Source of the DNA: an uncultured Algibacter sp.
GTDB lineage: Bacteria; Bacteroidota; Bacteroidia; Flavobacteriales; Flavobacteriaceae
Direction of reading: 5' to 3'
DNA length: 64,000 nt
Assembly: GCF_947495925.1 (NCBI RefSeq)
Contig: NZ_CANMAU010000002.1
Coordinates: forward strand, 248,001-312,000
In this document: piece by piece, positions 1-64,000 of the stretch
Layout of the letters: each line of letters starts with the position of its first letter
Numbering within the stretch: position 1 is the stretch's first letter
Made by a program: the position numbers and the translations under genes
Notes under the pieces: generated by a model
Seen by the model: the letters and a program-made list of their open reading frames with translations, nothing else
Databases searched by the model: none
What the model was told of the DNA's origin: nothing

Positions 1-2990
1 CCAAATACACCAATTAAACTTAAAAAGATAGCTAACATAATGATTCCAGGTTTTGAAACTGAGTTGAATTGGAATATTAGGATAAAGAAAATTAAACCTA
101 AACCAGTGAAAAAAGCACCCATTAAGAAGGCCATTTGTTTATTTTGTTCTTCTATTTGACCGGTATAATCAATCTTAACAGCGTCTGGTTTTTGAGTAAA
201 ACTTTGCATTTCATTTTGAATCTGTGAAACTATTGCTCCTGCATCTGTATACCCTGGAGCGAGTGCAGAATATAAAGTTACTACACGCTTTACATCTTTG
301 TGCTTAATTGCGCTAAAACCAGAAGAGTTATTTTGCTTAGCTACAGCAGATACAGGGACTTCTTTAATTTGTCCACTGGCCATATCTCTAAACGTGATTT
401 TCTGATTGAATATGGCGCTCGTATTGTATCTAGTTTCTTCATTAAATCGAACATAAATATCGTAATCTTCACCGTCTTCCTTATAGATGCCCGCTTTAGC
501 TCCAAAAATGGCATTACGTAATTGCTGACCTACTTGACCTGATGTTACACCGAGTTCTCCAGCTTTTTTTCTGTCAACCTCTACTTGCATTGATGGTTTC
601 GATTTGTTTACGTCAATTTTTAACTCATCAATACCTTGAATATTCTTTGAGTTGATAAAATCACGCATCAATTCGGCAGTAGCAATTAATTCGGAATAAT
701 TTTCACCTTCTAATTCAACATTTATAGGATATCCGGCAGGAGGACCAACAGCATCTTTTTCAACCGAAATAGCCACCCCAGGATACACATCTTTTAAATC
801 TTCTTGAACTTTTTTGAGTAAAATATTACTGTCTGCACCATCTCTAAATTTATATTCTCGCATGGTCGCAGTAATTTTTCCACGATGTGGCATTTCTGCC
901 GCTGAACCACCGTCTGTTTGTGGATTACCTGCACCTTCCCCAACTTGCGATACTGCACTTTCTGTTAAGAAATTAAAATCACCATGCATATAAGATTCTT
1001 CATTTATAATCTTATAAACGCGTTGCTCAATATCTTTAGTGATGGCATTTGTTTTTTTAATATCAGTCCCTTCAGGATATTCTATATAAACAATAATTTG
1101 ATTAGGTGTGTTGTCTGGAAAAAACTCAACTTTAGTACGTTGACTTCCAACAGAAGCTCCAAACCCCATAAAAGCAACAAATAATAGAATTACCGTACCT
1201 ATGGATATAACTTGAGGCATTTTTCCACTTAAGGCAAAGCGTAATGTTCTCTCATAAAAACGCTCCCATCTAGGTAGTATATTGTTTTGGAATCCGTTTG
1301 CCCATTTTCTTAAAAACAGTCTATACATCCATAATAAGCCAACCGTAACAATCATTAAAGTACCTAAGCCTCTGTAGCTACCACCTGCAACTAAAATAAG
1401 TAAACCAATACCACCAACAATAGCCGATATTTTTATAATTTGTTTTAAGGGCATATCCTTGTCTTCAGTTGTCATAAACTGAGAAACCATTACAGAATTA
1501 AAGAAAATGGCAACGAATAAGGATGATCCTAATACCACCGATAGTGTAATTGGAAAATATATCATGAACTGCCCCATAACCCCAGGCCATAACCCTAGAG
1601 GGATAAATGCTGCTACGGTTGTTGCTGTAGAGATAATAATAGGAAATGCAATTTCTCCAATACCTTTTTTGGCTGCTTCAACCCGGGTCATTCCTTCAGA
1701 CATCAATCGGTACACATTTTCAACAACTACAATGCCGTTATCAACCAACATACCCAGACCCATAATAAGTCCGAATAAAATCATGGTATTCATGGTGTAT
1801 CCTAGATAGTTTAATATCATGAGCGACATAAACATGGACATAGGAATTGCGAACCCAACAAACAGGGCGTTCTTAAACCCTAAGAAAAACATCAATACGG
1901 TTACTACTAGAATGATTCCGAAAATAATATTGTTAACCAAATCATCCACTTGACCAATAGTTTTTGATGACTGATCGTTAGCAACAGTTACTTCCAAATC
2001 TGGAGGGAATACGTTTTCAATAGCATTGTCTACAATAACCTGAATTTGTTCTGCGGCAGCCACCATGTTTTTTCCAGCACGTTTTTTAACATCCAACATA
2101 ACAACAGGGTGTCCAAACTCCCTAGCGTAAGTTGTACGGTCTTCATCTTTAAAAGTTACTTTAGCAATATCTCTTAAATAAATGGGGTTATTACGTTCCG
2201 ACTTAACTACAAAGTTCTCTAACTCTTTTGGGTCTTCAATTTCACCAAGTATTCTTATGGTTCGTCTTTGGCCACTGGTAATTAAGTTACCCGCAGACAT
2301 GGTCATGTTCTCTCTACTAATGGTATTAATAACATCGTCAAAACTAACTTGTGCAGCCATCATCGTGTATATGTCGACTGCGACTTCAACTTCTTTTTCT
2401 TGAGCACCACGGATATCTACCTGCTTAATCTCTTGTAAGCTTTCTATTTCGTCTTCAAGGTATTCACCATATTCTTTGAGCTTATCTACGGGGTAATCTC
2501 CTGAAATATTAATGTTTAGGATAGGGATTTCCTCAGACATGCTTAAATCAAAAACATTAGGTTCTACCTTAGCCCCATTAAACGTGGGCCAGTCTTCACC
2601 AGAAGTTTCAGAATCTACTTCATCTTTTACCTTTTGTTTTGCAGCTTCAACCGAAATATTTTCGTCAAACTCTACAATTACAATAGAATAATCTTCTTGT
2701 GAGGTAGAGGTGATTTCAACCACATTACTCACAGTTTTTAATTTATCCTCAATAGGGTCAGTTATCAGTTTCTCAATATCTTCAGCGGTATTACCAGGGT
2801 AAACAGAACTGATGTAAATTTTGGTTTCTTTTATTTCAGGGAAGTTTTCTCTGGGCATACTAAAATATGCGCCAGCTCCAAGGAATAATATCAAAGCAAT
2901 CAAAACATACATGGTTGTTTTGTTATTGATAGCCCAAGAGGATAAACCAAATTCCTTGTTTACTTTTTGCTTCTTTTTATCTTTAGTCAT
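1..2990 (-). CDS. Efflux RND transporter permease subunit (AcrB/MdtB/HAE1 type), 3' end truncated by window edge
   Basis: Continuous minus-strand reading frame starting at ATG (complement of 2988-2990): MTKDKKKQKVNKEFGLSSWAINNKTTMYVLIALILFLGAGAYFSMPRENFPEI...; RND permease motifs such as GLIMGLGMLVDNGIVVVENVYR; missing from the ORF track because it runs off the window. Confidence 0.93.
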   Translation of the reverse strand, partial: MTKDKKKQKVNKEFGLSSWAINNKTTMYVLIALILFLGAGAYFSMPRENFPEIKETKIYISSVYPGNTAEDIEKLITDPIEDKLKTVSNVVEITSTSQEDYSIVIVEFDENISVEAAKQKVKDEVDSETSGEDWPTFNGAKVEPNVFDLSMSEEIPILNINISGDYPVDKLKEYGEYLEDEIESLQEIKQVDIRGAQEKEVEVAVDIYTMMAAQVSFDDVINTISRENMTMSAGNLITSGQRRTIRILGEIEDPKELENFVVKSERNNPIYLRDIAKVTFKDEDRTTYAREFGHPVVMLDVKKRAGKNMVAAAEQIQVIVDNAIENVFPPDLEVTVANDQSSKTIGQVDDLVNNIIFGIILVVTVLMFFLGFKNALFVGFAIPMSMFMSLMILNYLGYTMNTMILFGLIMGLGMLVDNGIVVVENVYRLMSEGMTRVEAAKKGIGEIAFPIIISTATTVAAFIPLGLWPGVMGQFMIYFPITLSVVLGSSLFVAIFFNSVMVSQFMTTEDKDMPLKQIIKISAIVGGIGLLILVAGGSYRGLGTLMIVTVGLLWMYRLFLRKWANGFQNNILPRWERFYERTLRFALSGKMPQVISIGTVILLFVAFMGFGASVGSQRTKVEFFPDNTPNQIIVYIEYPEGTDIKKTNAITKDIEQRVYKIINEESYMHGDFNFLTESAVSQVGEGAGNPQTDGGSAAEMPHRGKITATMREYKFRDGADSNILLKKVQEDLKDVYPGVAISVEKDAVGPPAGYPINVELEGENYSELIATAELMRDFINSKNIQGIDELKIDVNKSKPSMQVEVDRKKAGELGVTSGQVGQQLRNAIFGAKAGIYKEDGEDYDIYVRFNEETRYNTSAIFNQKITFRDMASGQIKEVPVSAVAKQNNSSGFSAIKHKDVKRVVTLYSALAPGYTDAGAIVSQIQNEMQSFTQKPDAVKIDYTGQIEEQNKQMAFLMGAFFTGLGLIFFILIFQFNSVSKPGIIMLAIFLSLIGVF

Positions 2991-3010
2991 TGTTCGGGTA
3001 GTCTTTAGTT

Positions 3011-4189
3011 TTATTTAGCTTCTTCAATTACAAGAATTTTTACTTCTTGTCCTTCTTTCACACTTCTAGCACCTTCTTCAATAATCTCTTCTCCATTTTC
3101 AATACCAGATAACACTTCAATAAAATCGCCTTGTGTTTTACCTGTTTTAATAATGACACGCTTTGCTTTTGCTTTATTATTCGCTTTATCGACAATGGTA
3201 TATACGTACTGCTGTCCTAAAGCATTTTCTGAAATAATACTCTGAGGAATTAATATGGTATTTTCGTTTGAATAATCATTGATTTTAAGTCTAGCAGTAA
3301 GGTTAGGTTTAATAGACTTGTCGTGATTAGGAATGGCAACTTCAACTTTAAATGTTCGGTTTGCGGGGTTTATAAAATTCCCTGCCTGACGTACCTTCGT
3401 GTCTAATTCTCGACCCAAAACCGGGAAATATACTTTTACCTCTTTACCTTTAGTAATATCTGAAACGTAACGTTCCGGAACATCAGTTTCAATATACATA
3501 TTGTTGAGGTTAACGATTCTAAACAATTGAGATTGCCCGGGAGCTACAACGCTTCCTTGTTCTGTAATGACATCATCAATAGTTCCAGAAAAGGGCGCTC
3601 TTACTTCTGTTTTTCCCACCTGCTGTGTTAATTGATTGGTAGCTTGCAATTGCGCTTCGTAAGTTGCTTTGGCTTGTAGATATTGTATTTCACTACCAAT
3701 TTTTTGTTTCCATAAACGGTCTTGACGCTCGAAGGTTGTTTTTGCTAACTCCGTTTGAATTTTTAATTGAGACAGTTGTTGACTTAATCCACCATCATCA
3801 ATTTTTGCTAAAAGTTGCCCTTTATTTACTTTTTGACCTTCTTTCACATACACATGAGTTAGTACCCCAGAAAACTCCGGATAAATAACCAAGTTTTGTT
3901 TTGTGCTTACACTTCCTTGCAGTTCGGTAAAATGATTAAAAACAGCTGCTTTAGCTTTAAAAGTGGTAATTAAAGGCACTTTTGCTTGTGGATTCAATAC
4001 CTTTATTTTCTTTTCTAATTGTTTTAATTGTGCTGCAATTTCTTGAGCACTGGCATCTAATTCGCTTTTCTTTTTTCTGATTAGTTCTAAATCATCAGAA
4101 GCTAATATGTCTTCAACAGACTTTTTACTTTCAGAACCACATGAACTTAAAAGAACAGTAGCAAATAATAAGGTGTATATCGTTTTCAT
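3011..4189 (-). CDS. Efflux RND transporter periplasmic adaptor subunit (HlyD/MFP family lipoprotein)
   Basis: Lipoprotein signal LLSSCGSE, coiled-coil hairpin, lipoyl-like VKEGQKVNKGQLLAKID, beta-barrel region APFSGTIDDVITEQGSVV; lies between RND permease and TolC. Confidence 0.94.
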   Translation of the reverse strand: MKTIYTLLFATVLLSSCGSESKKSVEDILASDDLELIRKKKSELDASAQEIAAQLKQLEKKIKVLNPQAKVPLITTFKAKAAVFNHFTELQGSVSTKQNLVIYPEFSGVLTHVYVKEGQKVNKGQLLAKIDDGGLSQQLSQLKIQTELAKTTFERQDRLWKQKIGSEIQYLQAKATYEAQLQATNQLTQQVGKTEVRAPFSGTIDDVITEQGSVVAPGQSQLFRIVNLNNMYIETDVPERYVSDITKGKEVKVYFPVLGRELDTKVRQAGNFINPANRTFKVEVAIPNHDKSIKPNLTARLKINDYSNENTILIPQSIISENALGQQYVYTIVDKANNKAKAKRVIIKTGKTQGDFIEVLSGIENGEEIIEEGARSVKEGQEVKILVIEEAK

Positions 4190-4213
4190 TGTGTTTGTTT
4201 TTGATAGAGTAGT

Positions 4214-5566
4214 TTATTGATTGATGCGGTTTAATAACGTTTCTAAAGTTGCTTTCTTGGTAATAACGTCTAGCATGGCTTGAAGGAATTCTTGCTGTGC
4301 CGTGTATAGTTGTATTTGTGCTTGTCTCAATTCAAAACTTGAGGCAATACCTTCGAAGAATTTGGTTTGATTTTTAGCTTCAATGCGCTCAGCTAAATCT
4401 AAACTTTCTTTCTTATTGGAATAATCTTCAATGGAGTATTGATAATCACTCTGAGCTGTAGCAATATCTAGCTTAATACGCTGCTCGGTTTCAATTAAAT
4501 CGTCCGAGGCTTTTGCGTAATCAATTTTAGCACGTTGTGTGGCAGCACTTCGTCCACCAGAACTAAAAATGGGAATATTCATTCCAACACCAAAAACGGC
4601 AAAACCAAAGTAGTCTTGTCCTTTGTCGAAAAATGTAAAATCATCACCAAAGGAATTGTACCCGCCATTAAAAAAAGCATTTATAGAAGGCATAGCATCA
4701 CTTTTGGCTAGCTTAATTAATAATTCTTTAGATGTTTTATCATTCTCAGCAATTTGGTAGTCTATATTGTCTTCAACAGTAAAAGGATCACTTATCAATC
4801 CTAAATTTACGTTTCTAGCTGTTAAGGTTTCTAGGTTATCCAATAATGTTGTAGGGTGTTTAATGTCTAGTCCCATTGTCATGTTCAACATTTGCAAAGA
4901 GACTTCTCTAACCCGTTCGCTTCGGTTTAAAGCACTTTCAATATCAGCAAGCGTAATTTTTAATTGTTCAACACTTTCTTCTTCTTCTAAGCCATTTTCG
5001 AAAATTTTGGTAGTCTCGTCAAGATTCTTTTGAAGGGTTGCTCTATTTTCCTTTAGAATAGCCACTGTTTCTTCACTTAAAAGTACATTGCCATAGGCGT
5101 TTATAGTACCTTTTCGAACCTCAAGATCCGTCTTTTCTTTAGCATTCTTAGATATCTCTAAAAATACTTTTGCAGACTGAAGACCTACAATATATGAACC
5201 ATCAAATATGAGCTGGCTTAAAGATGCAGAAGCTGAAAGGTTTTGTTTAGCTCCAAAAACTACAGGGACTAAAGGTGAATCTGGATCTTCAAAATCACTT
5301 GGTATTACATTAACTTGTTGTTTTAAGTTGTTTTGGTAATCTATTTGCCCATTTAATTGTGGTAGTCCAATAGCGATAGTTTCCCACTTTTGTTTATAAG
5401 CGGCTTCTACATCTCTAGAAGCGTTTTTGGCATTTCTATTGTTTTCTATGGCATAGTCAATAGCTTCTTGTAAGGTGAAGCTTTGTTTTGTCTCTTGGGG
5501 TTTTTCTTGGGAAAAGCCCGAGAAAACAGATAGTAAACTAAAACATAGTATTAGTTTGATTTTCAT
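4214..5566 (-). CDS. TolC family outer membrane efflux protein
   Basis: Signal peptide, repeated TolC helical domains, adjacent to MFP and RND genes. Confidence 0.93.
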   Translation of the reverse strand: MKIKLILCFSLLSVFSGFSQEKPQETKQSFTLQEAIDYAIENNRNAKNASRDVEAAYKQKWETIAIGLPQLNGQIDYQNNLKQQVNVIPSDFEDPDSPLVPVVFGAKQNLSASASLSQLIFDGSYIVGLQSAKVFLEISKNAKEKTDLEVRKGTINAYGNVLLSEETVAILKENRATLQKNLDETTKIFENGLEEEESVEQLKITLADIESALNRSERVREVSLQMLNMTMGLDIKHPTTLLDNLETLTARNVNLGLISDPFTVEDNIDYQIAENDKTSKELLIKLAKSDAMPSINAFFNGGYNSFGDDFTFFDKGQDYFGFAVFGVGMNIPIFSSGGRSAATQRAKIDYAKASDDLIETEQRIKLDIATAQSDYQYSIEDYSNKKESLDLAERIEAKNQTKFFEGIASSFELRQAQIQLYTAQQEFLQAMLDVITKKATLETLLNRINQ

Positions 5567-5567
5567 T

Positions 5568-6173
5568 TTATGATTGATTTGATGTTATAAATTTGTTTAA
5601 TGTTTCTAAGCCCTTAGGGGTGCAAATACCTCTAAGGTGATATTCTAAATAGTTGCTCAATAGCATATGCATTGAAAACTGTTTCTCTGGAAATAAGTCT
5701 TTATCCTTTATAGCAAGCATAATACTGAAGTAAATTCTTGAAATAAAATGAACATCTATTTCCTTTCTGTAAAGTTCTTGCTTAATACCTCTATTAAGGT
5801 TATTAATAACACAAGTCTGCATGACCTCAAATTGTTTTCCCTTTAGTGTATTACATATTTTAGGGTAATATTTTTGCAATTGATATTGAGGCGAAGACTT
5901 CTCATCTTTCAAGTGTTCCATGATAAACTGCTTGATGCTATAAATTTCTTCAATGGGATTTTTTTCTAAAGCACATATTTGATTAATACCTTCAGAAATG
6001 CATCCAAATAGATACATAGTCGTAGCTTCTACCAATTTGGTCTTATTGTCAAAGTGTAAATAAATGGTCTTTTTTGATATGCCTAGGTTGTTAGCAATAT
6101 CATCCATAGTAACACTTTTAAAACCAAGGTTTAAGAATAATTCTGTTGCGCCAATTAAAATCTTTTCTCTCAT
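5568..6173 (-). CDS. TetR/AcrR family transcriptional regulator; start revised to ATG (MREKILIGATELFLNLGFKSVTMDDIANNLGISKKTIYLHF)
   Basis: Classic TetR HTH. The ORF-track start at 6185 is a TTG inside a TAGATTTG -7 box. Confidence 0.92.
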   Translation of the reverse strand: MREKILIGATELFLNLGFKSVTMDDIANNLGISKKTIYLHFDNKTKLVEATTMYLFGCISEGINQICALEKNPIEEIYSIKQFIMEHLKDEKSSPQYQLQKYYPKICNTLKGKQFEVMQTCVINNLNRGIKQELYRKEIDVHFISRIYFSIMLAIKDKDLFPEKQFSMHMLLSNYLEYHLRGICTPKGLETLNKFITSNQS

Positions 6174-6182
6174 AATTGGGGG

Positions 6183-6190
6183 CAAATCTA
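6183..6190 (-). promoter_or_regulatory. Predicted -7 box (TAGATTTG) of the tetR-efflux operon
   Basis: Matches Bacteroidetes TAnnTTTG, 9 nt upstream of the tetR ATG. Confidence 0.55.
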
Positions 6191-6194
6191 CAAC

Positions 6195-6224
6195 AGGAAA
6201 CTTTAAAAACCTAAAAAGTTTCCT
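6195..6224. promoter_or_regulatory. Perfect palindrome AGGAAACTTT-N10-AAAGTTTCCT, candidate TetR operator
   Basis: 10-bp perfect inverted repeat directly upstream of tetR, in the tetR/polyprenyl synthetase intergenic region. Confidence 0.7.
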
Positions 6225-6286
6225 AAGTTTTAATGTTTTCTTAACACTAAATTTAATTTCACTCTAAAAAATATGAGGATTTACAT

Positions 6287-6294
6287 TATTTTTG
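6287..6294 (+). promoter_or_regulatory. Predicted -7 box (TATTTTTG) of the polyprenyl synthetase gene
   Basis: TAnnTTTG match 4 nt before the ATG at 6299. Confidence 0.5.
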
Positions 6295-6298
6295 TTCG

Positions 6299-7273
6299 AT
6301 GCTTTCAATTGAAAAATACCAACATCAGTTTGTTCAGTTTTTAGAGAACTATACTACAGAAAAAGAACCTCAAAATTTATACGAACCCATAACCTATATT
6401 CTAGGCTTAGGAGGTAAGCGGTTACGACCTGTTTTAACCTTAATGACCGCTGATGTTTTTAATGGACGTTATGAAAAGGCCTTAAATGCAGCTTTAAGTG
6501 TTGAGGTTTTTCATAATTTTTCACTTGTTCATGATGACATTATGGATGATGCGCCCTTAAGACGTGGAGAGACCACAGTTCATGAAAAATGGGATGTAAA
6601 TACCGGAATTTTATCTGGAGATGCGATGCTAATTATGGCATATCAACTCTTTGAAAATTATGAAGCAACTACCTTTCAAGCTTTGGCTAGATTGTTTAGT
6701 AAAACGGCACTTGAGGTTTGCGAGGGGCAACAATATGACGTGGATTTTGAAACTAGAAATGACGTTACAATTGATGAGTATTTAAAGATGATTGAATACA
6801 AAACAGCTGTTTTAGTTGGTGCTGCAATGCAAATGGGAGCGATAGTTGCAAAGGCGTCTATTACAGATCAAAATAACATTTACGAATTCGGTAAAAATTT
6901 AGGTATTGCTTTCCAACTACAAGATGATTATTTGGATGCTTTTGGAGACCCTAAAACCTTTGGAAAACAAGTAGGAGGTGATATTATTGAAAACAAGAAA
7001 ACCTATTTGTATTTAAAAGCACTAGAGTTTTCAAACGAAAGTGACCAGGAAGCATTGATAGCTTTATTTTCGTCAAATCCTGAAGATGTAAATACTAAAA
7101 TACAAACTGCCAAACAGTATTTTGAGACATCGGGGTCGGCAAAAGCAACAAAGGAGGCTATTCAAGAATATACTAATAAAGCCTTTGCGGTTTTAGAACC
7201 TTTGAATATTACAGACGATAAAAAGGAATTACTTAGGGCTTTTGGTTCTAGCTTAATGAATAGAACAGTGTAA
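6299..7273 (+). CDS. Polyprenyl (isoprenyl) diphosphate synthase
   Basis: Aspartate-rich motifs HDDIMDDAPLRRG and LQDDYLD, GGKRLRP. Confidence 0.96.
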   Translation: MLSIEKYQHQFVQFLENYTTEKEPQNLYEPITYILGLGGKRLRPVLTLMTADVFNGRYEKALNAALSVEVFHNFSLVHDDIMDDAPLRRGETTVHEKWDVNTGILSGDAMLIMAYQLFENYEATTFQALARLFSKTALEVCEGQQYDVDFETRNDVTIDEYLKMIEYKTAVLVGAAMQMGAIVAKASITDQNNIYEFGKNLGIAFQLQDDYLDAFGDPKTFGKQVGGDIIENKKTYLYLKALEFSNESDQEALIALFSSNPEDVNTKIQTAKQYFETSGSAKATKEAIQEYTNKAFAVLEPLNITDDKKELLRAFGSSLMNRTV

Positions 7274-7623
7274 TGCAATTACCAAATACTTTTGATACTT
7301 TAATTGCCGAAGCAAATAAATTAGACTTATATAAAAAACTAATCTTTCAATTGAATAAGGATTTTCAATTGGCTAATATCGATTTGGATTTTCATGAAGA
7401 TGTTTTACCTTCAAGCTTAAAACTAATTCTTCATGAAACTGTTTTTAAATTGATTCAAGAGAAGTTTACAGAATATCTTAACTTGCTTTATATTATTGAT
7501 GTTTCTGAAAGTCAGGTTAAAGCATTAGACGGGGATGATGTTTTAAAACTGTCTGAAAATGTGTCTTTTTTAATTTTGAAACGTGAATGGCAAAAAGTTT
7601 GGTTCAAGAATAAACATTCCTAA
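7273..7623 (+). CDS. Conserved hypothetical protein (116 aa)
   Basis: ORF overlapping the stop codon of the upstream synthase (translational coupling geometry). Confidence 0.75.
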   Translation: MQLPNTFDTLIAEANKLDLYKKLIFQLNKDFQLANIDLDFHEDVLPSSLKLILHETVFKLIQEKFTEYLNLLYIIDVSESQVKALDGDDVLKLSENVSFLILKREWQKVWFKNKHS

Positions 7624-7656
7624 ACCAAACCTTTTTTTTAATACTATTACCTATTA

Positions 7657-8373
7657 CTACTGAAAAGTTTTCTCTAACTGAATAGCTTTCGGGTGTAAGA
7701 TGTTATTTTCTAAATGTATATGTTGATGTAAATCTTGCTCAAATTCATCAAGTTTGGCGTACAAGGCTTTAAAGGTGTTACAAGCACCTTCTGGTGGTGT
7801 GTAATTGTTGGTAAGTTGAGCTATAATTTTAAAAGTATCGCCTGCAGATTCGTGTTCCGTTTCCATCATTTGAATAGGATTGTTAACCGTACCAAAGGAT
7901 GGTGTTGATGGTCTTGTTTTTTCCTTTTGTAGTTGAAGTAGTTTTTTAATATATGGGAACAGAATAAGTTCTTCCTTTTTTAAGTGCGCCGATAATTCAT
8001 TTGCAACTTCTATAAAGAGTTTGTTGATTTGTACAACTTCAGAATAATGGTGACCATGCACATGTGCAACTCTGTTAGAATATTGAAGAATTAATGGGAT
8101 GGATTCTTCCACATAGGTGTGATGAATATTGATTATATGATCAATTAAGAAATCAAGATTCCATGAATTATAATCATACGCTTTTGGAGCACTATCAACT
8201 TGTACTAATTCAGATTTTATTTTTTGGTAATCAAGCTGTTTTTTTTCACAGGCTTTTTCAATGGTAACACCGCCCCCACAGCAAAAGTCTATGCCGTGTT
8301 TTTTAAAAACATGAGCCGTTTTAATATTTTCGGCTACAACTTCGGCAACTGTTTTATTTTCTATAGTATTCAT
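7657..8373 (-). CDS. ric: Iron-sulfur cluster repair di-iron protein (Ric/ScdA/YtfE family)
   Basis: ScdA N-terminal motif HGIDFCCGGG; hemerythrin-like HxxE motifs in the C-terminal domain (HIHLENNILHPK). Confidence 0.95.
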   Translation of the reverse strand: MNTIENKTVAEVVAENIKTAHVFKKHGIDFCCGGGVTIEKACEKKQLDYQKIKSELVQVDSAPKAYDYNSWNLDFLIDHIINIHHTYVEESIPLILQYSNRVAHVHGHHYSEVVQINKLFIEVANELSAHLKKEELILFPYIKKLLQLQKEKTRPSTPSFGTVNNPIQMMETEHESAGDTFKIIAQLTNNYTPPEGACNTFKALYAKLDEFEQDLHQHIHLENNILHPKAIQLEKTFQ

Positions 8374-8390
8374 ATATTAAGTTTAAAATT

Positions 8391-8412
8391 AAAAAGATGT
8401 TTTTATCTTTTT
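8391..8412. promoter_or_regulatory. Inverted repeat AAAAAGAT-N6-ATCTTTTT, candidate operator of ric
   Basis: 8-bp perfect arms immediately downstream of a TATTTTTG -7 box on the minus strand (8420-8427). Confidence 0.5.
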
Positions 8413-8419
8413 TATATGT

Positions 8420-8427
8420 CAAAAATA
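8420..8427 (-). promoter_or_regulatory. Predicted -7 box (TATTTTTG) of ric
   Basis: TAnnTTTG on the minus strand (CAAAAATA on plus). Confidence 0.5.
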
Positions 8428-8470
8428 TGTATTGCACTGAATACAAAACATGATAATTGTTAGGGACAGG

Positions 8471-8974
8471 TTATTTAAGAGTTCTAAAGTATTCTAAAAT
8501 AGCTCTTGCATCTTCTTCAGATAGGTTTTGATTGGCCATAGGTGAACCGTTAAATTCTGTTAATAATGCTTTTGCAAGAGGGTCTTTTTGTACCATTTCT
8601 TCAGGCTTTAAAATCATATTCATTACCCATTCAGGAGACCTGCGTTCCAATATTCCAGTTGTTGACGGGCCAATAAATTTCTTATTAGGTCTATGGCAAG
8701 CGGTGCACATTTTTTTAAATACATCTGCCCCGTGTGCAGCCATGGTCTGGTCTATAGCAGTATCTAGTGAAATGAAAGTAATGGGACCAACGCCCTTATT
8801 GCTAAGGTCGACTATTTTTGATGCAGGTAACCTCGCTTCTGTAGTGGATGCTTTATTCTTAGTAGTTGTTTTCTTGTTGTACGAGAAACTTTCTTTCTTA
8901 TTAGTTCCTTTACCTCCACAGCTAACAATTAGAGCAAATACTGTTATAAATAAAAATTTCAGTAACGTTTTCAC
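8471..8974 (-). CDS. Mono-heme cytochrome c lipoprotein; likely GTG start (MKTLLKFLFITVFALIVSCGG)
   Basis: Heme motif CTACH, lipobox LIVSCGG; GTG at 8974 gives a clean lipoprotein signal peptide (ORF track uses TTG at 8992). Confidence 0.85.
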   Translation of the reverse strand: MKTLLKFLFITVFALIVSCGGKGTNKKESFSYNKKTTTKNKASTTEARLPASKIVDLSNKGVGPITFISLDTAIDQTMAAHGADVFKKMCTACHRPNKKFIGPSTTGILERRSPEWVMNMILKPEEMVQKDPLAKALLTEFNGSPMANQNLSEEDARAILEYFRTLK

Positions 8975-9023
8975 AAGAGTGTGTTTAATCAAACAAAACT
9001 AATGTCTTAGTAGTCAAAATAAT

Positions 9024-9037
9024 ATGATAAAAATCAT
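9024..9037. promoter_or_regulatory. CRP/FNR-type site ATGAT-AAAA-ATCAT between divergent cytochrome c and rrf2 genes
   Basis: TGAT-N4-ATCA core; centre 36.5 bp from the nearest edge of each divergent -7 box (8994-9001 minus, 9060-9067 plus). Confidence 0.55.
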
Positions 9038-9059
9038 TTTGGGCTATAAACATCTTTTT

Positions 9060-9067
9060 TAGATTTG
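9060..9067 (+). promoter_or_regulatory. Predicted promoter of rrf2 gene: TTTG (9038-9041) N18 TAGATTTG
   Basis: Matches Bacteroidetes -33 TTTG / -7 TAnnTTTG. Confidence 0.6.
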
Positions 9068-9091
9068 TTTTTAGTTTTATACTTTTATAAA

Positions 9092-9523
9092 ATGTTCTCA
9101 AACTCTTCCAAATATGCTATAAAGGCAGTTTTATATTTGTCTTTGCACTCTAGTGAATCTCGAAAAGTAATGGTTAAGGATATATCAAATCCAATTAATG
9201 TTCCACAGGCTTATATTGCCAAATTATTGCAAGAATTGGTAAAGGAGGGCGTTGTTTCTTCCACAAGAGGTCCAAAAGGAGGTTTTTTTATGAATGAACA
9301 TAACAATAATGAGAAAGTTATTAGGATTTTGGATATTATTGATGGTGAAAAAAAACTAACAAATTGTATGTTAAGCTTAGAAAGTTGTAATGAAGACAAG
9401 CCTTGTCCATTACATGCTATCCTAGGGCCTTCAAGACAAAATATTTTAAAAGTCTTAAACGAAAACAGTATAGTAGATTTAGCGCTTTCTGTTAGAAAAG
9501 GAACAGCCTTTTTACCGCTATAA
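9092..9523 (+). CDS. Rrf2 family transcriptional regulator; start revised to ATG 9092 (MFSNSSKYAIKAVLYL)
   Basis: Rrf2 HTH plus conserved cysteines CxxxxxCxxxxxC (CMLSLESCNEDKPCPLH); ORF-track TTG start lies in the -7 box. Confidence 0.93.
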   Translation: MFSNSSKYAIKAVLYLSLHSSESRKVMVKDISNPINVPQAYIAKLLQELVKEGVVSSTRGPKGGFFMNEHNNNEKVIRILDIIDGEKKLTNCMLSLESCNEDKPCPLHAILGPSRQNILKVLNENSIVDLALSVRKGTAFLPL

Positions 9524-9525
9524 AC

Positions 9526-10059
9526 TTAGAAATAGAACCTTACAAAGGGCGCCCAAGGATCGACATATATACTTCTATTTTCGTCGTACAGAACATCATA
9601 TCTTATCCCTACAGATACATTACCGCTTCTATATCCAGCTCCAAGATACAATGCAGGCAACCAGTAGTTTTCATTCATTAAGCCCAAGCGAGTATCATAA
9701 TTTCTATCAATGTTAAGTTGCTCAAACTCTGCGGAGATTTGTATTTGAGGAATTACATTATATAAGCTTATGATGCTAGCACCTAAAACAGTCGATTCGT
9801 ACGCGTTTTTTTGACTGTTGTATGTAAAATTAAGACCTAAGCCCAGAGCGAATTGTTGATCAAACTGATAAATAGCACTTGGTGCTAAAGTCCCACTAAA
9901 AAAACCATCTCCAAAATTTAAACCAATCCCTCCACCGTAGCGCATATGACTCCAAAAATCACTTTTTTGATTTTGGCCTGATGCCATTTGGGAGAAAATT
10001 AAAAGAACCAATAAAACAAAACCGATTTTTTTATTAATAGAAAGAAATAAATTAGACAT
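9526..10059 (-). CDS. Outer-membrane beta-barrel protein of unknown function (next to sucA)
   Basis: Signal peptide, repeated amphipathic beta strands, C-terminal aromatic (VRFYF). Confidence 0.8.
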   Translation of the reverse strand: MSNLFLSINKKIGFVLLVLLIFSQMASGQNQKSDFWSHMRYGGGIGLNFGDGFFSGTLAPSAIYQFDQQFALGLGLNFTYNSQKNAYESTVLGASIISLYNVIPQIQISAEFEQLNIDRNYDTRLGLMNENYWLPALYLGAGYRSGNVSVGIRYDVLYDENRSIYVDPWAPFVRFYF

Positions 10060-10212
10060 AATGAGATATTGTTAAAAATTTAACACCTTTTTGAGTATAT
10101 GTGTTAAATGCAGATTAGCACCTATAAATATAGTCAAAGAAACATCTAATTTTGGTAAAAGTTGTATTTTTGAGAAATATTTTGAAGACCCTACGCGGGA
10201 TTAAAACAAGCA

Positions 10213-12954
10213 ATGGATAAATTTTCATTTTTAAATACAGCACATACAGTATATTTTGCTGATATGTATGATCAATATTTGCAAAATCCAGATGCCGTTG
10301 AACCAAGTTGGAGAGCCTTTTTTCAAGGCTACGATTTTGGAAGTGAGAACTACGGAATGGATGGTGAAATTATTGAAGGGGTATCTACTCAAATACCAGA
10401 ACATGTTCAAAAAGAGTTTAATGTTGTAAGGCTAATTGATGGATATAGAATACGCGGACATTTATTTACTAATACGAACCCAGTAAGAGAACGACGTACC
10501 TATACACCGACTTTAGAAATTAGTAATTTCGACCTTTCTGAAAACGATTTAGATACCGTTTTTAATGCAGGTGAAGTTTTAGGTGTAGGTCCAAAAACTT
10601 TACGTGAAATTATAAGCCATCTGGAGCGTATTTATTGTAGTTCAATAGGAGTTGAGTATATGTATTTAAGGAATCCAGAAGTGATTTCTTGGTGGCAATC
10701 GCAATTAAATAGAAATGATAATCAACCGAATTACTCGGCGGATACTAAAAAATACATCCTTTCAAAATTAAATCAAGCCGTTACGTTTGAGAATTTTTTA
10801 CAGACTAAATATGTAGGGCAGAAGCGTTTTTCTTTAGAAGGGGGAGAATCTTTAATTCCTGCTATTAGTAACGTTCTTTTTTATTCTGTTGAGAAGTATG
10901 GTGTTAAAGAGTGCGTGTTAGGAATGGCACACCGTGGGAGGTTAAGTACTTTGGTTAATATTTTTAGAAAGCCTTTGAATGAACTTTTTAGTGAGTTTGA
11001 TGGTAAAGATTTTGAAGATGAAAGTATTGATGGCGATGTTAAATATCACTTAGGCTTAACACTTGATAAAACGTATCAAAATGGTAAAAATATCAAGATG
11101 AATTTAGTGCCTAATCCGTCACACCTAGAAACAGTAGCTCCTGTAGCCGAAGGGATTACACGTGCTAAGATTGATAGTGATTATGGTGGTGATGATTCTA
11201 AAATTATTCCTATTATAGTTCATGGTGATGCAGCTATTGCAGGTCAAGGTGTAGCTTATGAGGTTGGACAGATGAGTCAATTAAATGGTTACAAAACAGG
11301 AGGTACCATTCATATTGTGGTGAATAATCAAATTGGTTTTACAACCAATTATCTTGATGCACGTTCAAGTACCTATTGTACAGATGTAGCAAAAGTGACT
11401 TTGTCTCCAGTTTTACATGTTAATTCGGATGATGCTGAGGCTGTAGTTCATGCCGTTGAAATGGCATTAGAATATAGAATGCGTTATAAGAAAGATGTAT
11501 ATATTGATTTGTTGGGCTATAGAAAATATGGACATAATGAAGGTGACGAACCTAGATTTACCCAACCAAAACTTTATAAAAATATTTCAAAGCACAAAAA
11601 TCCGTTTAAGATTTATGCTGATAAGCTGATTGCTGAAAATACCATTGATCAAAGTTACTCAGAGCAGATCGTTGGGGAATTTAAAAATACACTTGAAAGA
11701 GAATACTCGATTTCTAAACAAGCAGAGTCTTCAAAAGTTAGAGAGTTTATGCAGGAGCGCTGGACTGGTTTTGATCGTAAGGGTATAGATGCTATGCTTG
11801 AAGGTCAGGATACCACCTATGCTAAAGAAAAATTGGAAAATATTTCGCGAGTAGTTTCAACAGTTCCTGAAGGTGTTAAATTTTTGCGCAAAGCGGAAAG
11901 AATACTCTTGGGTAGGACTAAAATGGTATTTGAAACCGATACTTTAGATTGGGGCATGGCAGAAACTTTGGCCTATGGAAGTTTAATGGAAGAAGGCTAT
12001 AATGTTCGTATTTCAGGACAAGATGTTGAACGCGGTACGTTTAGTCATAGGCATGCTATTTTGCGTGATGAAATATCAGAAGAACGTATTAATCTATTAA
12101 ATACGAATCCTGAGAATAAAGGTAAAATGGATATTTATAATTCATTTTTATCTGAATATGGTGTACTAGGTTTTGATTATGGTTATGCTATGGCTAATCC
12201 TAATACATTAACCATTTGGGAAGCTCAGTTTGGTGATTTTAGTAATGGAGCCCAAATTATTTTCGATCAGTATTTGTCGGCAGCTGAAGATAAATGGAAA
12301 TCGCAAAACGGTATTGTGGTCTTGTTGCCTCATGGTTATGAAGGTCAAGGGTCAGAGCATTCATCAGCAAGAATGGAGCGCTATTTACAATTATGTGGTA
12401 ACGATAATATGATTGTTGCAGATTGTACAACACCGGCTAACTTCTACCATTTATTGCGTCGTCAAATGAAACGCGATTTTAGAAAACCATTAGTGGTTTT
12501 AACTCCAAAAAGTTTGTTACGTCATCCAAAAGCAGTGTCTTCTCTGGATGAATTGGCAATAGGAACTTTTCAGGAAGTACTTGATGATACTATTGCTCCT
12601 GATAACGTTAAAAAACTAGTGTTTTGCACAGGTAAGTTTTACTATGAGTTGTTAGCAGAACGAGAAACTTTAAATAAAGACGATGTAGCATTGGTGAGAA
12701 TAGAACAATTATTTCCACTACATGACTCTAAATTACAAGAGGTTATAAATAAGTACAAGCACGTTGAAAAATATGTTTGGGCTCAGGAAGAACCTAAAAA
12801 TATGGGGGCATGGAGTTATATGGTACAACGCATGGATTTGGTTAAATTAGAAGTTTGTTCAAGGCCATACAGTTCCGTACCCGCGCCGGGATCAAGTACA
12901 AGAGATAAAGCAAGACAAAGGCGTGTTATAAATGCCGTTTTTGATTTAGAATAA
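10213..12954 (+). CDS. sucA: 2-oxoglutarate dehydrogenase E1 component
   Basis: Full-length 913 aa with E1o motifs (LGMAHRGRLSTLVN, GDAAIAGQGVAYE, LLPHGYEGQGSEHSSAR). Confidence 0.98.
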   Translation: MDKFSFLNTAHTVYFADMYDQYLQNPDAVEPSWRAFFQGYDFGSENYGMDGEIIEGVSTQIPEHVQKEFNVVRLIDGYRIRGHLFTNTNPVRERRTYTPTLEISNFDLSENDLDTVFNAGEVLGVGPKTLREIISHLERIYCSSIGVEYMYLRNPEVISWWQSQLNRNDNQPNYSADTKKYILSKLNQAVTFENFLQTKYVGQKRFSLEGGESLIPAISNVLFYSVEKYGVKECVLGMAHRGRLSTLVNIFRKPLNELFSEFDGKDFEDESIDGDVKYHLGLTLDKTYQNGKNIKMNLVPNPSHLETVAPVAEGITRAKIDSDYGGDDSKIIPIIVHGDAAIAGQGVAYEVGQMSQLNGYKTGGTIHIVVNNQIGFTTNYLDARSSTYCTDVAKVTLSPVLHVNSDDAEAVVHAVEMALEYRMRYKKDVYIDLLGYRKYGHNEGDEPRFTQPKLYKNISKHKNPFKIYADKLIAENTIDQSYSEQIVGEFKNTLEREYSISKQAESSKVREFMQERWTGFDRKGIDAMLEGQDTTYAKEKLENISRVVSTVPEGVKFLRKAERILLGRTKMVFETDTLDWGMAETLAYGSLMEEGYNVRISGQDVERGTFSHRHAILRDEISEERINLLNTNPENKGKMDIYNSFLSEYGVLGFDYGYAMANPNTLTIWEAQFGDFSNGAQIIFDQYLSAAEDKWKSQNGIVVLLPHGYEGQGSEHSSARMERYLQLCGNDNMIVADCTTPANFYHLLRRQMKRDFRKPLVVLTPKSLLRHPKAVSSLDELAIGTFQEVLDDTIAPDNVKKLVFCTGKFYYELLAERETLNKDDVALVRIEQLFPLHDSKLQEVINKYKHVEKYVWAQEEPKNMGAWSYMVQRMDLVKLEVCSRPYSSVPAPGSSTRDKARQRRVINAVFDLE

Positions 12955-12990
12955 AAATATAGAATTTAGATACCAGTAAAATTATAAACA

Positions 12991-14202
12991 ATGATTTTAG
13001 AAATGAAAGTTCCTTCTCCGGGGGAATCTATTACAGAAGTTGAAATAGCTACGTGGTTAGTTGAAGACGGAGATTACGTTGAAAAGGACCAAGCTATTGC
13101 TGAGGTTGACAGTGATAAAGCGACACTTGAATTGCCTGCAGAGGTGAGTGGAACAATTACTCTTAAGGCCGAAGAAGGAGATGCGGTTGAAGTTGGCGCT
13201 GTAGTGTGTCTTATTGATACTAGTGCAGCAAAACCTGATGGAGAAGCGGTTCCAAAAGAAGAGAAAAAGGAGGAAGCACCTAAAGCGGAAACTCCAAAAA
13301 CACCTGCTACAGAGGCAAAAACTTATGCTACTGGAAGTGCTAGTCCTGCAGCTAAAAAGATTTTGGCTGAAAAAGGAATGGATGCGGCTTCAGTATCTGG
13401 TACTGGTAAGGATGGAAGGGTAACTAAGGAAGATGCTGTTAAAGCAGTGCCATCTATGGGTACGCCTACTGGAGGGAACAGAGGGACTTCAAGAAGTAAA
13501 ATGTCTATGCTTCGCAGAAAAGTAGCAGAACGTTTAGTAGAAGCTAAAAATACAACGGCGATGTTAACCACATTTAATGAGGTCGATATGTCTCCTATTT
13601 TTGCATTGCGTTCTGAATATAAGGAAACGTTTAAAGCGAAACACGGTGTAGGTTTAGGATTTATGAGTTTCTTTACTTTGGCTATTGTAAGAGCATTAAA
13701 AATGTATCCTGCGGTTAATTCAATGATCGATGGCAAGGAAATGCTGTCTTACGATTTTTATGATATAAGTATAGCTGTGTCGGGGCCAAAAGGACTTATG
13801 GTTCCAGTAATAAGAAATGCTGAAAACTTAAGTTTTAGAGGTGTTGAATCTGAAGTAAAACGTTTGGCACTGCGTGCCAGAGACGGACAGATTACAATTG
13901 ATGAAATGACAGGTGGGACATTTACCATTACAAATGGAGGAGTGTTTGGTAGTATGTTGTCAACGCCAATTATTAATCCACCGCAAAGTGGGATTTTAGG
14001 AATGCATAATATTGTAGAGCGTCCAGTAGCAATAAACGGAAATGTTGAAATAAGACCGATTATGTATGTTGCACTTTCTTATGATCATAGAATTATAGAT
14101 GGAAAAGAAAGTGTAGGGTTCCTAGTTGCTGTTAAAGAAGCTTTAGAGAATCCTGTTGAATTTTTAATGAATAATGATATTAAAAAAGCTTTAGAGCTTT
14201 AA
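12991..14202 (+). CDS. sucB: Dihydrolipoyllysine-residue succinyltransferase (E2 of 2-oxoglutarate dehydrogenase)
   Basis: Lipoyl domain [14 protein letters not shown]3-binding domain, catalytic SYDHRIIDG. Confidence 0.97.
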
Positions 14203-14225
14203 TAAGTATTTTTATAATAGAAAAT

Positions 14226-14262
14226 AAAAAGGTGTTGTACGTTTAAGTGCAACACCTTTTTT
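14226..14262. terminator. Bidirectional Rho-independent terminator between sucB and the minus-strand micro-ORF
   Basis: AAAAAGGTGTTGtac...gtgCAACACCTTTTTT stem of about 10 bp with A- and T-tracts on both sides. Confidence 0.85.
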
Positions 14263-14284
14263 AGTAGGATTTTTTATTAACCAA

Positions 14285-14386
14285 CTAAATAAAGAGCAAT
14301 AAAAGGTTTATTGATATGACAGCAATAACTATAATAGTTAGCCCTACAACACAACACTTATCAAGAATATTATTCTGCTTTTCCAT
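14285..14386 (-). CDS. Candidate 33-aa single-TM micro-protein MEKQNNILDKCCVVGLTIIVIAVISINLLLLFI
   Basis: Short ORF, hydrophobic C-terminal segment, followed by terminator 14226-14262; in-frame alternative ATG at 14404. Confidence 0.45.
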   Translation of the reverse strand: MEKQNNILDKCCVVGLTIIVIAVISINLLLLFI

Positions 14387-14427
14387 GTTTAAGGGTTTCA
14401 GCATAATGTTTTGTAATTTTTGTTTAA

Positions 14428-14456
14428 ACACTCTGTACCATTGCAGTACAGAGTGT
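14428..14456. repeat. Perfect 11-bp inverted repeat ACACTCTGTAC-N7-GTACAGAGTGT
   Basis: Read directly; lies between repeat unit 2 and the micro-ORF. Confidence 0.8.
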
Positions 14457-14495
14457 AGTAAAAAAATTCTCTCTCAAAAGAATTAATAGCACTGT

Positions 14496-14541
14496 AAATT
14501 TAAAACGTATTGAGGTAAAAAAAAATACGCACTTCTACGTA
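14496..14541 (-). promoter_or_regulatory. Unit 2: palindrome TACGTAGAAGTGCGTA (14526-14541) plus -7-like TAAATTTA (14496-14503)
   Basis: Same arrangement as unit 1, spacer lengths differ by 1 nt. Confidence 0.55.
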
Positions 14542-14572
14542 TTTTATTGATAGAAAAGGTTTAATAAACGAA

Positions 14573-14606
14573 GAAAGCTCCAAACCTTTTGGGTTTAGAG
14601 CCTTCA
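14573..14606. repeat. Imperfect hairpin GAAAGCTCCAAACC-TTTTG-GGTTTAGAGCCTTC
   Basis: 12 of 14 positions pair; lies downstream of unit 1 on the minus strand. Confidence 0.65.
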
Positions 14607-14639
14607 ATAATTCTCCCTAAGAACTAATTAATAGCACTG

Positions 14640-14686
14640 TAAAGATAGGTTTGAAAACCTTAAAAAAAAATACGCACTTCTACGTA
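14640..14686 (-). promoter_or_regulatory. Unit 1: palindrome TACGTAGAAGTGCGTA (14671-14686) plus -7-like TATCTTTA (14640-14647)
   Basis: Second copy of the repeated module, immediately 3' of the response regulator gene. Confidence 0.55.
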
Positions 14687-14690
14687 TATT

Positions 14691-15323
14691 TTATAAGTAA
14701 GATTTATTAGTGTTGGCCCAAATTGATAGTGAAGTAGGTTTGTTATCTAAATTTAACTTATGCACCATGTTACTGCGATGTTTATCAACTGTTCTTACCG
14801 ATATAGATAATTCATTAGCAATTTCTTGACTTGTTTTGTTTAGAGAGATTAGCTTTGCTATTCTCAATTCAGATTTAGTCAGTAAGTTTAGGGTTTCAGG
14901 TTTTTTAGATAGATCGCTTGCATTAAGATAAGATGCGATTTCCTTACTAAAATAAGGCGTTCCGTTTACAACACTTTCAATACAGGTTTCAATTTCTTCT
15001 ATGGCGAACTCTTTTAAAATATACCCATAAACATGGAATGCTTTAGCCTTGTCATAAAGTTCTTCTTCTTTGTCAAATGTTATAAGAATAATTTTGGTGT
15101 TTAAACTATTATTTTTGCAAGCTTCAGCAATCTCTAACCCTGTTTTATGGGGCATTCTAATATCCAGAATAGCAATTTCTGGCTTTAGTTTTATAATAAG
15201 ATTATAAGCTGAATTTCCGTCTGAGGCACTTCCTAAAATGTTAAACCCTTTAGATTTTAAAAAATCGGTCAGACCACGTAGCATTAGTGGATGGTCATCA
15301 GCAATGACAATAGATGTGTTCAT
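14691..15323 (-). CDS. Orphan response regulator, NarL/LuxR type (REC + HTH)
   Basis: VIADDHPLMLRGL, AILDIRMPHKTGLE, LuxR HTH LISLNKTSQEIANELSISVRTVDKHRSNM. Confidence 0.95.
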   Translation of the reverse strand: MNTSIVIADDHPLMLRGLTDFLKSKGFNILGSASDGNSAYNLIIKLKPEIAILDIRMPHKTGLEIAEACKNNSLNTKIILITFDKEEELYDKAKAFHVYGYILKEFAIEEIETCIESVVNGTPYFSKEIASYLNASDLSKKPETLNLLTKSELRIAKLISLNKTSQEIANELSISVRTVDKHRSNMVHKLNLDNKPTSLSIWANTNKSYL

Positions 15324-15344
15324 TAAAACTTAGAGAGAGTTTTG

Positions 15345-15785
15345 TTATAACTTTAAATATAGATATTTCTTTTCATAATCAATGATGGCTTTTGACTTTT
15401 TTAATATATCTGCTCCTATTATACCATCAACTGGTTTTGAATTATGATTTATTAAGGCTGTATTTACATGAGTTAAATTGAATAAAACCAAAACAATTTT
15501 ATTACTAGACCATTTTCCAATTTTCACTTTGTTTTTTTTAGCCATTTTAGTGTCCATGTCTGTAGCTCCGGCTCCGGCGGCTTTGATTAGAGAATCTTCA
15601 GCTTTTAATTTAAAGGTTTCAATACCCTCAAATCCTACGCAAGAACTTGAGGCCCCTGTATCCAATATAAATAATCCTTTTTTACCGTTAATAGTCGCTT
15701 TTATTTCGAAATGGTTTGTTTTTGTAAGGTGTAGTTTAACTTTTGTGTAACCTTTGTGGTGCAGAAATTCTTGAAGGTTTTCCAT
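15345..15785 (-). CDS. Retropepsin-like (clan AA) aspartic protease family protein; start revised to MENLQEFLHHKGY
   Basis: LFILDTGASSSCVG active-site motif and GIIGADIL; ORF-track TTG start (15803) lies in a TATATTTG -7 box (15801-15808). Confidence 0.85.
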   Translation of the reverse strand: MENLQEFLHHKGYTKVKLHLTKTNHFEIKATINGKKGLFILDTGASSSCVGFEGIETFKLKAEDSLIKAAGAGATDMDTKMAKKNKVKIGKWSSNKIVLVLFNLTHVNTALINHNSKPVDGIIGADILKKSKAIIDYEKKYLYLKL

Positions 15786-15869
15786 CTTATTGATTTTGAA
15801 CAAATATAATCATGTAAAAACAATTATTTTTACCAAATAGAATTTGGGTTGGATTTAAATATTTTTGAA

Positions 15870-16637
15870 TTGATAATTACAGATACACATACACATTTAT
15901 ACAGTGAGGCTTTTGAAGAAGATAGAGAAGTTATGATAAAAAGAGCTTTGGATGAAGGAGTTTCAAGATTCTTTATTCCAGCGATTGATTCTACTTATAC
16001 TCAATCCATGTTGGAACTAGAGAAAAGTTATCCTAATAATATGTTTTTAATGATGGGTTTACATCCAACACACGTTAAAGAAAACTATTTAGAAGAACTG
16101 GCCCATGTAGAAGAAATGCTTAATACTCATAAGTTTTACGCTGTGGGTGAAATTGGAATTGATTTATATTGGGATAAATCGACCATTGAAATTCAAAAAA
16201 AAGCCTTTAAGTATCAAATTCAACTAGCAAAAAAGCTTCAATTACCAATTGTTATTCATTGCCGAGAAGCATTTGACGAGATATTTGAAGTTCTTGAAGG
16301 GGAGAAGGGAGAGGATCTGTATGGTATTTTTCATTGCTTTACAGGTAATTTAGAACAAGCTCATAAAGCAATTTCATATAATATGAAGCTTGGAATAGGA
16401 GGTGTGGCTACATTTAAGAATGGAAAAATAGATCAATTTTTGTGTCAAATAGATTTGAAACATATTGTTCTAGAAACAGATTCGCCATATTTGGCTCCAG
16501 TGCCTTATAGGGGTAAAAGAAATGAAAGCTTATACATATTAAAGGTGTTAGATAAGTTATCTGAGTTATATGACCAGAGTGTTGAATCCATTGCTGAGGT
16601 TACGACTCAAAATTCAAAAGATGTTTTTAAAGTATAA
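15870..16637 (+). CDS. TatD family DNase/hydrolase, probable TTG start giving MIITDTHTHLYSE
   Basis: TDTHTHL, GEIGIDLYW, VIHCREAF, IFHCFTG, LETDSPYLAP. ORF-track start is TTG 15849. Confidence 0.93.
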   Translation: MIITDTHTHLYSEAFEEDREVMIKRALDEGVSRFFIPAIDSTYTQSMLELEKSYPNNMFLMMGLHPTHVKENYLEELAHVEEMLNTHKFYAVGEIGIDLYWDKSTIEIQKKAFKYQIQLAKKLQLPIVIHCREAFDEIFEVLEGEKGEDLYGIFHCFTGNLEQAHKAISYNMKLGIGGVATFKNGKIDQFLCQIDLKHIVLETDSPYLAPVPYRGKRNESLYILKVLDKLSELYDQSVESIAEVTTQNSKDVFKV

Positions 16638-16640
16638 ATC

Positions 16641-17672
16641 ATGGATACATCAAAGGTAAACATATTATTAATTTACACTGGCGGAACTATTGGGATGATT
16701 AAAGATTTTAAATCGGGAGCTTTAAAGGCTTTCGATTTTAAGACTTTATTAGAGAAAATCCCCGAACTGAAGTTAATAGATTGCGATATTGATACCGTAT
16801 CTTTTAAAGACCCAATTGATTCAAGTAATATGAACCCTAATAATTGGATTCAAATTGCAGAGCTAATTGAAGAAAATTATAATAAGTTTGATGGTTTTGT
16901 GGTACTTCATGGTAGCGACACAATGAGTTATACCGCCTCTGCTTTAAGTTTTATGTTAGAAGATTTGGCAAAACCTGTTGTTTTTACTGGATCGCAGTTG
17001 CCAATTGGAGACTTAAGGACAGATGCCAAGGAGAATTTAATCACATCTATTCAAGTGGCTTCACTTCAAGATAAGGGAGAGTCTATTATTAAGGAAGTTT
17101 GCCTTTATTTTGAATATAAGTTGTATCGAGCGAATAGAACAACTAAATTAAATGCGGAACATTTTCAAGCGTTTGCATCATTTAATTATCCTGAATTAGC
17201 AGAATCTGGGGTTCATTTAAAAATTAATAATCAGAATTTACTTGAGGTAAAGCCTAACCAAAATTTAAAAGTACAAAAGGATTTAGACGATAATATTGCC
17301 ATCATACGGTTGTTTCCTGGAATTACAAAACATGTATTAGAAAGTGTTTTTAGTGCATCAAATTTAAAAGGTGTTATTATTGAGACTTTTGGTTCTGGAA
17401 ATTGTACCACAGAAGACTGGTTTTTAAATATTTTGAAAGAAAATATTTTGAAAGGAATTCATGTTATTAATATAACTCAGTGTCTAGGGGGGCGCGTCAT
17501 GATGGGGCAGTACGAAACGAGTAGCAAGCTAAAAGAGTTGGGTGTTATATCGGGAAAGGATATGACTACTGAAGCGGCAGTGGCTAAATTAATGTACTTA
17601 TTAGGGCAAAATATGTCACAAAATACTTTCCGAACTAAATATGAAACATCATTAAGAGGCGAAATGATATAA
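16641..17672 (+). CDS. Type I (cytoplasmic-type) L-asparaginase
   Basis: YTGGTIGM and VLHGSDTMSYTASALSFML motifs, no signal peptide. Confidence 0.95.
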   Translation: MDTSKVNILLIYTGGTIGMIKDFKSGALKAFDFKTLLEKIPELKLIDCDIDTVSFKDPIDSSNMNPNNWIQIAELIEENYNKFDGFVVLHGSDTMSYTASALSFMLEDLAKPVVFTGSQLPIGDLRTDAKENLITSIQVASLQDKGESIIKEVCLYFEYKLYRANRTTKLNAEHFQAFASFNYPELAESGVHLKINNQNLLEVKPNQNLKVQKDLDDNIAIIRLFPGITKHVLESVFSASNLKGVIIETFGSGNCTTEDWFLNILKENILKGIHVINITQCLGGRVMMGQYETSSKLKELGVISGKDMTTEAAVAKLMYLLGQNMSQNTFRTKYETSLRGEMI

Positions 17673-17681
17673 TTTTACCTG

Positions 17682-19142
17682 TTAGTTCCAAATCCACCAT
17701 TCTGCTTTTACTCCAAAGTAGGTTCCCCAAGATTTAGGACCTGTAAATTCTAAATATGGCGAGTATAAGGATTCTTTAGCGTAGTCATTATATTTTGCTA
17801 TGCTACAAACAAACCTGAGGTGAGGGCGCGCCCATACATCTTTTTTTCCTGTTGGCACATAAATAGGGACAATACTTAGTTTTGTAACACTGGCTGTTGG
17901 GTTTGCACCATCTTTTCTTTGAGAATAATGTAATTCTGTTGCTAAATGAAAAATATCTGAAAAATATATTTCGTCACGAGCCCCAATGGTAAAGTCTAGC
18001 TTTCGGTTAAAAACTTCTTTACCAAAATATGTTTCGCCTATATGGTTTGTGTTTGCCGCACCTTTACTTGATGTAATTATAAGGTAAGGGTTTAAGCTGT
18101 TTTTATCTGATAAGTTGAGAACGGTATGGTTTACAATAGCGAGTGAATAAGCTTTTTTAAAACTCAATGTTTCTAAATCTGGTGCGCCATAGGTTAACCA
18201 GGTCCTAGAGAGCCCTCCATCACCACCATTTGCTATTCCAGTGCCATATCTAATGGTAAAATCATTAAAAGAGCCCGATTTCATTTTTTTTAAAGCCTTA
18301 TGCCATCTAGTACCTATGACGAAACCTTTGTCTGATGGAAAATTAACACGTTGTTCAATACTATCAACCTCTACGTCAAAATCACCATCTGGCATATTGT
18401 GGAATTCTCCCATAATGGTAACTTTATTAGAATCATTAATATCAATGTCGTGTTCTAAAATATGTACCATACGTTGCCTTAGCGCAGTACTAGGCGTACC
18501 AGTTTTTATATTTAGGTAAAAATATGGTGGAACGGTAGATGTGGTATCTGTGGAAGAGACAAAGAGTTGCGTGTATCGCGTTTTCTTATATTCAATTCCA
18601 AAACCTTGCCCAGAGTGGTCGTTAAAATAAAAATGATCGGCTATATGAGCGTCAGGTCCACGATATAATCTTGCGCCAATCCAAACATTTAAATCTTTAC
18701 CACCTATATTTCTGGCTTGAACAAACATTTCGGGAATAGCTATAGTTAGTCCCCCTAAACTAGATGTGGAGCTATTAGCGAAGGTAGTCAAGCTATTAGA
18801 GTACATTGAAAAACGCACTTGTGCATTAATTCGTGTTTCATCACCTTCGCTTGGTGTAAAATGGAATGACGGGGCTATTTCTAGGTAATCCTGTTCTTCC
18901 ATCCTTCCGCCAATGCTTCCCATATTATTTAGGTTTAAACGTCTCCCTATAGTTCTGCCATCGTCAAAAGACCAATCTACGCCAACACGTCCATAAGATC
19001 CAATAGAAACATTTTTGTTAGTTACTTCGTCGTAAGCAATCTGCGAATAGGATTGAAAGCATCCGCAGATTAACAAAAATGAAAGAGATTTGAGACACTT
19101 ATCTATTTTAAATAAGGTTTTGATTTTGTATTGGTTTAGCAT
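17682..19142 (-). CDS. LamB-type carbohydrate porin
   Basis: N-terminal GSYGRVGVDW..., WIGARLYRGPDAHIADHFYFN, C-terminal aromatic strand. Confidence 0.75.
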   Translation of the reverse strand: MLNQYKIKTLFKIDKCLKSLSFLLICGCFQSYSQIAYDEVTNKNVSIGSYGRVGVDWSFDDGRTIGRRLNLNNMGSIGGRMEEQDYLEIAPSFHFTPSEGDETRINAQVRFSMYSNSLTTFANSSTSSLGGLTIAIPEMFVQARNIGGKDLNVWIGARLYRGPDAHIADHFYFNDHSGQGFGIEYKKTRYTQLFVSSTDTTSTVPPYFYLNIKTGTPSTALRQRMVHILEHDIDINDSNKVTIMGEFHNMPDGDFDVEVDSIEQRVNFPSDKGFVIGTRWHKALKKMKSGSFNDFTIRYGTGIANGGDGGLSRTWLTYGAPDLETLSFKKAYSLAIVNHTVLNLSDKNSLNPYLIITSSKGAANTNHIGETYFGKEVFNRKLDFTIGARDEIYFSDIFHLATELHYSQRKDGANPTASVTKLSIVPIYVPTGKKDVWARPHLRFVCSIAKYNDYAKESLYSPYLEFTGPKSWGTYFGVKAEWWIWN

Positions 19143-19434
19143 TAAAATAGCTTTTTAATAGATTAAAGTTAGTAAAAAGATTAAGACAAGAAATTAATTT
19201 TATTTATGAGGTATCATGTTAAAAAGGATAAATAGAGTTTAGGTTTTCTTGTTTGTTACTCATTTATAAATGATTAACTTTTTGAGAGATGTGTTTAAGT
19301 CTGTAGAATATTGATTAATAATGATGGAATATACTTTTGGTATTTTGGTATTCTATTAAAATTAACCCTGAAAATTTTAGGGTTCAAAGATTTTTTTGTT
19401 ATTTGAACCCCAGTAATAAATGAATTAAAAATAA

Positions 19435-19522
19435 AGAGAGGTGGCCGAGTGGTCGAAGGCGCACGCCTGGAAAGTGTGTATACCTCAAAAGGGTATCGAG
19501 GGTTCGAATCCCTTCCTCTCTG
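19435..19522 (+). tRNA. tRNA-Ser (anticodon GGA)
   Basis: 88-nt type II tRNA: AGAGAGG/CCTCTCT acceptor, anticodon loop CTGGAAA, long variable arm, GGTTCGAATCC T-loop; no encoded CCA. Confidence 0.96.
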
Positions 19523-19597
19523 CTGTTATTTTTTATAGTTTAATTGCTTTTTTTTTATATCTTTAACACTTTAACTAATAAAATTAAGATCTAGAAC

Positions 19598-20365
19598 ATG
19601 AAAAGATTATTTTCTATCCTTGCCATTACAGGAATGATGGTATTTGGAACTGCTAATGCAACTACAATTGCAAACACGACTACAGCTGTAACTACTGTAG
19701 CAAGTATGACACAAGAAGAAGCGGCTGCTGAAGAACTTGGATTTCATCAAGAATTAAAAAAGAGATTTATTGAAGGGGGTGCCGGATTTATGGGTATTGT
19801 ACTGTTATGTTTAATTCTAGGTTTAGCAATTGCTATAGAAAGAATTATCTTTTTAAACTTATCTACTACAAATACTAAGAAGTTAACACAAGACGTTGAG
19901 GATGCTTTGTCTTCTGGAGGTGTTGAAGCTGCTAAGGAAGTTTGTAGAAACACAAAAGGACCGATTGCTTCTATATACTATCAAGGTTTAGATAGAACAG
20001 ATGAAGGTATTGAAGCAGCAGAAAAAGCTGTTGTTGCTTATGGAGGTGTTCAAATGGGACAGCTAGAGAAAAACGTTTCTTGGATTTCATTATTTATTGC
20101 ATTAGCACCAATGCTTGGTTTCATGGGTACGGTAATAGGTATGATTCAAGCTTTTGATAAGATTGAAGCTGCTGGTGACATGCAACCTTCTCTTGTTGCA
20201 GGTGGTATTAAAGTAGCACTTTTAACAACTGTATTTGGTTTAGTAGTAGCCATTATTCTTCAAATTTTTTACAATTATATTATTGCTAAGATTGATAGTA
20301 TTGTTAACAACATGGAAGATGCTTCTATAACGTTAATGGATCTATTGATTAGAAACAAGAAATAA
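19598..20365 (+). CDS. MotA/TolQ/ExbB proton channel family protein
   Basis: ExbB-like motif APMLGFMGTVIGMIQAF. Confidence 0.93.
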   Translation: MKRLFSILAITGMMVFGTANATTIANTTTAVTTVASMTQEEAAAEELGFHQELKKRFIEGGAGFMGIVLLCLILGLAIAIERIIFLNLSTTNTKKLTQDVEDALSSGGVEAAKEVCRNTKGPIASIYYQGLDRTDEGIEAAEKAVVAYGGVQMGQLEKNVSWISLFIALAPMLGFMGTVIGMIQAFDKIEAAGDMQPSLVAGGIKVALLTTVFGLVVAIILQIFYNYIIAKIDSIVNNMEDASITLMDLLIRNKK

Positions 20366-20385
20366 TAATTTAAAAAATAAAAATT

Positions 20386-20817
20386 ATGGGTTTACATAAA
20401 ATTTTAAAAATAGTAGCTTTCGCGCTCGCCATTCTTGGTGCTATTTTCGCACTGACTATTATGGCTGGTGATGACGATACAGCTCAAAGTATGAGCGGGA
20501 ATATGCTCTATGTAACATATGCTGTGCTAGGTATAGTACTTGCCTTGGTTGTCATATTTGTTATTAAAGGCTTATTTGCTGGGAATATTAAAAAGACATT
20601 GGTAACTGTTGGCGCTTTTGCGGCAATTATCTTTATATCTTATGCTATTTCTTCAGGAACGGATTTAGATTTAACACCTTTTACAGATAAAGGATTAGAT
20701 GTAGATGAAGGAACATCTAAAGTTGTGGGAGCTGGATTATATGCGTTTTACGTATTAGCTATAGTGGCTATAGGTTCAATGTTATTAGGCGGAGTGAAAA
20801 ATATTCTTAATAAATAA
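20386..20817 (+). CDS. Hypothetical membrane protein within ExbB/ExbD operon
   Basis: Four predicted TM segments; position between exbB and exbD. Confidence 0.8.
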   Translation: MGLHKILKIVAFALAILGAIFALTIMAGDDDTAQSMSGNMLYVTYAVLGIVLALVVIFVIKGLFAGNIKKTLVTVGAFAAIIFISYAISSGTDLDLTPFTDKGLDVDEGTSKVVGAGLYAFYVLAIVAIGSMLLGGVKNILNK

Positions 20818-20820
20818 ATT

Positions 20821-21408
20821 ATGGCAAAAAGAGCAGCACCAGAAGTAAATGCAGGCTCCATGGCCGATATCGCTTTCTTACTATTAATATTCTTCTTAGT
20901 AACTACAACTATTGAGACAGATTCTGGTATAAACCGGAAACTTCCTCCTATGGAAGAGTCTGATGAAGATGTTATCATCAAGCAAAAAAATATTTTTACT
21001 GTGTTATTAAATGGTAAAGATCAGTTGCTAGTTGAAGATGAGATCATGGAGTTGAAGGATCTAAGAAAAGCAGCGGTTGAGTTTCTTGATAATGGAGGGG
21101 ATAGATCATGTGATTACTGTAAAGGCAAGAAAGATCCTGCGTCATCTGATAATCCGGATAAAGCCATTATTTCTTTAAAGAACGAACGTGAAACATCTTA
21201 TAAAATGTATATAGCTGTGCAGAACGAATTGGTTGCAGCATATAATGAGTTAAGAGATGATAGAGCACAGGCTTTATATGGGAATTCATTTTCTGATATG
21301 GAAGCGAATTATAAAGATGTGAATTGGCCTGGAAATAAAGAAAAGTTAAAGGAAAAGATTGATCAAATAAAGCTTGATTATCCTCAAAAACTTTCAGAAG
21401 TACAATAA
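20821..21408 (+). CDS. ExbD/TolR family biopolymer transporter (copy 1, CxxC-containing insert)
   Basis: MADIAFLLLIFFLVTTTI; periplasmic insert RSCDYCKGKKD. Confidence 0.9.
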   Translation: MAKRAAPEVNAGSMADIAFLLLIFFLVTTTIETDSGINRKLPPMEESDEDVIIKQKNIFTVLLNGKDQLLVEDEIMELKDLRKAAVEFLDNGGDRSCDYCKGKKDPASSDNPDKAIISLKNERETSYKMYIAVQNELVAAYNELRDDRAQALYGNSFSDMEANYKDVNWPGNKEKLKEKIDQIKLDYPQKLSEVQ

Positions 21409-21429
21409 ATAATTTAACATTATATAAAC

Positions 21430-21906
21430 ATGTCTAAATTTAAAAAGAAAAAAAGTGGCGATATGCCCGCTGTTAATACAGCATCTTTACCAGATATCGT
21501 ATTTATGTTATTATTCTTTTTTATGGTGGCTACGGTAATGAGGCAAAACACATTAAAAATTGATAATAATTTGCCTTTTGCAGATCAGGTTGAGAAGTTA
21601 GATAAAAAGGATTTGGTTATGTATATTTATGCAGGTAAACCAAGTGCTAATTATAAAAGTTTTGGTACTGAAGCCAGAATTCAACTTAATGATGACTTTG
21701 CTGGCGTTAGAGATATAGCAGCTTTTATTGCAGCAGAGCGTGCTTCGAAAAGAGAAGAATTAATTCCGTTTTTAACTACCGCCTTAAAAGTAGATAGTGA
21801 GGCAAATATGGGATTAATAGGAGATATTAAACAGGAACTGCGTAAAGTTAATGCACTTAAAATCAATTATACTACTAAAAAGGGTAGTGTATTTGGAAGA
21901 GATTAA
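21430..21906 (+). CDS. ExbD/TolR family biopolymer transporter (copy 2)
   Basis: LPDIVFMLLFFFMVATVM. Confidence 0.9.
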   Translation: MSKFKKKKSGDMPAVNTASLPDIVFMLLFFFMVATVMRQNTLKIDNNLPFADQVEKLDKKDLVMYIYAGKPSANYKSFGTEARIQLNDDFAGVRDIAAFIAAERASKREELIPFLTTALKVDSEANMGLIGDIKQELRKVNALKINYTTKKGSVFGRD

Positions 21907-21930
21907 TATTTACTTTCTTAATTTTATAGA

Positions 21931-21968
21931 TAAGGCGTTTTGATTATTCAAAACGCCTTATTATTTTT
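21931..21968 (+). terminator. Rho-independent terminator after exbD copy 2
   Basis: TAAGGCGTTTTG-N6-CAAAACGCCTTA followed by TTATTTTTTA. Confidence 0.85.
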
Positions 21969-22029
21969 TATAAATTTAGTTATACATTTATGGTTTAGTA
22001 GTTATGGCTAAACTATATTATTCTATTTA

Positions 22030-22722
22030 ATGAGATATTTGTTTTTTATTGGATGTTTTTTGTTTTGCTTACCATTATGCTTCGCACAGGAGGTGGAGGA
22101 AAAGCAAGTGGATTCACTTTATAGGGAAGATCAATTCTATCTAGGTATCACTTATAATCTGCTTGGTAAAAAACCCATAGGAGTTACACAGAACGGATTC
22201 TCTTTTGGTGTGCATTTGGGGTTTATAAGAGATATGCCAATAAACAAGGCTCGAAATAAAGCATTTGGCATAGGCCTAGGCTATTCATCAAATGGTTATA
22301 ATCAGAACATATTAATGAGTAGAGATGATAATGGCAAATTTGTTTATACCTTATTAGAAGATTCAAGGAGCTATTCCAAGAATAAGATTAATACTCATGT
22401 TATAGAGGTTCCTGTTCAGTTTAGGTGGCGAACATCTACACCTTCCGATTATGGTTTCTGGCGAATCTATGCTGGATTTAAGGTAGGTTATGTCGTATCA
22501 CATGTCTCCAAGTATAAAGGTGAGTTGGGTGATATTAAGCATTACGGAAATGATGATTTTAACGATTTTCAATACGGATTAACACTTAGTGCTGGTTATA
22601 GCACATGGAACTTATATGTATATTATGGACTAAATTCTATTTTATCAGGCAATGCTACGCTTAATAATAGCCCTATTGATATGAATGCGATCAAATTAGG
22701 ACTCATGTTTTATATGTTATAG
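22030..22722 (+). CDS. PorT-like outer membrane beta-barrel protein
   Basis: Signal peptide, beta-barrel repeats, LGLGYSSNGYNQN-type core; position after ExbD pair. Confidence 0.7.
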   Translation: MRYLFFIGCFLFCLPLCFAQEVEEKQVDSLYREDQFYLGITYNLLGKKPIGVTQNGFSFGVHLGFIRDMPINKARNKAFGIGLGYSSNGYNQNILMSRDDNGKFVYTLLEDSRSYSKNKINTHVIEVPVQFRWRTSTPSDYGFWRIYAGFKVGYVVSHVSKYKGELGDIKHYGNDDFNDFQYGLTLSAGYSTWNLYVYYGLNSILSGNATLNNSPIDMNAIKLGLMFYML

Positions 22723-23322
22723 CCAATAAGGAATGAGAATTAGTTGAGGAATAATACCTATAAACAATCCAATGGCAAGCTCTTTTGAGTCATGAGCTTT
22801 AACATGTAATCTTGAGGTCGCGACGGCACCTAAGACTAATGCCATTAACGCTAGTGTACCACTTAAGTTAATACTAAAGTGAATACTCAAAGCAATAAAG
22901 AACATAAATACTCCGGAGACTCCCATCATATGTATGCTAGCTTTAAACTTTAAAATAGCTAGTATTAAGCATGTCATTGTTGAAAGAAGAATACCCATAT
23001 AGAAAAAATACAATTCTATGGCTTGAGTAGGCGTAAGTATACGTTGAGTAACTACGAGTGTAACTAAACAACTTAGAATAAGCGGATATATGCGTTCTTT
23101 GGTTGAATTTAAGTGAATGGAGTTCACTTTTCCTAAAATTTTCAAAAGAAAATATAATAGAATGGGAAGTAGAATAGTGAGAATGAAAAGCACTATAACT
23201 TTAGCTTGAATAACTTCTGGTGCAATATAACGAGGTGATTTAGAAAAGTAGAAAATCACACCCAATAATGGCATAATAATAGGGTGAAAAATATAAGAGA
23301 TACTCTTTAATAATCTATCCAT
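22717..23322 (-). CDS. PAP2-like integral membrane protein
   Basis: Six or more TMs; C-terminal SIHMMGVSG...GAVATSRLHVKAH resembles PAP2 signature. Confidence 0.65.
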   Translation of the reverse strand: MDRLLKSISYIFHPIIMPLLGVIFYFSKSPRYIAPEVIQAKVIVLFILTILLPILLYFLLKILGKVNSIHLNSTKERIYPLILSCLVTLVVTQRILTPTQAIELYFFYMGILLSTMTCLILAILKFKASIHMMGVSGVFMFFIALSIHFSINLSGTLALMALVLGAVATSRLHVKAHDSKELAIGLFIGIIPQLILIPYWL

Positions 23323-24782
23323 TATATTTTTTTACGTAAACGAGCTACTGGTATATCAAGTTGTTCTCTATATTTGGCCACTGTACGTCTTGCTATTGGG
23401 TAGCCCTTTTCTTTTAAAATAGAAGCAAGAGTTTCGTCTGTTAACGGCTTTTTCTTATCTTCTTCTTCAACAACGGTTTCTAAAATCTTTTTAATCTCTC
23501 TAGTTGAAACGTCTTCACCCTGATCATTTTTCATGGACTCTGAAAAGAATTCCTTTATCAATTTGGTGCCGTATGGCGTATCAACATATTTACTATTTGC
23601 AACTCTGGAAACTGTTGAAACGTCCATATTTATTTCATCCGCAATATCTTTAAGAATCATAGGTTTTAAGTTACGCTCATCGCCTGAAAGGAAATATTCT
23701 TTCTGATAATGCATAATAGCACTCATAGTTACAAATAAAGTCTGTTGGCGTTGTTTAATAGCCTCAATAAACCATTTTGCAGCGTCCAACTTTTGCTTAA
23801 TAAAAATTACAGCATCTTTTTGAGATTTAGACTTATCTTTCGAATCTTTATAGCCTTTTAGCATATTGTTGTACTCCCTTGAAACGTGAAGGGCAGGCGC
23901 ATTTCTTCCATTTAGGGTTAATTCTAATTCACCATCTACAATTTTAATTGCAAAGTCGGGAACAACATGTTCTGCGATTCTATTATTTCCAGCATAAGAG
24001 CCTCCAGGTTTTGGATTAAGATGCTCAATCTCTGAAATGGCATCTTTTAATTGTTCTTCTGAAATATCAAATTTTTGAAGGAGCTTTTTGTAGTGTTTTT
24101 TTGTGAATTGATCAAAGGCTTTATCGATTATGGTAATGGCCAATTCGGTATCTTGAGTTTTTTGTTTTCTATGTAATTGAATACTCAAACATTCCTGTAA
24201 ATTTCTTGCTCCAACACCAGCAGGGTCTAATTGATGAACAATTTTCAAAACTTTTTTTATATGATCTTCAGTAGTGTATACGTTTTGAGTGAATGCCAGA
24301 TCATCCATAATATCACAAATCTCTCTTCTTATATACCCACTTTCATCAACGCTCCCAACCAAAAATTCAGCTATATCACGTTCTTCGTCTGATAATCTAT
24401 AAGTATTTAATTGATTAATTAAATGCTGTGTAAACGATGTTCCTGCCGCATATGGCATACTTTTCTCATCGTCATCAGCACTGTAATTATTAGTATGCGT
24501 CCTATAGTCAGGAATTTCATCATCGCTTAAATATTCATCAACATTAATGTCATCGGCTTCAATAGATTCGTTGTCATTTAAATCATCATTTGTATTATCA
24601 AAATCTGCATCTAAGTCATTTTGATTATCTTCTTTACCGCCTTCTAAAGCAGGGTTTTCTTCCAACTCTTGTTTTAAACGTTGCTCAAAAGCTTGTGTTG
24701 GCAGTTGTATCAATTTCATCAATTGAATTTGCTGCGGAGACAGTTTTTGAGATAATTTAAATTGTAAATGTTGTTTAAGCAT
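23322..24782 (-). CDS. rpoN: RNA polymerase sigma-54 factor
   Basis: N-terminal LSPQQIQLMKLIQLP, DLDPAGVGARNLQECL-type core domain, RpoN box ARRTVAKYREQ. Confidence 0.97.
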   Translation of the reverse strand: MLKQHLQFKLSQKLSPQQIQLMKLIQLPTQAFEQRLKQELEENPALEGGKEDNQNDLDADFDNTNDDLNDNESIEADDINVDEYLSDDEIPDYRTHTNNYSADDDEKSMPYAAGTSFTQHLINQLNTYRLSDEERDIAEFLVGSVDESGYIRREICDIMDDLAFTQNVYTTEDHIKKVLKIVHQLDPAGVGARNLQECLSIQLHRKQKTQDTELAITIIDKAFDQFTKKHYKKLLQKFDISEEQLKDAISEIEHLNPKPGGSYAGNNRIAEHVVPDFAIKIVDGELELTLNGRNAPALHVSREYNNMLKGYKDSKDKSKSQKDAVIFIKQKLDAAKWFIEAIKQRQQTLFVTMSAIMHYQKEYFLSGDERNLKPMILKDIADEINMDVSTVSRVANSKYVDTPYGTKLIKEFFSESMKNDQGEDVSTREIKKILETVVEEEDKKKPLTDETLASILKEKGYPIARRTVAKYREQLDIPVARLRKKI

Positions 24783-24867
24783 ATTAATCTTGTTGCTACA
24801 TCAAAAATAAATAAATTACCTTAATAAGCAGATGTGTTTGAATCCTTTTATTGAATATTACTAAAGA

Positions 24868-25521
24868 CTAATATATGATTTTAGTATAATTAAAGTATAG
24901 ATAAATTTTACCGGTTTTAGGTTCATCAGATTTATAGGTATCCTTATCAATTTGGGCATCTTTACCCATATATTTTAAAGGTATTCTGACCCGCTCAATT
25001 TCAAATTGAACTTCAATGTCTGAAGGCAATAGGTCTTTACCGTCATTGTAGTTCATTACCACAACATAACTTCCATCCTTCTTCGTGTTTACCTCATATT
25101 CTATGATGCGATTTGTTGATGTGTCAATCAGCACAGTAGCTATTGAAAAATCAGTTTTTTTATTGGTCGGGATAATATTTAAAGCTTTGTAGGGTTTGTT
25201 ATTTCTTATTTCCGAACCTCTGTCTACAGTAATAAATGGGTTTTTAAATAAATGGTATAATGAAACATCTAAGCCCTTTTTTGGTACTAAAACAAAGTCT
25301 TCTGAAAACACTTTAGTTTCTTCATTTTTAGCATATTCAATTCGAGCATGTTTTACGGGGATATTTACAAAACTAATATCGACCTCAAGTTTAACATGAG
25401 CAGAAAAACTCTCAATGGTATCCATACGCTGCTGAATCTTCAAAATATCTTTATCTATATTTTGAGCATTTAAAAAACAAATTCCATAGAAATAGAAGCA
25501 TATTAATAATCTAATTGTCAT
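24868..25521 (-). CDS. Secreted/periplasmic hypothetical protein, possible LolA-like fold
   Basis: Signal peptide, beta-rich LolA/outer-membrane-lipoprotein-sorting-like pattern; overlaps downstream end of ABC permease gene. Confidence 0.55.
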   Translation of the reverse strand: MTIRLLICFYFYGICFLNAQNIDKDILKIQQRMDTIESFSAHVKLEVDISFVNIPVKHARIEYAKNEETKVFSEDFVLVPKKGLDVSLYHLFKNPFITVDRGSEIRNNKPYKALNIIPTNKKTDFSIATVLIDTSTNRIIEYEVNTKKDGSYVVVMNYNDGKDLLPSDIEVQFEIERVRIPLKYMGKDAQIDKDTYKSDEPKTGKIYLYFNYTKIIY

Positions 25522-26351
25522 TTGCCAACATCTTTTTTAGTGAAAATTATTATACCGATAATTACTGTTAAAATAATATATAAGCTAAGTATGAAGGTGT
25601 TTACATATATTTTGTTCCATGGTATGCTAAAATGAAAAAAATACTGCCAAGTGTCGTTAAGTTTCACATATAACCAATTGTCTAGGAAATAGTTCTTAAA
25701 ATTCACTTTTATCAATAGGTTGGAAACTATTAAAAAAAAGGCTCCTGTAATCCATGTTTTAGTTGATTCTTCTAAAATGATGGCTAAGGTTAAACTCACT
25801 ACCGAAAAGAAAATCATAGAAATTGCGCCAAAAGAGAATGCCCATAGAATGCGTTTAAAGGCATCTGAAGATTCAAAAAAGTTAAGGCCATCTAAGTATA
25901 CTATAAGGTCACCATAGCCAAAAAAGGAGTAGGCCAATATAAAGGTTGTTAAAGCTAAAAACAGCACAATTAAAAAGGTAAACACAATGGCAACAATATA
26001 TTTACTTAAAATGAATTTCCATTTAGAAACAGGCTGTAGCATAACGCTTAGCAATGTTTTATCCTTATATTCTGAAGTTAAATTCCCTGAAATAAGAACA
26101 ATTAAGATTAAAGGTAAGTGAAACCATAAAGTGTTTAATATTAGGTAGCTAAGTAGATTTCCGTTTAATAAATTACCTTCAAAATGAAAAGATTGTTTTA
26201 AATTATCTAAAACCATATCTAAAATACCTTGACCTTGAGAGTAGGCACTAAAAAGAATAATAATTTCAATCAAGAAAATCGCTCCTAGCGCATAATAAGT
26301 TTTTCCTTGTTTGAAGAGTTTGTATACTTCAGCTAAGATTAAATTTTTCAT
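25518..26351 (-). CDS. ABC-2 type transporter permease
   Basis: Six TMs, position next to ATPase. Confidence 0.85.
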   Translation of the reverse strand: MKNLILAEVYKLFKQGKTYYALGAIFLIEIIILFSAYSQGQGILDMVLDNLKQSFHFEGNLLNGNLLSYLILNTLWFHLPLILIVLISGNLTSEYKDKTLLSVMLQPVSKWKFILSKYIVAIVFTFLIVLFLALTTFILAYSFFGYGDLIVYLDGLNFFESSDAFKRILWAFSFGAISMIFFSVVSLTLAIILEESTKTWITGAFFLIVSNLLIKVNFKNYFLDNWLYVKLNDTWQYFFHFSIPWNKIYVNTFILSLYIILTVIIGIIIFTKKDVGK

Positions 26352-26356
26352 AGCGA

Positions 26357-27205
26357 TTAACTTTCAAACAATTTATTCATATCAACTTCTGGAGTACAAG
26401 AGGTAATATTTATATTTTCTTCCTGAAGTTTATATAATAGTTCAGAAACATCTTCAAAAGGCACATCAACTGTTGCTATATTATTGCTAATAGAAGAATT
26501 GTAATTTTTTAATATTAATGACGAAGAAATATTTTCGGCCGAAATATTATAGGCTATGGTGCTTTGGTTAATAATATCTTTTGTGGCTCCGGTTTTAATA
26601 ATTTCCCCGTTTTTTATCACCGTTAATCCCGTACATATTTTGTTTAACTCCCCTAAGATATGAGAGGAGATTAGAACACTCAATTTTTGCTCTTCAGCAA
26701 GTGTTTTTATCAAGGCGTTTAATGATGAAATACCCATTGGGTCAAGCCCTGAAAATGGCTCGTCTAAAATTAGGCATTCTGGATTATTAAGTAGCGCTAT
26801 GGCAATACCTAACCGCTGCTTCATACCCATTGAGTAATTCTTAACAGGATCCTTGCGTTTTGTAGGCAGTCCAACTTTTTTTAGACTATTAATTACAAAT
26901 TCGTTAGTAATTTTTAAGCCTTGAATTCCACCAAAAACTTTTATGTTTTCATAAGCATTCAGATATTCGTATAAAGCAGGTTTTTCTATAATGCCACCAA
27001 TAGGTTTTGTTTTTTTTGAATTGATTGATACCGTTCCTGTATCTGGTTTCAATACGCCTAAAAGAATTTTAAAAAGTGTAGACTTTCCAGAACCATTGGC
27101 TCCAACTATACCAATTATTTCTCCTTTTTTACATGAAATAGAGACGTTGTTTAAAGCCTTTAGTGATTTATAGGATTTAGATAGGTTATGACCAGATAGT
27201 ATCAT
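26357..27205 (-). CDS. ABC transporter ATP-binding protein
   Basis: Walker A GANGSGKSTL, signature YSMGMKQRLGIA, Walker B ECLILDEPFSGLDP. Confidence 0.96.
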   Translation of the reverse strand: MILSGHNLSKSYKSLKALNNVSISCKKGEIIGIVGANGSGKSTLFKILLGVLKPDTGTVSINSKKTKPIGGIIEKPALYEYLNAYENIKVFGGIQGLKITNEFVINSLKKVGLPTKRKDPVKNYSMGMKQRLGIAIALLNNPECLILDEPFSGLDPMGISSLNALIKTLAEEQKLSVLISSHILGELNKICTGLTVIKNGEIIKTGATKDIINQSTIAYNISAENISSSLILKNYNSSISNNIATVDVPFEDVSELLYKLQEENINITSCTPEVDMNKLFES

Positions 27206-27768
27206 AAACTTAACTGCAATTGAATTTTTCTGAAATCAAATTTGGGTTCATAACTTTTTTCAAGAAAAGAACGTTTCCAGAAGTATTTTTTAAATAAGAA
27301 AAGGGGGTCTTTAATCATAAAATAAGGGACATAATGATACCACCTGATACCTTTTGAGTAGTAATAATCCTTTACTAGATGTTCAATGCCTAATTCTTGA
27401 GCGGCGATTAAAGCTGCAATGCGCTGGCATTTCGAGCCTATATATAAATTTGAGATTCTTTTAGTAAAACCATAGATATAAAATTGGTCTTTTGCTCTTT
27501 TATAATTTTGATATCGAGACCATCCGTCCATAATAACAAGAAAAATATGTACAAACGAAAACAGGAAACAAGCAAACCAAAAAATAATAACCCAAGTTGA
27601 AGATTCAAAATAGGCAGCTTTAAGTTTTATCCAATAAAACCATGATTCTAAAACAAATAGAAAAAGGGAATAATAGAGGAGTCGCCCGACTTTTAAATAG
27701 GACCAAAAAGCAGGAGGCTGATCTGGTAATTCTTTTATCTTAAGGTCAAAAGGTAATGCAGTCTTCAA
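27202..27768 (-). CDS. Conserved hypothetical membrane protein
   Basis: Overlaps the ATPase start by 4 nt; two TMs. Confidence 0.75.
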   Translation of the reverse strand: MKTALPFDLKIKELPDQPPAFWSYLKVGRLLYYSLFLFVLESWFYWIKLKAAYFESSTWVIIFWFACFLFSFVHIFLVIMDGWSRYQNYKRAKDQFYIYGFTKRISNLYIGSKCQRIAALIAAQELGIEHLVKDYYYSKGIRWYHYVPYFMIKDPLFLFKKYFWKRSFLEKSYEPKFDFRKIQLQLSL

Positions 27769-27854
27769 CTTTAATTTTTTGAGTTAAAGTAGCATAAATT
27801 TTAGGCAGAAACAAACCAAATAAATTAAATAATAACTTTTGGTAGTGTAAATTA

Positions 27855-29288
27855 TTAAAAATCTGCATTTTGCGGTGTTCTAGGAAAAGGAATAACGTCC
27901 CTAATATTACTCATACCGGTGGCGAACATGACTAAACGTTCAAAACCTAATCCAAAACCAGAGTGAACGGCTGTGCCAAATTTACGCAAATCCAGGTACC
28001 ACCAGAGCTCCTCTTCTGGAATATTTACAGCAGCCATTCTTTCTTTTAGGATATCTAAACGTTCTTCGCGTTGTGCACCACCAACTATCTCACCTATACC
28101 GGGGAATAAAATATCCATGGCGCGTACAGTTTTGCCATCATCATTTAAACGCATGTAAAAGGCTTTAATGTTTGCCGGATAATCAAATAATATAACAGGA
28201 CATTTAAAATGTTTTTCTACAAGGAATCGCTCATGTTCACTTTGCAAATCTGTACCCCATTCATCAATTAAGTACTTGAATTTCTTCTTCTTGTTAGGCT
28301 TACAGTTTCTTAAAATATCAATGGCTTCAGTATAGCTAACACGCTTAAAATGATTGTCTGTTACGAAATTTAATTTCTCAATTAAAGTCATATCATTACG
28401 TTCTGCCTGAGGTTTTCGTTTATCCTCATCTTGTAAACGTTTGTCAAGAAATTCTAAATCTTCACGATTATGTTCTAGTATATGTTTGATAACCGATTTC
28501 ATGAAGTCTTCAGCCAAATCCATATTCCCAGCCAAGTCCAAAAAAGCAACTTCAGGCTCAATCATCCAGAATTCGGCCAAATGCCTTGAAGTATTGGAGT
28601 TTTCAGCCCTAAAAGTAGGCCCAAATGTATAAACTTTACCAAGTGACATGGCGTATGTTTCTGCTTCTAATTGTCCTGATACGGTAAGATTTGTTTCTTT
28701 GCCAAAGAAATCTTGAGAATAATCTATTTCTCCCTTGTCATCTTTTGGCGGGTTTTTGGAATCAAGGCTTGTAACTTTAAACATTTCACCAGCACCTTCA
28801 GCATCGCTTCCAGTAATTATAGGAGCATGCATATAATAAAACCCGTTTTCATTGAAATATTTGTGAATTGCAAAAGACAATGAAGAACGTAAACGCATTA
28901 CAGCACTAAAAGTATTTGTTCTAGTTCTTAAATGTGCATTTTCTCTAAGAAATTCAAAAGAGTGTTTTTTAGGTTGAATAGGGTAGGTCTCAGGGTCTGA
29001 GTCTCCCAAAATTTCAAATTCACTCACTTGTATTTCAACATTCTGACCCTTTCCTTGACTTTCCACCAATTCACCTTTTACAGAAATAGCTGCGCCCGTA
29101 GTAATCCGTTTCAAAAGCGATTCGTCGAAATTCTCGAAATCAACAACGCATTGTATATTATTAATAGTAGAACCATCATTTAAGGCAATAAATCTATTGG
29201 CTCTAAACGTTCTAACCCAACCTTTTAGTTCTACTTCTGGTATAACAATATCTTGCGTTAATAGTTCTAAAACCGTTCTTGCCTGCAT
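27855..29288 (-). CDS. asnS: Asparaginyl-tRNA synthetase
   Basis: OB fold plus class II motifs; [28 protein letters not shown]. Confidence 0.97.
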
Positions 29289-29406
29289 ATATTCTAGTTT
29301 TGAAATGTAAATATAGTAGTTTCAATCCTTAAAATTAAAAATATAAAATCAAAAATTAATAAGAATTTTGTTGAAATTGACATAATAATGTTTAAATCTG
29401 TAATCT

Positions 29407-31821
29407 TTATTCGTTATGTGAGTCTTTATCAAATTTTTGCTCATTATCTTCTTCTGGGATAATATTGATTGAAGGTTTTCGAAGCACTTCTTTATTAGCA
29501 ATATTACGCTCAAGAGATAAGAGTAGAGAGGGAAGGAGTAATAGGTTTGATAGCATAGCAAATAAAAGCGTAGCAGAAACTAGTGCCCCCAAGGCCACAG
29601 TGCCTCCAAAGCTAGAAATAGTAAATACTGAAAACCCAAAGAATAATACAATGGAGGTATAGAACATACTTACACCAGTTTCACGCAAAGCACCGTAAAC
29701 AGATACTTTAATTTTCCATTTATTTGCTTGTAACTCTTGTCTGTATTTGGCAAGAAAATGAATGGTGTCATCTACTGAAATCCCGAAAGCAATACTAAAT
29801 ACTAATATGGTAGATGGTTTTATTGGAACTCCTAAATATCCCATTAAACCTGCTGTAATTAGCAATGGTAAAAGGTTAGGTATAAGCGAAATAATTATCA
29901 TTCGAGCAGACCTAAATAAGTATGCCATAAATAAGGCGATTAAAAGAATGGCTAATGATAAAGAAATAGCTAAATTTTTAACCAAATACTTCGTCCCCTT
30001 CTGAAATAAAAAGGCTTTTCCAGTCATGGTGACATCGTATTTTTCTTTCGGAAAAACTTTGTCTATTTTATTTTGTAAGTCTTCTTCAATTCCTTCCATT
30101 TTATCCGTGCCTATATCTTTCATAAAGGTTGTAATACGAGCATATTGCCCAGTACTATCAACAAAATTCTTCAGTAAATCGACATTAGAGGATGAATTTT
30201 TAGCATAGGACAGAATAAAGCTATTCTCTTGTGAAGTTGGTAGCTGATAGTATTTTGTTTTACCGTTATAGTAGGCTTGTTTTGAATATTTAACAAGTCC
30301 CACTACCGAAACGGGCTTTGATAATTCAGGGATTTCAATGATTAAATCTTCAAGGGCATCCATGCGTTTCAAAGTTGAGAGCTTCATGACACCTTTTTTT
30401 CTTTTAGTATCAACCATAATCTCTAATGGCATGATACCATTAAATTCATCTTCAAAAAACCGGATATCATGAACGAAATCAGATTCCTGCGGCATATCTT
30501 CAATTAAACTTCCTGAAATTTTAATTTGATAAATACCAATAATACTTACTGTAAGAAGAATAACGGCTGTAACATAAATGGTAATGCGCCTTTGTCTTAC
30601 CATGTGCTCCATCCAATTAACAAAGCCTCCAATCCAACGCTTGTTAAGGTGCTCTAAATGGCGGTTCTTTGGAAATGGTAGAAAGGTATATATTATTGGA
30701 ATGATGAGTAGACATAAAATAAAAATAGCTAATATGCTTAATGAGGCAACAACTCCAAATTCCTTTAAAAGTTTACTTTCTGTTAAAATAAAAGTTGCAA
30801 AACCAGAAGCTGTGGTAACATTGGTCATTAAAGTGGCATTACCAACTTTTGTTATAACACGTTGAAGCGATTTTACTTTATTCCCATGAAGTTTAACTTC
30901 ATGCTGATATTTATTTATTAAAAAAATACAGTTAGGGATCCCGATGACTATAATTAATGGAGGTATAAGTGCTGTGAGTACTGTGATTTCGTAATTCAAG
31001 GCTCCGATAATACCAAGTGTCCACATCACACCAATACAAACCACAATTAGAGATATTAATGTCGCTCTAAAAGACCTAAAAAAGAAAAAGAATATAAGGG
31101 ATGTAACGAGTAGAGCAGCAAAAACAAACAAGCCAATTTCATCTACAATGTTTTGAGCGTTAAGTGTCCTGATATAGGGCATTCCAGAGATTCTAACATC
31201 TAAGTTAGTGTCTTCTTCAAAATCATTAATTAAGGGTATAAATATGTCGTTTACGAATTCTTTTCTAATCGGCGTGTTTACGATATCTTTTTTTAAATAG
31301 ATGGCCGTTCGAATAGTTTTGGTTTCTTTATTGAATAAGAAATTATCATAGAATGGGTATTTTTCGAACAACTCACTTTGCAGGGATTCTATTTGAGCTA
31401 TAGATTTAATAGAATCCTTGATAAACGGTTCAAGTTTAAATCGCTCATTTTTAGTGTCTTTTATAAGTTTTTGGAGGTCTTTTATTGAAATAACAGTTTC
31501 AACGGCATTAAATTTCTTAAACTTTTCTGATAGTTTATTCCAAGCGTTAAGTTTTTCAATAGAAAATAAGGTGCTATCTTTTACACCTAAGACTATGAGA
31601 TTACCTTCTTCTCCAAAGGTTTTTAAAAAGTTGTTATAAGCAATATTTACTTCATGATCATCAGGTAATAAATTTGCCTCATTATTTGAAAGGCGCATGT
31701 TCTCCCATTTTTGACTTAAAAGAAAAGTGGCAATTGTAATAGCAACAAGAATTATAATTTTATTTCTTAAAATTATTCTTGCAGTTACATCCCAAAAGTC
31801 TTTGGTAAAAAGTTTAATCAT
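29407..31821 (-). CDS. RND superfamily / MMPL domain exporter
   Basis: Two repeats of 6 TMs, FSIAFGISVDDTIHFLAKY. Confidence 0.93.
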   Translation of the reverse strand: MIKLFTKDFWDVTARIILRNKIIILVAITIATFLLSQKWENMRLSNNEANLLPDDHEVNIAYNNFLKTFGEEGNLIVLGVKDSTLFSIEKLNAWNKLSEKFKKFNAVETVISIKDLQKLIKDTKNERFKLEPFIKDSIKSIAQIESLQSELFEKYPFYDNFLFNKETKTIRTAIYLKKDIVNTPIRKEFVNDIFIPLINDFEEDTNLDVRISGMPYIRTLNAQNIVDEIGLFVFAALLVTSLIFFFFFRSFRATLISLIVVCIGVMWTLGIIGALNYEITVLTALIPPLIIVIGIPNCIFLINKYQHEVKLHGNKVKSLQRVITKVGNATLMTNVTTASGFATFILTESKLLKEFGVVASLSILAIFILCLLIIPIIYTFLPFPKNRHLEHLNKRWIGGFVNWMEHMVRQRRITIYVTAVILLTVSIIGIYQIKISGSLIEDMPQESDFVHDIRFFEDEFNGIMPLEIMVDTKRKKGVMKLSTLKRMDALEDLIIEIPELSKPVSVVGLVKYSKQAYYNGKTKYYQLPTSQENSFILSYAKNSSSNVDLLKNFVDSTGQYARITTFMKDIGTDKMEGIEEDLQNKIDKVFPKEKYDVTMTGKAFLFQKGTKYLVKNLAISLSLAILLIALFMAYLFRSARMIIISLIPNLLPLLITAGLMGYLGVPIKPSTILVFSIAFGISVDDTIHFLAKYRQELQANKWKIKVSVYGALRETGVSMFYTSIVLFFGFSVFTISSFGGTVALGALVSATLLFAMLSNLLLLPSLLLSLERNIANKEVLRKPSINIIPEEDNEQKFDKDSHNE

Positions 31822-31963
31822 GCCTTAAATTAAAGATGCGCAAAGGTAGAAAAAACCACCATAATACCTCATAATGAGCCGTTAAATATAAACTTAAGGT
31901 TAAGATAAAATAGGAAAATGAGTGAAATATTTTTTTTTGAATGTAATAGGTAAGATTTGGTGC

Positions 31964-31994
31964 AAAAAAAAGCGACTTTAAAGTCGCTTTTTTT
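31964..31994 (-). terminator. Terminator downstream of frr
   Basis: AAAAAAAGCGACTTTAAAGTCGCTTTTTTT. Confidence 0.85.
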
Positions 31995-32551
31995 TATACT
32001 GTCATGATTTCTTTTTCTTTATTATCGAAATGCTCATCCACTTTTTTAACATGATTGTCTGTTATTTGTTGTATGTCTATTTCGGCATTTTTCTTTAAGT
32101 CCTCAGAAATATCATCATTTTTTTTAATATCGTTCATAGCGTCTTTACGCGCTGTTCTAATACTTACTTTAGCGTCTTCTGCTTCCGCTTTAGCTTGTTT
32201 TGCTAAATCTTTACGGCGTTCTTCTGTTAAAGGTGGTACATTAATAATAATGGTTTCACCGTTATTCATTGGGTTAAACCCAAGGTTAGCATAAGCAATA
32301 CCACGCTCTATTTCTTGAAGCATACTTTTTTCCCAGGGTTGAACGGTAATCGTTCTACCGTCGGGCGTATTAACATTAGCGACCTGGCTTAAAGGTGTTT
32401 GTGTGCCATAATAATCAACCATAACGCTTCCTAACATGGCTGGACTTGCTTTTCCAGCTCTAATATTTTGAAATTGTTTTTTAAGGTGGGCAATTGCGTT
32501 GTCCATTGATTCCTTTGCGGTATCTAATATAAATAGTATGTCTTCGTTCAT
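31994..32551 (-). CDS. frr: Ribosome recycling factor
   Basis: IRAGKASPAMLGSVMVDYYG, TEERRKDLAKQAK. Confidence 0.97.
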   Translation of the reverse strand: MNEDILFILDTAKESMDNAIAHLKKQFQNIRAGKASPAMLGSVMVDYYGTQTPLSQVANVNTPDGRTITVQPWEKSMLQEIERGIAYANLGFNPMNNGETIIINVPPLTEERRKDLAKQAKAEAEDAKVSIRTARKDAMNDIKKNDDISEDLKKNAEIDIQQITDNHVKKVDEHFDNKEKEIMTV

Positions 32552-32604
32552 GGTCTTATATGTTTTTCAAATTATATAGGCTTGTTCAAAAACTAGGTCA
32601 AGTA

Positions 32605-33312
32605 TTATACGTTTACTACGGTTCCAATATTTTCTCCTGAGACTACCTTAAGAAGATTTCCTTTCTTATTCATATCAAAAACAATAATTGGTAATTTGTT
32701 TTCTTGACTTAATGTGAAGGCTGTTGTATCCATAACTTTTAGACCTTTTCTTAAAACGTCGTCAAAAGATATACTATTAAATTTCACTGCTGTAGTATCT
32801 TTTTCAGGATCTGCATTATAAATACCATCTACTCGCGTACCTTTTAAAATAACATCAGCTTCAATTTCAATAGCACGTAATACTGCTGCCGAATCTGTTG
32901 TAAAATAAGGATTTCCAGTGCCACCACCAAAAATAACTACACGTCCTTTTTCTAAATGGCGCATAGCCTTTCTTCTTATAAATGGTTCTGCAACCTCATT
33001 AATTTTTATTGCAGTTTGTAATCGTGTTGGAATGTCTGCATCTTCTAGAGCACCTTGTAAAGCCAACCCGTTAATTACGGTTGCTAGCATGCCCATATGG
33101 TCGCCTTGAACACGATCCATACCCTTACTGGCCCCTGCAAGACCTCTAAAAATATTTCCGCCGCCAATAACAATGGCGACTTCTATACCTTTATCGGTTA
33201 TGGTTTTGATATCTTGAGCGTATTCTGCTAAACGGTCTGGATCTATACCGTATTGACGTGTTCCCATTAAGGCTTCACCTGATAGTTTGAGGAGTATTCT
33301 TTTGTATTTCAT
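32605..33312 (-). CDS. pyrH: UMP kinase; start revised to [17 protein letters not shown]
   Basis: UMP kinase N-terminus and GGGNIFRG motif; ORF track over-extends to 33432. Confidence 0.96.
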
Positions 33313-33324
33313 AAGTATTTGATG

Positions 33325-33348
33325 AGATTGTCGTTTATACGACAATCT
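33325..33348 (-). ncRNA. Candidate 5'-terminal stem-loop of pyrH mRNA
   Basis: AGATTGTCGT-N4-ACGACAATCT perfect 10-bp stem between -7 box (33357-33364) and ATG (33312). Confidence 0.5.
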
Positions 33349-33356
33349 AGGTTGTG

Positions 33357-33364
33357 CAAAACTA
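33357..33364 (-). promoter_or_regulatory. Predicted -7 box TAGTTTTG of pyrH
   Basis: TAnnTTTG on minus strand. Confidence 0.55.
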
Positions 33365-33421
33365 CATAAATTTTTGGTGTTTATTGAAGTACAATTTATC
33401 AAAATATGGGTATTGTAAGCT

Positions 33422-33458
33422 AAAAAAGCCACAACTCTAAAAAGAATAGTGGCTTTTA
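33422..33458 (-). terminator. Terminator downstream of tsf
   Basis: AAAAGCCAC...GTGGCTTTT stem with flanking A/T tracts. Confidence 0.75.
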
Positions 33459-33490
33459 TATGGTTAAGATTCTGTTTACACAGAAATTTG

Positions 33491-34465
33491 TTATCCTACT
33501 GATGCACGTTTGAAACCAGCGATTTCAACATCTCCAAAAGAAGAAACGTATTCAGAAACAGTTTTCTTCTCATCTTTAATGAACTTTTGGTCTAATAGAC
33601 ATTGTTCTTGATCTAAAGTGGTGTTATCAGAAATAAAGCGTTCCATTTTTCCTGGTAAAATTCTATCCCAGATTTTTTCTGGCTTACCTTCGGCAGCTAA
33701 TTCCGCTTTAGCAGCTTCTTCAGCTTGAGCTAAAACTTCAGGAGTTAATTGTGCCATAGAAATATAGCTAGGTACATTTTTAAGAGTTTTACCTAAACGA
33801 CCTAATTCAATATTATCTTTTTCAATAACAGCAATTCTAGCTTCAGTTTCAGATGCAATGTATGCAGGATCAAAATCTTTATAAGATAAGGAAGTTGCAC
33901 CCATAGATGCTACTTGCATAGCAACATCTTTCACTAAAACATCAGCGTTATCAACCTTAGCAGTTAAACCAACTAAAGCGGCAATTTTGTTAATGTGAAC
34001 GTAAGAACCAACATAAGGAGCTTCTAATTTCTCAAAAGCGTTTATTTCTAATTTCTCACCAACTACGCCAGTTTGCTCAACTAATTTTTCAGCAACAGAC
34101 ATACCACCAAAATCAGCAGCTAAAAAGGCTTCTTTATTATCGAAGTTTAAAGCAATTTCAGCAAATTGATTTGCCAAGGCTAAAAAGTTTTCGTTTTTAC
34201 CAACAAAGTCAGTTTCACAACCTAAAACAATAGCAACACCAGCAGTCTGGTCTGCATTAATTTTAGAAACAGCAGCTCCCTCAGAAGAATCTCTGTCAGC
34301 TCTTTTTTCTGCTACTTTTTGTCCTTTTTTGCGCAATACCTCAATAGCTTTATCGAAGTCTCCTTCAGCTTCAACTAAAGCTTTTTTGCAGTCCATCATA
34401 CCTGCACCAGTTGCTTGTCTCAATTTATTAACTTCAGCAGCTGTTACTTTTACTGTAGTACTCAT
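33491..34465 (-). CDS. tsf: Elongation factor Ts
   Basis: [37 protein letters not shown]. Confidence 0.98.
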
Positions 34466-34550
34466 AGTTATTGTAATTTAAAAAAGTCGTTCAATATATT
34501 TTCAAAAAAGAAAAGAACTAAACGACTTAATTTTATTGTGTTAATATTAT

Positions 34551-35369
34551 TTATTCTTCTTCTTCAGCAATTGCTTTAGGTGCTGGAGCAGCTTTAGCTT
34601 TAGGAGCAGCTTTTTCAACTACAGCTTCTGCTTTTGCTTCCGTTTTAGGAGCTTCTTTAGCCACAGCTGAAGCTTCTTTTTCCGCTTTGCGTTCTGCTAA
34701 TCCTTCAGATACTGCAGATGTTACATGCGTTAAGATTTTATCTATCGATTTAGAAGCATCATCATTTGCAGGGATAACATAATCAACCTGACGTGGGTCA
34801 GAATTAGTATCAACCATAGCAAAAATTGGAATGTTTAATTTTTGAGCTTCTTTAATCGCGATGTGCTCACGCTTAATATCTACAACAAATAAAGCACCTG
34901 GTAAACGTGTCATATCACTTATAGAACCTAAGTTTTTTTCCAACTTAGCTCTTAAACGATCAACTTGTAAACGTTCTTTTTTAGATAATGTCATGAACGT
35001 ACCGTCTTTCTTCATTCTATCAATAGAAGCCATTTTTTTAACCGCTTTTCTAATAGTAACAAAGTTAGTTAACATACCACCTGGCCATCTTTCAGTGATG
35101 TAAGGCATGTTAATTTCGCCAGCTTTTTCAGCAACTATATCTTTTGCTTGTTTTTTTGTTGCAACGAATAAAATTTTACGTCCAGAAGCTGCAATTTTTG
35201 CAAGTGCTGCTCCAGCTTCATCAATTTTAGCCGCTGTTTTGTAAAGGTTTATAATATGGATACCGTTACGCTCCATATATACGTAAGGAGCCATGTTTGG
35301 ATCCCACTTACGTGTAAGGTGTCCGAAGTGTACACCTGCTTCAAGTAATTCTTTTACTTCTACTGCCAT
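34551..35369 (-). CDS. rpsB: 30S ribosomal protein S2; start revised to MAVEVKELLEAGVHFGH
   Basis: S2 signature; Ala/Lys/Glu-rich C-terminal tail. Confidence 0.97.
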   Translation of the reverse strand: MAVEVKELLEAGVHFGHLTRKWDPNMAPYVYMERNGIHIINLYKTAAKIDEAGAALAKIAASGRKILFVATKKQAKDIVAEKAGEINMPYITERWPGGMLTNFVTIRKAVKKMASIDRMKKDGTFMTLSKKERLQVDRLRAKLEKNLGSISDMTRLPGALFVVDIKREHIAIKEAQKLNIPIFAMVDTNSDPRQVDYVIPANDDASKSIDKILTHVTSAVSEGLAERKAEKEASAVAKEAPKTEAKAEAVVEKAAPKAKAAPAPKAIAEEEE

Positions 35370-35557
35370 TTTGTAATAGTTTACGTTCTGTTGAATTAGC
35401 AATGTTCCCTTTGGCTTTAAAGCTTATGGCTTCATTTAGATGCTAAACTAAATCCTGTCTTTTGAACTAGGACAACAATAACTGTTTTAAATTTATTATT
35501 TTGTTTTGAAAATGATAAAGGAATCTGATAACCAGATCCTGAACCAAGTCCAGGATA

Positions 35558-35944
35558 TTAACGTTTCGAGAATTGAAATTTCTTACGAGCTTTCTTCTGA
35601 CCGAATTTCTTACGTTCAACCATTCTTGGGTCTCTTGTTAATAAACCTTCTGGTTTAAGCGTTAATCTGTTTTCAGCATCAACTTCGCACATTGCACGAG
35701 AAATTGCTAAACGAACAGCTTCAGCTTGTCCAGTAATACCACCTCCATATACATTAACTGTAATATCAAAGTTGGCGTCATTGTTAGTCAAAACTAATGG
35801 TTGTTTTACTTTGTACTGTAAAGTAGCTGTAGTAAAATAATTAGCTAAGTCTTTTTTATTAATTGTAATGTTACCTTTTCCTGGAGCAACATAAGCGCGC
35901 GCAACAGCCGTTTTTCTACGGCCAATTTTGTGAATTACTTCCAT
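35558..35944 (-). CDS. rpsI: 30S ribosomal protein S9
   Basis: GRRKTAVARAYV, GQAEAVRLAISRAM, C-terminal KKFQFSKR. Confidence 0.98.
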   Translation of the reverse strand: MEVIHKIGRRKTAVARAYVAPGKGNITINKKDLANYFTTATLQYKVKQPLVLTNNDANFDITVNVYGGGITGQAEAVRLAISRAMCEVDAENRLTLKPEGLLTRDPRMVERKKFGQKKARKKFQFSKR

Positions 35945-35945
35945 G

Positions 35946-36401
35946 TTATTTAAATTCTTCTAGATTTATTGTTTTTGGCTTTTGAGCTGCATGTGCATGC
36001 TCTGTACCAACAACAACGGTTAGGTTACGGAATAAATTTGCCCCTAATTTATTTTTAGGTAACATTCCTTTAACTGATTTTTCTACTACTCTTGCAGGAT
36101 CTTTTCCGTACAATTCTGTAGCAGTTAAACTTTTTTGACCCCCTGGGTATCCGGTGTGACGAATGTATGATTTCTCAGTCCATTTGTTACCAGATAACGT
36201 GATTTTTTCAGCATTGATAATAATAACATTATCTCCGCAATCAACATGAGGTGTGAAGTTTGGCTTGTGCTTACCTCTTAAAAGTTTTGCAACTTTAGAA
36301 GCTAAACGACCAAGCGCTTGACCTTCAGCATCAACCAAAACCCACTCCTTATTTACAGTAGCTTTGTTTGCTGAAATCGTTTTGTAGCTTAATGTGTCCA
36401 C
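35946..36401 (-). CDS. rplM: 50S ribosomal protein L13 (GTG start)
   Basis: [43 protein letters not shown]. Confidence 0.98.
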
Positions 36402-36449
36402 ACTAATGATTTTTAATTATTAAACATTCCTCTCTTAAAAAAGAGTTTG

Positions 36450-36480
36450 CAAATTTACGATTATATATTTGATTACCAAA
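36450..36480 (-). promoter_or_regulatory. Promoter of rplM-rpsI: TTTG-N19-TAAATTTG
   Basis: Exact match to Bacteroidetes -33/-7 consensus with 19-nt spacing. Confidence 0.75.
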
Positions 36481-36841
36481 TAGTGAAGTGAGTTTATTTT
36501 GTACGAGGTCTAAGTGATTATTTTGATAAGTTTTAAGATATTATGATATGACAACTTTAGGGCTATACCGGCTATTTAAAGTTTAAAATTAAACAAAGGT
36601 CACAGAGGTTTTATTTATGATCATTTATTTAGGTCACGAAATATCTTGTTTCAATAGATATTCTCAATTTGTTTGAGCATTAAATTAGTCCTTTGTATTT
36701 TCTGTCAGCGTGTTGTTTTATGAAATTTTTTTAATGTTCAAGGTGTTTTTAAATTCACTATAAAAATAGCATATTAGGAATACAAGATTTCTTATTTGTT
36801 AAAGTCTAATTTAGCAGCTTAAACATTCGATTTGCAACACG

Positions 36842-37738
36842 CTACCAAGGTAAAGGAACAACTGGAGCAATGGTAATTCTAAACTGATGTTGTGGGCCAA
36901 AAGCGTCTGGAGTAGCCACATAATACCAATACTGACCACCAATTCTAACAGGGAGTTTTCCAAATTTTAAAACTTTCTGAATTCCTGTTCCTATAGGTAG
37001 TGTTAACTTATTACCACTAGATGCATTATGATTGTAGGCATAAGTTGGAGAGGCCGTAATCTGCCAACCCTTTTCAAGGTTTATGGTGTAAAAATATTGC
37101 CCTGCAGTAATACTGGTGCTCGATGAACCATCAGAGGTTAGCCAAAAGTCATCCGCTAAAATAGCACTGGATTCAGGGTCGGAATCGTCTGTGCTTCCAA
37201 TGCCCCAGGCGTGGGTAATAATTATACCCACAGCTCCAAAACTGGTTAGTTTAGCTACCATTACTTCTGGACCTAGCGTGGTTTGCTTTGCTCTAAGGGT
37301 CTTGTTCGACGCGGTCTTAAATCCTCCAAATACTCCGGCTAAGGTAATCCATTTTGAAGGCCAAGTTTTTCCAATAGCCACATCGGCACTAATATTGCCA
37401 AAACCTGATTCTTGTTTAAATCCAGATGCAGTAGTAGTTGGTTGGGAAGTATATATAGGGATCAATGGTCTCACATATAAATTGATACCTTCCGAAATTG
37501 GTATAGGTAATGAAGGTTGAAAATTAAGGACCGTAGCATTTTGGGCGTTGGCACCATCAACATCACCATTATAATCTATAAAATCTATCGGGAATAGCAT
37601 TTGCCCTAAAGTGGCATTAGGGTTTGCCAATTCCTTAGCTAAGTCGGAAGCGCTTATTCCTGGTTTGACATCTTGGGCATTAACCGAATACGTTATAAAT
37701 AATAAAACGACAAGTGAAAGTAGATAGTTTGTTTTCAT
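36842..37738 (-). CDS. Outer-membrane channel/transporter-like beta-barrel protein ('neuromedin U'-like bacterial family)
   Basis: Signal peptide, beta-barrel pattern, C-terminal aromatic PLPW. Confidence 0.6.
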   Translation of the reverse strand: MKTNYLLSLVVLLFITYSVNAQDVKPGISASDLAKELANPNATLGQMLFPIDFIDYNGDVDGANAQNATVLNFQPSLPIPISEGINLYVRPLIPIYTSQPTTTASGFKQESGFGNISADVAIGKTWPSKWITLAGVFGGFKTASNKTLRAKQTTLGPEVMVAKLTSFGAVGIIITHAWGIGSTDDSDPESSAILADDFWLTSDGSSSTSITAGQYFYTINLEKGWQITASPTYAYNHNASSGNKLTLPIGTGIQKVLKFGKLPVRIGGQYWYYVATPDAFGPQHQFRITIAPVVPLPW

Positions 37739-37768
37739 GTTAAAAAGGATGTATTATAATTTTTCAAA

Positions 37769-39022
37769 TTAAAACTCAAATTTTGCCATGGTTTGTATTC
37801 TATGGGCAGCACCATAAGCATCGTTGGTGGTGCGTTGTTCTCCCCACATATATTCGGCACCAATGGAGAAATTTTTGTCAAACTGGTAAATAAGGTTGGC
37901 ATGTCCTACTCCTCCTCGTTTTAAGGAGAAGGGAGCTCTTGAATCGGGAGAATCTAACCATCCATAAGCATAATTAAAATTAGATTCCAGTTTTGGGCTC
38001 CATCTATGCATAAAACCTAATAACGCAGATTTGGCTAACATTGGATCTAATTTGCCATCGGCATTAAGAACGGCATTGCCATTACTGCCAGCAAAGGCTA
38101 TAATATTTTCTCCATAGGCATTGCCATAATTAAAGTTGAAGGTGAAGTAATTATTTTCGCCAATATACTGTCTGCCTGCAACAACCAATGCCCATTGGGT
38201 TGTCTGATCCGATGGCCCTGTAGTACCACCATCCCATCGCAATTCAGCTAGGCTGGCACCAGTCCATAAAATCCCAGTTTTCCATTTGTAGTCCATTCTG
38301 AGCGCCACTAAGGGTAACTTTACGTTAGCTTGTCCTTCAAAATTATTGGGATTTTCAATTCCTAAGAAATCTAAAGATTCTAGCGCCGCAGCAATTTTTA
38401 TTTTTTCAGATACTTGTTTCTGGTATCTTATTTGTACAGATCGCCCTCCAAATAAGGCATCACCTGCAGCAAAGTCGATCATAAAGGCCATGGATTCTAG
38501 AAAAGACAGGGTAGTCCAGGTTTGACCTATAATAAAATCGCCCGCTGTGATATAAGCATGCCTCAACCTAAATCGATTCCCATCTGAAAAAAAATCACCT
38601 TCAATAAATAGCTGTAAAGGAATTTTATCTTCAGCAAAGCGTCTTAAATCTATATGAAAACGCGTTTCTTTGGCTGTAAAGGCAACATAGCCTTCATTGT
38701 CATATTCTGGTTCACCTCTTACTGGAATGGTAGACATTAAGAATTGACTTTTATCGGTAGTTCCATCAAAATCATATATAAAATCAGCCTTTACATAGCC
38801 ACCAAGTTTCATTCTTAAATCAGTTCCAAACATGGGCCAGGAACCTGGAAACTCTTCATTGACCAAGTTTTCTGCGGCTGTTTTTAAGATGTCTTCTTTA
38901 ACGTCCTTATCAGGAATGACTAATTGATTTTGAGTAGAATCTTTAGAAGCCTTTACCTGCGCATGTATTGCTGCAGGTAAAAGCCAAATAAAAAGTATAA
39001 AGGAATATTTATAATTTTTCAA
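37769..39022 (-). CDS. DcaP-like trimeric porin family protein
   Basis: LRMKLGGYVKADFIYDFD, QTWTTLSFLESMAFMIDFAAGDALFGGRSVQIRYQ. Confidence 0.75.
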   Translation of the reverse strand: MKNYKYSFILFIWLLPAAIHAQVKASKDSTQNQLVIPDKDVKEDILKTAAENLVNEEFPGSWPMFGTDLRMKLGGYVKADFIYDFDGTTDKSQFLMSTIPVRGEPEYDNEGYVAFTAKETRFHIDLRRFAEDKIPLQLFIEGDFFSDGNRFRLRHAYITAGDFIIGQTWTTLSFLESMAFMIDFAAGDALFGGRSVQIRYQKQVSEKIKIAAALESLDFLGIENPNNFEGQANVKLPLVALRMDYKWKTGILWTGASLAELRWDGGTTGPSDQTTQWALVVAGRQYIGENNYFTFNFNYGNAYGENIIAFAGSNGNAVLNADGKLDPMLAKSALLGFMHRWSPKLESNFNYAYGWLDSPDSRAPFSLKRGGVGHANLIYQFDKNFSIGAEYMWGEQRTTNDAYGAAHRIQTMAKFEF

Positions 39023-39033
39023 GATGCGTTTTT

Positions 39034-40593
39034 TTATTTCTTAAGTTCTTCTAGATTATCAAATATGGTGTAAAAGAAGCCAATAGATTTTGCATATTCA
39101 TTAACCAAAATACGCTCATTTACGCCATGAAATCCTTTAAATTCTTCGGTGTTTTCTAATTGAATGGCTGTAATGGTATACACATCTGGTGCAAAATCAC
39201 GTGCTTGAAAGTGTTTAGAATCTGAACCACCCACCACAAAGAAAGGTGATACAATTAAATCATTACCATAGATTTGACGAATGGTTTTTTCAAGCATATT
39301 ATAAGCAGGATTACCTACCTCGGCTATATTGGTGGCAGGCGTAGAAGCTGAAATGTCTCTGATTTCAATGCGGTCATCTTGAATAGCAGCTTTTATATGT
39401 TCAATAAGCACCTCTGGAGTATCTCCTGGCATAGGTCTGAAGTTTACCACAGCAGTTGCTGATGGTGGCAGTACATTATCTTTAATACCAGCATTAAACA
39501 TGGTTGTAGCTATTGTGGTATGCAGCATGGCTCTAGTCACTTCATTGCCGGCCATGGCCTCAATAAATTTTTTCTCTGGGTCTGTTAGTTCATCATCCTT
39601 GCCAAAGGCTACTGCGGCATAAAGAGGCTTTAGTTCTTCATCTAATTCGGGTCCCATATAACGGTATTGTGAACGCACTGCAGGGTGTATTTTGTAAGGA
39701 AATGGTGCTGCTTCTAATTTGGTAATGGCTTCTGCTAAAATACCGATGTTAGATTCTTCAGGAGGCATTGCAGAGTGTCCACCAATACCATGAATAGCCA
39801 ATTCTAAACTAATAAATCCTTTTTGAGCAATACCAATTAATGCCGTATTGTCTTTAATTCCAGGGAAAATACCAGGAGTTAATGGAGCCGATTCGTCCAT
39901 AACATAAGCAAATCGTTCTATACCACGTTGTTCTAAAACATCAGCGATTTTCTTGGCACCTTCTGAACCACCTACTTCTTCATCTTGACCAAATACAAAA
40001 TAAAGCGTACGAGCTGGTTGCCAGCCTTCTTTTATTTTCATTTCGGCAGCCTCCAAAATAGCATGAATCTGATTTTTATCATCTAAAACACCACGTCCCC
40101 AGATGTAACCATCTTTTACGGTGCCTGCAAAAGGGTCTTCCTTCCATTCGTCTCTAGATTCTTCTGGTACGGGAACAACATCCTGATGAGCATAAAATAA
40201 TGCGGGCTCTAAACTTGGATCTTTTCCTTCCCAAGTATATAGTAAACTGTATGGTCTAGGGTCTCCGTGCAGTTCTTTTTTGAGCGTTTTATGCACCAAC
40301 GGGTAGGATTGCTCTAAAAATTTATGATACCCCTCAAAAGCTTTGGTGTCAAAATCATCTCGGTCTTGGTTAGATATTGTTTTAAAAGTTACAGCTTTTG
40401 ATAGTCGATTAACGGCAGCATCTAAATCAACATCAACAGATATTTGTTCGATGCCTGTCATTTGCATTGAAGTAAAATCTTCTAGATTAACAGGTTCTGA
40501 GGCCGTTGTGGCCTGCGTTTCTTCTTTGGTTTTTTGATTGCAACTTAATACTACAGCTGCTGTAGCAAAAGCAATGAATGTTTTTATTTTCAT
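39034..40593 (-). CDS. M20 family metallopeptidase, PM20D1/carboxypeptidase-S-like lipoprotein
   Basis: Lipobox VVLSCNQ; M20 motifs YAHQDVVP, GRGVLDDK, GQDEEVGGSEGA, VGGSDSKHF. Confidence 0.85.
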   Translation of the reverse strand: MKIKTFIAFATAAVVLSCNQKTKEETQATTASEPVNLEDFTSMQMTGIEQISVDVDLDAAVNRLSKAVTFKTISNQDRDDFDTKAFEGYHKFLEQSYPLVHKTLKKELHGDPRPYSLLYTWEGKDPSLEPALFYAHQDVVPVPEESRDEWKEDPFAGTVKDGYIWGRGVLDDKNQIHAILEAAEMKIKEGWQPARTLYFVFGQDEEVGGSEGAKKIADVLEQRGIERFAYVMDESAPLTPGIFPGIKDNTALIGIAQKGFISLELAIHGIGGHSAMPPEESNIGILAEAITKLEAAPFPYKIHPAVRSQYRYMGPELDEELKPLYAAVAFGKDDELTDPEKKFIEAMAGNEVTRAMLHTTIATTMFNAGIKDNVLPPSATAVVNFRPMPGDTPEVLIEHIKAAIQDDRIEIRDISASTPATNIAEVGNPAYNMLEKTIRQIYGNDLIVSPFFVVGGSDSKHFQARDFAPDVYTITAIQLENTEEFKGFHGVNERILVNEYAKSIGFFYTIFDNLEELKK

Positions 40594-40895
40594 TTAATTA
40601 ATAATTTATGGTCTTTTGTGATAAGAAATTAACAATTGTTAATAATAAATTAAAGTACGAATTTTTTACAAAGGCTCTATGCGTGCATATTACTTTTATT
40701 TAAATATTTAAATATTTAAATATTAGATAACCTTGTTTAAAAGATTAATAATAAACTAAAACAAAATATGTGGTTTTGGGCATGGATTATGCGCAAAAGA
40801 CTAAAAATGAATTAATCACAATTTGCTAATACTTATAAGCGTTGAGGTGTATTTTGTTTAACAAGTTGATTGTATGAAAAGTTACTGAACTTTTT

Positions 40896-41852
40896 TCAGA
40901 ACGTAGCACGTTGCAGCCTGTCATTAATAGATTTGCCTAAACCGTAATCAGGAAAACGTTCAGCTATAATAACATCTAAGTTTTGATGATCTAAATCGTG
41001 CATGGCGTCATAGAGTTTCGAAGCAGCTTCGGCCATATCACCCTCTTGAGATAAAATGATTTGAGTCGCAACAGCATTGCTGTTAACCTCTGATTTAAAA
41101 ACAAGAACACCAATATGTTTGCCAAGGTGTTTTTTGACCTCTTCAGAAACATTGTCAGTCAGGAATGTTCGAGTCGATGGAGCGTAATGACGTTCTAACA
41201 TACCTGGAGCATCTGGACTTACTTCTTTTTTGTTTTTTATACTTACTTTACCAACTACAGCTTCAATATCTTCAAGGGCAAGTGCACCTAAACGGTAGAT
41301 GACAGGTTCGTTGTTTTCAAATCCAATTATAGTTGACTCTATGCCGTTAGCACAAGGCCCACCATCGAGAACTTGACCAATAGCATCCTTAAAATAGCGT
41401 TCTACATGTTCTGGTTTGGTTGGACTAATGCTTCCAAAGGGGTTAGCGCTTGGCGCTGCTAGAGGAAAAGGTAATGTTTGTAAAAGTTCTAATGTTAGCG
41501 GGTGGTTTGGTACACGAACAGCAACGGTATCTTTTCCGGCGGTGATTAAATCTGGAATATTGGCATGTTTTTTTAGGACTAAGGTCATGGATCCTGGCCA
41601 AAATGCTTCGGCCAGTAGACTTGCTTTTTCAGGGACATAACTTACAATGTCTTCTAAGCTTTCTATGGATGGGATATGAACAATAAGAGGGTTGAAAAGA
41701 GGTCGTTTTTTGGTTTCAAAAATACGTTTAATAGCAGTTTCACTATAAATGTTTCCTGCAAGACCGTAGACGGTTTCGGTTGGAATTGCTACCAGTTTAT
41801 CTGCCTTTAAAAGTGTTGCAGCATTCTGGATGTTTTTTGAAATAATACTCAT
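40896..41852 (-). CDS. L-threonylcarbamoyladenylate synthase (Sua5/YrdC family)
   Basis: KADKLVAIPTETVYGLAGN, KKRPLFNPLIVH, Sua5 C-terminal domain. Confidence 0.95.
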   Translation of the reverse strand: MSIISKNIQNAATLLKADKLVAIPTETVYGLAGNIYSETAIKRIFETKKRPLFNPLIVHIPSIESLEDIVSYVPEKASLLAEAFWPGSMTLVLKKHANIPDLITAGKDTVAVRVPNHPLTLELLQTLPFPLAAPSANPFGSISPTKPEHVERYFKDAIGQVLDGGPCANGIESTIIGFENNEPVIYRLGALALEDIEAVVGKVSIKNKKEVSPDAPGMLERHYAPSTRTFLTDNVSEEVKKHLGKHIGVLVFKSEVNSNAVATQIILSQEGDMAEAASKLYDAMHDLDHQNLDVIIAERFPDYGLGKSINDRLQRATF

Positions 41853-41985
41853 TGTTGAAAATCAAGTAGCAAAACTAGTTAAAAATGATGAAATTTTACT
41901 AATTATTGATAGACCTAAAACCATATGAGGCTTGTAAAGCCTAACCCAAATATGGGTCTATAATGAGGAAGCGGCTAATTTTCCC

Positions 41986-41993
41986 TATTTTTG
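41986..41993 (+). promoter_or_regulatory. Predicted -7 box TATTTTTG of ygiQ-like gene
   Basis: 7 nt before ATG 42001. Confidence 0.5.
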
Positions 41994-42000
41994 CAGCGCT

Positions 42001-43947
42001 ATGCAGGAGTTAAAATTATCAGATTGGTTACCAACTACTAACAAAGAAGTGAAAATACGTGGTTGGGATGAACTAGACGTGATTTTGTTTAGCGGTGATG
42101 CTTATGTAGACCACCCATCGTTTGGGCCTGCCGTTATTGGTCGTATTTTAGAAAGTTATGGCTTGCGAGTTGCTCTTGTGCCGCAACCTAATGTAAATGA
42201 TAATCTTCAAGATTTTGTAAAACTAGGTGCTCCAAAATTATTCTTTGGAGTTACAGGTGGTTGTATGGACCCCATGATTAGCAATTACAATGCAAACAAA
42301 AAGCGCCGTGATAAGGATGCCTATACGCCAAATGGAGATATAGGATTTAGACCAGATTATGCAACCACAGTTTATTCGAAAATTTTAAAAGATAAGTGGC
42401 CTGATGTGCCCGTTTTAATAGGAGGTATTGAGGCATCTTTGCGTCGTGTAACGCATTACGATTACTGGAGTGATAAACTCATGCCGAGTATTTTAGAGAG
42501 CTCTAAGGCAGATATGCTAGTGTATGGAATGGGCGAGCAACCTTTGCGCGAGGTTGTGCGTTTGTTGCAGAAAGGGGTACCCTTTAGTAGCATTACAACC
42601 ATTAAACAGACCGCTATACTGTTAGATGCTGATGCTAAAGTACCTAAGAATAGTAATTGGGAGGATGTTGAAATTGTGTCGCATGAACGATGTTTAAAGG
42701 ATAAAAAAGCATATGCATCTAATTTTAAAACCATAGAACAGGAAAGTAATAAATTAGCAGCACGAAGAATTTTCCAAAAAGTAGGGGATAAGACTTTGAT
42801 GATTAACCCGCCTTTTCCAACAATGACTGAGGATGAAATTGACGCCTCTTTTGAATTACCATATACGCGTTTCCCACACCCGAAGTATAATAAGCGTGGA
42901 CCTATTCCAGCTTATGAAATGATTAAGTTTTCGATTAACATCCACCGAGGGTGTTTTGGTGGTTGTAGTTTTTGTACCATTTCGGCACATCAAGGAAAGT
43001 TTATCGCATCCCGTAGCCAAGAATCTGTATTACGCGAAGTTGATACAGTTGCAAATATGCCAGATTTTAAAGGATATTTGTCTGATATCGGTGGGCCTAG
43101 TGCTAATATGTACAAAATGAAAGGCAAAGTACAGTCTATATGTGATAAATGTGTTGCACCTTCTTGTATTTCACCTGTAATTTGTAGTAATCTTGATACA
43201 TCTCATAAACCATTAACTGAATTATATCAGGCTGTTGATAGTCATCCTAAAATTAAGAAATCATTTATTGGTAGCGGTATCAGGCATGATATGTTGGTGC
43301 CAGAATTTAATAAGAATGCAGACCCGAAGGAGCTAGATGATTACACTGAAGAAGTGATGACTAAGCACGTTTCGGGGCGTTTAAAAGTTGCTCCAGAACA
43401 TACTAGTGATCCTGTTTTGAAATTGATGCGTAAACCCTCTTTTAGTTACTTCCATAAGTTTAAAGAGCGTTTTGATAAAATCAATATTAAGAAGGGACTA
43501 AAGTTACAGTTGATTCCTTATTTTATTTCGAATCATCCAGCTTGTGAAGCCGAAGATATGGCTAATCTTGCTGCTGAAACTAAAGATATGGGCTTTCAGT
43601 TAGAGCAAGTGCAAGGTTTTACACCAACGCCTATGACGGTGGCAACCGTAATATATTATAGTGGCTACCATCCATACACACTTAAAAAAGTGAATACACC
43701 TAAAACGCGTAAAGAGAAAGATGAACAACACCGTTTTTTCTTTTGGTATAAGGATGAAAATAAGGCATGGATAAAAAATACTTTGAATAAACTTGGGCGT
43801 CAAGATTTGTTAGAGGTATTGCTTCCTAAGAAAGAAGAGAAATGGCGTAAAAATAAACCTGGGAAACCAAAACATACTTTTGATGATGCGGTGCCTTTTA
43901 ATCAACGCAAAAAGAAGGCTAAGTTTAGGAGTAAGAAGAAGAGGTAG
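42001..43947 (+). CDS. YgiQ family radical SAM protein
   Basis: IHRGCFGGCSFCTISAHQGK radical SAM CxxxCxxC and YgiQ-type context. Confidence 0.95.
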   Translation: MQELKLSDWLPTTNKEVKIRGWDELDVILFSGDAYVDHPSFGPAVIGRILESYGLRVALVPQPNVNDNLQDFVKLGAPKLFFGVTGGCMDPMISNYNANKKRRDKDAYTPNGDIGFRPDYATTVYSKILKDKWPDVPVLIGGIEASLRRVTHYDYWSDKLMPSILESSKADMLVYGMGEQPLREVVRLLQKGVPFSSITTIKQTAILLDADAKVPKNSNWEDVEIVSHERCLKDKKAYASNFKTIEQESNKLAARRIFQKVGDKTLMINPPFPTMTEDEIDASFELPYTRFPHPKYNKRGPIPAYEMIKFSINIHRGCFGGCSFCTISAHQGKFIASRSQESVLREVDTVANMPDFKGYLSDIGGPSANMYKMKGKVQSICDKCVAPSCISPVICSNLDTSHKPLTELYQAVDSHPKIKKSFIGSGIRHDMLVPEFNKNADPKELDDYTEEVMTKHVSGRLKVAPEHTSDPVLKLMRKPSFSYFHKFKERFDKINIKKGLKLQLIPYFISNHPACEAEDMANLAAETKDMGFQLEQVQGFTPTPMTVATVIYYSGYHPYTLKKVNTPKTRKEKDEQHRFFFWYKDENKAWIKNTLNKLGRQDLLEVLLPKKEEKWRKNKPGKPKHTFDDAVPFNQRKKKAKFRSKKKR

Positions 43948-43949
43948 GT

Positions 43950-46796
43950 TTAATGTGCTTCTAGCCAATTATCACCCATGTCAAAATCAACATCTAAAGG
44001 CACTTCTAATTTATAAGCATTTTCCATTTCTGTTTTCACCAAAGTTTTTATAGACTCAATTTCAGATTTATGCACATCAAAAACCAATTCATCATGCACT
44101 TGTAAAAGCATTTTGGTTTTATAATGACCTTCTTGAAGCTTGTTGTAAATATTAATCATGGCTATTTTAATAATGTCTGCAGCACTTCCCTGTATAGGTG
44201 CGTTTACAGCATTGCGTTCTGCGGCACCGCGAACCACTGCATTTCTAGAATTAATATCTTTTAAATAACGGCGACGGCCTAAAACAGTTTGCACGTAGCC
44301 ATTATCACGAGCAAAATCTACTTGTTCACTCATGTAAGCTCGTAATTTAGGGTATGTAGCGTAATAAGTGTCAATTAATTCTTTGGCTTCTCCTCTAGAT
44401 AAATCCGTTTGGTTGCTTAATCCAAAAGCAGAAACACCATAGACAATACCAAAGTTTACGGTTTTTGCATTACTACGCTGTTCTCGTGTTACATCTTCGA
44501 TAGAGACATCAAATACTTTTGAAGCGGTAGATGCATGAATGTCTTCCCCATTTTTAAATGCTGAAATCATCGTTTCTTCTTCACTTAATGCGGCAATAAT
44601 GCGGAGTTCTATTTGTGAATAATCGGCAGCTAATAAGGTGTAGCTTTCATCACGTGGAATAAACGCTTTTCTAACTTGTCGTCCACGTTCCGTTCTAATT
44701 GGGATGTTCTGTAAATTAGGATTGTTGCTACTTAAACGCCCTGTGGCAGCCACGGTTTGCATATAGTCCGTATGAACTCGTCCTGTTGCTTCTTCAACCT
44801 GAGTTGGAAGTGCATCAACATAAGTACTTTTTAATTTTGATAAACCTCTAAAGTCTAAAATATTCTGAACAATTTCATGATCTTTGGCTAAGTAGCTTAG
44901 AATATCTTCTCCAGTTTTATATTGTCCTGTTTTGGTTTTTTTAGGTTTATCAACCAATTTTAATTTTTCAAACAAAATAACACCTAATTGTTTTGGTGAT
45001 GCAATATTGAATTCTTCGCCAGCTGCATCATAAATACGTTTTTCAAGGTTTACAATATCTGTGTTTAATTCCTCTGATAAATTATTTAAAAAATCTTTAT
45101 CTAAATTAATGCCTTCTAATTCCATGGCCGCTAAAACACGTAGTAACGGAACTTCAATGTCATTAAACAGTTTTTGGGTATTAGCTTCTCCTAATTCCTT
45201 TTGAAAATGTTCTTTTAACTGCAATGTAATATCGGCATCTTCAACAGCATATTCTGTCTGTTTTTCTAAAGGAACCTCTCGCATTGATAATTGATTCTTT
45301 CCTTTTTTACCAATCAATTCTGTTATAGAAATAGGCGTATAATTTAAATAAGTCTCTGCCAAAACATCCATATTATGGCGCATATCTGGATTAATCAGAT
45401 AATGTGCTAGCATGGTATCAAACAATTTGCCTCTTACATCTACATTATATTTTGCTAAAACTTTAATATCGTATTTTAAATTTTGACCAACTTTCTCGAT
45501 AGCTTCGCTTTCAAAAAATGGACGCAATTGCTCGATTAGTTCCTGAGTTTCATTTTTATTCTCTGGAAAAGGCATGTAAAACCCTTTGCCAACTTCCCAA
45601 GAAAAAGCAATACCAACCAGTTCTGCTGTTAGTGGGTTTAGTCCAGTAGTTTCAGTATCAAAACAAACAGAAGATTGATTCATCAAATTTTTAATAAACA
45701 ACTTAGTTGCCATACCAGGTGCTATACTTTGGTAAAAATGAGATGTGGTTTCGGCAGTTTTTCTTCTGTGTTCAGAAACAACTTCAGCTTCATTAGAAGG
45801 ATCTGCTCCAAATAATGAAAATTGACCAGCACCAGCAGATTTAGTTTCTTTAGGCGTTGGTTTTGATTCCGTTTCTTCTGAAGTTTTAGTGGTTTTATTT
45901 GTTTTGGGCGTTTCAACAGAAAAGGTTTTTATAAAATTATCCGTTAAACGTCTAAACTCTAGATTTTGAAATATCTCTTTTACTTTTTCAATATCAGGTT
46001 GATCTAATTCAAAGTCTTTAGCATTAAATTCCACAGGAACATCAAGCATAATAGTTGCTAGTTTTTTAGATAGCAATCCTAATTCACCATTAGCCTCAAC
46101 TTTCTCTTTCATTTTACCTTTAAGCTGATCAGTATTGGCTAGTAAACCTTCCATACTGCCAAATTGTGCTAAAAACTTTTTGGCTGTTTTATCTCCAACT
46201 CCTGGTAAACCGGGGATGTTATCACTAGCATCTCCCATCATACCTAAGTAATCAATTACTTGTAATGGGTCAGTAACCTCAAACTTTTTCTGAACTTCAG
46301 GAATGCCCCAAGTTTCATAACCACCACCAAAAACAGGGCGGTACATAAAAATATTTTCGGAAACCAATTGTGCAAAATCCTTATCTGGTGTTACCATAAA
46401 GGTTTTATAACCTGCTTTTTCAGCTTGTTTAGAAAGGGTCCCTATAACATCATCAGCTTCATAACCCTCCTTTACCATAATAGGAATATGCATGGCTTTC
46501 AAAATCTCATAAATATATGGGACAGCAGTTTTTATGCCTTCAGGAGTTTCATCTCTGTTGGCTTTGTATGCTTCGTACATTTCAACACGATCGGAACTTC
46601 CTCCTTTATCAAAACACACTGCTAAATGATCTGGGCGCTCACGTTTTATAACGTCTAATAACGAGTTCATAAACCCCATTATGGCAGAAGTGTCTTCTCC
46701 TTTTGAATTAATTCGCGGGTTTTTTATAAAAGCATAATATCCTCGAAAAATTAAGGCGTAGGCATCAACTAAAAAAAGGCGTTTTTGATCTGACAT
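43950..46796 (-). CDS. polA: DNA polymerase I
   Basis: 5' nuclease, 3'-5' exo (CFDTETTGLNP) and polymerase motifs (DYSQIELR, VHDELVFDV). Confidence 0.98.
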   Translation of the reverse strand: MSDQKRLFLVDAYALIFRGYYAFIKNPRINSKGEDTSAIMGFMNSLLDVIKRERPDHLAVCFDKGGSSDRVEMYEAYKANRDETPEGIKTAVPYIYEILKAMHIPIMVKEGYEADDVIGTLSKQAEKAGYKTFMVTPDKDFAQLVSENIFMYRPVFGGGYETWGIPEVQKKFEVTDPLQVIDYLGMMGDASDNIPGLPGVGDKTAKKFLAQFGSMEGLLANTDQLKGKMKEKVEANGELGLLSKKLATIMLDVPVEFNAKDFELDQPDIEKVKEIFQNLEFRRLTDNFIKTFSVETPKTNKTTKTSEETESKPTPKETKSAGAGQFSLFGADPSNEAEVVSEHRRKTAETTSHFYQSIAPGMATKLFIKNLMNQSSVCFDTETTGLNPLTAELVGIAFSWEVGKGFYMPFPENKNETQELIEQLRPFFESEAIEKVGQNLKYDIKVLAKYNVDVRGKLFDTMLAHYLINPDMRHNMDVLAETYLNYTPISITELIGKKGKNQLSMREVPLEKQTEYAVEDADITLQLKEHFQKELGEANTQKLFNDIEVPLLRVLAAMELEGINLDKDFLNNLSEELNTDIVNLEKRIYDAAGEEFNIASPKQLGVILFEKLKLVDKPKKTKTGQYKTGEDILSYLAKDHEIVQNILDFRGLSKLKSTYVDALPTQVEEATGRVHTDYMQTVAATGRLSSNNPNLQNIPIRTERGRQVRKAFIPRDESYTLLAADYSQIELRIIAALSEEETMISAFKNGEDIHASTASKVFDVSIEDVTREQRSNAKTVNFGIVYGVSAFGLSNQTDLSRGEAKELIDTYYATYPKLRAYMSEQVDFARDNGYVQTVLGRRRYLKDINSRNAVVRGAAERNAVNAPIQGSAADIIKIAMINIYNKLQEGHYKTKMLLQVHDELVFDVHKSEIESIKTLVKTEMENAYKLEVPLDVDFDMGDNWLEAH

Positions 46797-46944
46797 TTTA
46801 AGTGTTTTGATAGAAAACCAAATCTACAAAAACTAAATCGTAAAAAGGAATCAATGCTTAATTGGATTTTGAAAATCAAGCAGACGTATTCTTAACAATT
46901 AGTTAAATAAAAATTAGTAATCAGTTATTGGAATAGAATACCAT

Positions 46945-46952
46945 TATATTTG
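46945..46952 (+). promoter_or_regulatory. Predicted -7 box TATATTTG of metallophosphoesterase gene
   Basis: TAnnTTTG; contains the ORF-track TTG 'start'. Confidence 0.55.
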
Positions 46953-46967
46953 GTTAAAAAAAGAAAT

Positions 46968-48203
46968 ATGTTACGTTGGGTAATTTTTATTGGGGTTTTT
47001 CTAGTTATGGATTTTTATGCGTTTCAAGCATTCAAAACTGTAACAAAAAACAATTGGCTTCAAATTATATACTGGTTAATTACCTTCTTGGTTATCGGTA
47101 ATTTTATTTATAGTTATTACGGTTTTGATAGAAGTGATGGGTTTTCTCATGGTCATGCCTATGCTTTTGGGTTTTTCATCGCGCTTCTGGTCCCAAAGAT
47201 GATTTTATTAGGTGTTATGTTTGCTGAAGACGTGTTTAGAGTTCCGCAAGCTATTTACAGATATTTTACCGAAGGTAGTGTAGCTAAAGGTAACTATTTT
47301 GCGTCTAGAAGACAGTTTATTAGTAAGATAGCTTTAGGTATTGCTGCTATCCCGTTAGCATCAATTATTTATGGCATTTATAAAGGGAAGTACAATTACA
47401 AAGTTTTAAAATATACTTTGAGTTTTGAAGATTTGCCCGAAGCTTTTGATAGCTATAAGTTGACCCAGATTAGCGATATTCATTCTGGGAGTTTTGATAA
47501 TATGGATAAGGTAAAATATGCTGTAGATTTAATAAACGAACAACAAAGTGATGTGATTTTATTCACAGGAGATATTGTAAACAATAAAGTAGAAGAGTTA
47601 GTGCCGTATAAAGAGGTGTTTAATAAATTAAAAGCCAAAGATGGTTTGTATTCTGTGCTCGGTAATCATGATTATGGCGATTATGTGAATTGGGAATCTG
47701 AAGATGCTAAGCATCAAAACTTGGAGGATTTGAAAAGCCTACAAAAAGAAATCGGGTTTAATTTGTTATTGAATGAGAGTAAATTTATAGAAAAAAACGG
47801 CGAACGTATAGCACTAGTTGGTGTTGAAAATTGGGGCGCTGGAGGATTTAAAAAAGCAGGTGACTTAAAAAAAGCAGCTCAGAATATTGAAGCAAATGAT
47901 TTTAAAATATTGATGAGTCATGATCCGTCTCATTGGGAAAAAGAAGTTATTCAAGATGATTACCATTACCACTTAACGCTAAGCGGGCATACACATGGGA
48001 TGCAATTTGGTATTGAGATTCCAGGGTGGTTTAAATGGAGCCCTGTAAAATGGCGTTATAAGTATTGGGCAGGTATTTATAAAGAGATGGGGCAGTACAT
48101 AAATGTAAATAGGGGGTTTGGCTATTTGGCATTTCCTGGGCGTGTAGGGATATGGCCAGAAATTACGGTTATAGAACTGAAGAAAGGTATAGTAAATTCA
48201 TAA
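46968..48203 (+). CDS. Membrane-anchored metallophosphoesterase; start revised to MLRWVIFIG
   Basis: ISDIHSGSFD, TGDIVNN, LGNHDYGD, LSGHTHGMQFG. Confidence 0.93.
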   Translation: MLRWVIFIGVFLVMDFYAFQAFKTVTKNNWLQIIYWLITFLVIGNFIYSYYGFDRSDGFSHGHAYAFGFFIALLVPKMILLGVMFAEDVFRVPQAIYRYFTEGSVAKGNYFASRRQFISKIALGIAAIPLASIIYGIYKGKYNYKVLKYTLSFEDLPEAFDSYKLTQISDIHSGSFDNMDKVKYAVDLINEQQSDVILFTGDIVNNKVEELVPYKEVFNKLKAKDGLYSVLGNHDYGDYVNWESEDAKHQNLEDLKSLQKEIGFNLLLNESKFIEKNGERIALVGVENWGAGGFKKAGDLKKAAQNIEANDFKILMSHDPSHWEKEVIQDDYHYHLTLSGHTHGMQFGIEIPGWFKWSPVKWRYKYWAGIYKEMGQYINVNRGFGYLAFPGRVGIWPEITVIELKKGIVNS

Positions 48204-48349
48204 TTAGCATTATACCTTGCAGTTATGAAGAAAATGCTTATTTTTATAGAGGTACATTGCCTAAGTACAGATATAGCCTGGGCTTAAATTATTATATCAA
48301 AAAAAAGTGTAGGTTTGTATAAGTGTACTTGATTAATAAACAATAAAGT

Positions 48350-48646
48350 ATGTCAAAATTTGGGGAACTTATAGATGTTGAAATTCCAGTATTGTTAGAT
48401 TTCTATACAGAATGGAATGATCAATCGGAGCAGATGCATTTGGTTTTAAGAGATGTTGCAGCTGCTCTAGGAGACAAGGCTAAAGTGATAAAAATTGATG
48501 TTGAAAAAAATCAAGAATTGGCCGAAGCTTTACGAGTAAAAACACTTCCAACTTTAATTATTTATAAGGGAGGTGAGATGAAATGGCGCCAAAGTGGTGA
48601 GCAAGATGCCAACACGCTTATTGGTATTATTCAGGATTACATTTAA
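48350..48646 (+). CDS. Thioredoxin-fold protein lacking the CxxC active site
   Basis: VLLDFYTEWNDQSEQM in place of WCGPC; cis-Pro region VKTLPTLIIYKGGE. Confidence 0.85.
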   Translation: MSKFGELIDVEIPVLLDFYTEWNDQSEQMHLVLRDVAAALGDKAKVIKIDVEKNQELAEALRVKTLPTLIIYKGGEMKWRQSGEQDANTLIGIIQDYI

Positions 48647-48766
48647 ATTTTTTTGATATTTTCTTTACCCAGAATTTATTTTCAGAATTGGTCGACCTTG
48701 CTGTAGTGGTGTTTTTTAAGGCCCTTTAATAAACACCTTGTTCTTTATAGCAAAAGTCTTACTTTA

Positions 48767-49420
48767 TTAAATAGAAGAATTTAACGATTTAAAACGGTAT
48801 CCTTTACGGCTAAAATGTTTCAATACTTTTGGTAGTGCGTATTGCAGGTTTTTTGAAGCTTTTACGCTATCATGAAACACAATAATACTGCCCTTAGATG
48901 CTTTTGTTAAAACATTATTTAGGCAGGTTTCTTTATTAATAGATGCTTCCCAATCAAAAGACAACACATCCCACATAACAATCTTATAGCCTAAGGCTAT
49001 AAGATGCTTGCCTTGTTTAGGTGTTATTTGGCCATATGGCGGTCTGAATAATTTAGTGCTTTCTAAGTTTTGTGTTTGATTATCAATAGTGGCTTTGCCT
49101 TCAGCAATATTGTTTAAATAATCTTTAGCTTTGGTTTTCCAACCTTTTATATGGTTTTGTGTGTGATTACCAATAGCATGACCAGCAGCTAAGGTGTTCT
49201 GGAAAATATCGGGGTGTTTTTCAATATTATCTCCTATACAAAAAAAGGTCGCTTTAGCGTTGTATTCTTTTAAAACGTCTAAAGTCCAATTTGTAATTTT
49301 AGGAGTTGGCCCATCATCAAAAGTTAAATAAATAACTTTCTCTTTTGTTGCAATGTCCCAAATATAATTTGGGAACATTTTTTTTGCAACAATAGGTGTT
49401 TTTATTGGTGTTAAGGTCAT
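48767..49420 (-). CDS. Polysaccharide deacetylase family protein
   Basis: NodB motifs YLTFDDGPTPK, AIGNHTQNH, LFRPPYG. Confidence 0.93.
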   Translation of the reverse strand: MTLTPIKTPIVAKKMFPNYIWDIATKEKVIYLTFDDGPTPKITNWTLDVLKEYNAKATFFCIGDNIEKHPDIFQNTLAAGHAIGNHTQNHIKGWKTKAKDYLNNIAEGKATIDNQTQNLESTKLFRPPYGQITPKQGKHLIALGYKIVMWDVLSFDWEASINKETCLNNVLTKASKGSIIVFHDSVKASKNLQYALPKVLKHFSRKGYRFKSLNSSI

Positions 49421-49436
49421 GCCTTAATCCTAATTT

Positions 49437-52400
49437 TTAATTTGAAGAATCACTTTCTAATTGTAATCCCGCATCCGTTGGGATATCTAAATCGGGTTGT
49501 ACACGAGTTTCTTCGGGTTCGTCACCATAGAAATGTTTAAAAGATCTTAAGTGGTTGTTGAATATATCACCTTCGGTTTCAGCAAACTCAATATCATATC
49601 TAACCAAAACATCTATTAAGCCTTTGTATCGTTGTATGTCCGTATAAATATCTTCGAACAGGCGTTCTTGGTCGTCAATTTTTAAATTGCTATAATAAGT
49701 TAAGTTTTCTTGATATTTATTAGCAACGTCTTTAAATAAACGCTGAGCTTTTTCCTTATTTCCAACTTCATAATAGGTCGTAATATATGGTTCTAAAAGC
49801 GTATAGTATCCAAAATATTCAACAGGCATGTTAAGCATGGCAACATCAGCTATTTCCTCAGCCTTATCTAGTTTATCTTCATTTATTAATTGTTCTGATA
49901 AGCGCGCTAGGTTACCTCTATAAGTAATTGAGTTTTTGCGCGTTTCAACATCATGATAGATATCTGGACTTCCACTATTACCCCAATCCCAACTCTTAAC
50001 TTTATCATACATTAAATCGCTATCAACACGTCCCATATCAAAAGGGTTTGCTCTATCAACAGGAGTTTTAATAGGAACAAGTTTATAACACATACCATCT
50101 AATTGAAGGTAGTCTTTCATCCAAATATAGTCGTCATCCCCAAAACTTCCTCCGGTAAAATAGATAGGTCGTTTCCATTCATTATTGGCAACAATATCTA
50201 GCATTAAAAGTCTATTCTTATACAAGGCGCCTCCAGTAACCTCAATATCAATAAAAGGTACAATTTTATCAGCATCCTCAGGTTTCACTATACCAGAATT
50301 TAAAGCGTTTTCCTTGTTAACTGGTAGTCGCAAATTTCGTGTAGGCATATAGGTAGCGTTGGCATCTTGACTTCTAACTTTTGTCATATCTACACCTTGC
50401 TTTTGTAATACGTATTTGTACTTTGTTCTAGGCTTATCACTTGCAACAAAATTAAGGAACTTCTTAACACTAATTGTGTCAGGTATTACGGGTTGGATAA
50501 TAATGTAGTCGTTGGTGCCGTATTTATATAAATCGTGTGTTAATTGAGAAGGTATAGGATCACTCTCATAAGCTTTACGTTTCATTTGGTCAATATACCA
50601 ATCGGTTTGAAACAAGCTTGTGTTTACTACGCGTACATCTGTTCTATAGCCTTCAATCTCTTGAGCGTACCAAAGCGCAAAGGTGTCATTATCACCAATT
50701 GTAAACAAAATGGCGTTTTTAGCACAAGAGTCTAAGTACATTTTAGCCATAGCTCGGGCAGTATATTTATCAGATCTGTCATGGTCATCCCAATTATTGG
50801 CAGCCATGATTGTTGGTACTAATAATAAGCAAGCCACAGTAATAATTGGAGCAGCTAATTTTTCTGGGAGGTATTTTTTAAGGGTATCGTAAATAGCGTA
50901 AACACCAAATCCAATCCATAAAGCAAATACGTAAAATGAACCGACTACGGAGTAATCGCGTTCTCTTGGTTCAAAAGGTCGCACGTTAGTATACACTTGA
51001 ATAGCAATTCCTGTGAATAAGAAAAAAACGAGCATAACCCAAAATCTGTTTTTGTCTTTATTGAAAAGAAAGAAAAAGCCAATAAGTCCCAGAATTAATG
51101 GTAGTAGATAGTATGTATTTCTTGCTTTATTGTTTACCACATCGCTAGGTAAATTGTCTTGAGAGAGTCCAAGGTGCCATTCGTCAATCGGTTTTATACC
51201 TGTAATCCAATTTCCATGATTGTCATACCGTCCTTGAATATCATCTTGCCTGCCAGAAAAATTCCACATAAAATAACGCCAGTACATATAGCCCAATTGA
51301 TATTCGAACATGTACATTATATTACTTGCTAGTGATGGTTTTTCAATTTCAATGTAGTCTTTAAATTTTTTTAAAAAGTTGTTATAATCTTCGTAATCAA
51401 TGCCGCCTCTAGCTACTTCATTTTTGAAATTAGAAACTGCAGTTCGCAATTCATTTTCCATTTGATAATCTGGCTTTAGCTTAAAGTCTAAGAAACCAGA
51501 GAACATCATATAATTTTCAGCATGTTCTGTGCTCCACATACGTGGCAGTAAAGAGGCGTGTTTTGAATTGTAATTTTGTTTCGCGTTTTTAAAATCATTT
51601 ACAACTACATATTCTCCTTTTTCTTCATCTTTTTCATATTTCGGTTTATCATCAATATAAGGGTTGTTGTCGTCTAAATAAGCATACTGATCTGTAAATT
51701 GAGGGCCAAAAAACAAATGTGTTTCCGGGTACTGCTCTAAATTGTAGTAAGCTAAAAGTTCTCGTGCACTCGAAGGATTGTTTTCATTTATAACAACATT
51801 TGCATTGGCACGAATAGGGAGCATGAGCCATGTTGAAAACCCTATAATAATAAAAGTAACACAAAGAATACCGGTGTTTAAATGCACATAGTTTTTTTGT
51901 CGTGTATATTTTAAAGCATAAAATATTAGAGCAACTAATGCAATTCCAGCAATAACAGATCCCGAGTTAAACGGAAGTCCTATAGTATTCACAAAAAATA
52001 TCTCAAATACACTAAAAATCTTTAGAAGATTAGGAGCTAAAAGCTTAAAAACAAATAATAAAACCCCTACAGATAAAGCATTGGCGATAATAAAGTTTTT
52101 AATAGTAATTTTTTTATAGTTTTTAAAGTAGTAGAGCAGTCCAATAGCTGGAATAGTTAGTAATCCCATAAAGTGAACTCCAAAAGAAAGCCCAATAATA
52201 AAGGCAATTAAAATAAGCCACCGGTTACCTCTTGGGTTATCCATATCTTGTTCCCAGCGTAGACCTAGCCAGAATAAGGCAGACATAATTAAAGTAGCCA
52301 TTGCGTATACTTCAGTTTCAACTGCATTAAACCAAAATGAATCTGTAAAGGTAAATGTTAAACTTCCTACTAAACCACTTCCTAAAATAGCCATAGCCTT

Positions 52401-52748
52401 ACTTTTAGAAAGTATTTCATCTTTTACCACAAGTTTATTAAGTAGTATAGTAATGGTCCAGAACATAAATAAAATAGTGAATGCACTCGCAACCGCACTC
52501 ATCATGTTCATCATAAAGCCAACTTGCGAAGGTTCGAAAGCAAACATAGAAAAGAATGCTCCCATCATTTGAAATAAAGGTGCTCCAGGAGGGTGTCCTA
52601 CCTGCAATTTGGCTGAGGTTAATATATATTCACCAGCATCCCAAAAGCTTACTGTAGGTTCAACGGTTAAACTGTAGGTTGTAAGCGCTATTAAAAAGGA
52701 GAACCAACCTAAAATGGTATTCCATTTTTTATAGTCAAAATGTGCCAT
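49437..52748 (-). CDS. DUF2723 family multi-TM protein (TMEM260/GT117-like)
   Basis: N-terminal TVEPTVSFWDAGEYILTSAKLQVGHPPGAPLFQMMGAFFSMF, about 13 TMs, long soluble C-terminal domain. Confidence 0.9.
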   Translation of the reverse strand: MAHFDYKKWNTILGWFSFLIALTTYSLTVEPTVSFWDAGEYILTSAKLQVGHPPGAPLFQMMGAFFSMFAFEPSQVGFMMNMMSAVASAFTILFMFWTITILLNKLVVKDEILSKSKAMAILGSGLVGSLTFTFTDSFWFNAVETEVYAMATLIMSALFWLGLRWEQDMDNPRGNRWLILIAFIIGLSFGVHFMGLLTIPAIGLLYYFKNYKKITIKNFIIANALSVGVLLFVFKLLAPNLLKIFSVFEIFFVNTIGLPFNSGSVIAGIALVALIFYALKYTRQKNYVHLNTGILCVTFIIIGFSTWLMLPIRANANVVINENNPSSARELLAYYNLEQYPETHLFFGPQFTDQYAYLDDNNPYIDDKPKYEKDEEKGEYVVVNDFKNAKQNYNSKHASLLPRMWSTEHAENYMMFSGFLDFKLKPDYQMENELRTAVSNFKNEVARGGIDYEDYNNFLKKFKDYIEIEKPSLASNIMYMFEYQLGYMYWRYFMWNFSGRQDDIQGRYDNHGNWITGIKPIDEWHLGLSQDNLPSDVVNNKARNTYYLLPLILGLIGFFFLFNKDKNRFWVMLVFFLFTGIAIQVYTNVRPFEPRERDYSVVGSFYVFALWIGFGVYAIYDTLKKYLPEKLAAPIITVACLLLVPTIMAANNWDDHDRSDKYTARAMAKMYLDSCAKNAILFTIGDNDTFALWYAQEIEGYRTDVRVVNTSLFQTDWYIDQMKRKAYESDPIPSQLTHDLYKYGTNDYIIIQPVIPDTISVKKFLNFVASDKPRTKYKYVLQKQGVDMTKVRSQDANATYMPTRNLRLPVNKENALNSGIVKPEDADKIVPFIDIEVTGGALYKNRLLMLDIVANNEWKRPIYFTGGSFGDDDYIWMKDYLQLDGMCYKLVPIKTPVDRANPFDMGRVDSDLMYDKVKSWDWGNSGSPDIYHDVETRKNSITYRGNLARLSEQLINEDKLDKAEEIADVAMLNMPVEYFGYYTLLEPYITTYYEVGNKEKAQRLFKDVANKYQENLTYYSNLKIDDQERLFEDIYTDIQRYKGLIDVLVRYDIEFAETEGDIFNNHLRSFKHFYGDEPEETRVQPDLDIPTDAGLQLESDSSN

Positions 52749-52939
52749 GTATATCTTTATTAGTTTTGCTGAGGCGAATTTAATAATAAATATGTAACAA
52801 GGTGTAACTATTTAGTTTGTCTTAACATAAAAGCATGCTTGGTCATTTTTGGTTAAACCGTTTAGGCAAATTGGGTTGAAAGTATGATACAGAGACTTTA
52901 AATAAAACGTTACGAATTGGTAATTATTTCTAAAAAAGG

Positions 52940-52970
52940 TTTGCGCAAAGATTTTTTTATATTAAATTTG
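52940..52970 (+). promoter_or_regulatory. tRNA-Gln promoter TTTG-N19-TAAATTTG
   Basis: Exact consensus with 19-nt spacer. Confidence 0.75.
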
Positions 52971-52987
52971 CCACCTCGTTACAAGAA

Positions 52988-53060
52988 TGGCCTATGGTGT
53001 AACTGGCAACACGTTGGTTTTTGGTACCAAAGAGTCTAGGTTCGAGCCCTAGTAGGCCAA
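52988..53060 (+). tRNA. tRNA-Gln (anticodon TTG)
   Basis: Cloverleaf: TGGCCTA/TAGGCCA acceptor, TTGGT-TTTTGGT-ACCAA anticodon arm, CTAGG-TTCGAGC-CCTAG T arm. Confidence 0.95.
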
Positions 53061-53066
53061 CAGTAA

Positions 53067-53101
53067 TTTAAATCCTAATCGTTTTTTCGGTTAGGATTTT
53101 T
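53067..53101 (+). terminator. Terminator after tRNA-Gln
   Basis: AAATCCTAATCG-TTTTTT-CGGTTAGGATTTTT. Confidence 0.8.
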
Positions 53102-53258
53102 GCTTTGAATATACAGACTCTTTTAAGGTATAGATAATAATGAGAACTCGAAGGTTTACCCTTAAAATGCGGGTTTCTCAATAGTGTTAGGGTATTTGTA
53201 GGATTATCGTAGTAGCATTAATATAGTATCTGGTTCTTGCTTACTATTTTATAAGCTA

Positions 53259-53292
53259 AAAAAAGCGCAAGTCATGAATAACTTACGCTTTA
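53259..53292 (-). terminator. Terminator downstream of 53319-54047 gene
   Basis: AAAGCGCAAGT...ACTTACGCTTT, one mismatch, flanking A-tract (T-tract on minus strand). Confidence 0.65.
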
Positions 53293-53318
53293 ACAATGCG
53301 TATTATAATGAGTTAGTC

Positions 53319-54047
53319 TTACTTTTCAGGAATTTGAATATGTGTATAAAAGGCTTCTTCATTATCTAAGCTTCCATATTCATGATATTTGTATTTTTTT
53401 GCTTCTGCCTCAGAATTCCATTCTATTATAGCAATGTGCTGAGGGGCATTGCCAGATGTTAAATCTTCATATCCACTTACGGTTGCACTGAATAGGATTT
53501 TACCTTTATGTTTTTCTATTTTTTTGTTTTTAATTTTTTTCTTATCCCAAAGCATAGTGATTTCATAAACTTTTCCTTCATTAAAAGTTAAGGTGGTTTC
53601 TTGCTCTATTATAATACCTGGTTGTTTTAATTCGTCCCATACTTTTAAGCGCATCGGCTTCAGTTCAGAATTTGGCAATTCTTTTAAAAAAGCTTCAGAA
53701 GCTTTTTGGTTTGGCCACTTATAAAGTCCGAAAAAATTATTTGGTCTATAACTTCCAGCAACTACTTTATCTATGGTCAAATTTGCCAAGGGTTTAAAAC
53801 CATTTTTTGAGGCTATTGGAAATACTTTTTGAAAATATGCATTCATTGCTTCTTGTGCTCCTGGTTTTGTGATTGATGATATTACTAGAAACAGTTCTCC
53901 TTTTTTAAGAGTAATTTGATGTTGTTTGCTTGATGTCATTTTTTTTATGTTTTTCATTTGATGACTTTTTTCCATTGCGTTTTGTGCCTTTATATTGGTT
54001 GCAAAAAGAATAGACATTGATAGTAAGATTAATTTTAATTGATGCAT
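53319..54047 (-). CDS. Secreted hypothetical protein with possible dimeric alpha-beta barrel repeats
   Basis: Signal peptide; FLVISSITKPGAQEAMNAYFQKVFPIASKNGF pattern. Confidence 0.7.
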   Translation of the reverse strand: MHQLKLILLSMSILFATNIKAQNAMEKSHQMKNIKKMTSSKQHQITLKKGELFLVISSITKPGAQEAMNAYFQKVFPIASKNGFKPLANLTIDKVVAGSYRPNNFFGLYKWPNQKASEAFLKELPNSELKPMRLKVWDELKQPGIIIEQETTLTFNEGKVYEITMLWDKKKIKNKKIEKHKGKILFSATVSGYEDLTSGNAPQHIAIIEWNSEAEAKKYKYHEYGSLDNEEAFYTHIQIPEK

Positions 54048-54154
54048 TTTCCTCTCTTTTTTTAATTGTTACATCAAAAATATTAGTGTGGTGAGAGATG
54101 AAGAAATATGTGTTGTGATTAGGAAAAAATAGTTATGAATAGGAATGAATATAG

Positions 54155-55882
54155 TTATTTTAAGCGTGGGAATAACTCGAAAATATCTGATGTTTTGTTT
54201 CTGGATACAGGAATTTCAATAAGATAATCTTTTAAACCAAGTTTGGAGTTTTTACGGTTTCCGGAAATTAAATAATTGATTTTTGTATTGACGATATACG
54301 AATTATGACATCTAAAAAAATAAATATAGAAAGTATCCCGCATTATTTTAGTTAGCGATGTGCGTATTACCCTTTCCTTAATTTTTTTTGCTTCATTTAA
54401 AAACACAATCTTACAATAAACGCCCTGAGATTCGATAAAAAGTAACTGCTTTGAGGCAACTGCAAATATTTCAGAAGTAGTAGAGTGAATTACAATAACA
54501 TCATCCCTGTTTTCGGTAAGCTTGGAAGGCAGCATTTGGGGTCTTAATAGTTTTAATCTTTTTTTATAAATGTAAAACTTATCGCTTTCTCTAAAAGTTT
54601 TCCAAGCGGGGTGTGATAAAGCTCTAATAAACCCCATTTTAGTTTTATAAAATGCTTCAAAATGTTTTACGCTATTTTGTATGTCGCCCAAAGCGAAATA
54701 AATAATTGATGCATCTTTATTGTAATTCCCGTCGGTATCATTTTTTATTAAGGTATCAAATTTGTTTTTCCACAGTTTTAAGTTATCAAAGTCTTCTAAA
54801 AGATTATAAATAATAATTTCAAGGGCAGGAGAGAATAGTAAAGTCATTTTGCTGTTTTCTACCATTTTTCTAGCTTTTTCGTACTGTTTGCTCAAAATAT
54901 AAGTCCAAATAAGGGCGTCGTAAGTTACTTCAGAATCTGGGTGAGTAGAAAGCGTTTTTTTTAAATGTTGCTCTGCTTCGTCATATTTATTACTAAGTAA
55001 AAGCGCAAAACCGTAAGTGCTATTTGCCTGTAAATTAAAAGGATCTTCTTTTAATGCAAATTCTAATGCTTCAATGGCTTTTTGATACTTACCAATAGTG
55101 ATAAGGTAATAAGCATAGTAATGATGTGCTTTTGCGTGCGAATTGTTAATTGAAAAAGCGCTTTCAAAAGAATAGTAAGCACTTAAAATATCAACATCAT
55201 TTACTAGTTTAATTAATGCCAGAGATAGGTGAGCTTCAATAGACGAGTTATCCAAAGCAATAGCTTTAAGCGCTGCTGTTTTTGCGGCGTTGTAATGTTC
55301 GAAATTATCTTTAGTTATAATTGCGGCTAACAAAGAATAACATTGAGACAGTCTCACATAAACTAAAGAAAATTTGGGTTCAATTTTAATTACTTCTTTA
55401 AAATGTGTTATCGCACTTTTCACATTTTTTTCGTCCCATAAATTCCAATATCGTATCCCTTTAAGATAGTGCTCATACGCTTTCGAGTCTATTTTTAAAT
55501 GACCTTTATTCGTTGTAAATTCAAATTTTAAATACTGAACAATTTTTAAAGCAATAGCATCAATTAATTCAAAAATGTTATCGTTATCCGCTTCTACCTT
55601 TATCGATAGTAAGCATTTGGCGTTTTGCGCATCAATAAGCTGAAGATTAAATCGAATATTAGTTTTAGTTCTTAAAAAAGAACCTTCTAAGTAAAAGTCT
55701 ACAACCACATTTTTTCCAAATTCACTTTTTAAGAGTTCTTTGGATTGGGGAGATATAATTCTTAAGCTTTTATGCTTAGAAAGCAGATGAATAATTTCTA
55801 ACGGCACAGAATGTTCAAGATAGTTATCTTCTGTAGTTCGCGATAAGTTTGTGAAATTTGATATTAAAATGCTTTTAAACAC
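54155..55882 (-). CDS. TPR-repeat transcriptional regulator with C-terminal LytTR DNA-binding domain
   Basis: Central TPR array; C-terminal LLFIESQGVYCKIVF...RTSLTKIMRDTFYIYFFRCHNSYIVNTKINYL. Confidence 0.85.
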   Translation of the reverse strand: MFKSILISNFTNLSRTTEDNYLEHSVPLEIIHLLSKHKSLRIISPQSKELLKSEFGKNVVVDFYLEGSFLRTKTNIRFNLQLIDAQNAKCLLSIKVEADNDNIFELIDAIALKIVQYLKFEFTTNKGHLKIDSKAYEHYLKGIRYWNLWDEKNVKSAITHFKEVIKIEPKFSLVYVRLSQCYSLLAAIITKDNFEHYNAAKTAALKAIALDNSSIEAHLSLALIKLVNDVDILSAYYSFESAFSINNSHAKAHHYYAYYLITIGKYQKAIEALEFALKEDPFNLQANSTYGFALLLSNKYDEAEQHLKKTLSTHPDSEVTYDALIWTYILSKQYEKARKMVENSKMTLLFSPALEIIIYNLLEDFDNLKLWKNKFDTLIKNDTDGNYNKDASIIYFALGDIQNSVKHFEAFYKTKMGFIRALSHPAWKTFRESDKFYIYKKRLKLLRPQMLPSKLTENRDDVIVIHSTTSEIFAVASKQLLFIESQGVYCKIVFLNEAKKIKERVIRTSLTKIMRDTFYIYFFRCHNSYIVNTKINYLISGNRKNSKLGLKDYLIEIPVSRNKTSDIFELFPRLK

Positions 55883-56146
55883 GCCGTAGAATCGTCTTTT
55901 TAGTAAATGTACTATTATATTGAGATGTGCATCATTCTTTAAACAGAAGTTTAACTTTTGGAAAATTATTTTTTGTCTATTAGTCGTTTTATTATGTGGT
56001 CTTAATATTAATTTAATATTGTTAAACTTGAGGTTGTGTTAATTTAATACTATCGCATCATACTTTACATCAAAATAATTTTAAAGTAATATTGGGTTTT
56101 TTTATAATTCATTCATTTGAGGATTAATTAATCGAATCAAAAAAGA

Positions 56147-59100
56147 ATGAAAAAAATTACTTTTTTTGCTAGTGTACTAGCATTATGTTTTACTACTGTT
56201 CAGGCTCAAAACCCTTTGCAGTTTTTATCTAATTATGAGACCAATACTGAAGGTTCAGCTGAAACTGTAGCCTATGATGTTATCAATCAGCAAGCTTTCT
56301 TTACCAATTCTGCAAACAATAGTTTTACTATAGTAGATATTAGTGACCCATCTACACCAGTATTAGTAAAAAACGTAGACTTATCAACTTATGGCGCTGG
56401 ACCTAATTCTATCGCAGTAAACGGGAGTATTGTTGCTGTGGCCGTAGAAGCAGATCCTAAACAAAATCCTGGAAAAGTTGTGTTTTTCGATTTAGATGGT
56501 GTTTATGTAAATGAAATTACCGCTGGTGCTTTGCCAGATATGTTAACATTTACTCCTGATGGTATGAAACTGTTAGTAGCGAATGAAGGTGAGCCTTCTG
56601 ATGACTACACCAATGATCCTGAAGGAACAATATCTATAATTGATTTAAGTCCTGGTGTCGCTTCAGCAACAGTAGCCACTATAAATTTTAATGCTTATGA
56701 TGATAAAAAAGCAAGTCTTCGAAATAAAGGCGTTAGAATATTTGGGAATAATGGCGCGGCTACCGTATCACAAGATTTAGAGCCAGAATTTATAACCGTA
56801 GTGGAAGATGGCTCAAAAGCTTATGTAAACTGTCAAGAAAACAATGCTTTGGTGGTCGTAGATTTAAGTAATAATACTGTATTAGATATTCTACCTCTTG
56901 GTTATAAAAACCATTTGTTAGGTACGCCTTCAGTTACCAGTTATGTTGTTAATGATTTGGTATCCGCATGGCCATCATTAGGAACTCCAGTTTACGATGG
57001 AGGTCAAGATGCTGTGGCATTGGGTGGCTTTTCTGGATTGTATTATGATGCTGTAAACTCTACGGCTACAAATTATGTGTTCTATGCCGTGCCAGATAGA
57101 GGGCCAAACGATGCTGCGGTTGCTAAAGCTGAAGTTCTCCCCGCTTCTTCTCAAAACTTGAGACCATTTAAATTGCCTAATTACCAAGGTAGAATAGCAA
57201 AATTTACTTTAAATAAGAATACAGGCAATATTACTTTAGATGATCAAATTTTATTGACCAGAAAGGATGGAACTACACCTATTACGGGAAAAGGTAATAT
57301 CCCCGGTTTTGATGAGGTTCCTGTGACATACACGGATGAGGCCACGGCCTATACCCAAGCCGATTATGTTGATGGAGCTTCAGAAGAATATCATGAGTTG
57401 GATTATGATGCCTATGGAGGAGATTTTGAAGGTGTTTTAATTGATAAGGACGGTAAATTTTGGATGTGCGATGAGTACAGGCCGGCATTGTATAAGTTTG
57501 AAGCTAATGGACAACTCATTGAGCGTTATGTGCCTTCTGGAACCTCATTATTAGGAACAACACCTCAGGCTGTTGGAGCTTACGGCGCTGAAACATTACC
57601 AGAAGTCTATTCTAAACGAAGAGCGAATAGAGGTTTTGAAGCGATTGCTTACGACGAAGTAAATCATATCATCTATGCCTTTATACAGTCGCCGTTGTAT
57701 AATCCATCTAGCGCCACCAAAAATAATTCAGATGTCATTAGAATTTTAGGGGTTAATGCAGATACTGGCGTTCCTGTAAGTGAATATGTATATTTATTAG
57801 AAAGAAACCGAGATGCGGGTTACGCCTCATCTAGAGTTGATAAAATGGGAGATGCTGTTTATACTGGAAATGGAAAATTCTTGGTTATTGAGCGAGATTC
57901 TGAAGGCCCTACTGTGGCAACAGGGAAAAAGTATATTTTCGAAATTGATATTAATTACGCAACAAATATTCTAGGCAATGGAAACTATGGCGGAAAGGAA
58001 TTAGAAGCATTGACCGCAGACGAAATAGCAGCAGAAGGTATTTTAGTGGTTCATAAAACGAAAGTGCTGAACTTGCCATCTGTTGGTTACCAGGGGTCAG
58101 ATAAAGCGGAAGGTATTGCGCTATTCCCAAATAATGAAATTGCAGTAATAAATGATAATGACTTTGGCTTAGCTGGAGCAGGAATTACAGATAATAGTGT
58201 ACTCGGAATTATTGCTTTTGCCAATGATTATGGTTTTGATGCCTCTAATAGAGATGATGCTATTAATATTACACAACATCCTACATTAGGTATGTTTATG
58301 CCAGATGCGGTATCTTCATATAGTGTTAATGGCGTAAATTATATTGTAACGGCAAATGAAGGTGACGCTAGAGATTATGATGGGTATTCTGAGGAAGAAC
58401 GCGTTAAAGATTTAACATTAAATGCATCATACTATCCAGATGCAGCAACGCTTCAAACAGATGAAGATTTAGGGCGCTTAAAAACGACTACTGCTACAGG
58501 CGATTATAATAACGATGGTGAGATTGAGCAAATTTACTCTTATGGAGCAAGGTCGTTCTCTATATTCGATGAGTATGGAAACTTAGTCTTTGATAGTGCA
58601 GATCAGTTTGGTCAAAAAATAGCATCAGAAGAACCTGCTTCATTTAACGAAGATGAAGGAGAGTTAGATGATAGATCTGATGATAAAGGCGGTGAGCCAG
58701 AAGCTATTGCTATTGGAACAATAGAAGGTAAAACGTTTGCTTTTATAGCTTTAGAAAGACAAAGTTCTATTTTAATGTACGATATAACAGACCCTAATGA
58801 TGTTGAATTTATTACCTATTATAAAGGAAATAGAGCATCCGGAGATGTTGCACCAGAGATTATTAAATTTGTCCCAGCAGCCAATAGTCCAAATTCAAAA
58901 GATTTGTTATTAGTGGGCTACGAGGTTAGTGGTTCAATGGCTATTATTCAAATAGACGATACTGTATTAAGTATTAGTAAAGAGGTTGCAAAGAATGATT
59001 TCAGAATTTATCCTAATCCAGTAATTAACAGTAGTTTGAAATTTAATAAAACACTTTCTGGAGCTATTTACAATGTAAATGGGCAAGAGATAAAAAAGTT

Positions 59101-59197
59101 TCAAAGCAAAGAATCCCTGAATGTATCTGAACTTACTTCAGGCATATACATTATTAAAACATTAGAACATGGTGTAAAGCGCTTTGTTAAATTGTAA
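56147..59197 (+). CDS. Choice-of-anchor I / esterase-like-phytase multidomain secreted protein with T9SS C-terminal sorting domain
   Basis: Signal peptide, beta-propeller segments, FKLPNYQGRIAKFTL...GFEAIAYDE phytase-like region, C-terminal FRIYPNPVINSSLKF...SGIYIIKTLEHGVKRFVKL. Confidence 0.85.
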   Translation: MKKITFFASVLALCFTTVQAQNPLQFLSNYETNTEGSAETVAYDVINQQAFFTNSANNSFTIVDISDPSTPVLVKNVDLSTYGAGPNSIAVNGSIVAVAVEADPKQNPGKVVFFDLDGVYVNEITAGALPDMLTFTPDGMKLLVANEGEPSDDYTNDPEGTISIIDLSPGVASATVATINFNAYDDKKASLRNKGVRIFGNNGAATVSQDLEPEFITVVEDGSKAYVNCQENNALVVVDLSNNTVLDILPLGYKNHLLGTPSVTSYVVNDLVSAWPSLGTPVYDGGQDAVALGGFSGLYYDAVNSTATNYVFYAVPDRGPNDAAVAKAEVLPASSQNLRPFKLPNYQGRIAKFTLNKNTGNITLDDQILLTRKDGTTPITGKGNIPGFDEVPVTYTDEATAYTQADYVDGASEEYHELDYDAYGGDFEGVLIDKDGKFWMCDEYRPALYKFEANGQLIERYVPSGTSLLGTTPQAVGAYGAETLPEVYSKRRANRGFEAIAYDEVNHIIYAFIQSPLYNPSSATKNNSDVIRILGVNADTGVPVSEYVYLLERNRDAGYASSRVDKMGDAVYTGNGKFLVIERDSEGPTVATGKKYIFEIDINYATNILGNGNYGGKELEALTADEIAAEGILVVHKTKVLNLPSVGYQGSDKAEGIALFPNNEIAVINDNDFGLAGAGITDNSVLGIIAFANDYGFDASNRDDAINITQHPTLGMFMPDAVSSYSVNGVNYIVTANEGDARDYDGYSEEERVKDLTLNASYYPDAATLQTDEDLGRLKTTTATGDYNNDGEIEQIYSYGARSFSIFDEYGNLVFDSADQFGQKIASEEPASFNEDEGELDDRSDDKGGEPEAIAIGTIEGKTFAFIALERQSSILMYDITDPNDVEFITYYKGNRASGDVAPEIIKFVPAANSPNSKDLLLVGYEVSGSMAIIQIDDTVLSISKEVAKNDFRIYPNPVINSSLKFNKTLSGAIYNVNGQEIKKFQSKESLNVSELTSGIYIIKTLEHGVKRFVKL

Positions 59198-59298
59198 ATA
59201 GTGATGTAATAAATTCAAAATCTCATTCGGATGAATCGGATTTTTTGTTTTATGTGACTTTTTCAAAAAGTTAGTGTCTTAAAGATGCTATTAATCAA

Positions 59299-59334
59299 TA
59301 AAAGGGGGTTTCAAGAAATTGTTGCCCTTTTTTC
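59299..59334. terminator. Likely convergent terminator between T9SS cargo gene and usp gene
   Basis: AAAAGGG...CCCTTTTTT stem. Confidence 0.5.
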
Positions 59335-59336
59335 AT

Positions 59337-60161
59337 TCATATTTTAAAGGTAATTACGGGGCGTTTGGCATGATTTACTAAATCTTCACTAATACTACCA
59401 TTAAAGAAATGAGAAATGCCTTGTCTGCCATGCGTGCTCATGCCAATTAATTGGGCGTTTATAGATTGCGAAAAATTCATAATACCTTTTTCAATGTTGG
59501 CATCGTTGTAAATATTAAGCGTGTAGTTTGAAAATTTAGATGCTTCAATAAATGTATTCATGCGTCTATTTGAGCTTGCTGTAGTGATGAATTTGTTGGG
59601 TGTGTTCACCATGAGTAAGTGGATCTTAGCGTTAAGCATTTCTGCAAAACTTATAGCTTTTTTGTAAGAAGGAATGCTTTCCTTTTTAAAATCGGAAGCA
59701 AAAACAAAGTCTTTAACTTTAAAGGATGTATGTTCTTTTTTAACTACCAATACAGGTTTTTCTGAGGTGCGTACTACTTTTTCAGTATTACTTCCAATAA
59801 GCATTTCTGTTAATCCGCTAGACCCGTTGGACCCCATAATTATCAAATCAATCTCATGTTTTCTACTCACATGAAAAATACCTTTAAATATTTCATGAAA
59901 ATCAACAGTTTCATGCACAACAATATCCTTTAGATATACTCTGTTTTTAAGTTTTTCAAACTTTTGATGTGCTAGTTTCATAAAAAAAACGGCCTCAGGC
60001 AAATCGCTATAAGAGTTTAAGGGGTCTACTTTATGAAGTGGAATCTCTAAAATATGTAATAGGTAAATTTCAGATTTATGCTTTCTGGCTAATTGAGCTG
60101 CGACCTTTAAAGCATTTTCCGCTTGATCAGAAAAATCAGTTGGTACAAGTATTTTTCGCAT
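59337..60161 (-). CDS. Universal stress protein (tandem UspA domains)
   Basis: ILVPTDFSDQAENALKVA; IIMGSNGSSGLTEMLIGSNTEKVVRTSEKPVLVV; second domain IGMSTHGRQGISHFFNGSISEDLV. Confidence 0.95.
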   Translation of the reverse strand: MRKILVPTDFSDQAENALKVAAQLARKHKSEIYLLHILEIPLHKVDPLNSYSDLPEAVFFMKLAHQKFEKLKNRVYLKDIVVHETVDFHEIFKGIFHVSRKHEIDLIIMGSNGSSGLTEMLIGSNTEKVVRTSEKPVLVVKKEHTSFKVKDFVFASDFKKESIPSYKKAISFAEMLNAKIHLLMVNTPNKFITTASSNRRMNTFIEASKFSNYTLNIYNDANIEKGIMNFSQSINAQLIGMSTHGRQGISHFFNGSISEDLVNHAKRPVITFKI

Positions 60162-60224
60162 GTTTAGAGAGGTTAGTTATACCTAAATTTATGAAATAAT
60201 CCTTTAGAAATCAATAAAAAAGTA

Positions 60225-60232
60225 TATATTTG
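60225..60232 (+). promoter_or_regulatory. Predicted -7 box TATATTTG of the rimP-nusA-infB operon
   Basis: TAnnTTTG; TTTA 18 nt upstream. Confidence 0.6.
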
Positions 60233-60260
60233 CACCGTTGAAAGACGAAATTAAGATTAT

Positions 60261-60286
60261 GAGGGGACGGAAAGTCCCCTCTTTTT
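60261..60286 (+). terminator. Terminator-like hairpin in the rimP leader (candidate attenuator)
   Basis: GAGGGGAC-GGAAA-GTCCCCTC followed by TTTTT, 10 nt before rimP ATG. Confidence 0.75.
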
Positions 60287-60296
60287 ATACTAAAAA

Positions 60297-60758
60297 ATGT
60301 TTAAAACCAAAGTTACGGAATTGCTTGAAACTGCGCTTACTGAGCGTTCAGACTTGTTTCTAATTGATTTTTCGATCAATCCAGAAAATCATATCAAGGT
60401 TATAATTGATGGTGATAATGGTGTTTTGGTTGAAGATTGTATGTTTATAAGCAGAGCGATTGAGCATAATTTAGATAGGGAAGAAGAAGATTTTTCTTTA
60501 GAAGTTATGTCGGCAGGAGCAGCTGCCCCAATGGTGCATAAGCGTCAGTATCAAAAGAACCTTAAAAGAACACTTAAAGTAAGAACAAGTTCTGAAGAAA
60601 TTGAAGGAACACTTACTGAAGCCACAGATGATAACATCAAATTAGAGTGGAAAGTTAGAGAACCTAAACCAGTTGGTAAGGGTAAAGTAACTGTAAAAAA
60701 GGAAGCTAATATTCCTTATGAAAATATTGTAGAAGCAAAAGTTATGATTAAATTTTAA
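60297..60758 (+). CDS. rimP: Ribosome maturation factor RimP
   Basis: RimP core LFLIDFSINPENHIKVIIDGDNGVLVEDCMFISRAIE, SLEVMSAGAAAP, operon with nusA. Confidence 0.93.
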   Translation: MFKTKVTELLETALTERSDLFLIDFSINPENHIKVIIDGDNGVLVEDCMFISRAIEHNLDREEEDFSLEVMSAGAAAPMVHKRQYQKNLKRTLKVRTSSEEIEGTLTEATDDNIKLEWKVREPKPVGKGKVTVKKEANIPYENIVEAKVMIKF

Positions 60759-60769
60759 TTTAAAGAGTT

Positions 60770-62002
60770 ATGGAGAATGTCGCGTTAATTGAATCATTTT
60801 CAGAATTCAAAGACGATAAGCTAATTGACAGAGTAACGTTAATGGCAATTTTAGAAGACGTATTTAGAAGCGCCCTGAAGAAGAAATTTGGGGATGACGA
60901 TAATTTTGATATTATTGTAAATCCTGATAAAGGCGATTTAGAAATATGGAGAAATAGAATTGTTGTTGCTGATGGAGAGGTTGAAGAACCAAACCAAGAA
61001 ATTTCATTATCTGAGGCTCAAAAAATTGAACCAGATTTTGAAGTTGGGGAAGATGTATCTGAAGAAGTGAAGCTTATTGATTTAGGTAGACGTGCAATTT
61101 TAGCATTACGCCAAAATTTGATTTCTAAAATTCATGAACACGATAACACGATTATCTATAAGCAATTTAAAGATTTAGTTGGAGAAATATATACGGCTGA
61201 GGTGCACCACATTCGCCACAGAGCAGTTATTTTATTGGATGACGAAGGAAATGAAATTGTATTGCCAAAAGATAGGCAAATACCATCTGATTTCTTCCGT
61301 AAAGGAGATAATGTTAGAGGAGTAATTGATAGTGTTGAGCTTAAAGGAGCAAAACCAACTATCATCATGTCCAGAAGCTCTCCAGTGTTTTTAGAGAAAT
61401 TATTCGAACAAGAAATTCCAGAGGTTTTTGATGGTTTAATTACTATTAAAAATGTAGTAAGAATACCTGGTGAAAAAGCAAAAGTTGCTGTTGATTCTTA
61501 TGATGATAGAATTGACCCAGTTGGTGCTTGTGTCGGAATGAAAGGGTCCAGAATTCATGGTATTGTACGTGAATTAGGTAATGAAAATATTGATGTTATT
61601 AACTATACTAACAACTTGCAATTATTTATTACTAGGGCATTAAGTCCAGCAAGAGTAACTTCAATAAAATTAGATGAAGAAGCTAAGCGTGCTGAGGTTA
61701 TTTTGAAACCAGAAGAAGTAAGTAAAGCAATTGGTAGAGGAGGTCATAATATTAGATTGGCTGGCCAATTAACGGGTTATGAGATTGATGTATTTAGAGA
61801 AGGTGCAGAGGAAGATGTTGAATTAAGAGAATTCTCTGATGAAATAGAAGGATGGATCATTGAAGAGTTTAGTAAAGCTGGTTTAGATACGGCTAAAAGT
61901 ATTCTTGAACAAGAGGTTAACGACTTGGTTAAAAGAACGGATTTAGAAGAAGAAACCATCAATGATGTAATTAGAATTCTTAAAGAAGAATTTGAAGAAT
62001 AG
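60770..62002 (+). CDS. nusA: Transcription termination/antitermination factor NusA
   Basis: S1 and KH domains, DPVGACVGMKGSRIHGIVRELGNENIDVI, AIGRGGHNIRLA. Confidence 0.97.
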   Translation: MENVALIESFSEFKDDKLIDRVTLMAILEDVFRSALKKKFGDDDNFDIIVNPDKGDLEIWRNRIVVADGEVEEPNQEISLSEAQKIEPDFEVGEDVSEEVKLIDLGRRAILALRQNLISKIHEHDNTIIYKQFKDLVGEIYTAEVHHIRHRAVILLDDEGNEIVLPKDRQIPSDFFRKGDNVRGVIDSVELKGAKPTIIMSRSSPVFLEKLFEQEIPEVFDGLITIKNVVRIPGEKAKVAVDSYDDRIDPVGACVGMKGSRIHGIVRELGNENIDVINYTNNLQLFITRALSPARVTSIKLDEEAKRAEVILKPEEVSKAIGRGGHNIRLAGQLTGYEIDVFREGAEEDVELREFSDEIEGWIIEEFSKAGLDTAKSILEQEVNDLVKRTDLEEETINDVIRILKEEFEE

Positions 62003-62082
62003 TAAATAAAAGTGCAGATTTGCACTATGGTTATGCCTGAAAAGGTATAATGTATATATTTGAGTATTATTAAAGGCGATTT

Positions 62083-64000
62083 ATGGCTGAAACAATTAGA
62101 TTAAATAAAGTATTACGCGAGCTGAACATTTCTTTAGATCGTGCCGTAGAATTTTTGGATTCTAAAGGTGTTGAGATAGAGAAGCGTCCGACTACAAAAA
62201 TTTCTGAGGCAACATATAATTTGCTTTCAGATGAGTTTGAGACAGATGCTAATAAGAAAATGAAGTCGCAAGAGGTAAGTGAAGCTAAGCTTAAAGAAAA
62301 GGAAGACTTACGTATTAAACGTGAGCGAGAATTGGAAGCTAAGCAGAAAGCTCAAGAAGCCATAAAAGCTAAAGAAGAAGAGGTTGTTAAAGCTTCAAAA
62401 GCACTTTCTGGACCTAAGCAAGTTGGAAAAATTGATTTAGATCCTAAGAAGAAAGAAGAAGAGACGCCTGTTGTTGAGAAAAAAGAAGAGCCAGTTAAAG
62501 AGGAGGTTGTTGCCGAGCCTGTTAAGGAAGAAGTAATTAAGGCGAAAGCGCCTAAAGTTGAGCTGAAACCAGTAGCAAAAAAGAAAGAAGAAGCTCCTAA
62601 AAAGGAAGTTCCTGCTCAAGAAGCTCCATCTGAGGAACAAGCAACTATTACAGACGAGGAAGGAAACGTTATTCCTGATGAGAAAGTAAAAACACAGTAT
62701 AAAAAACTTACTGGACCCAAAATTTCTGGTGATAAAATTGATTTATCTCAATTTAACAAACCAAAGAAAAAGAAGGAAGATAAAAAACCAGACGTTAAGC
62801 CAGGTGATGCAACTAAGAAAAAGCGTCGTCGTATTAGCAAAGCAGGGGCACCAAATTCTGGAGGTCAAAACAGGCCAGGAGGAAGAGGTAATGATCGTTT
62901 CAAAGGAAAGCCTGGTCAAGGAAGACGCAATGTTGTAAAAGAGGAACCTTCTGAAGAAGATGTGAAAAAACAAGTTAGAGAAACACTTGAAAAACTTCAA
63001 GGAAAATCTAACAAAGGTAAAGGCGCTAAGTATAGAAGAGATAAAAGAGATCAACACAGAGAACAAACTGAAATCGATCAACAAATTGAAGCAGCGGAAA
63101 GCAAGATCATTAAGGTAACAGAGTTTGTTACGGCTAGTGAAATGGCTACTATGATGGATGTAAGTGTTACTCAAATTATTTCGGCTTGTATGTCTCTTGG
63201 TATGATGGTAACCATGAATCAGCGTTTAGATGCTGAAACATTATCTATTGTTGCTGAAGAGTTTGGATACAAAGTAGAGTTTGTAACTGCCGATATTGAA
63301 GAGTCTATTGAAGAGATTGTTGATAAGGAAGAAGACTTAAAACCGCGTGCGCCAATTGTTACGGTTATGGGTCACGTAGATCATGGTAAAACATCACTTC
63401 TGGATTATATCCGTGAGGAGAATGTAATTGCTGGGGAATCTGGTGGAATTACACAGCATATTGGAGCTTATGGAGTTGAATTGGAAAATGGTCAGAAAAT
63501 AGCATTCTTAGACACCCCTGGTCACGAGGCCTTTACGGCAATGCGTGCTCGTGGTGCTCAAGTAACAGATATTGCTATTGTTGTAGCTGCGGCAGATGAT
63601 GATATCATGCCGCAAACTAAAGAGGCTATTTCGCATGCGCAAGCAGCTGGAGTGCCCATAGTATTTGCAATCAATAAAATTGATTTACCAGCGGCTAATC
63701 CTGAAAAAATCAAAGAAGGTCTTGCGAATATGAACTTATTGGTTGAAGATTGGGGAGGTAAAGTGCAATCCCATGATATTTCGGCAAAAATGGGTACTGG
63801 TGTTAAAGAATTACTAGAAAAAGTATTGCTTGAAGCTGAATTATTAGAGCTTAAGGCTAATCCAGCTAAACCTGCTGTTGGAACAGTAGTCGAGGCATTT
63901 TTAGATAAAGGACGTGGTTATGTGTCTACAATCTTAGTGCAGGCTGGTACGCTTAAAGTTGGAGATTATGTTTTAGCAGGGCAGCATAGTGGTAAAGTAA
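62083..64000 (+). CDS. infB: Translation initiation factor IF-2, truncated by window end
   Basis: [25 protein letters not shown]..., GTPase [38 protein letters not shown]; frame open to window end. Confidence 0.97.

Follow-up and report, generated by a model that had tools for sequence, protein, structure and literature searches.

The intergenic region between the divergently oriented cytochrome c and rrf2 genes carries a single palindrome of the CRP/FNR type that is common to both promoters. This shared site is conserved in the orthologous regions of other Flavobacteriaceae, and its exact symmetry with respect to the two promoters is not. The best explanation overall, which we consider probable, is that an FNR-like class II activator acts from the shared site and that the Rrf2 protein adds a feedback on top of it. 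The broader proposal, namely that there would be a Flavobacteriaceae-wide anaerobic regulon with a fixed N22 class II geometry, and that one dimer would drive both the nos operon and the divergent rrf2 gene, has in our opinion about even chances of being right. The parts of this account that were read or counted directly are the site, the spacings, their conservation, the content of the regulon and the palindromes. The features found in the window (the whole stretch of DNA analysed, 64,000 nucleotides) are collected in Table 1.

In class II activation, as established for CRP and FNR, a dimer located at -41.5 touches the polymerase at the adjoining promoter, and the class II sites of E. coli FNR are centred at this position. 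In the mechanism that we propose, an activator of the CRP/FNR family would bind the site as a dimer, the most likely one being the FNR-like product of the gene next to ccoN and fixI. From -41.5 this dimer would aid the polymerase, carrying the primary sigma factor, to start at the TAnnTTTG box on either side. Under low oxygen the cytochrome c gene (in relatives, the whole nos operon) would be turned on, and so would the divergent rrf2, more loosely. Rrf2, probably sensing NO or the Fe-S status, would then restrain the rrf2 and ric promoters by way of a palindrome similar to AAGAYA-N4-YRTCTT. It should be noted that the two predicted starts are 83 bp apart, so that two polymerases may compete and the activation of both promoters could be alternating instead of simultaneous.

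Table 1. Features of the cytochrome c/rrf2 region and of the ric promoter (positions in the window)
Feature	Position	Strand	Basis or remarks
FNR-type palindrome ATGAT-AAAA-ATCAT, ATGATAAAAATCAT	9024-9037 (centre 9030.5)		Common to both promoters; read directly
-7 box of the cytochrome c promoter, TAGTTTTG (on the plus strand CAAAACTA)	8994-9001	minus	N22 from site; predicted start ~8989
-7 box of the rrf2 promoter, TAGATTTG	9060-9067	plus	N22 from site; predicted start ~9072
Proposed Rrf2 operator: degenerate copy of the palindrome within the rrf2 spacer, GGGCTATAAACATCTT	9041-9056	plus	2/6 arm pairs
Lipoprotein cytochrome c, GTG start; heads the nos operon in relatives, here without nosZ	8471-8974	minus	Pfam PF00034, synteny, start alignment and constraint
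Rrf2-family regulator, Cys92-X6-Cys99-X5-Cys105	9092-9523	plus	Profile matches; cysteines invariant in ten orthologues
ric/scdA/ytfE iron-sulfur cluster repair di-iron protein	7657-8373	minus	TIGR03652 above cut-off
Second FNR-like site, imperfect left half, upstream of ric, CTAACAATTATCAT	8450-8463	minus	N22 from -7 box
-7 box of the ric promoter, TATTTTTG	8420-8427	minus	Predicted start ~8415
Clean operator-like palindrome within the predicted ric 5' UTR, AAGATAAAAACATCTT	8394-8409	minus	

The shared site and its two promoters

An initial annotation of this DNA had placed a CRP/FNR-type palindrome and its centre, together with the two -7 boxes, at the positions given in Table 1, and on direct reading all of them are exactly there. 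The spacers between site and boxes, 9002-9023 and 9038-9059, are both 22 bp long, and both boxes fit TAnnTTTG. The half-sites are palindromic and of the CRP/FNR-family type, with ATGAT-N4-ATCAT present in the window and also in the consensus over 79 regions. In the transcription start map of Flavobacterium psychrophilum (PMC9723704), the sigma-A -7 box TAnnTTTG occupies -12 to -5; with a spacer of N22, the site would be centred at -41.5 with respect to either predicted start, in agreement with the annotation.

For the cytochrome c gene, GTG 8974, a codon that aligns with the ATG start of the relatives, is a more likely start than TTG 8992. The next gene on the minus strand is ric/scdA. By its Rrf2 protein, the nearest named organism is Algibacter mikhailovii (78% identical).

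One scan provided 80 rrf2 loci, which, after adding the window and removing one locus short of upstream DNA, gave a set of 80 regions. The annotation had made its reading depend on the conservation of the site upstream of orthologous rrf2 and cytochrome genes; the FNR-type site, taken as the best-scoring one per region, is kept in 79 of the 80, window included. On the cytochrome side, a perfect TAnnTTTG was found at exactly N22 in 72 of these 79 regions and at N23 in one, with no best-of search for boxes. The rrf2 side is looser in spacing: counted in the same manner, the perfect box stands at N22 in 4/79, at N23 in 18/79 and at N28 in 12/79. Only the window, L164 and L166 (3/79) have a perfect N22 box to either side of the site, and therefore the exact equidistance claimed by the annotation holds in the window as a local detail, not as a conserved feature.

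The variable spacing on the rrf2 side counts against the proposed mechanism. The spacing is near-invariant on the nos side and varied on the rrf2 side, a TTG (9039-9041, direct read) stands 18 bp ahead of the rrf2 -7 box, and the rrf2 spacer holds a conserved operator-like palindrome. All this would suit a class II site that serves the cytochrome/nos promoter alone, with rrf2 transcribed from a TTG-N18-TAGATTTG promoter under the control mainly of Rrf2, in which case the symmetry of the palindrome would give the rrf2 side a false look of activation. However, when one mismatch is allowed (at least 5/6), the rrf2-side box appears at N22 or N23 in 49 of the 79 regions, and in most regions the rrf2 start codon lies 56-64 bp from the centre of the site. 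We regard activation of the nos side only as possible, on the unlikely side, and retain the site as probably shared by both promoters.

With respect to the genes controlled, the cytochrome gene of the relatives heads a clade II nos operon (stretches L123-L132). Of nine orthologous relatives viewed in larger stretches, eight have downstream of it a gene that looks fasciclin-like by eye, nosZ (identified by TIGR04246) and other nos-like genes. When ten genomes were searched, NosZ was found in the same eight relatives and not in the genome of the window (G000) or in A. mikhailovii, both of which keep the FNR-type site. Since NosZ is absent here and the nos operon is present in eight relatives, the cytochrome of the window would most simply be what is left of a lost operon, namely its first gene. 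A raised divergence of this orphan cytochrome was not clearly seen (dN 0.20 to L143; two relatives that bear nos gave 0.19 and 0.16); that of the A. mikhailovii cytochrome is clearly raised.

The motif in the genome and the family, and its candidate activator

In this genome, ATGAT-N4-ATCAT occurs 29 times, versus 10 for the reversed pattern. A motif scan of the kind suggested by the annotation, run over the whole genome with TGAY-N4-RTCA-N{22,24}-TAnnTTTR, gave 26 matches versus 1 reversed, so the pattern exceeds chance; a few of these matches fall within long reading frames and are not promoter-like. The same layout is found upstream of ccoNO, hemN, pfl (pyruvate formate-lyase), nrfH, moeA and pta (phosphate acetyltransferase), a set of anaerobic genes that we take to be typical of FNR/ANR regulons. 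Two secreted proteins with repeated 'VKAI' stretches were also observed behind N22 sites (G000:C5:69248, L255, and C5:96480, L256).

Over 151 Flavobacteriaceae genomes, the search for ATGAT-N4-ATCAT-N{12,32}-TAnnTTTG returned 290 matches versus 37 reversed. The spacing presents a sharp peak, with N22 in 97 and N23 in 19 of the 150 matches listed, which are a subset of all matches and not a random sample. This family-wide peak and the 79 orthologous regions lend strong support to the class II reading of the sequence, and so to the activator position that the annotation had assigned. An AT-rich intergenic sequence and a free search for patterns, such as that of the annotation, could produce a palindrome and a spacing by coincidence; given the N22 peak and the conservation in 79/80 regions, this was rejected and we consider it extremely improbable.

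Regarding the protein that would bind the site, 18 matches to the cNMP-binding domain were found in this genome, 17 of them over the family cut-off; the CRP/FNR-type genes number 16-18. One FNR-like gene (C4:246888-247562, L222) lies beside fixI/ccoN, approximately 2.5 kb from the ccoN site. Its product belongs to the CRP/FNR family and is closest to FNR: among NCBIfam models it scores best with Fnr NF008365 (E 3e-28, 98.8 bits versus a curated cut-off of 228), and against the PDB it matches FNR chains at E ~1e-21. In 20 orthologues, Cys4, Cys7, Cys29 and Cys106, and also Cys53 and Cys59, are invariant; Cys4, Cys7 and Cys106 align with the cluster ligands of E. coli FNR, and the third ligand is displaced, with Cys29 invariant instead. 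The half-sites, the content of the regulon and this gene beside ccoN, with its conserved cysteines, fit a CRP/FNR-family activator, the type named by the annotation. The recognition helix reads E-S-A-I-R in 20/20 orthologues, whereas E. coli FNR has E-T-I-S-R, and the E--SR form was not found in the protein or these orthologues; because of this unlike helix, the ccoN-linked protein is the best candidate only. In F. psychrophilum, the cbb3 oxidase rises when oxygen is limited (PMC9723704).

The candidate gene itself bears a similar site: in 14 of 20 orthologous fnr-like genes a TGAY-N4-RTCA site lies 48-51 bp before the start codon, and in L237 and L241 the distance is greater (-86 and -63). 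As a point against the proposed mechanism, most of these own sites have no clear -7 box (TAnnTTTG) at N22. As raw means, uncorrected for genome size or relatedness, there are 2.42 motif copies per genome where the ccoN-linked FNR type is present, 1.65 in the 34 genomes whose CRP/FNR hits are all weaker, and 0.44 where no hit falls below 1e-20 (reversed pattern: 0.26, 0.12 and 0.36, respectively).

That 34 genomes carry the motif without the ccoN-linked type indicates that another CRP/FNR protein may bind it. With the same class II geometry, this could be the second FNR-like protein with cysteines, encoded at C3:419163-419795, or a DNR-type regulator that responds to NO; the number of cNMP-binding-domain matches leaves room for it, and DNR of Pseudomonas, a regulator of nir, nor and nos, recognizes a motif like this one (PMC1274295). 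Nevertheless, the ccoN-linked protein adjoins a target site, its own gene bears a similar site and the genomes that have it contain the most motif copies, for which we find a different binder improbable and keep the ccoN-linked protein as the candidate.

The Rrf2 protein, its proposed operator and the ric promoter

The three conserved cysteines of Rrf2 could hold a cluster, and the protein did not reach the NsrR family cut-off (NF008240, 37.6 bits versus 182). A conserved palindrome near RRGAYR-N4-YRTCYY, absent from the initial annotation, was found in the rrf2 spacer of the orthologous regions, with all 12 scored positions in 44 of the 79, 11 in 26 and 8-10 in the rest. It is likely to be the Rrf2 operator. 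Covariation between its two arms was not found (Fisher p 0.20) and neither was genome-wide enrichment (12 matches versus 27 reversed; in a second search, 3 versus 13). Therefore, the palindrome alone cannot define a regulon, and we infer the binding of Rrf2 from its position and conservation. Low scores correspond to L142 and L158, with no nosZ seen nearby, but also to the nos-bearing L159, L185, L187 and L194, so no conclusion tying the decay of the palindrome to the loss of nosZ can be drawn.

The FNR-like site and the clean operator copy on the ric side (8394-8463) were not in the annotation either. This layout, consisting of an imperfect FNR-like site, N22, TATTTTTG and a clean palindrome downstream, is also present in A. 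mikhailovii, and similar palindromes were seen by eye just upstream of the ric genes in L050, L051 and L054. In L134 and L133, Rrf2 paralogues adjoin genes whose translations resemble, by eye, copper nitrite reductase and nitric oxide reductase.

Comparison with known systems

The elements described here are of known kinds, and gene activation of this sort is already known from other bacteria. In the open-licence literature, judged mainly by titles and the beginnings of abstracts, we recognized no description of the Flavobacteriaceae layout or of its rule. The rule, ATGAT-N4-ATCAT, N22 and TAnnTTTG, would predict low-oxygen genes throughout the family, including clade II nitrous-oxide reductase operons.

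The palindromic TGAT-N4-ATCA core, the predicted centre at -41.5 and the anaerobic gene set are shared with class II CRP/FNR activation. The differences from the class II sites of E. coli FNR are the Bacteroidota -7 box TAnnTTTG in place of -10/-35 and the half-site ATGAT instead of TTGAT. Activation of divergent promoters by one CRP dimer has a precedent (El-Robh and Busby 2002, cited in PMC5499769). As with the single CRP or Cmr dimer of that source, one CRP-family site stands here between two divergent transcripts; different here are the predicted class II distance on both sides and the conservation at the nos/rrf2 junction.

In Flavobacteriia, rrf2 genes occur near clade II nosZ (PMC6264515). 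The region studied resembles those clusters in having rrf2 near nos genes and differs in that this genome is without nosZ; in the passages of that account that were consulted, neither the promoter layout nor the FNR-type site was present. Finally, as in the control of denitrification and ric by DNR and NsrR (PMC1274295), an FNR-like activator and an Rrf2-family regulator would act around nos and ric, here in a Flavobacteriaceae host, with another operator and with the Rrf2 cysteines arranged as C-X6-C-X5-C.
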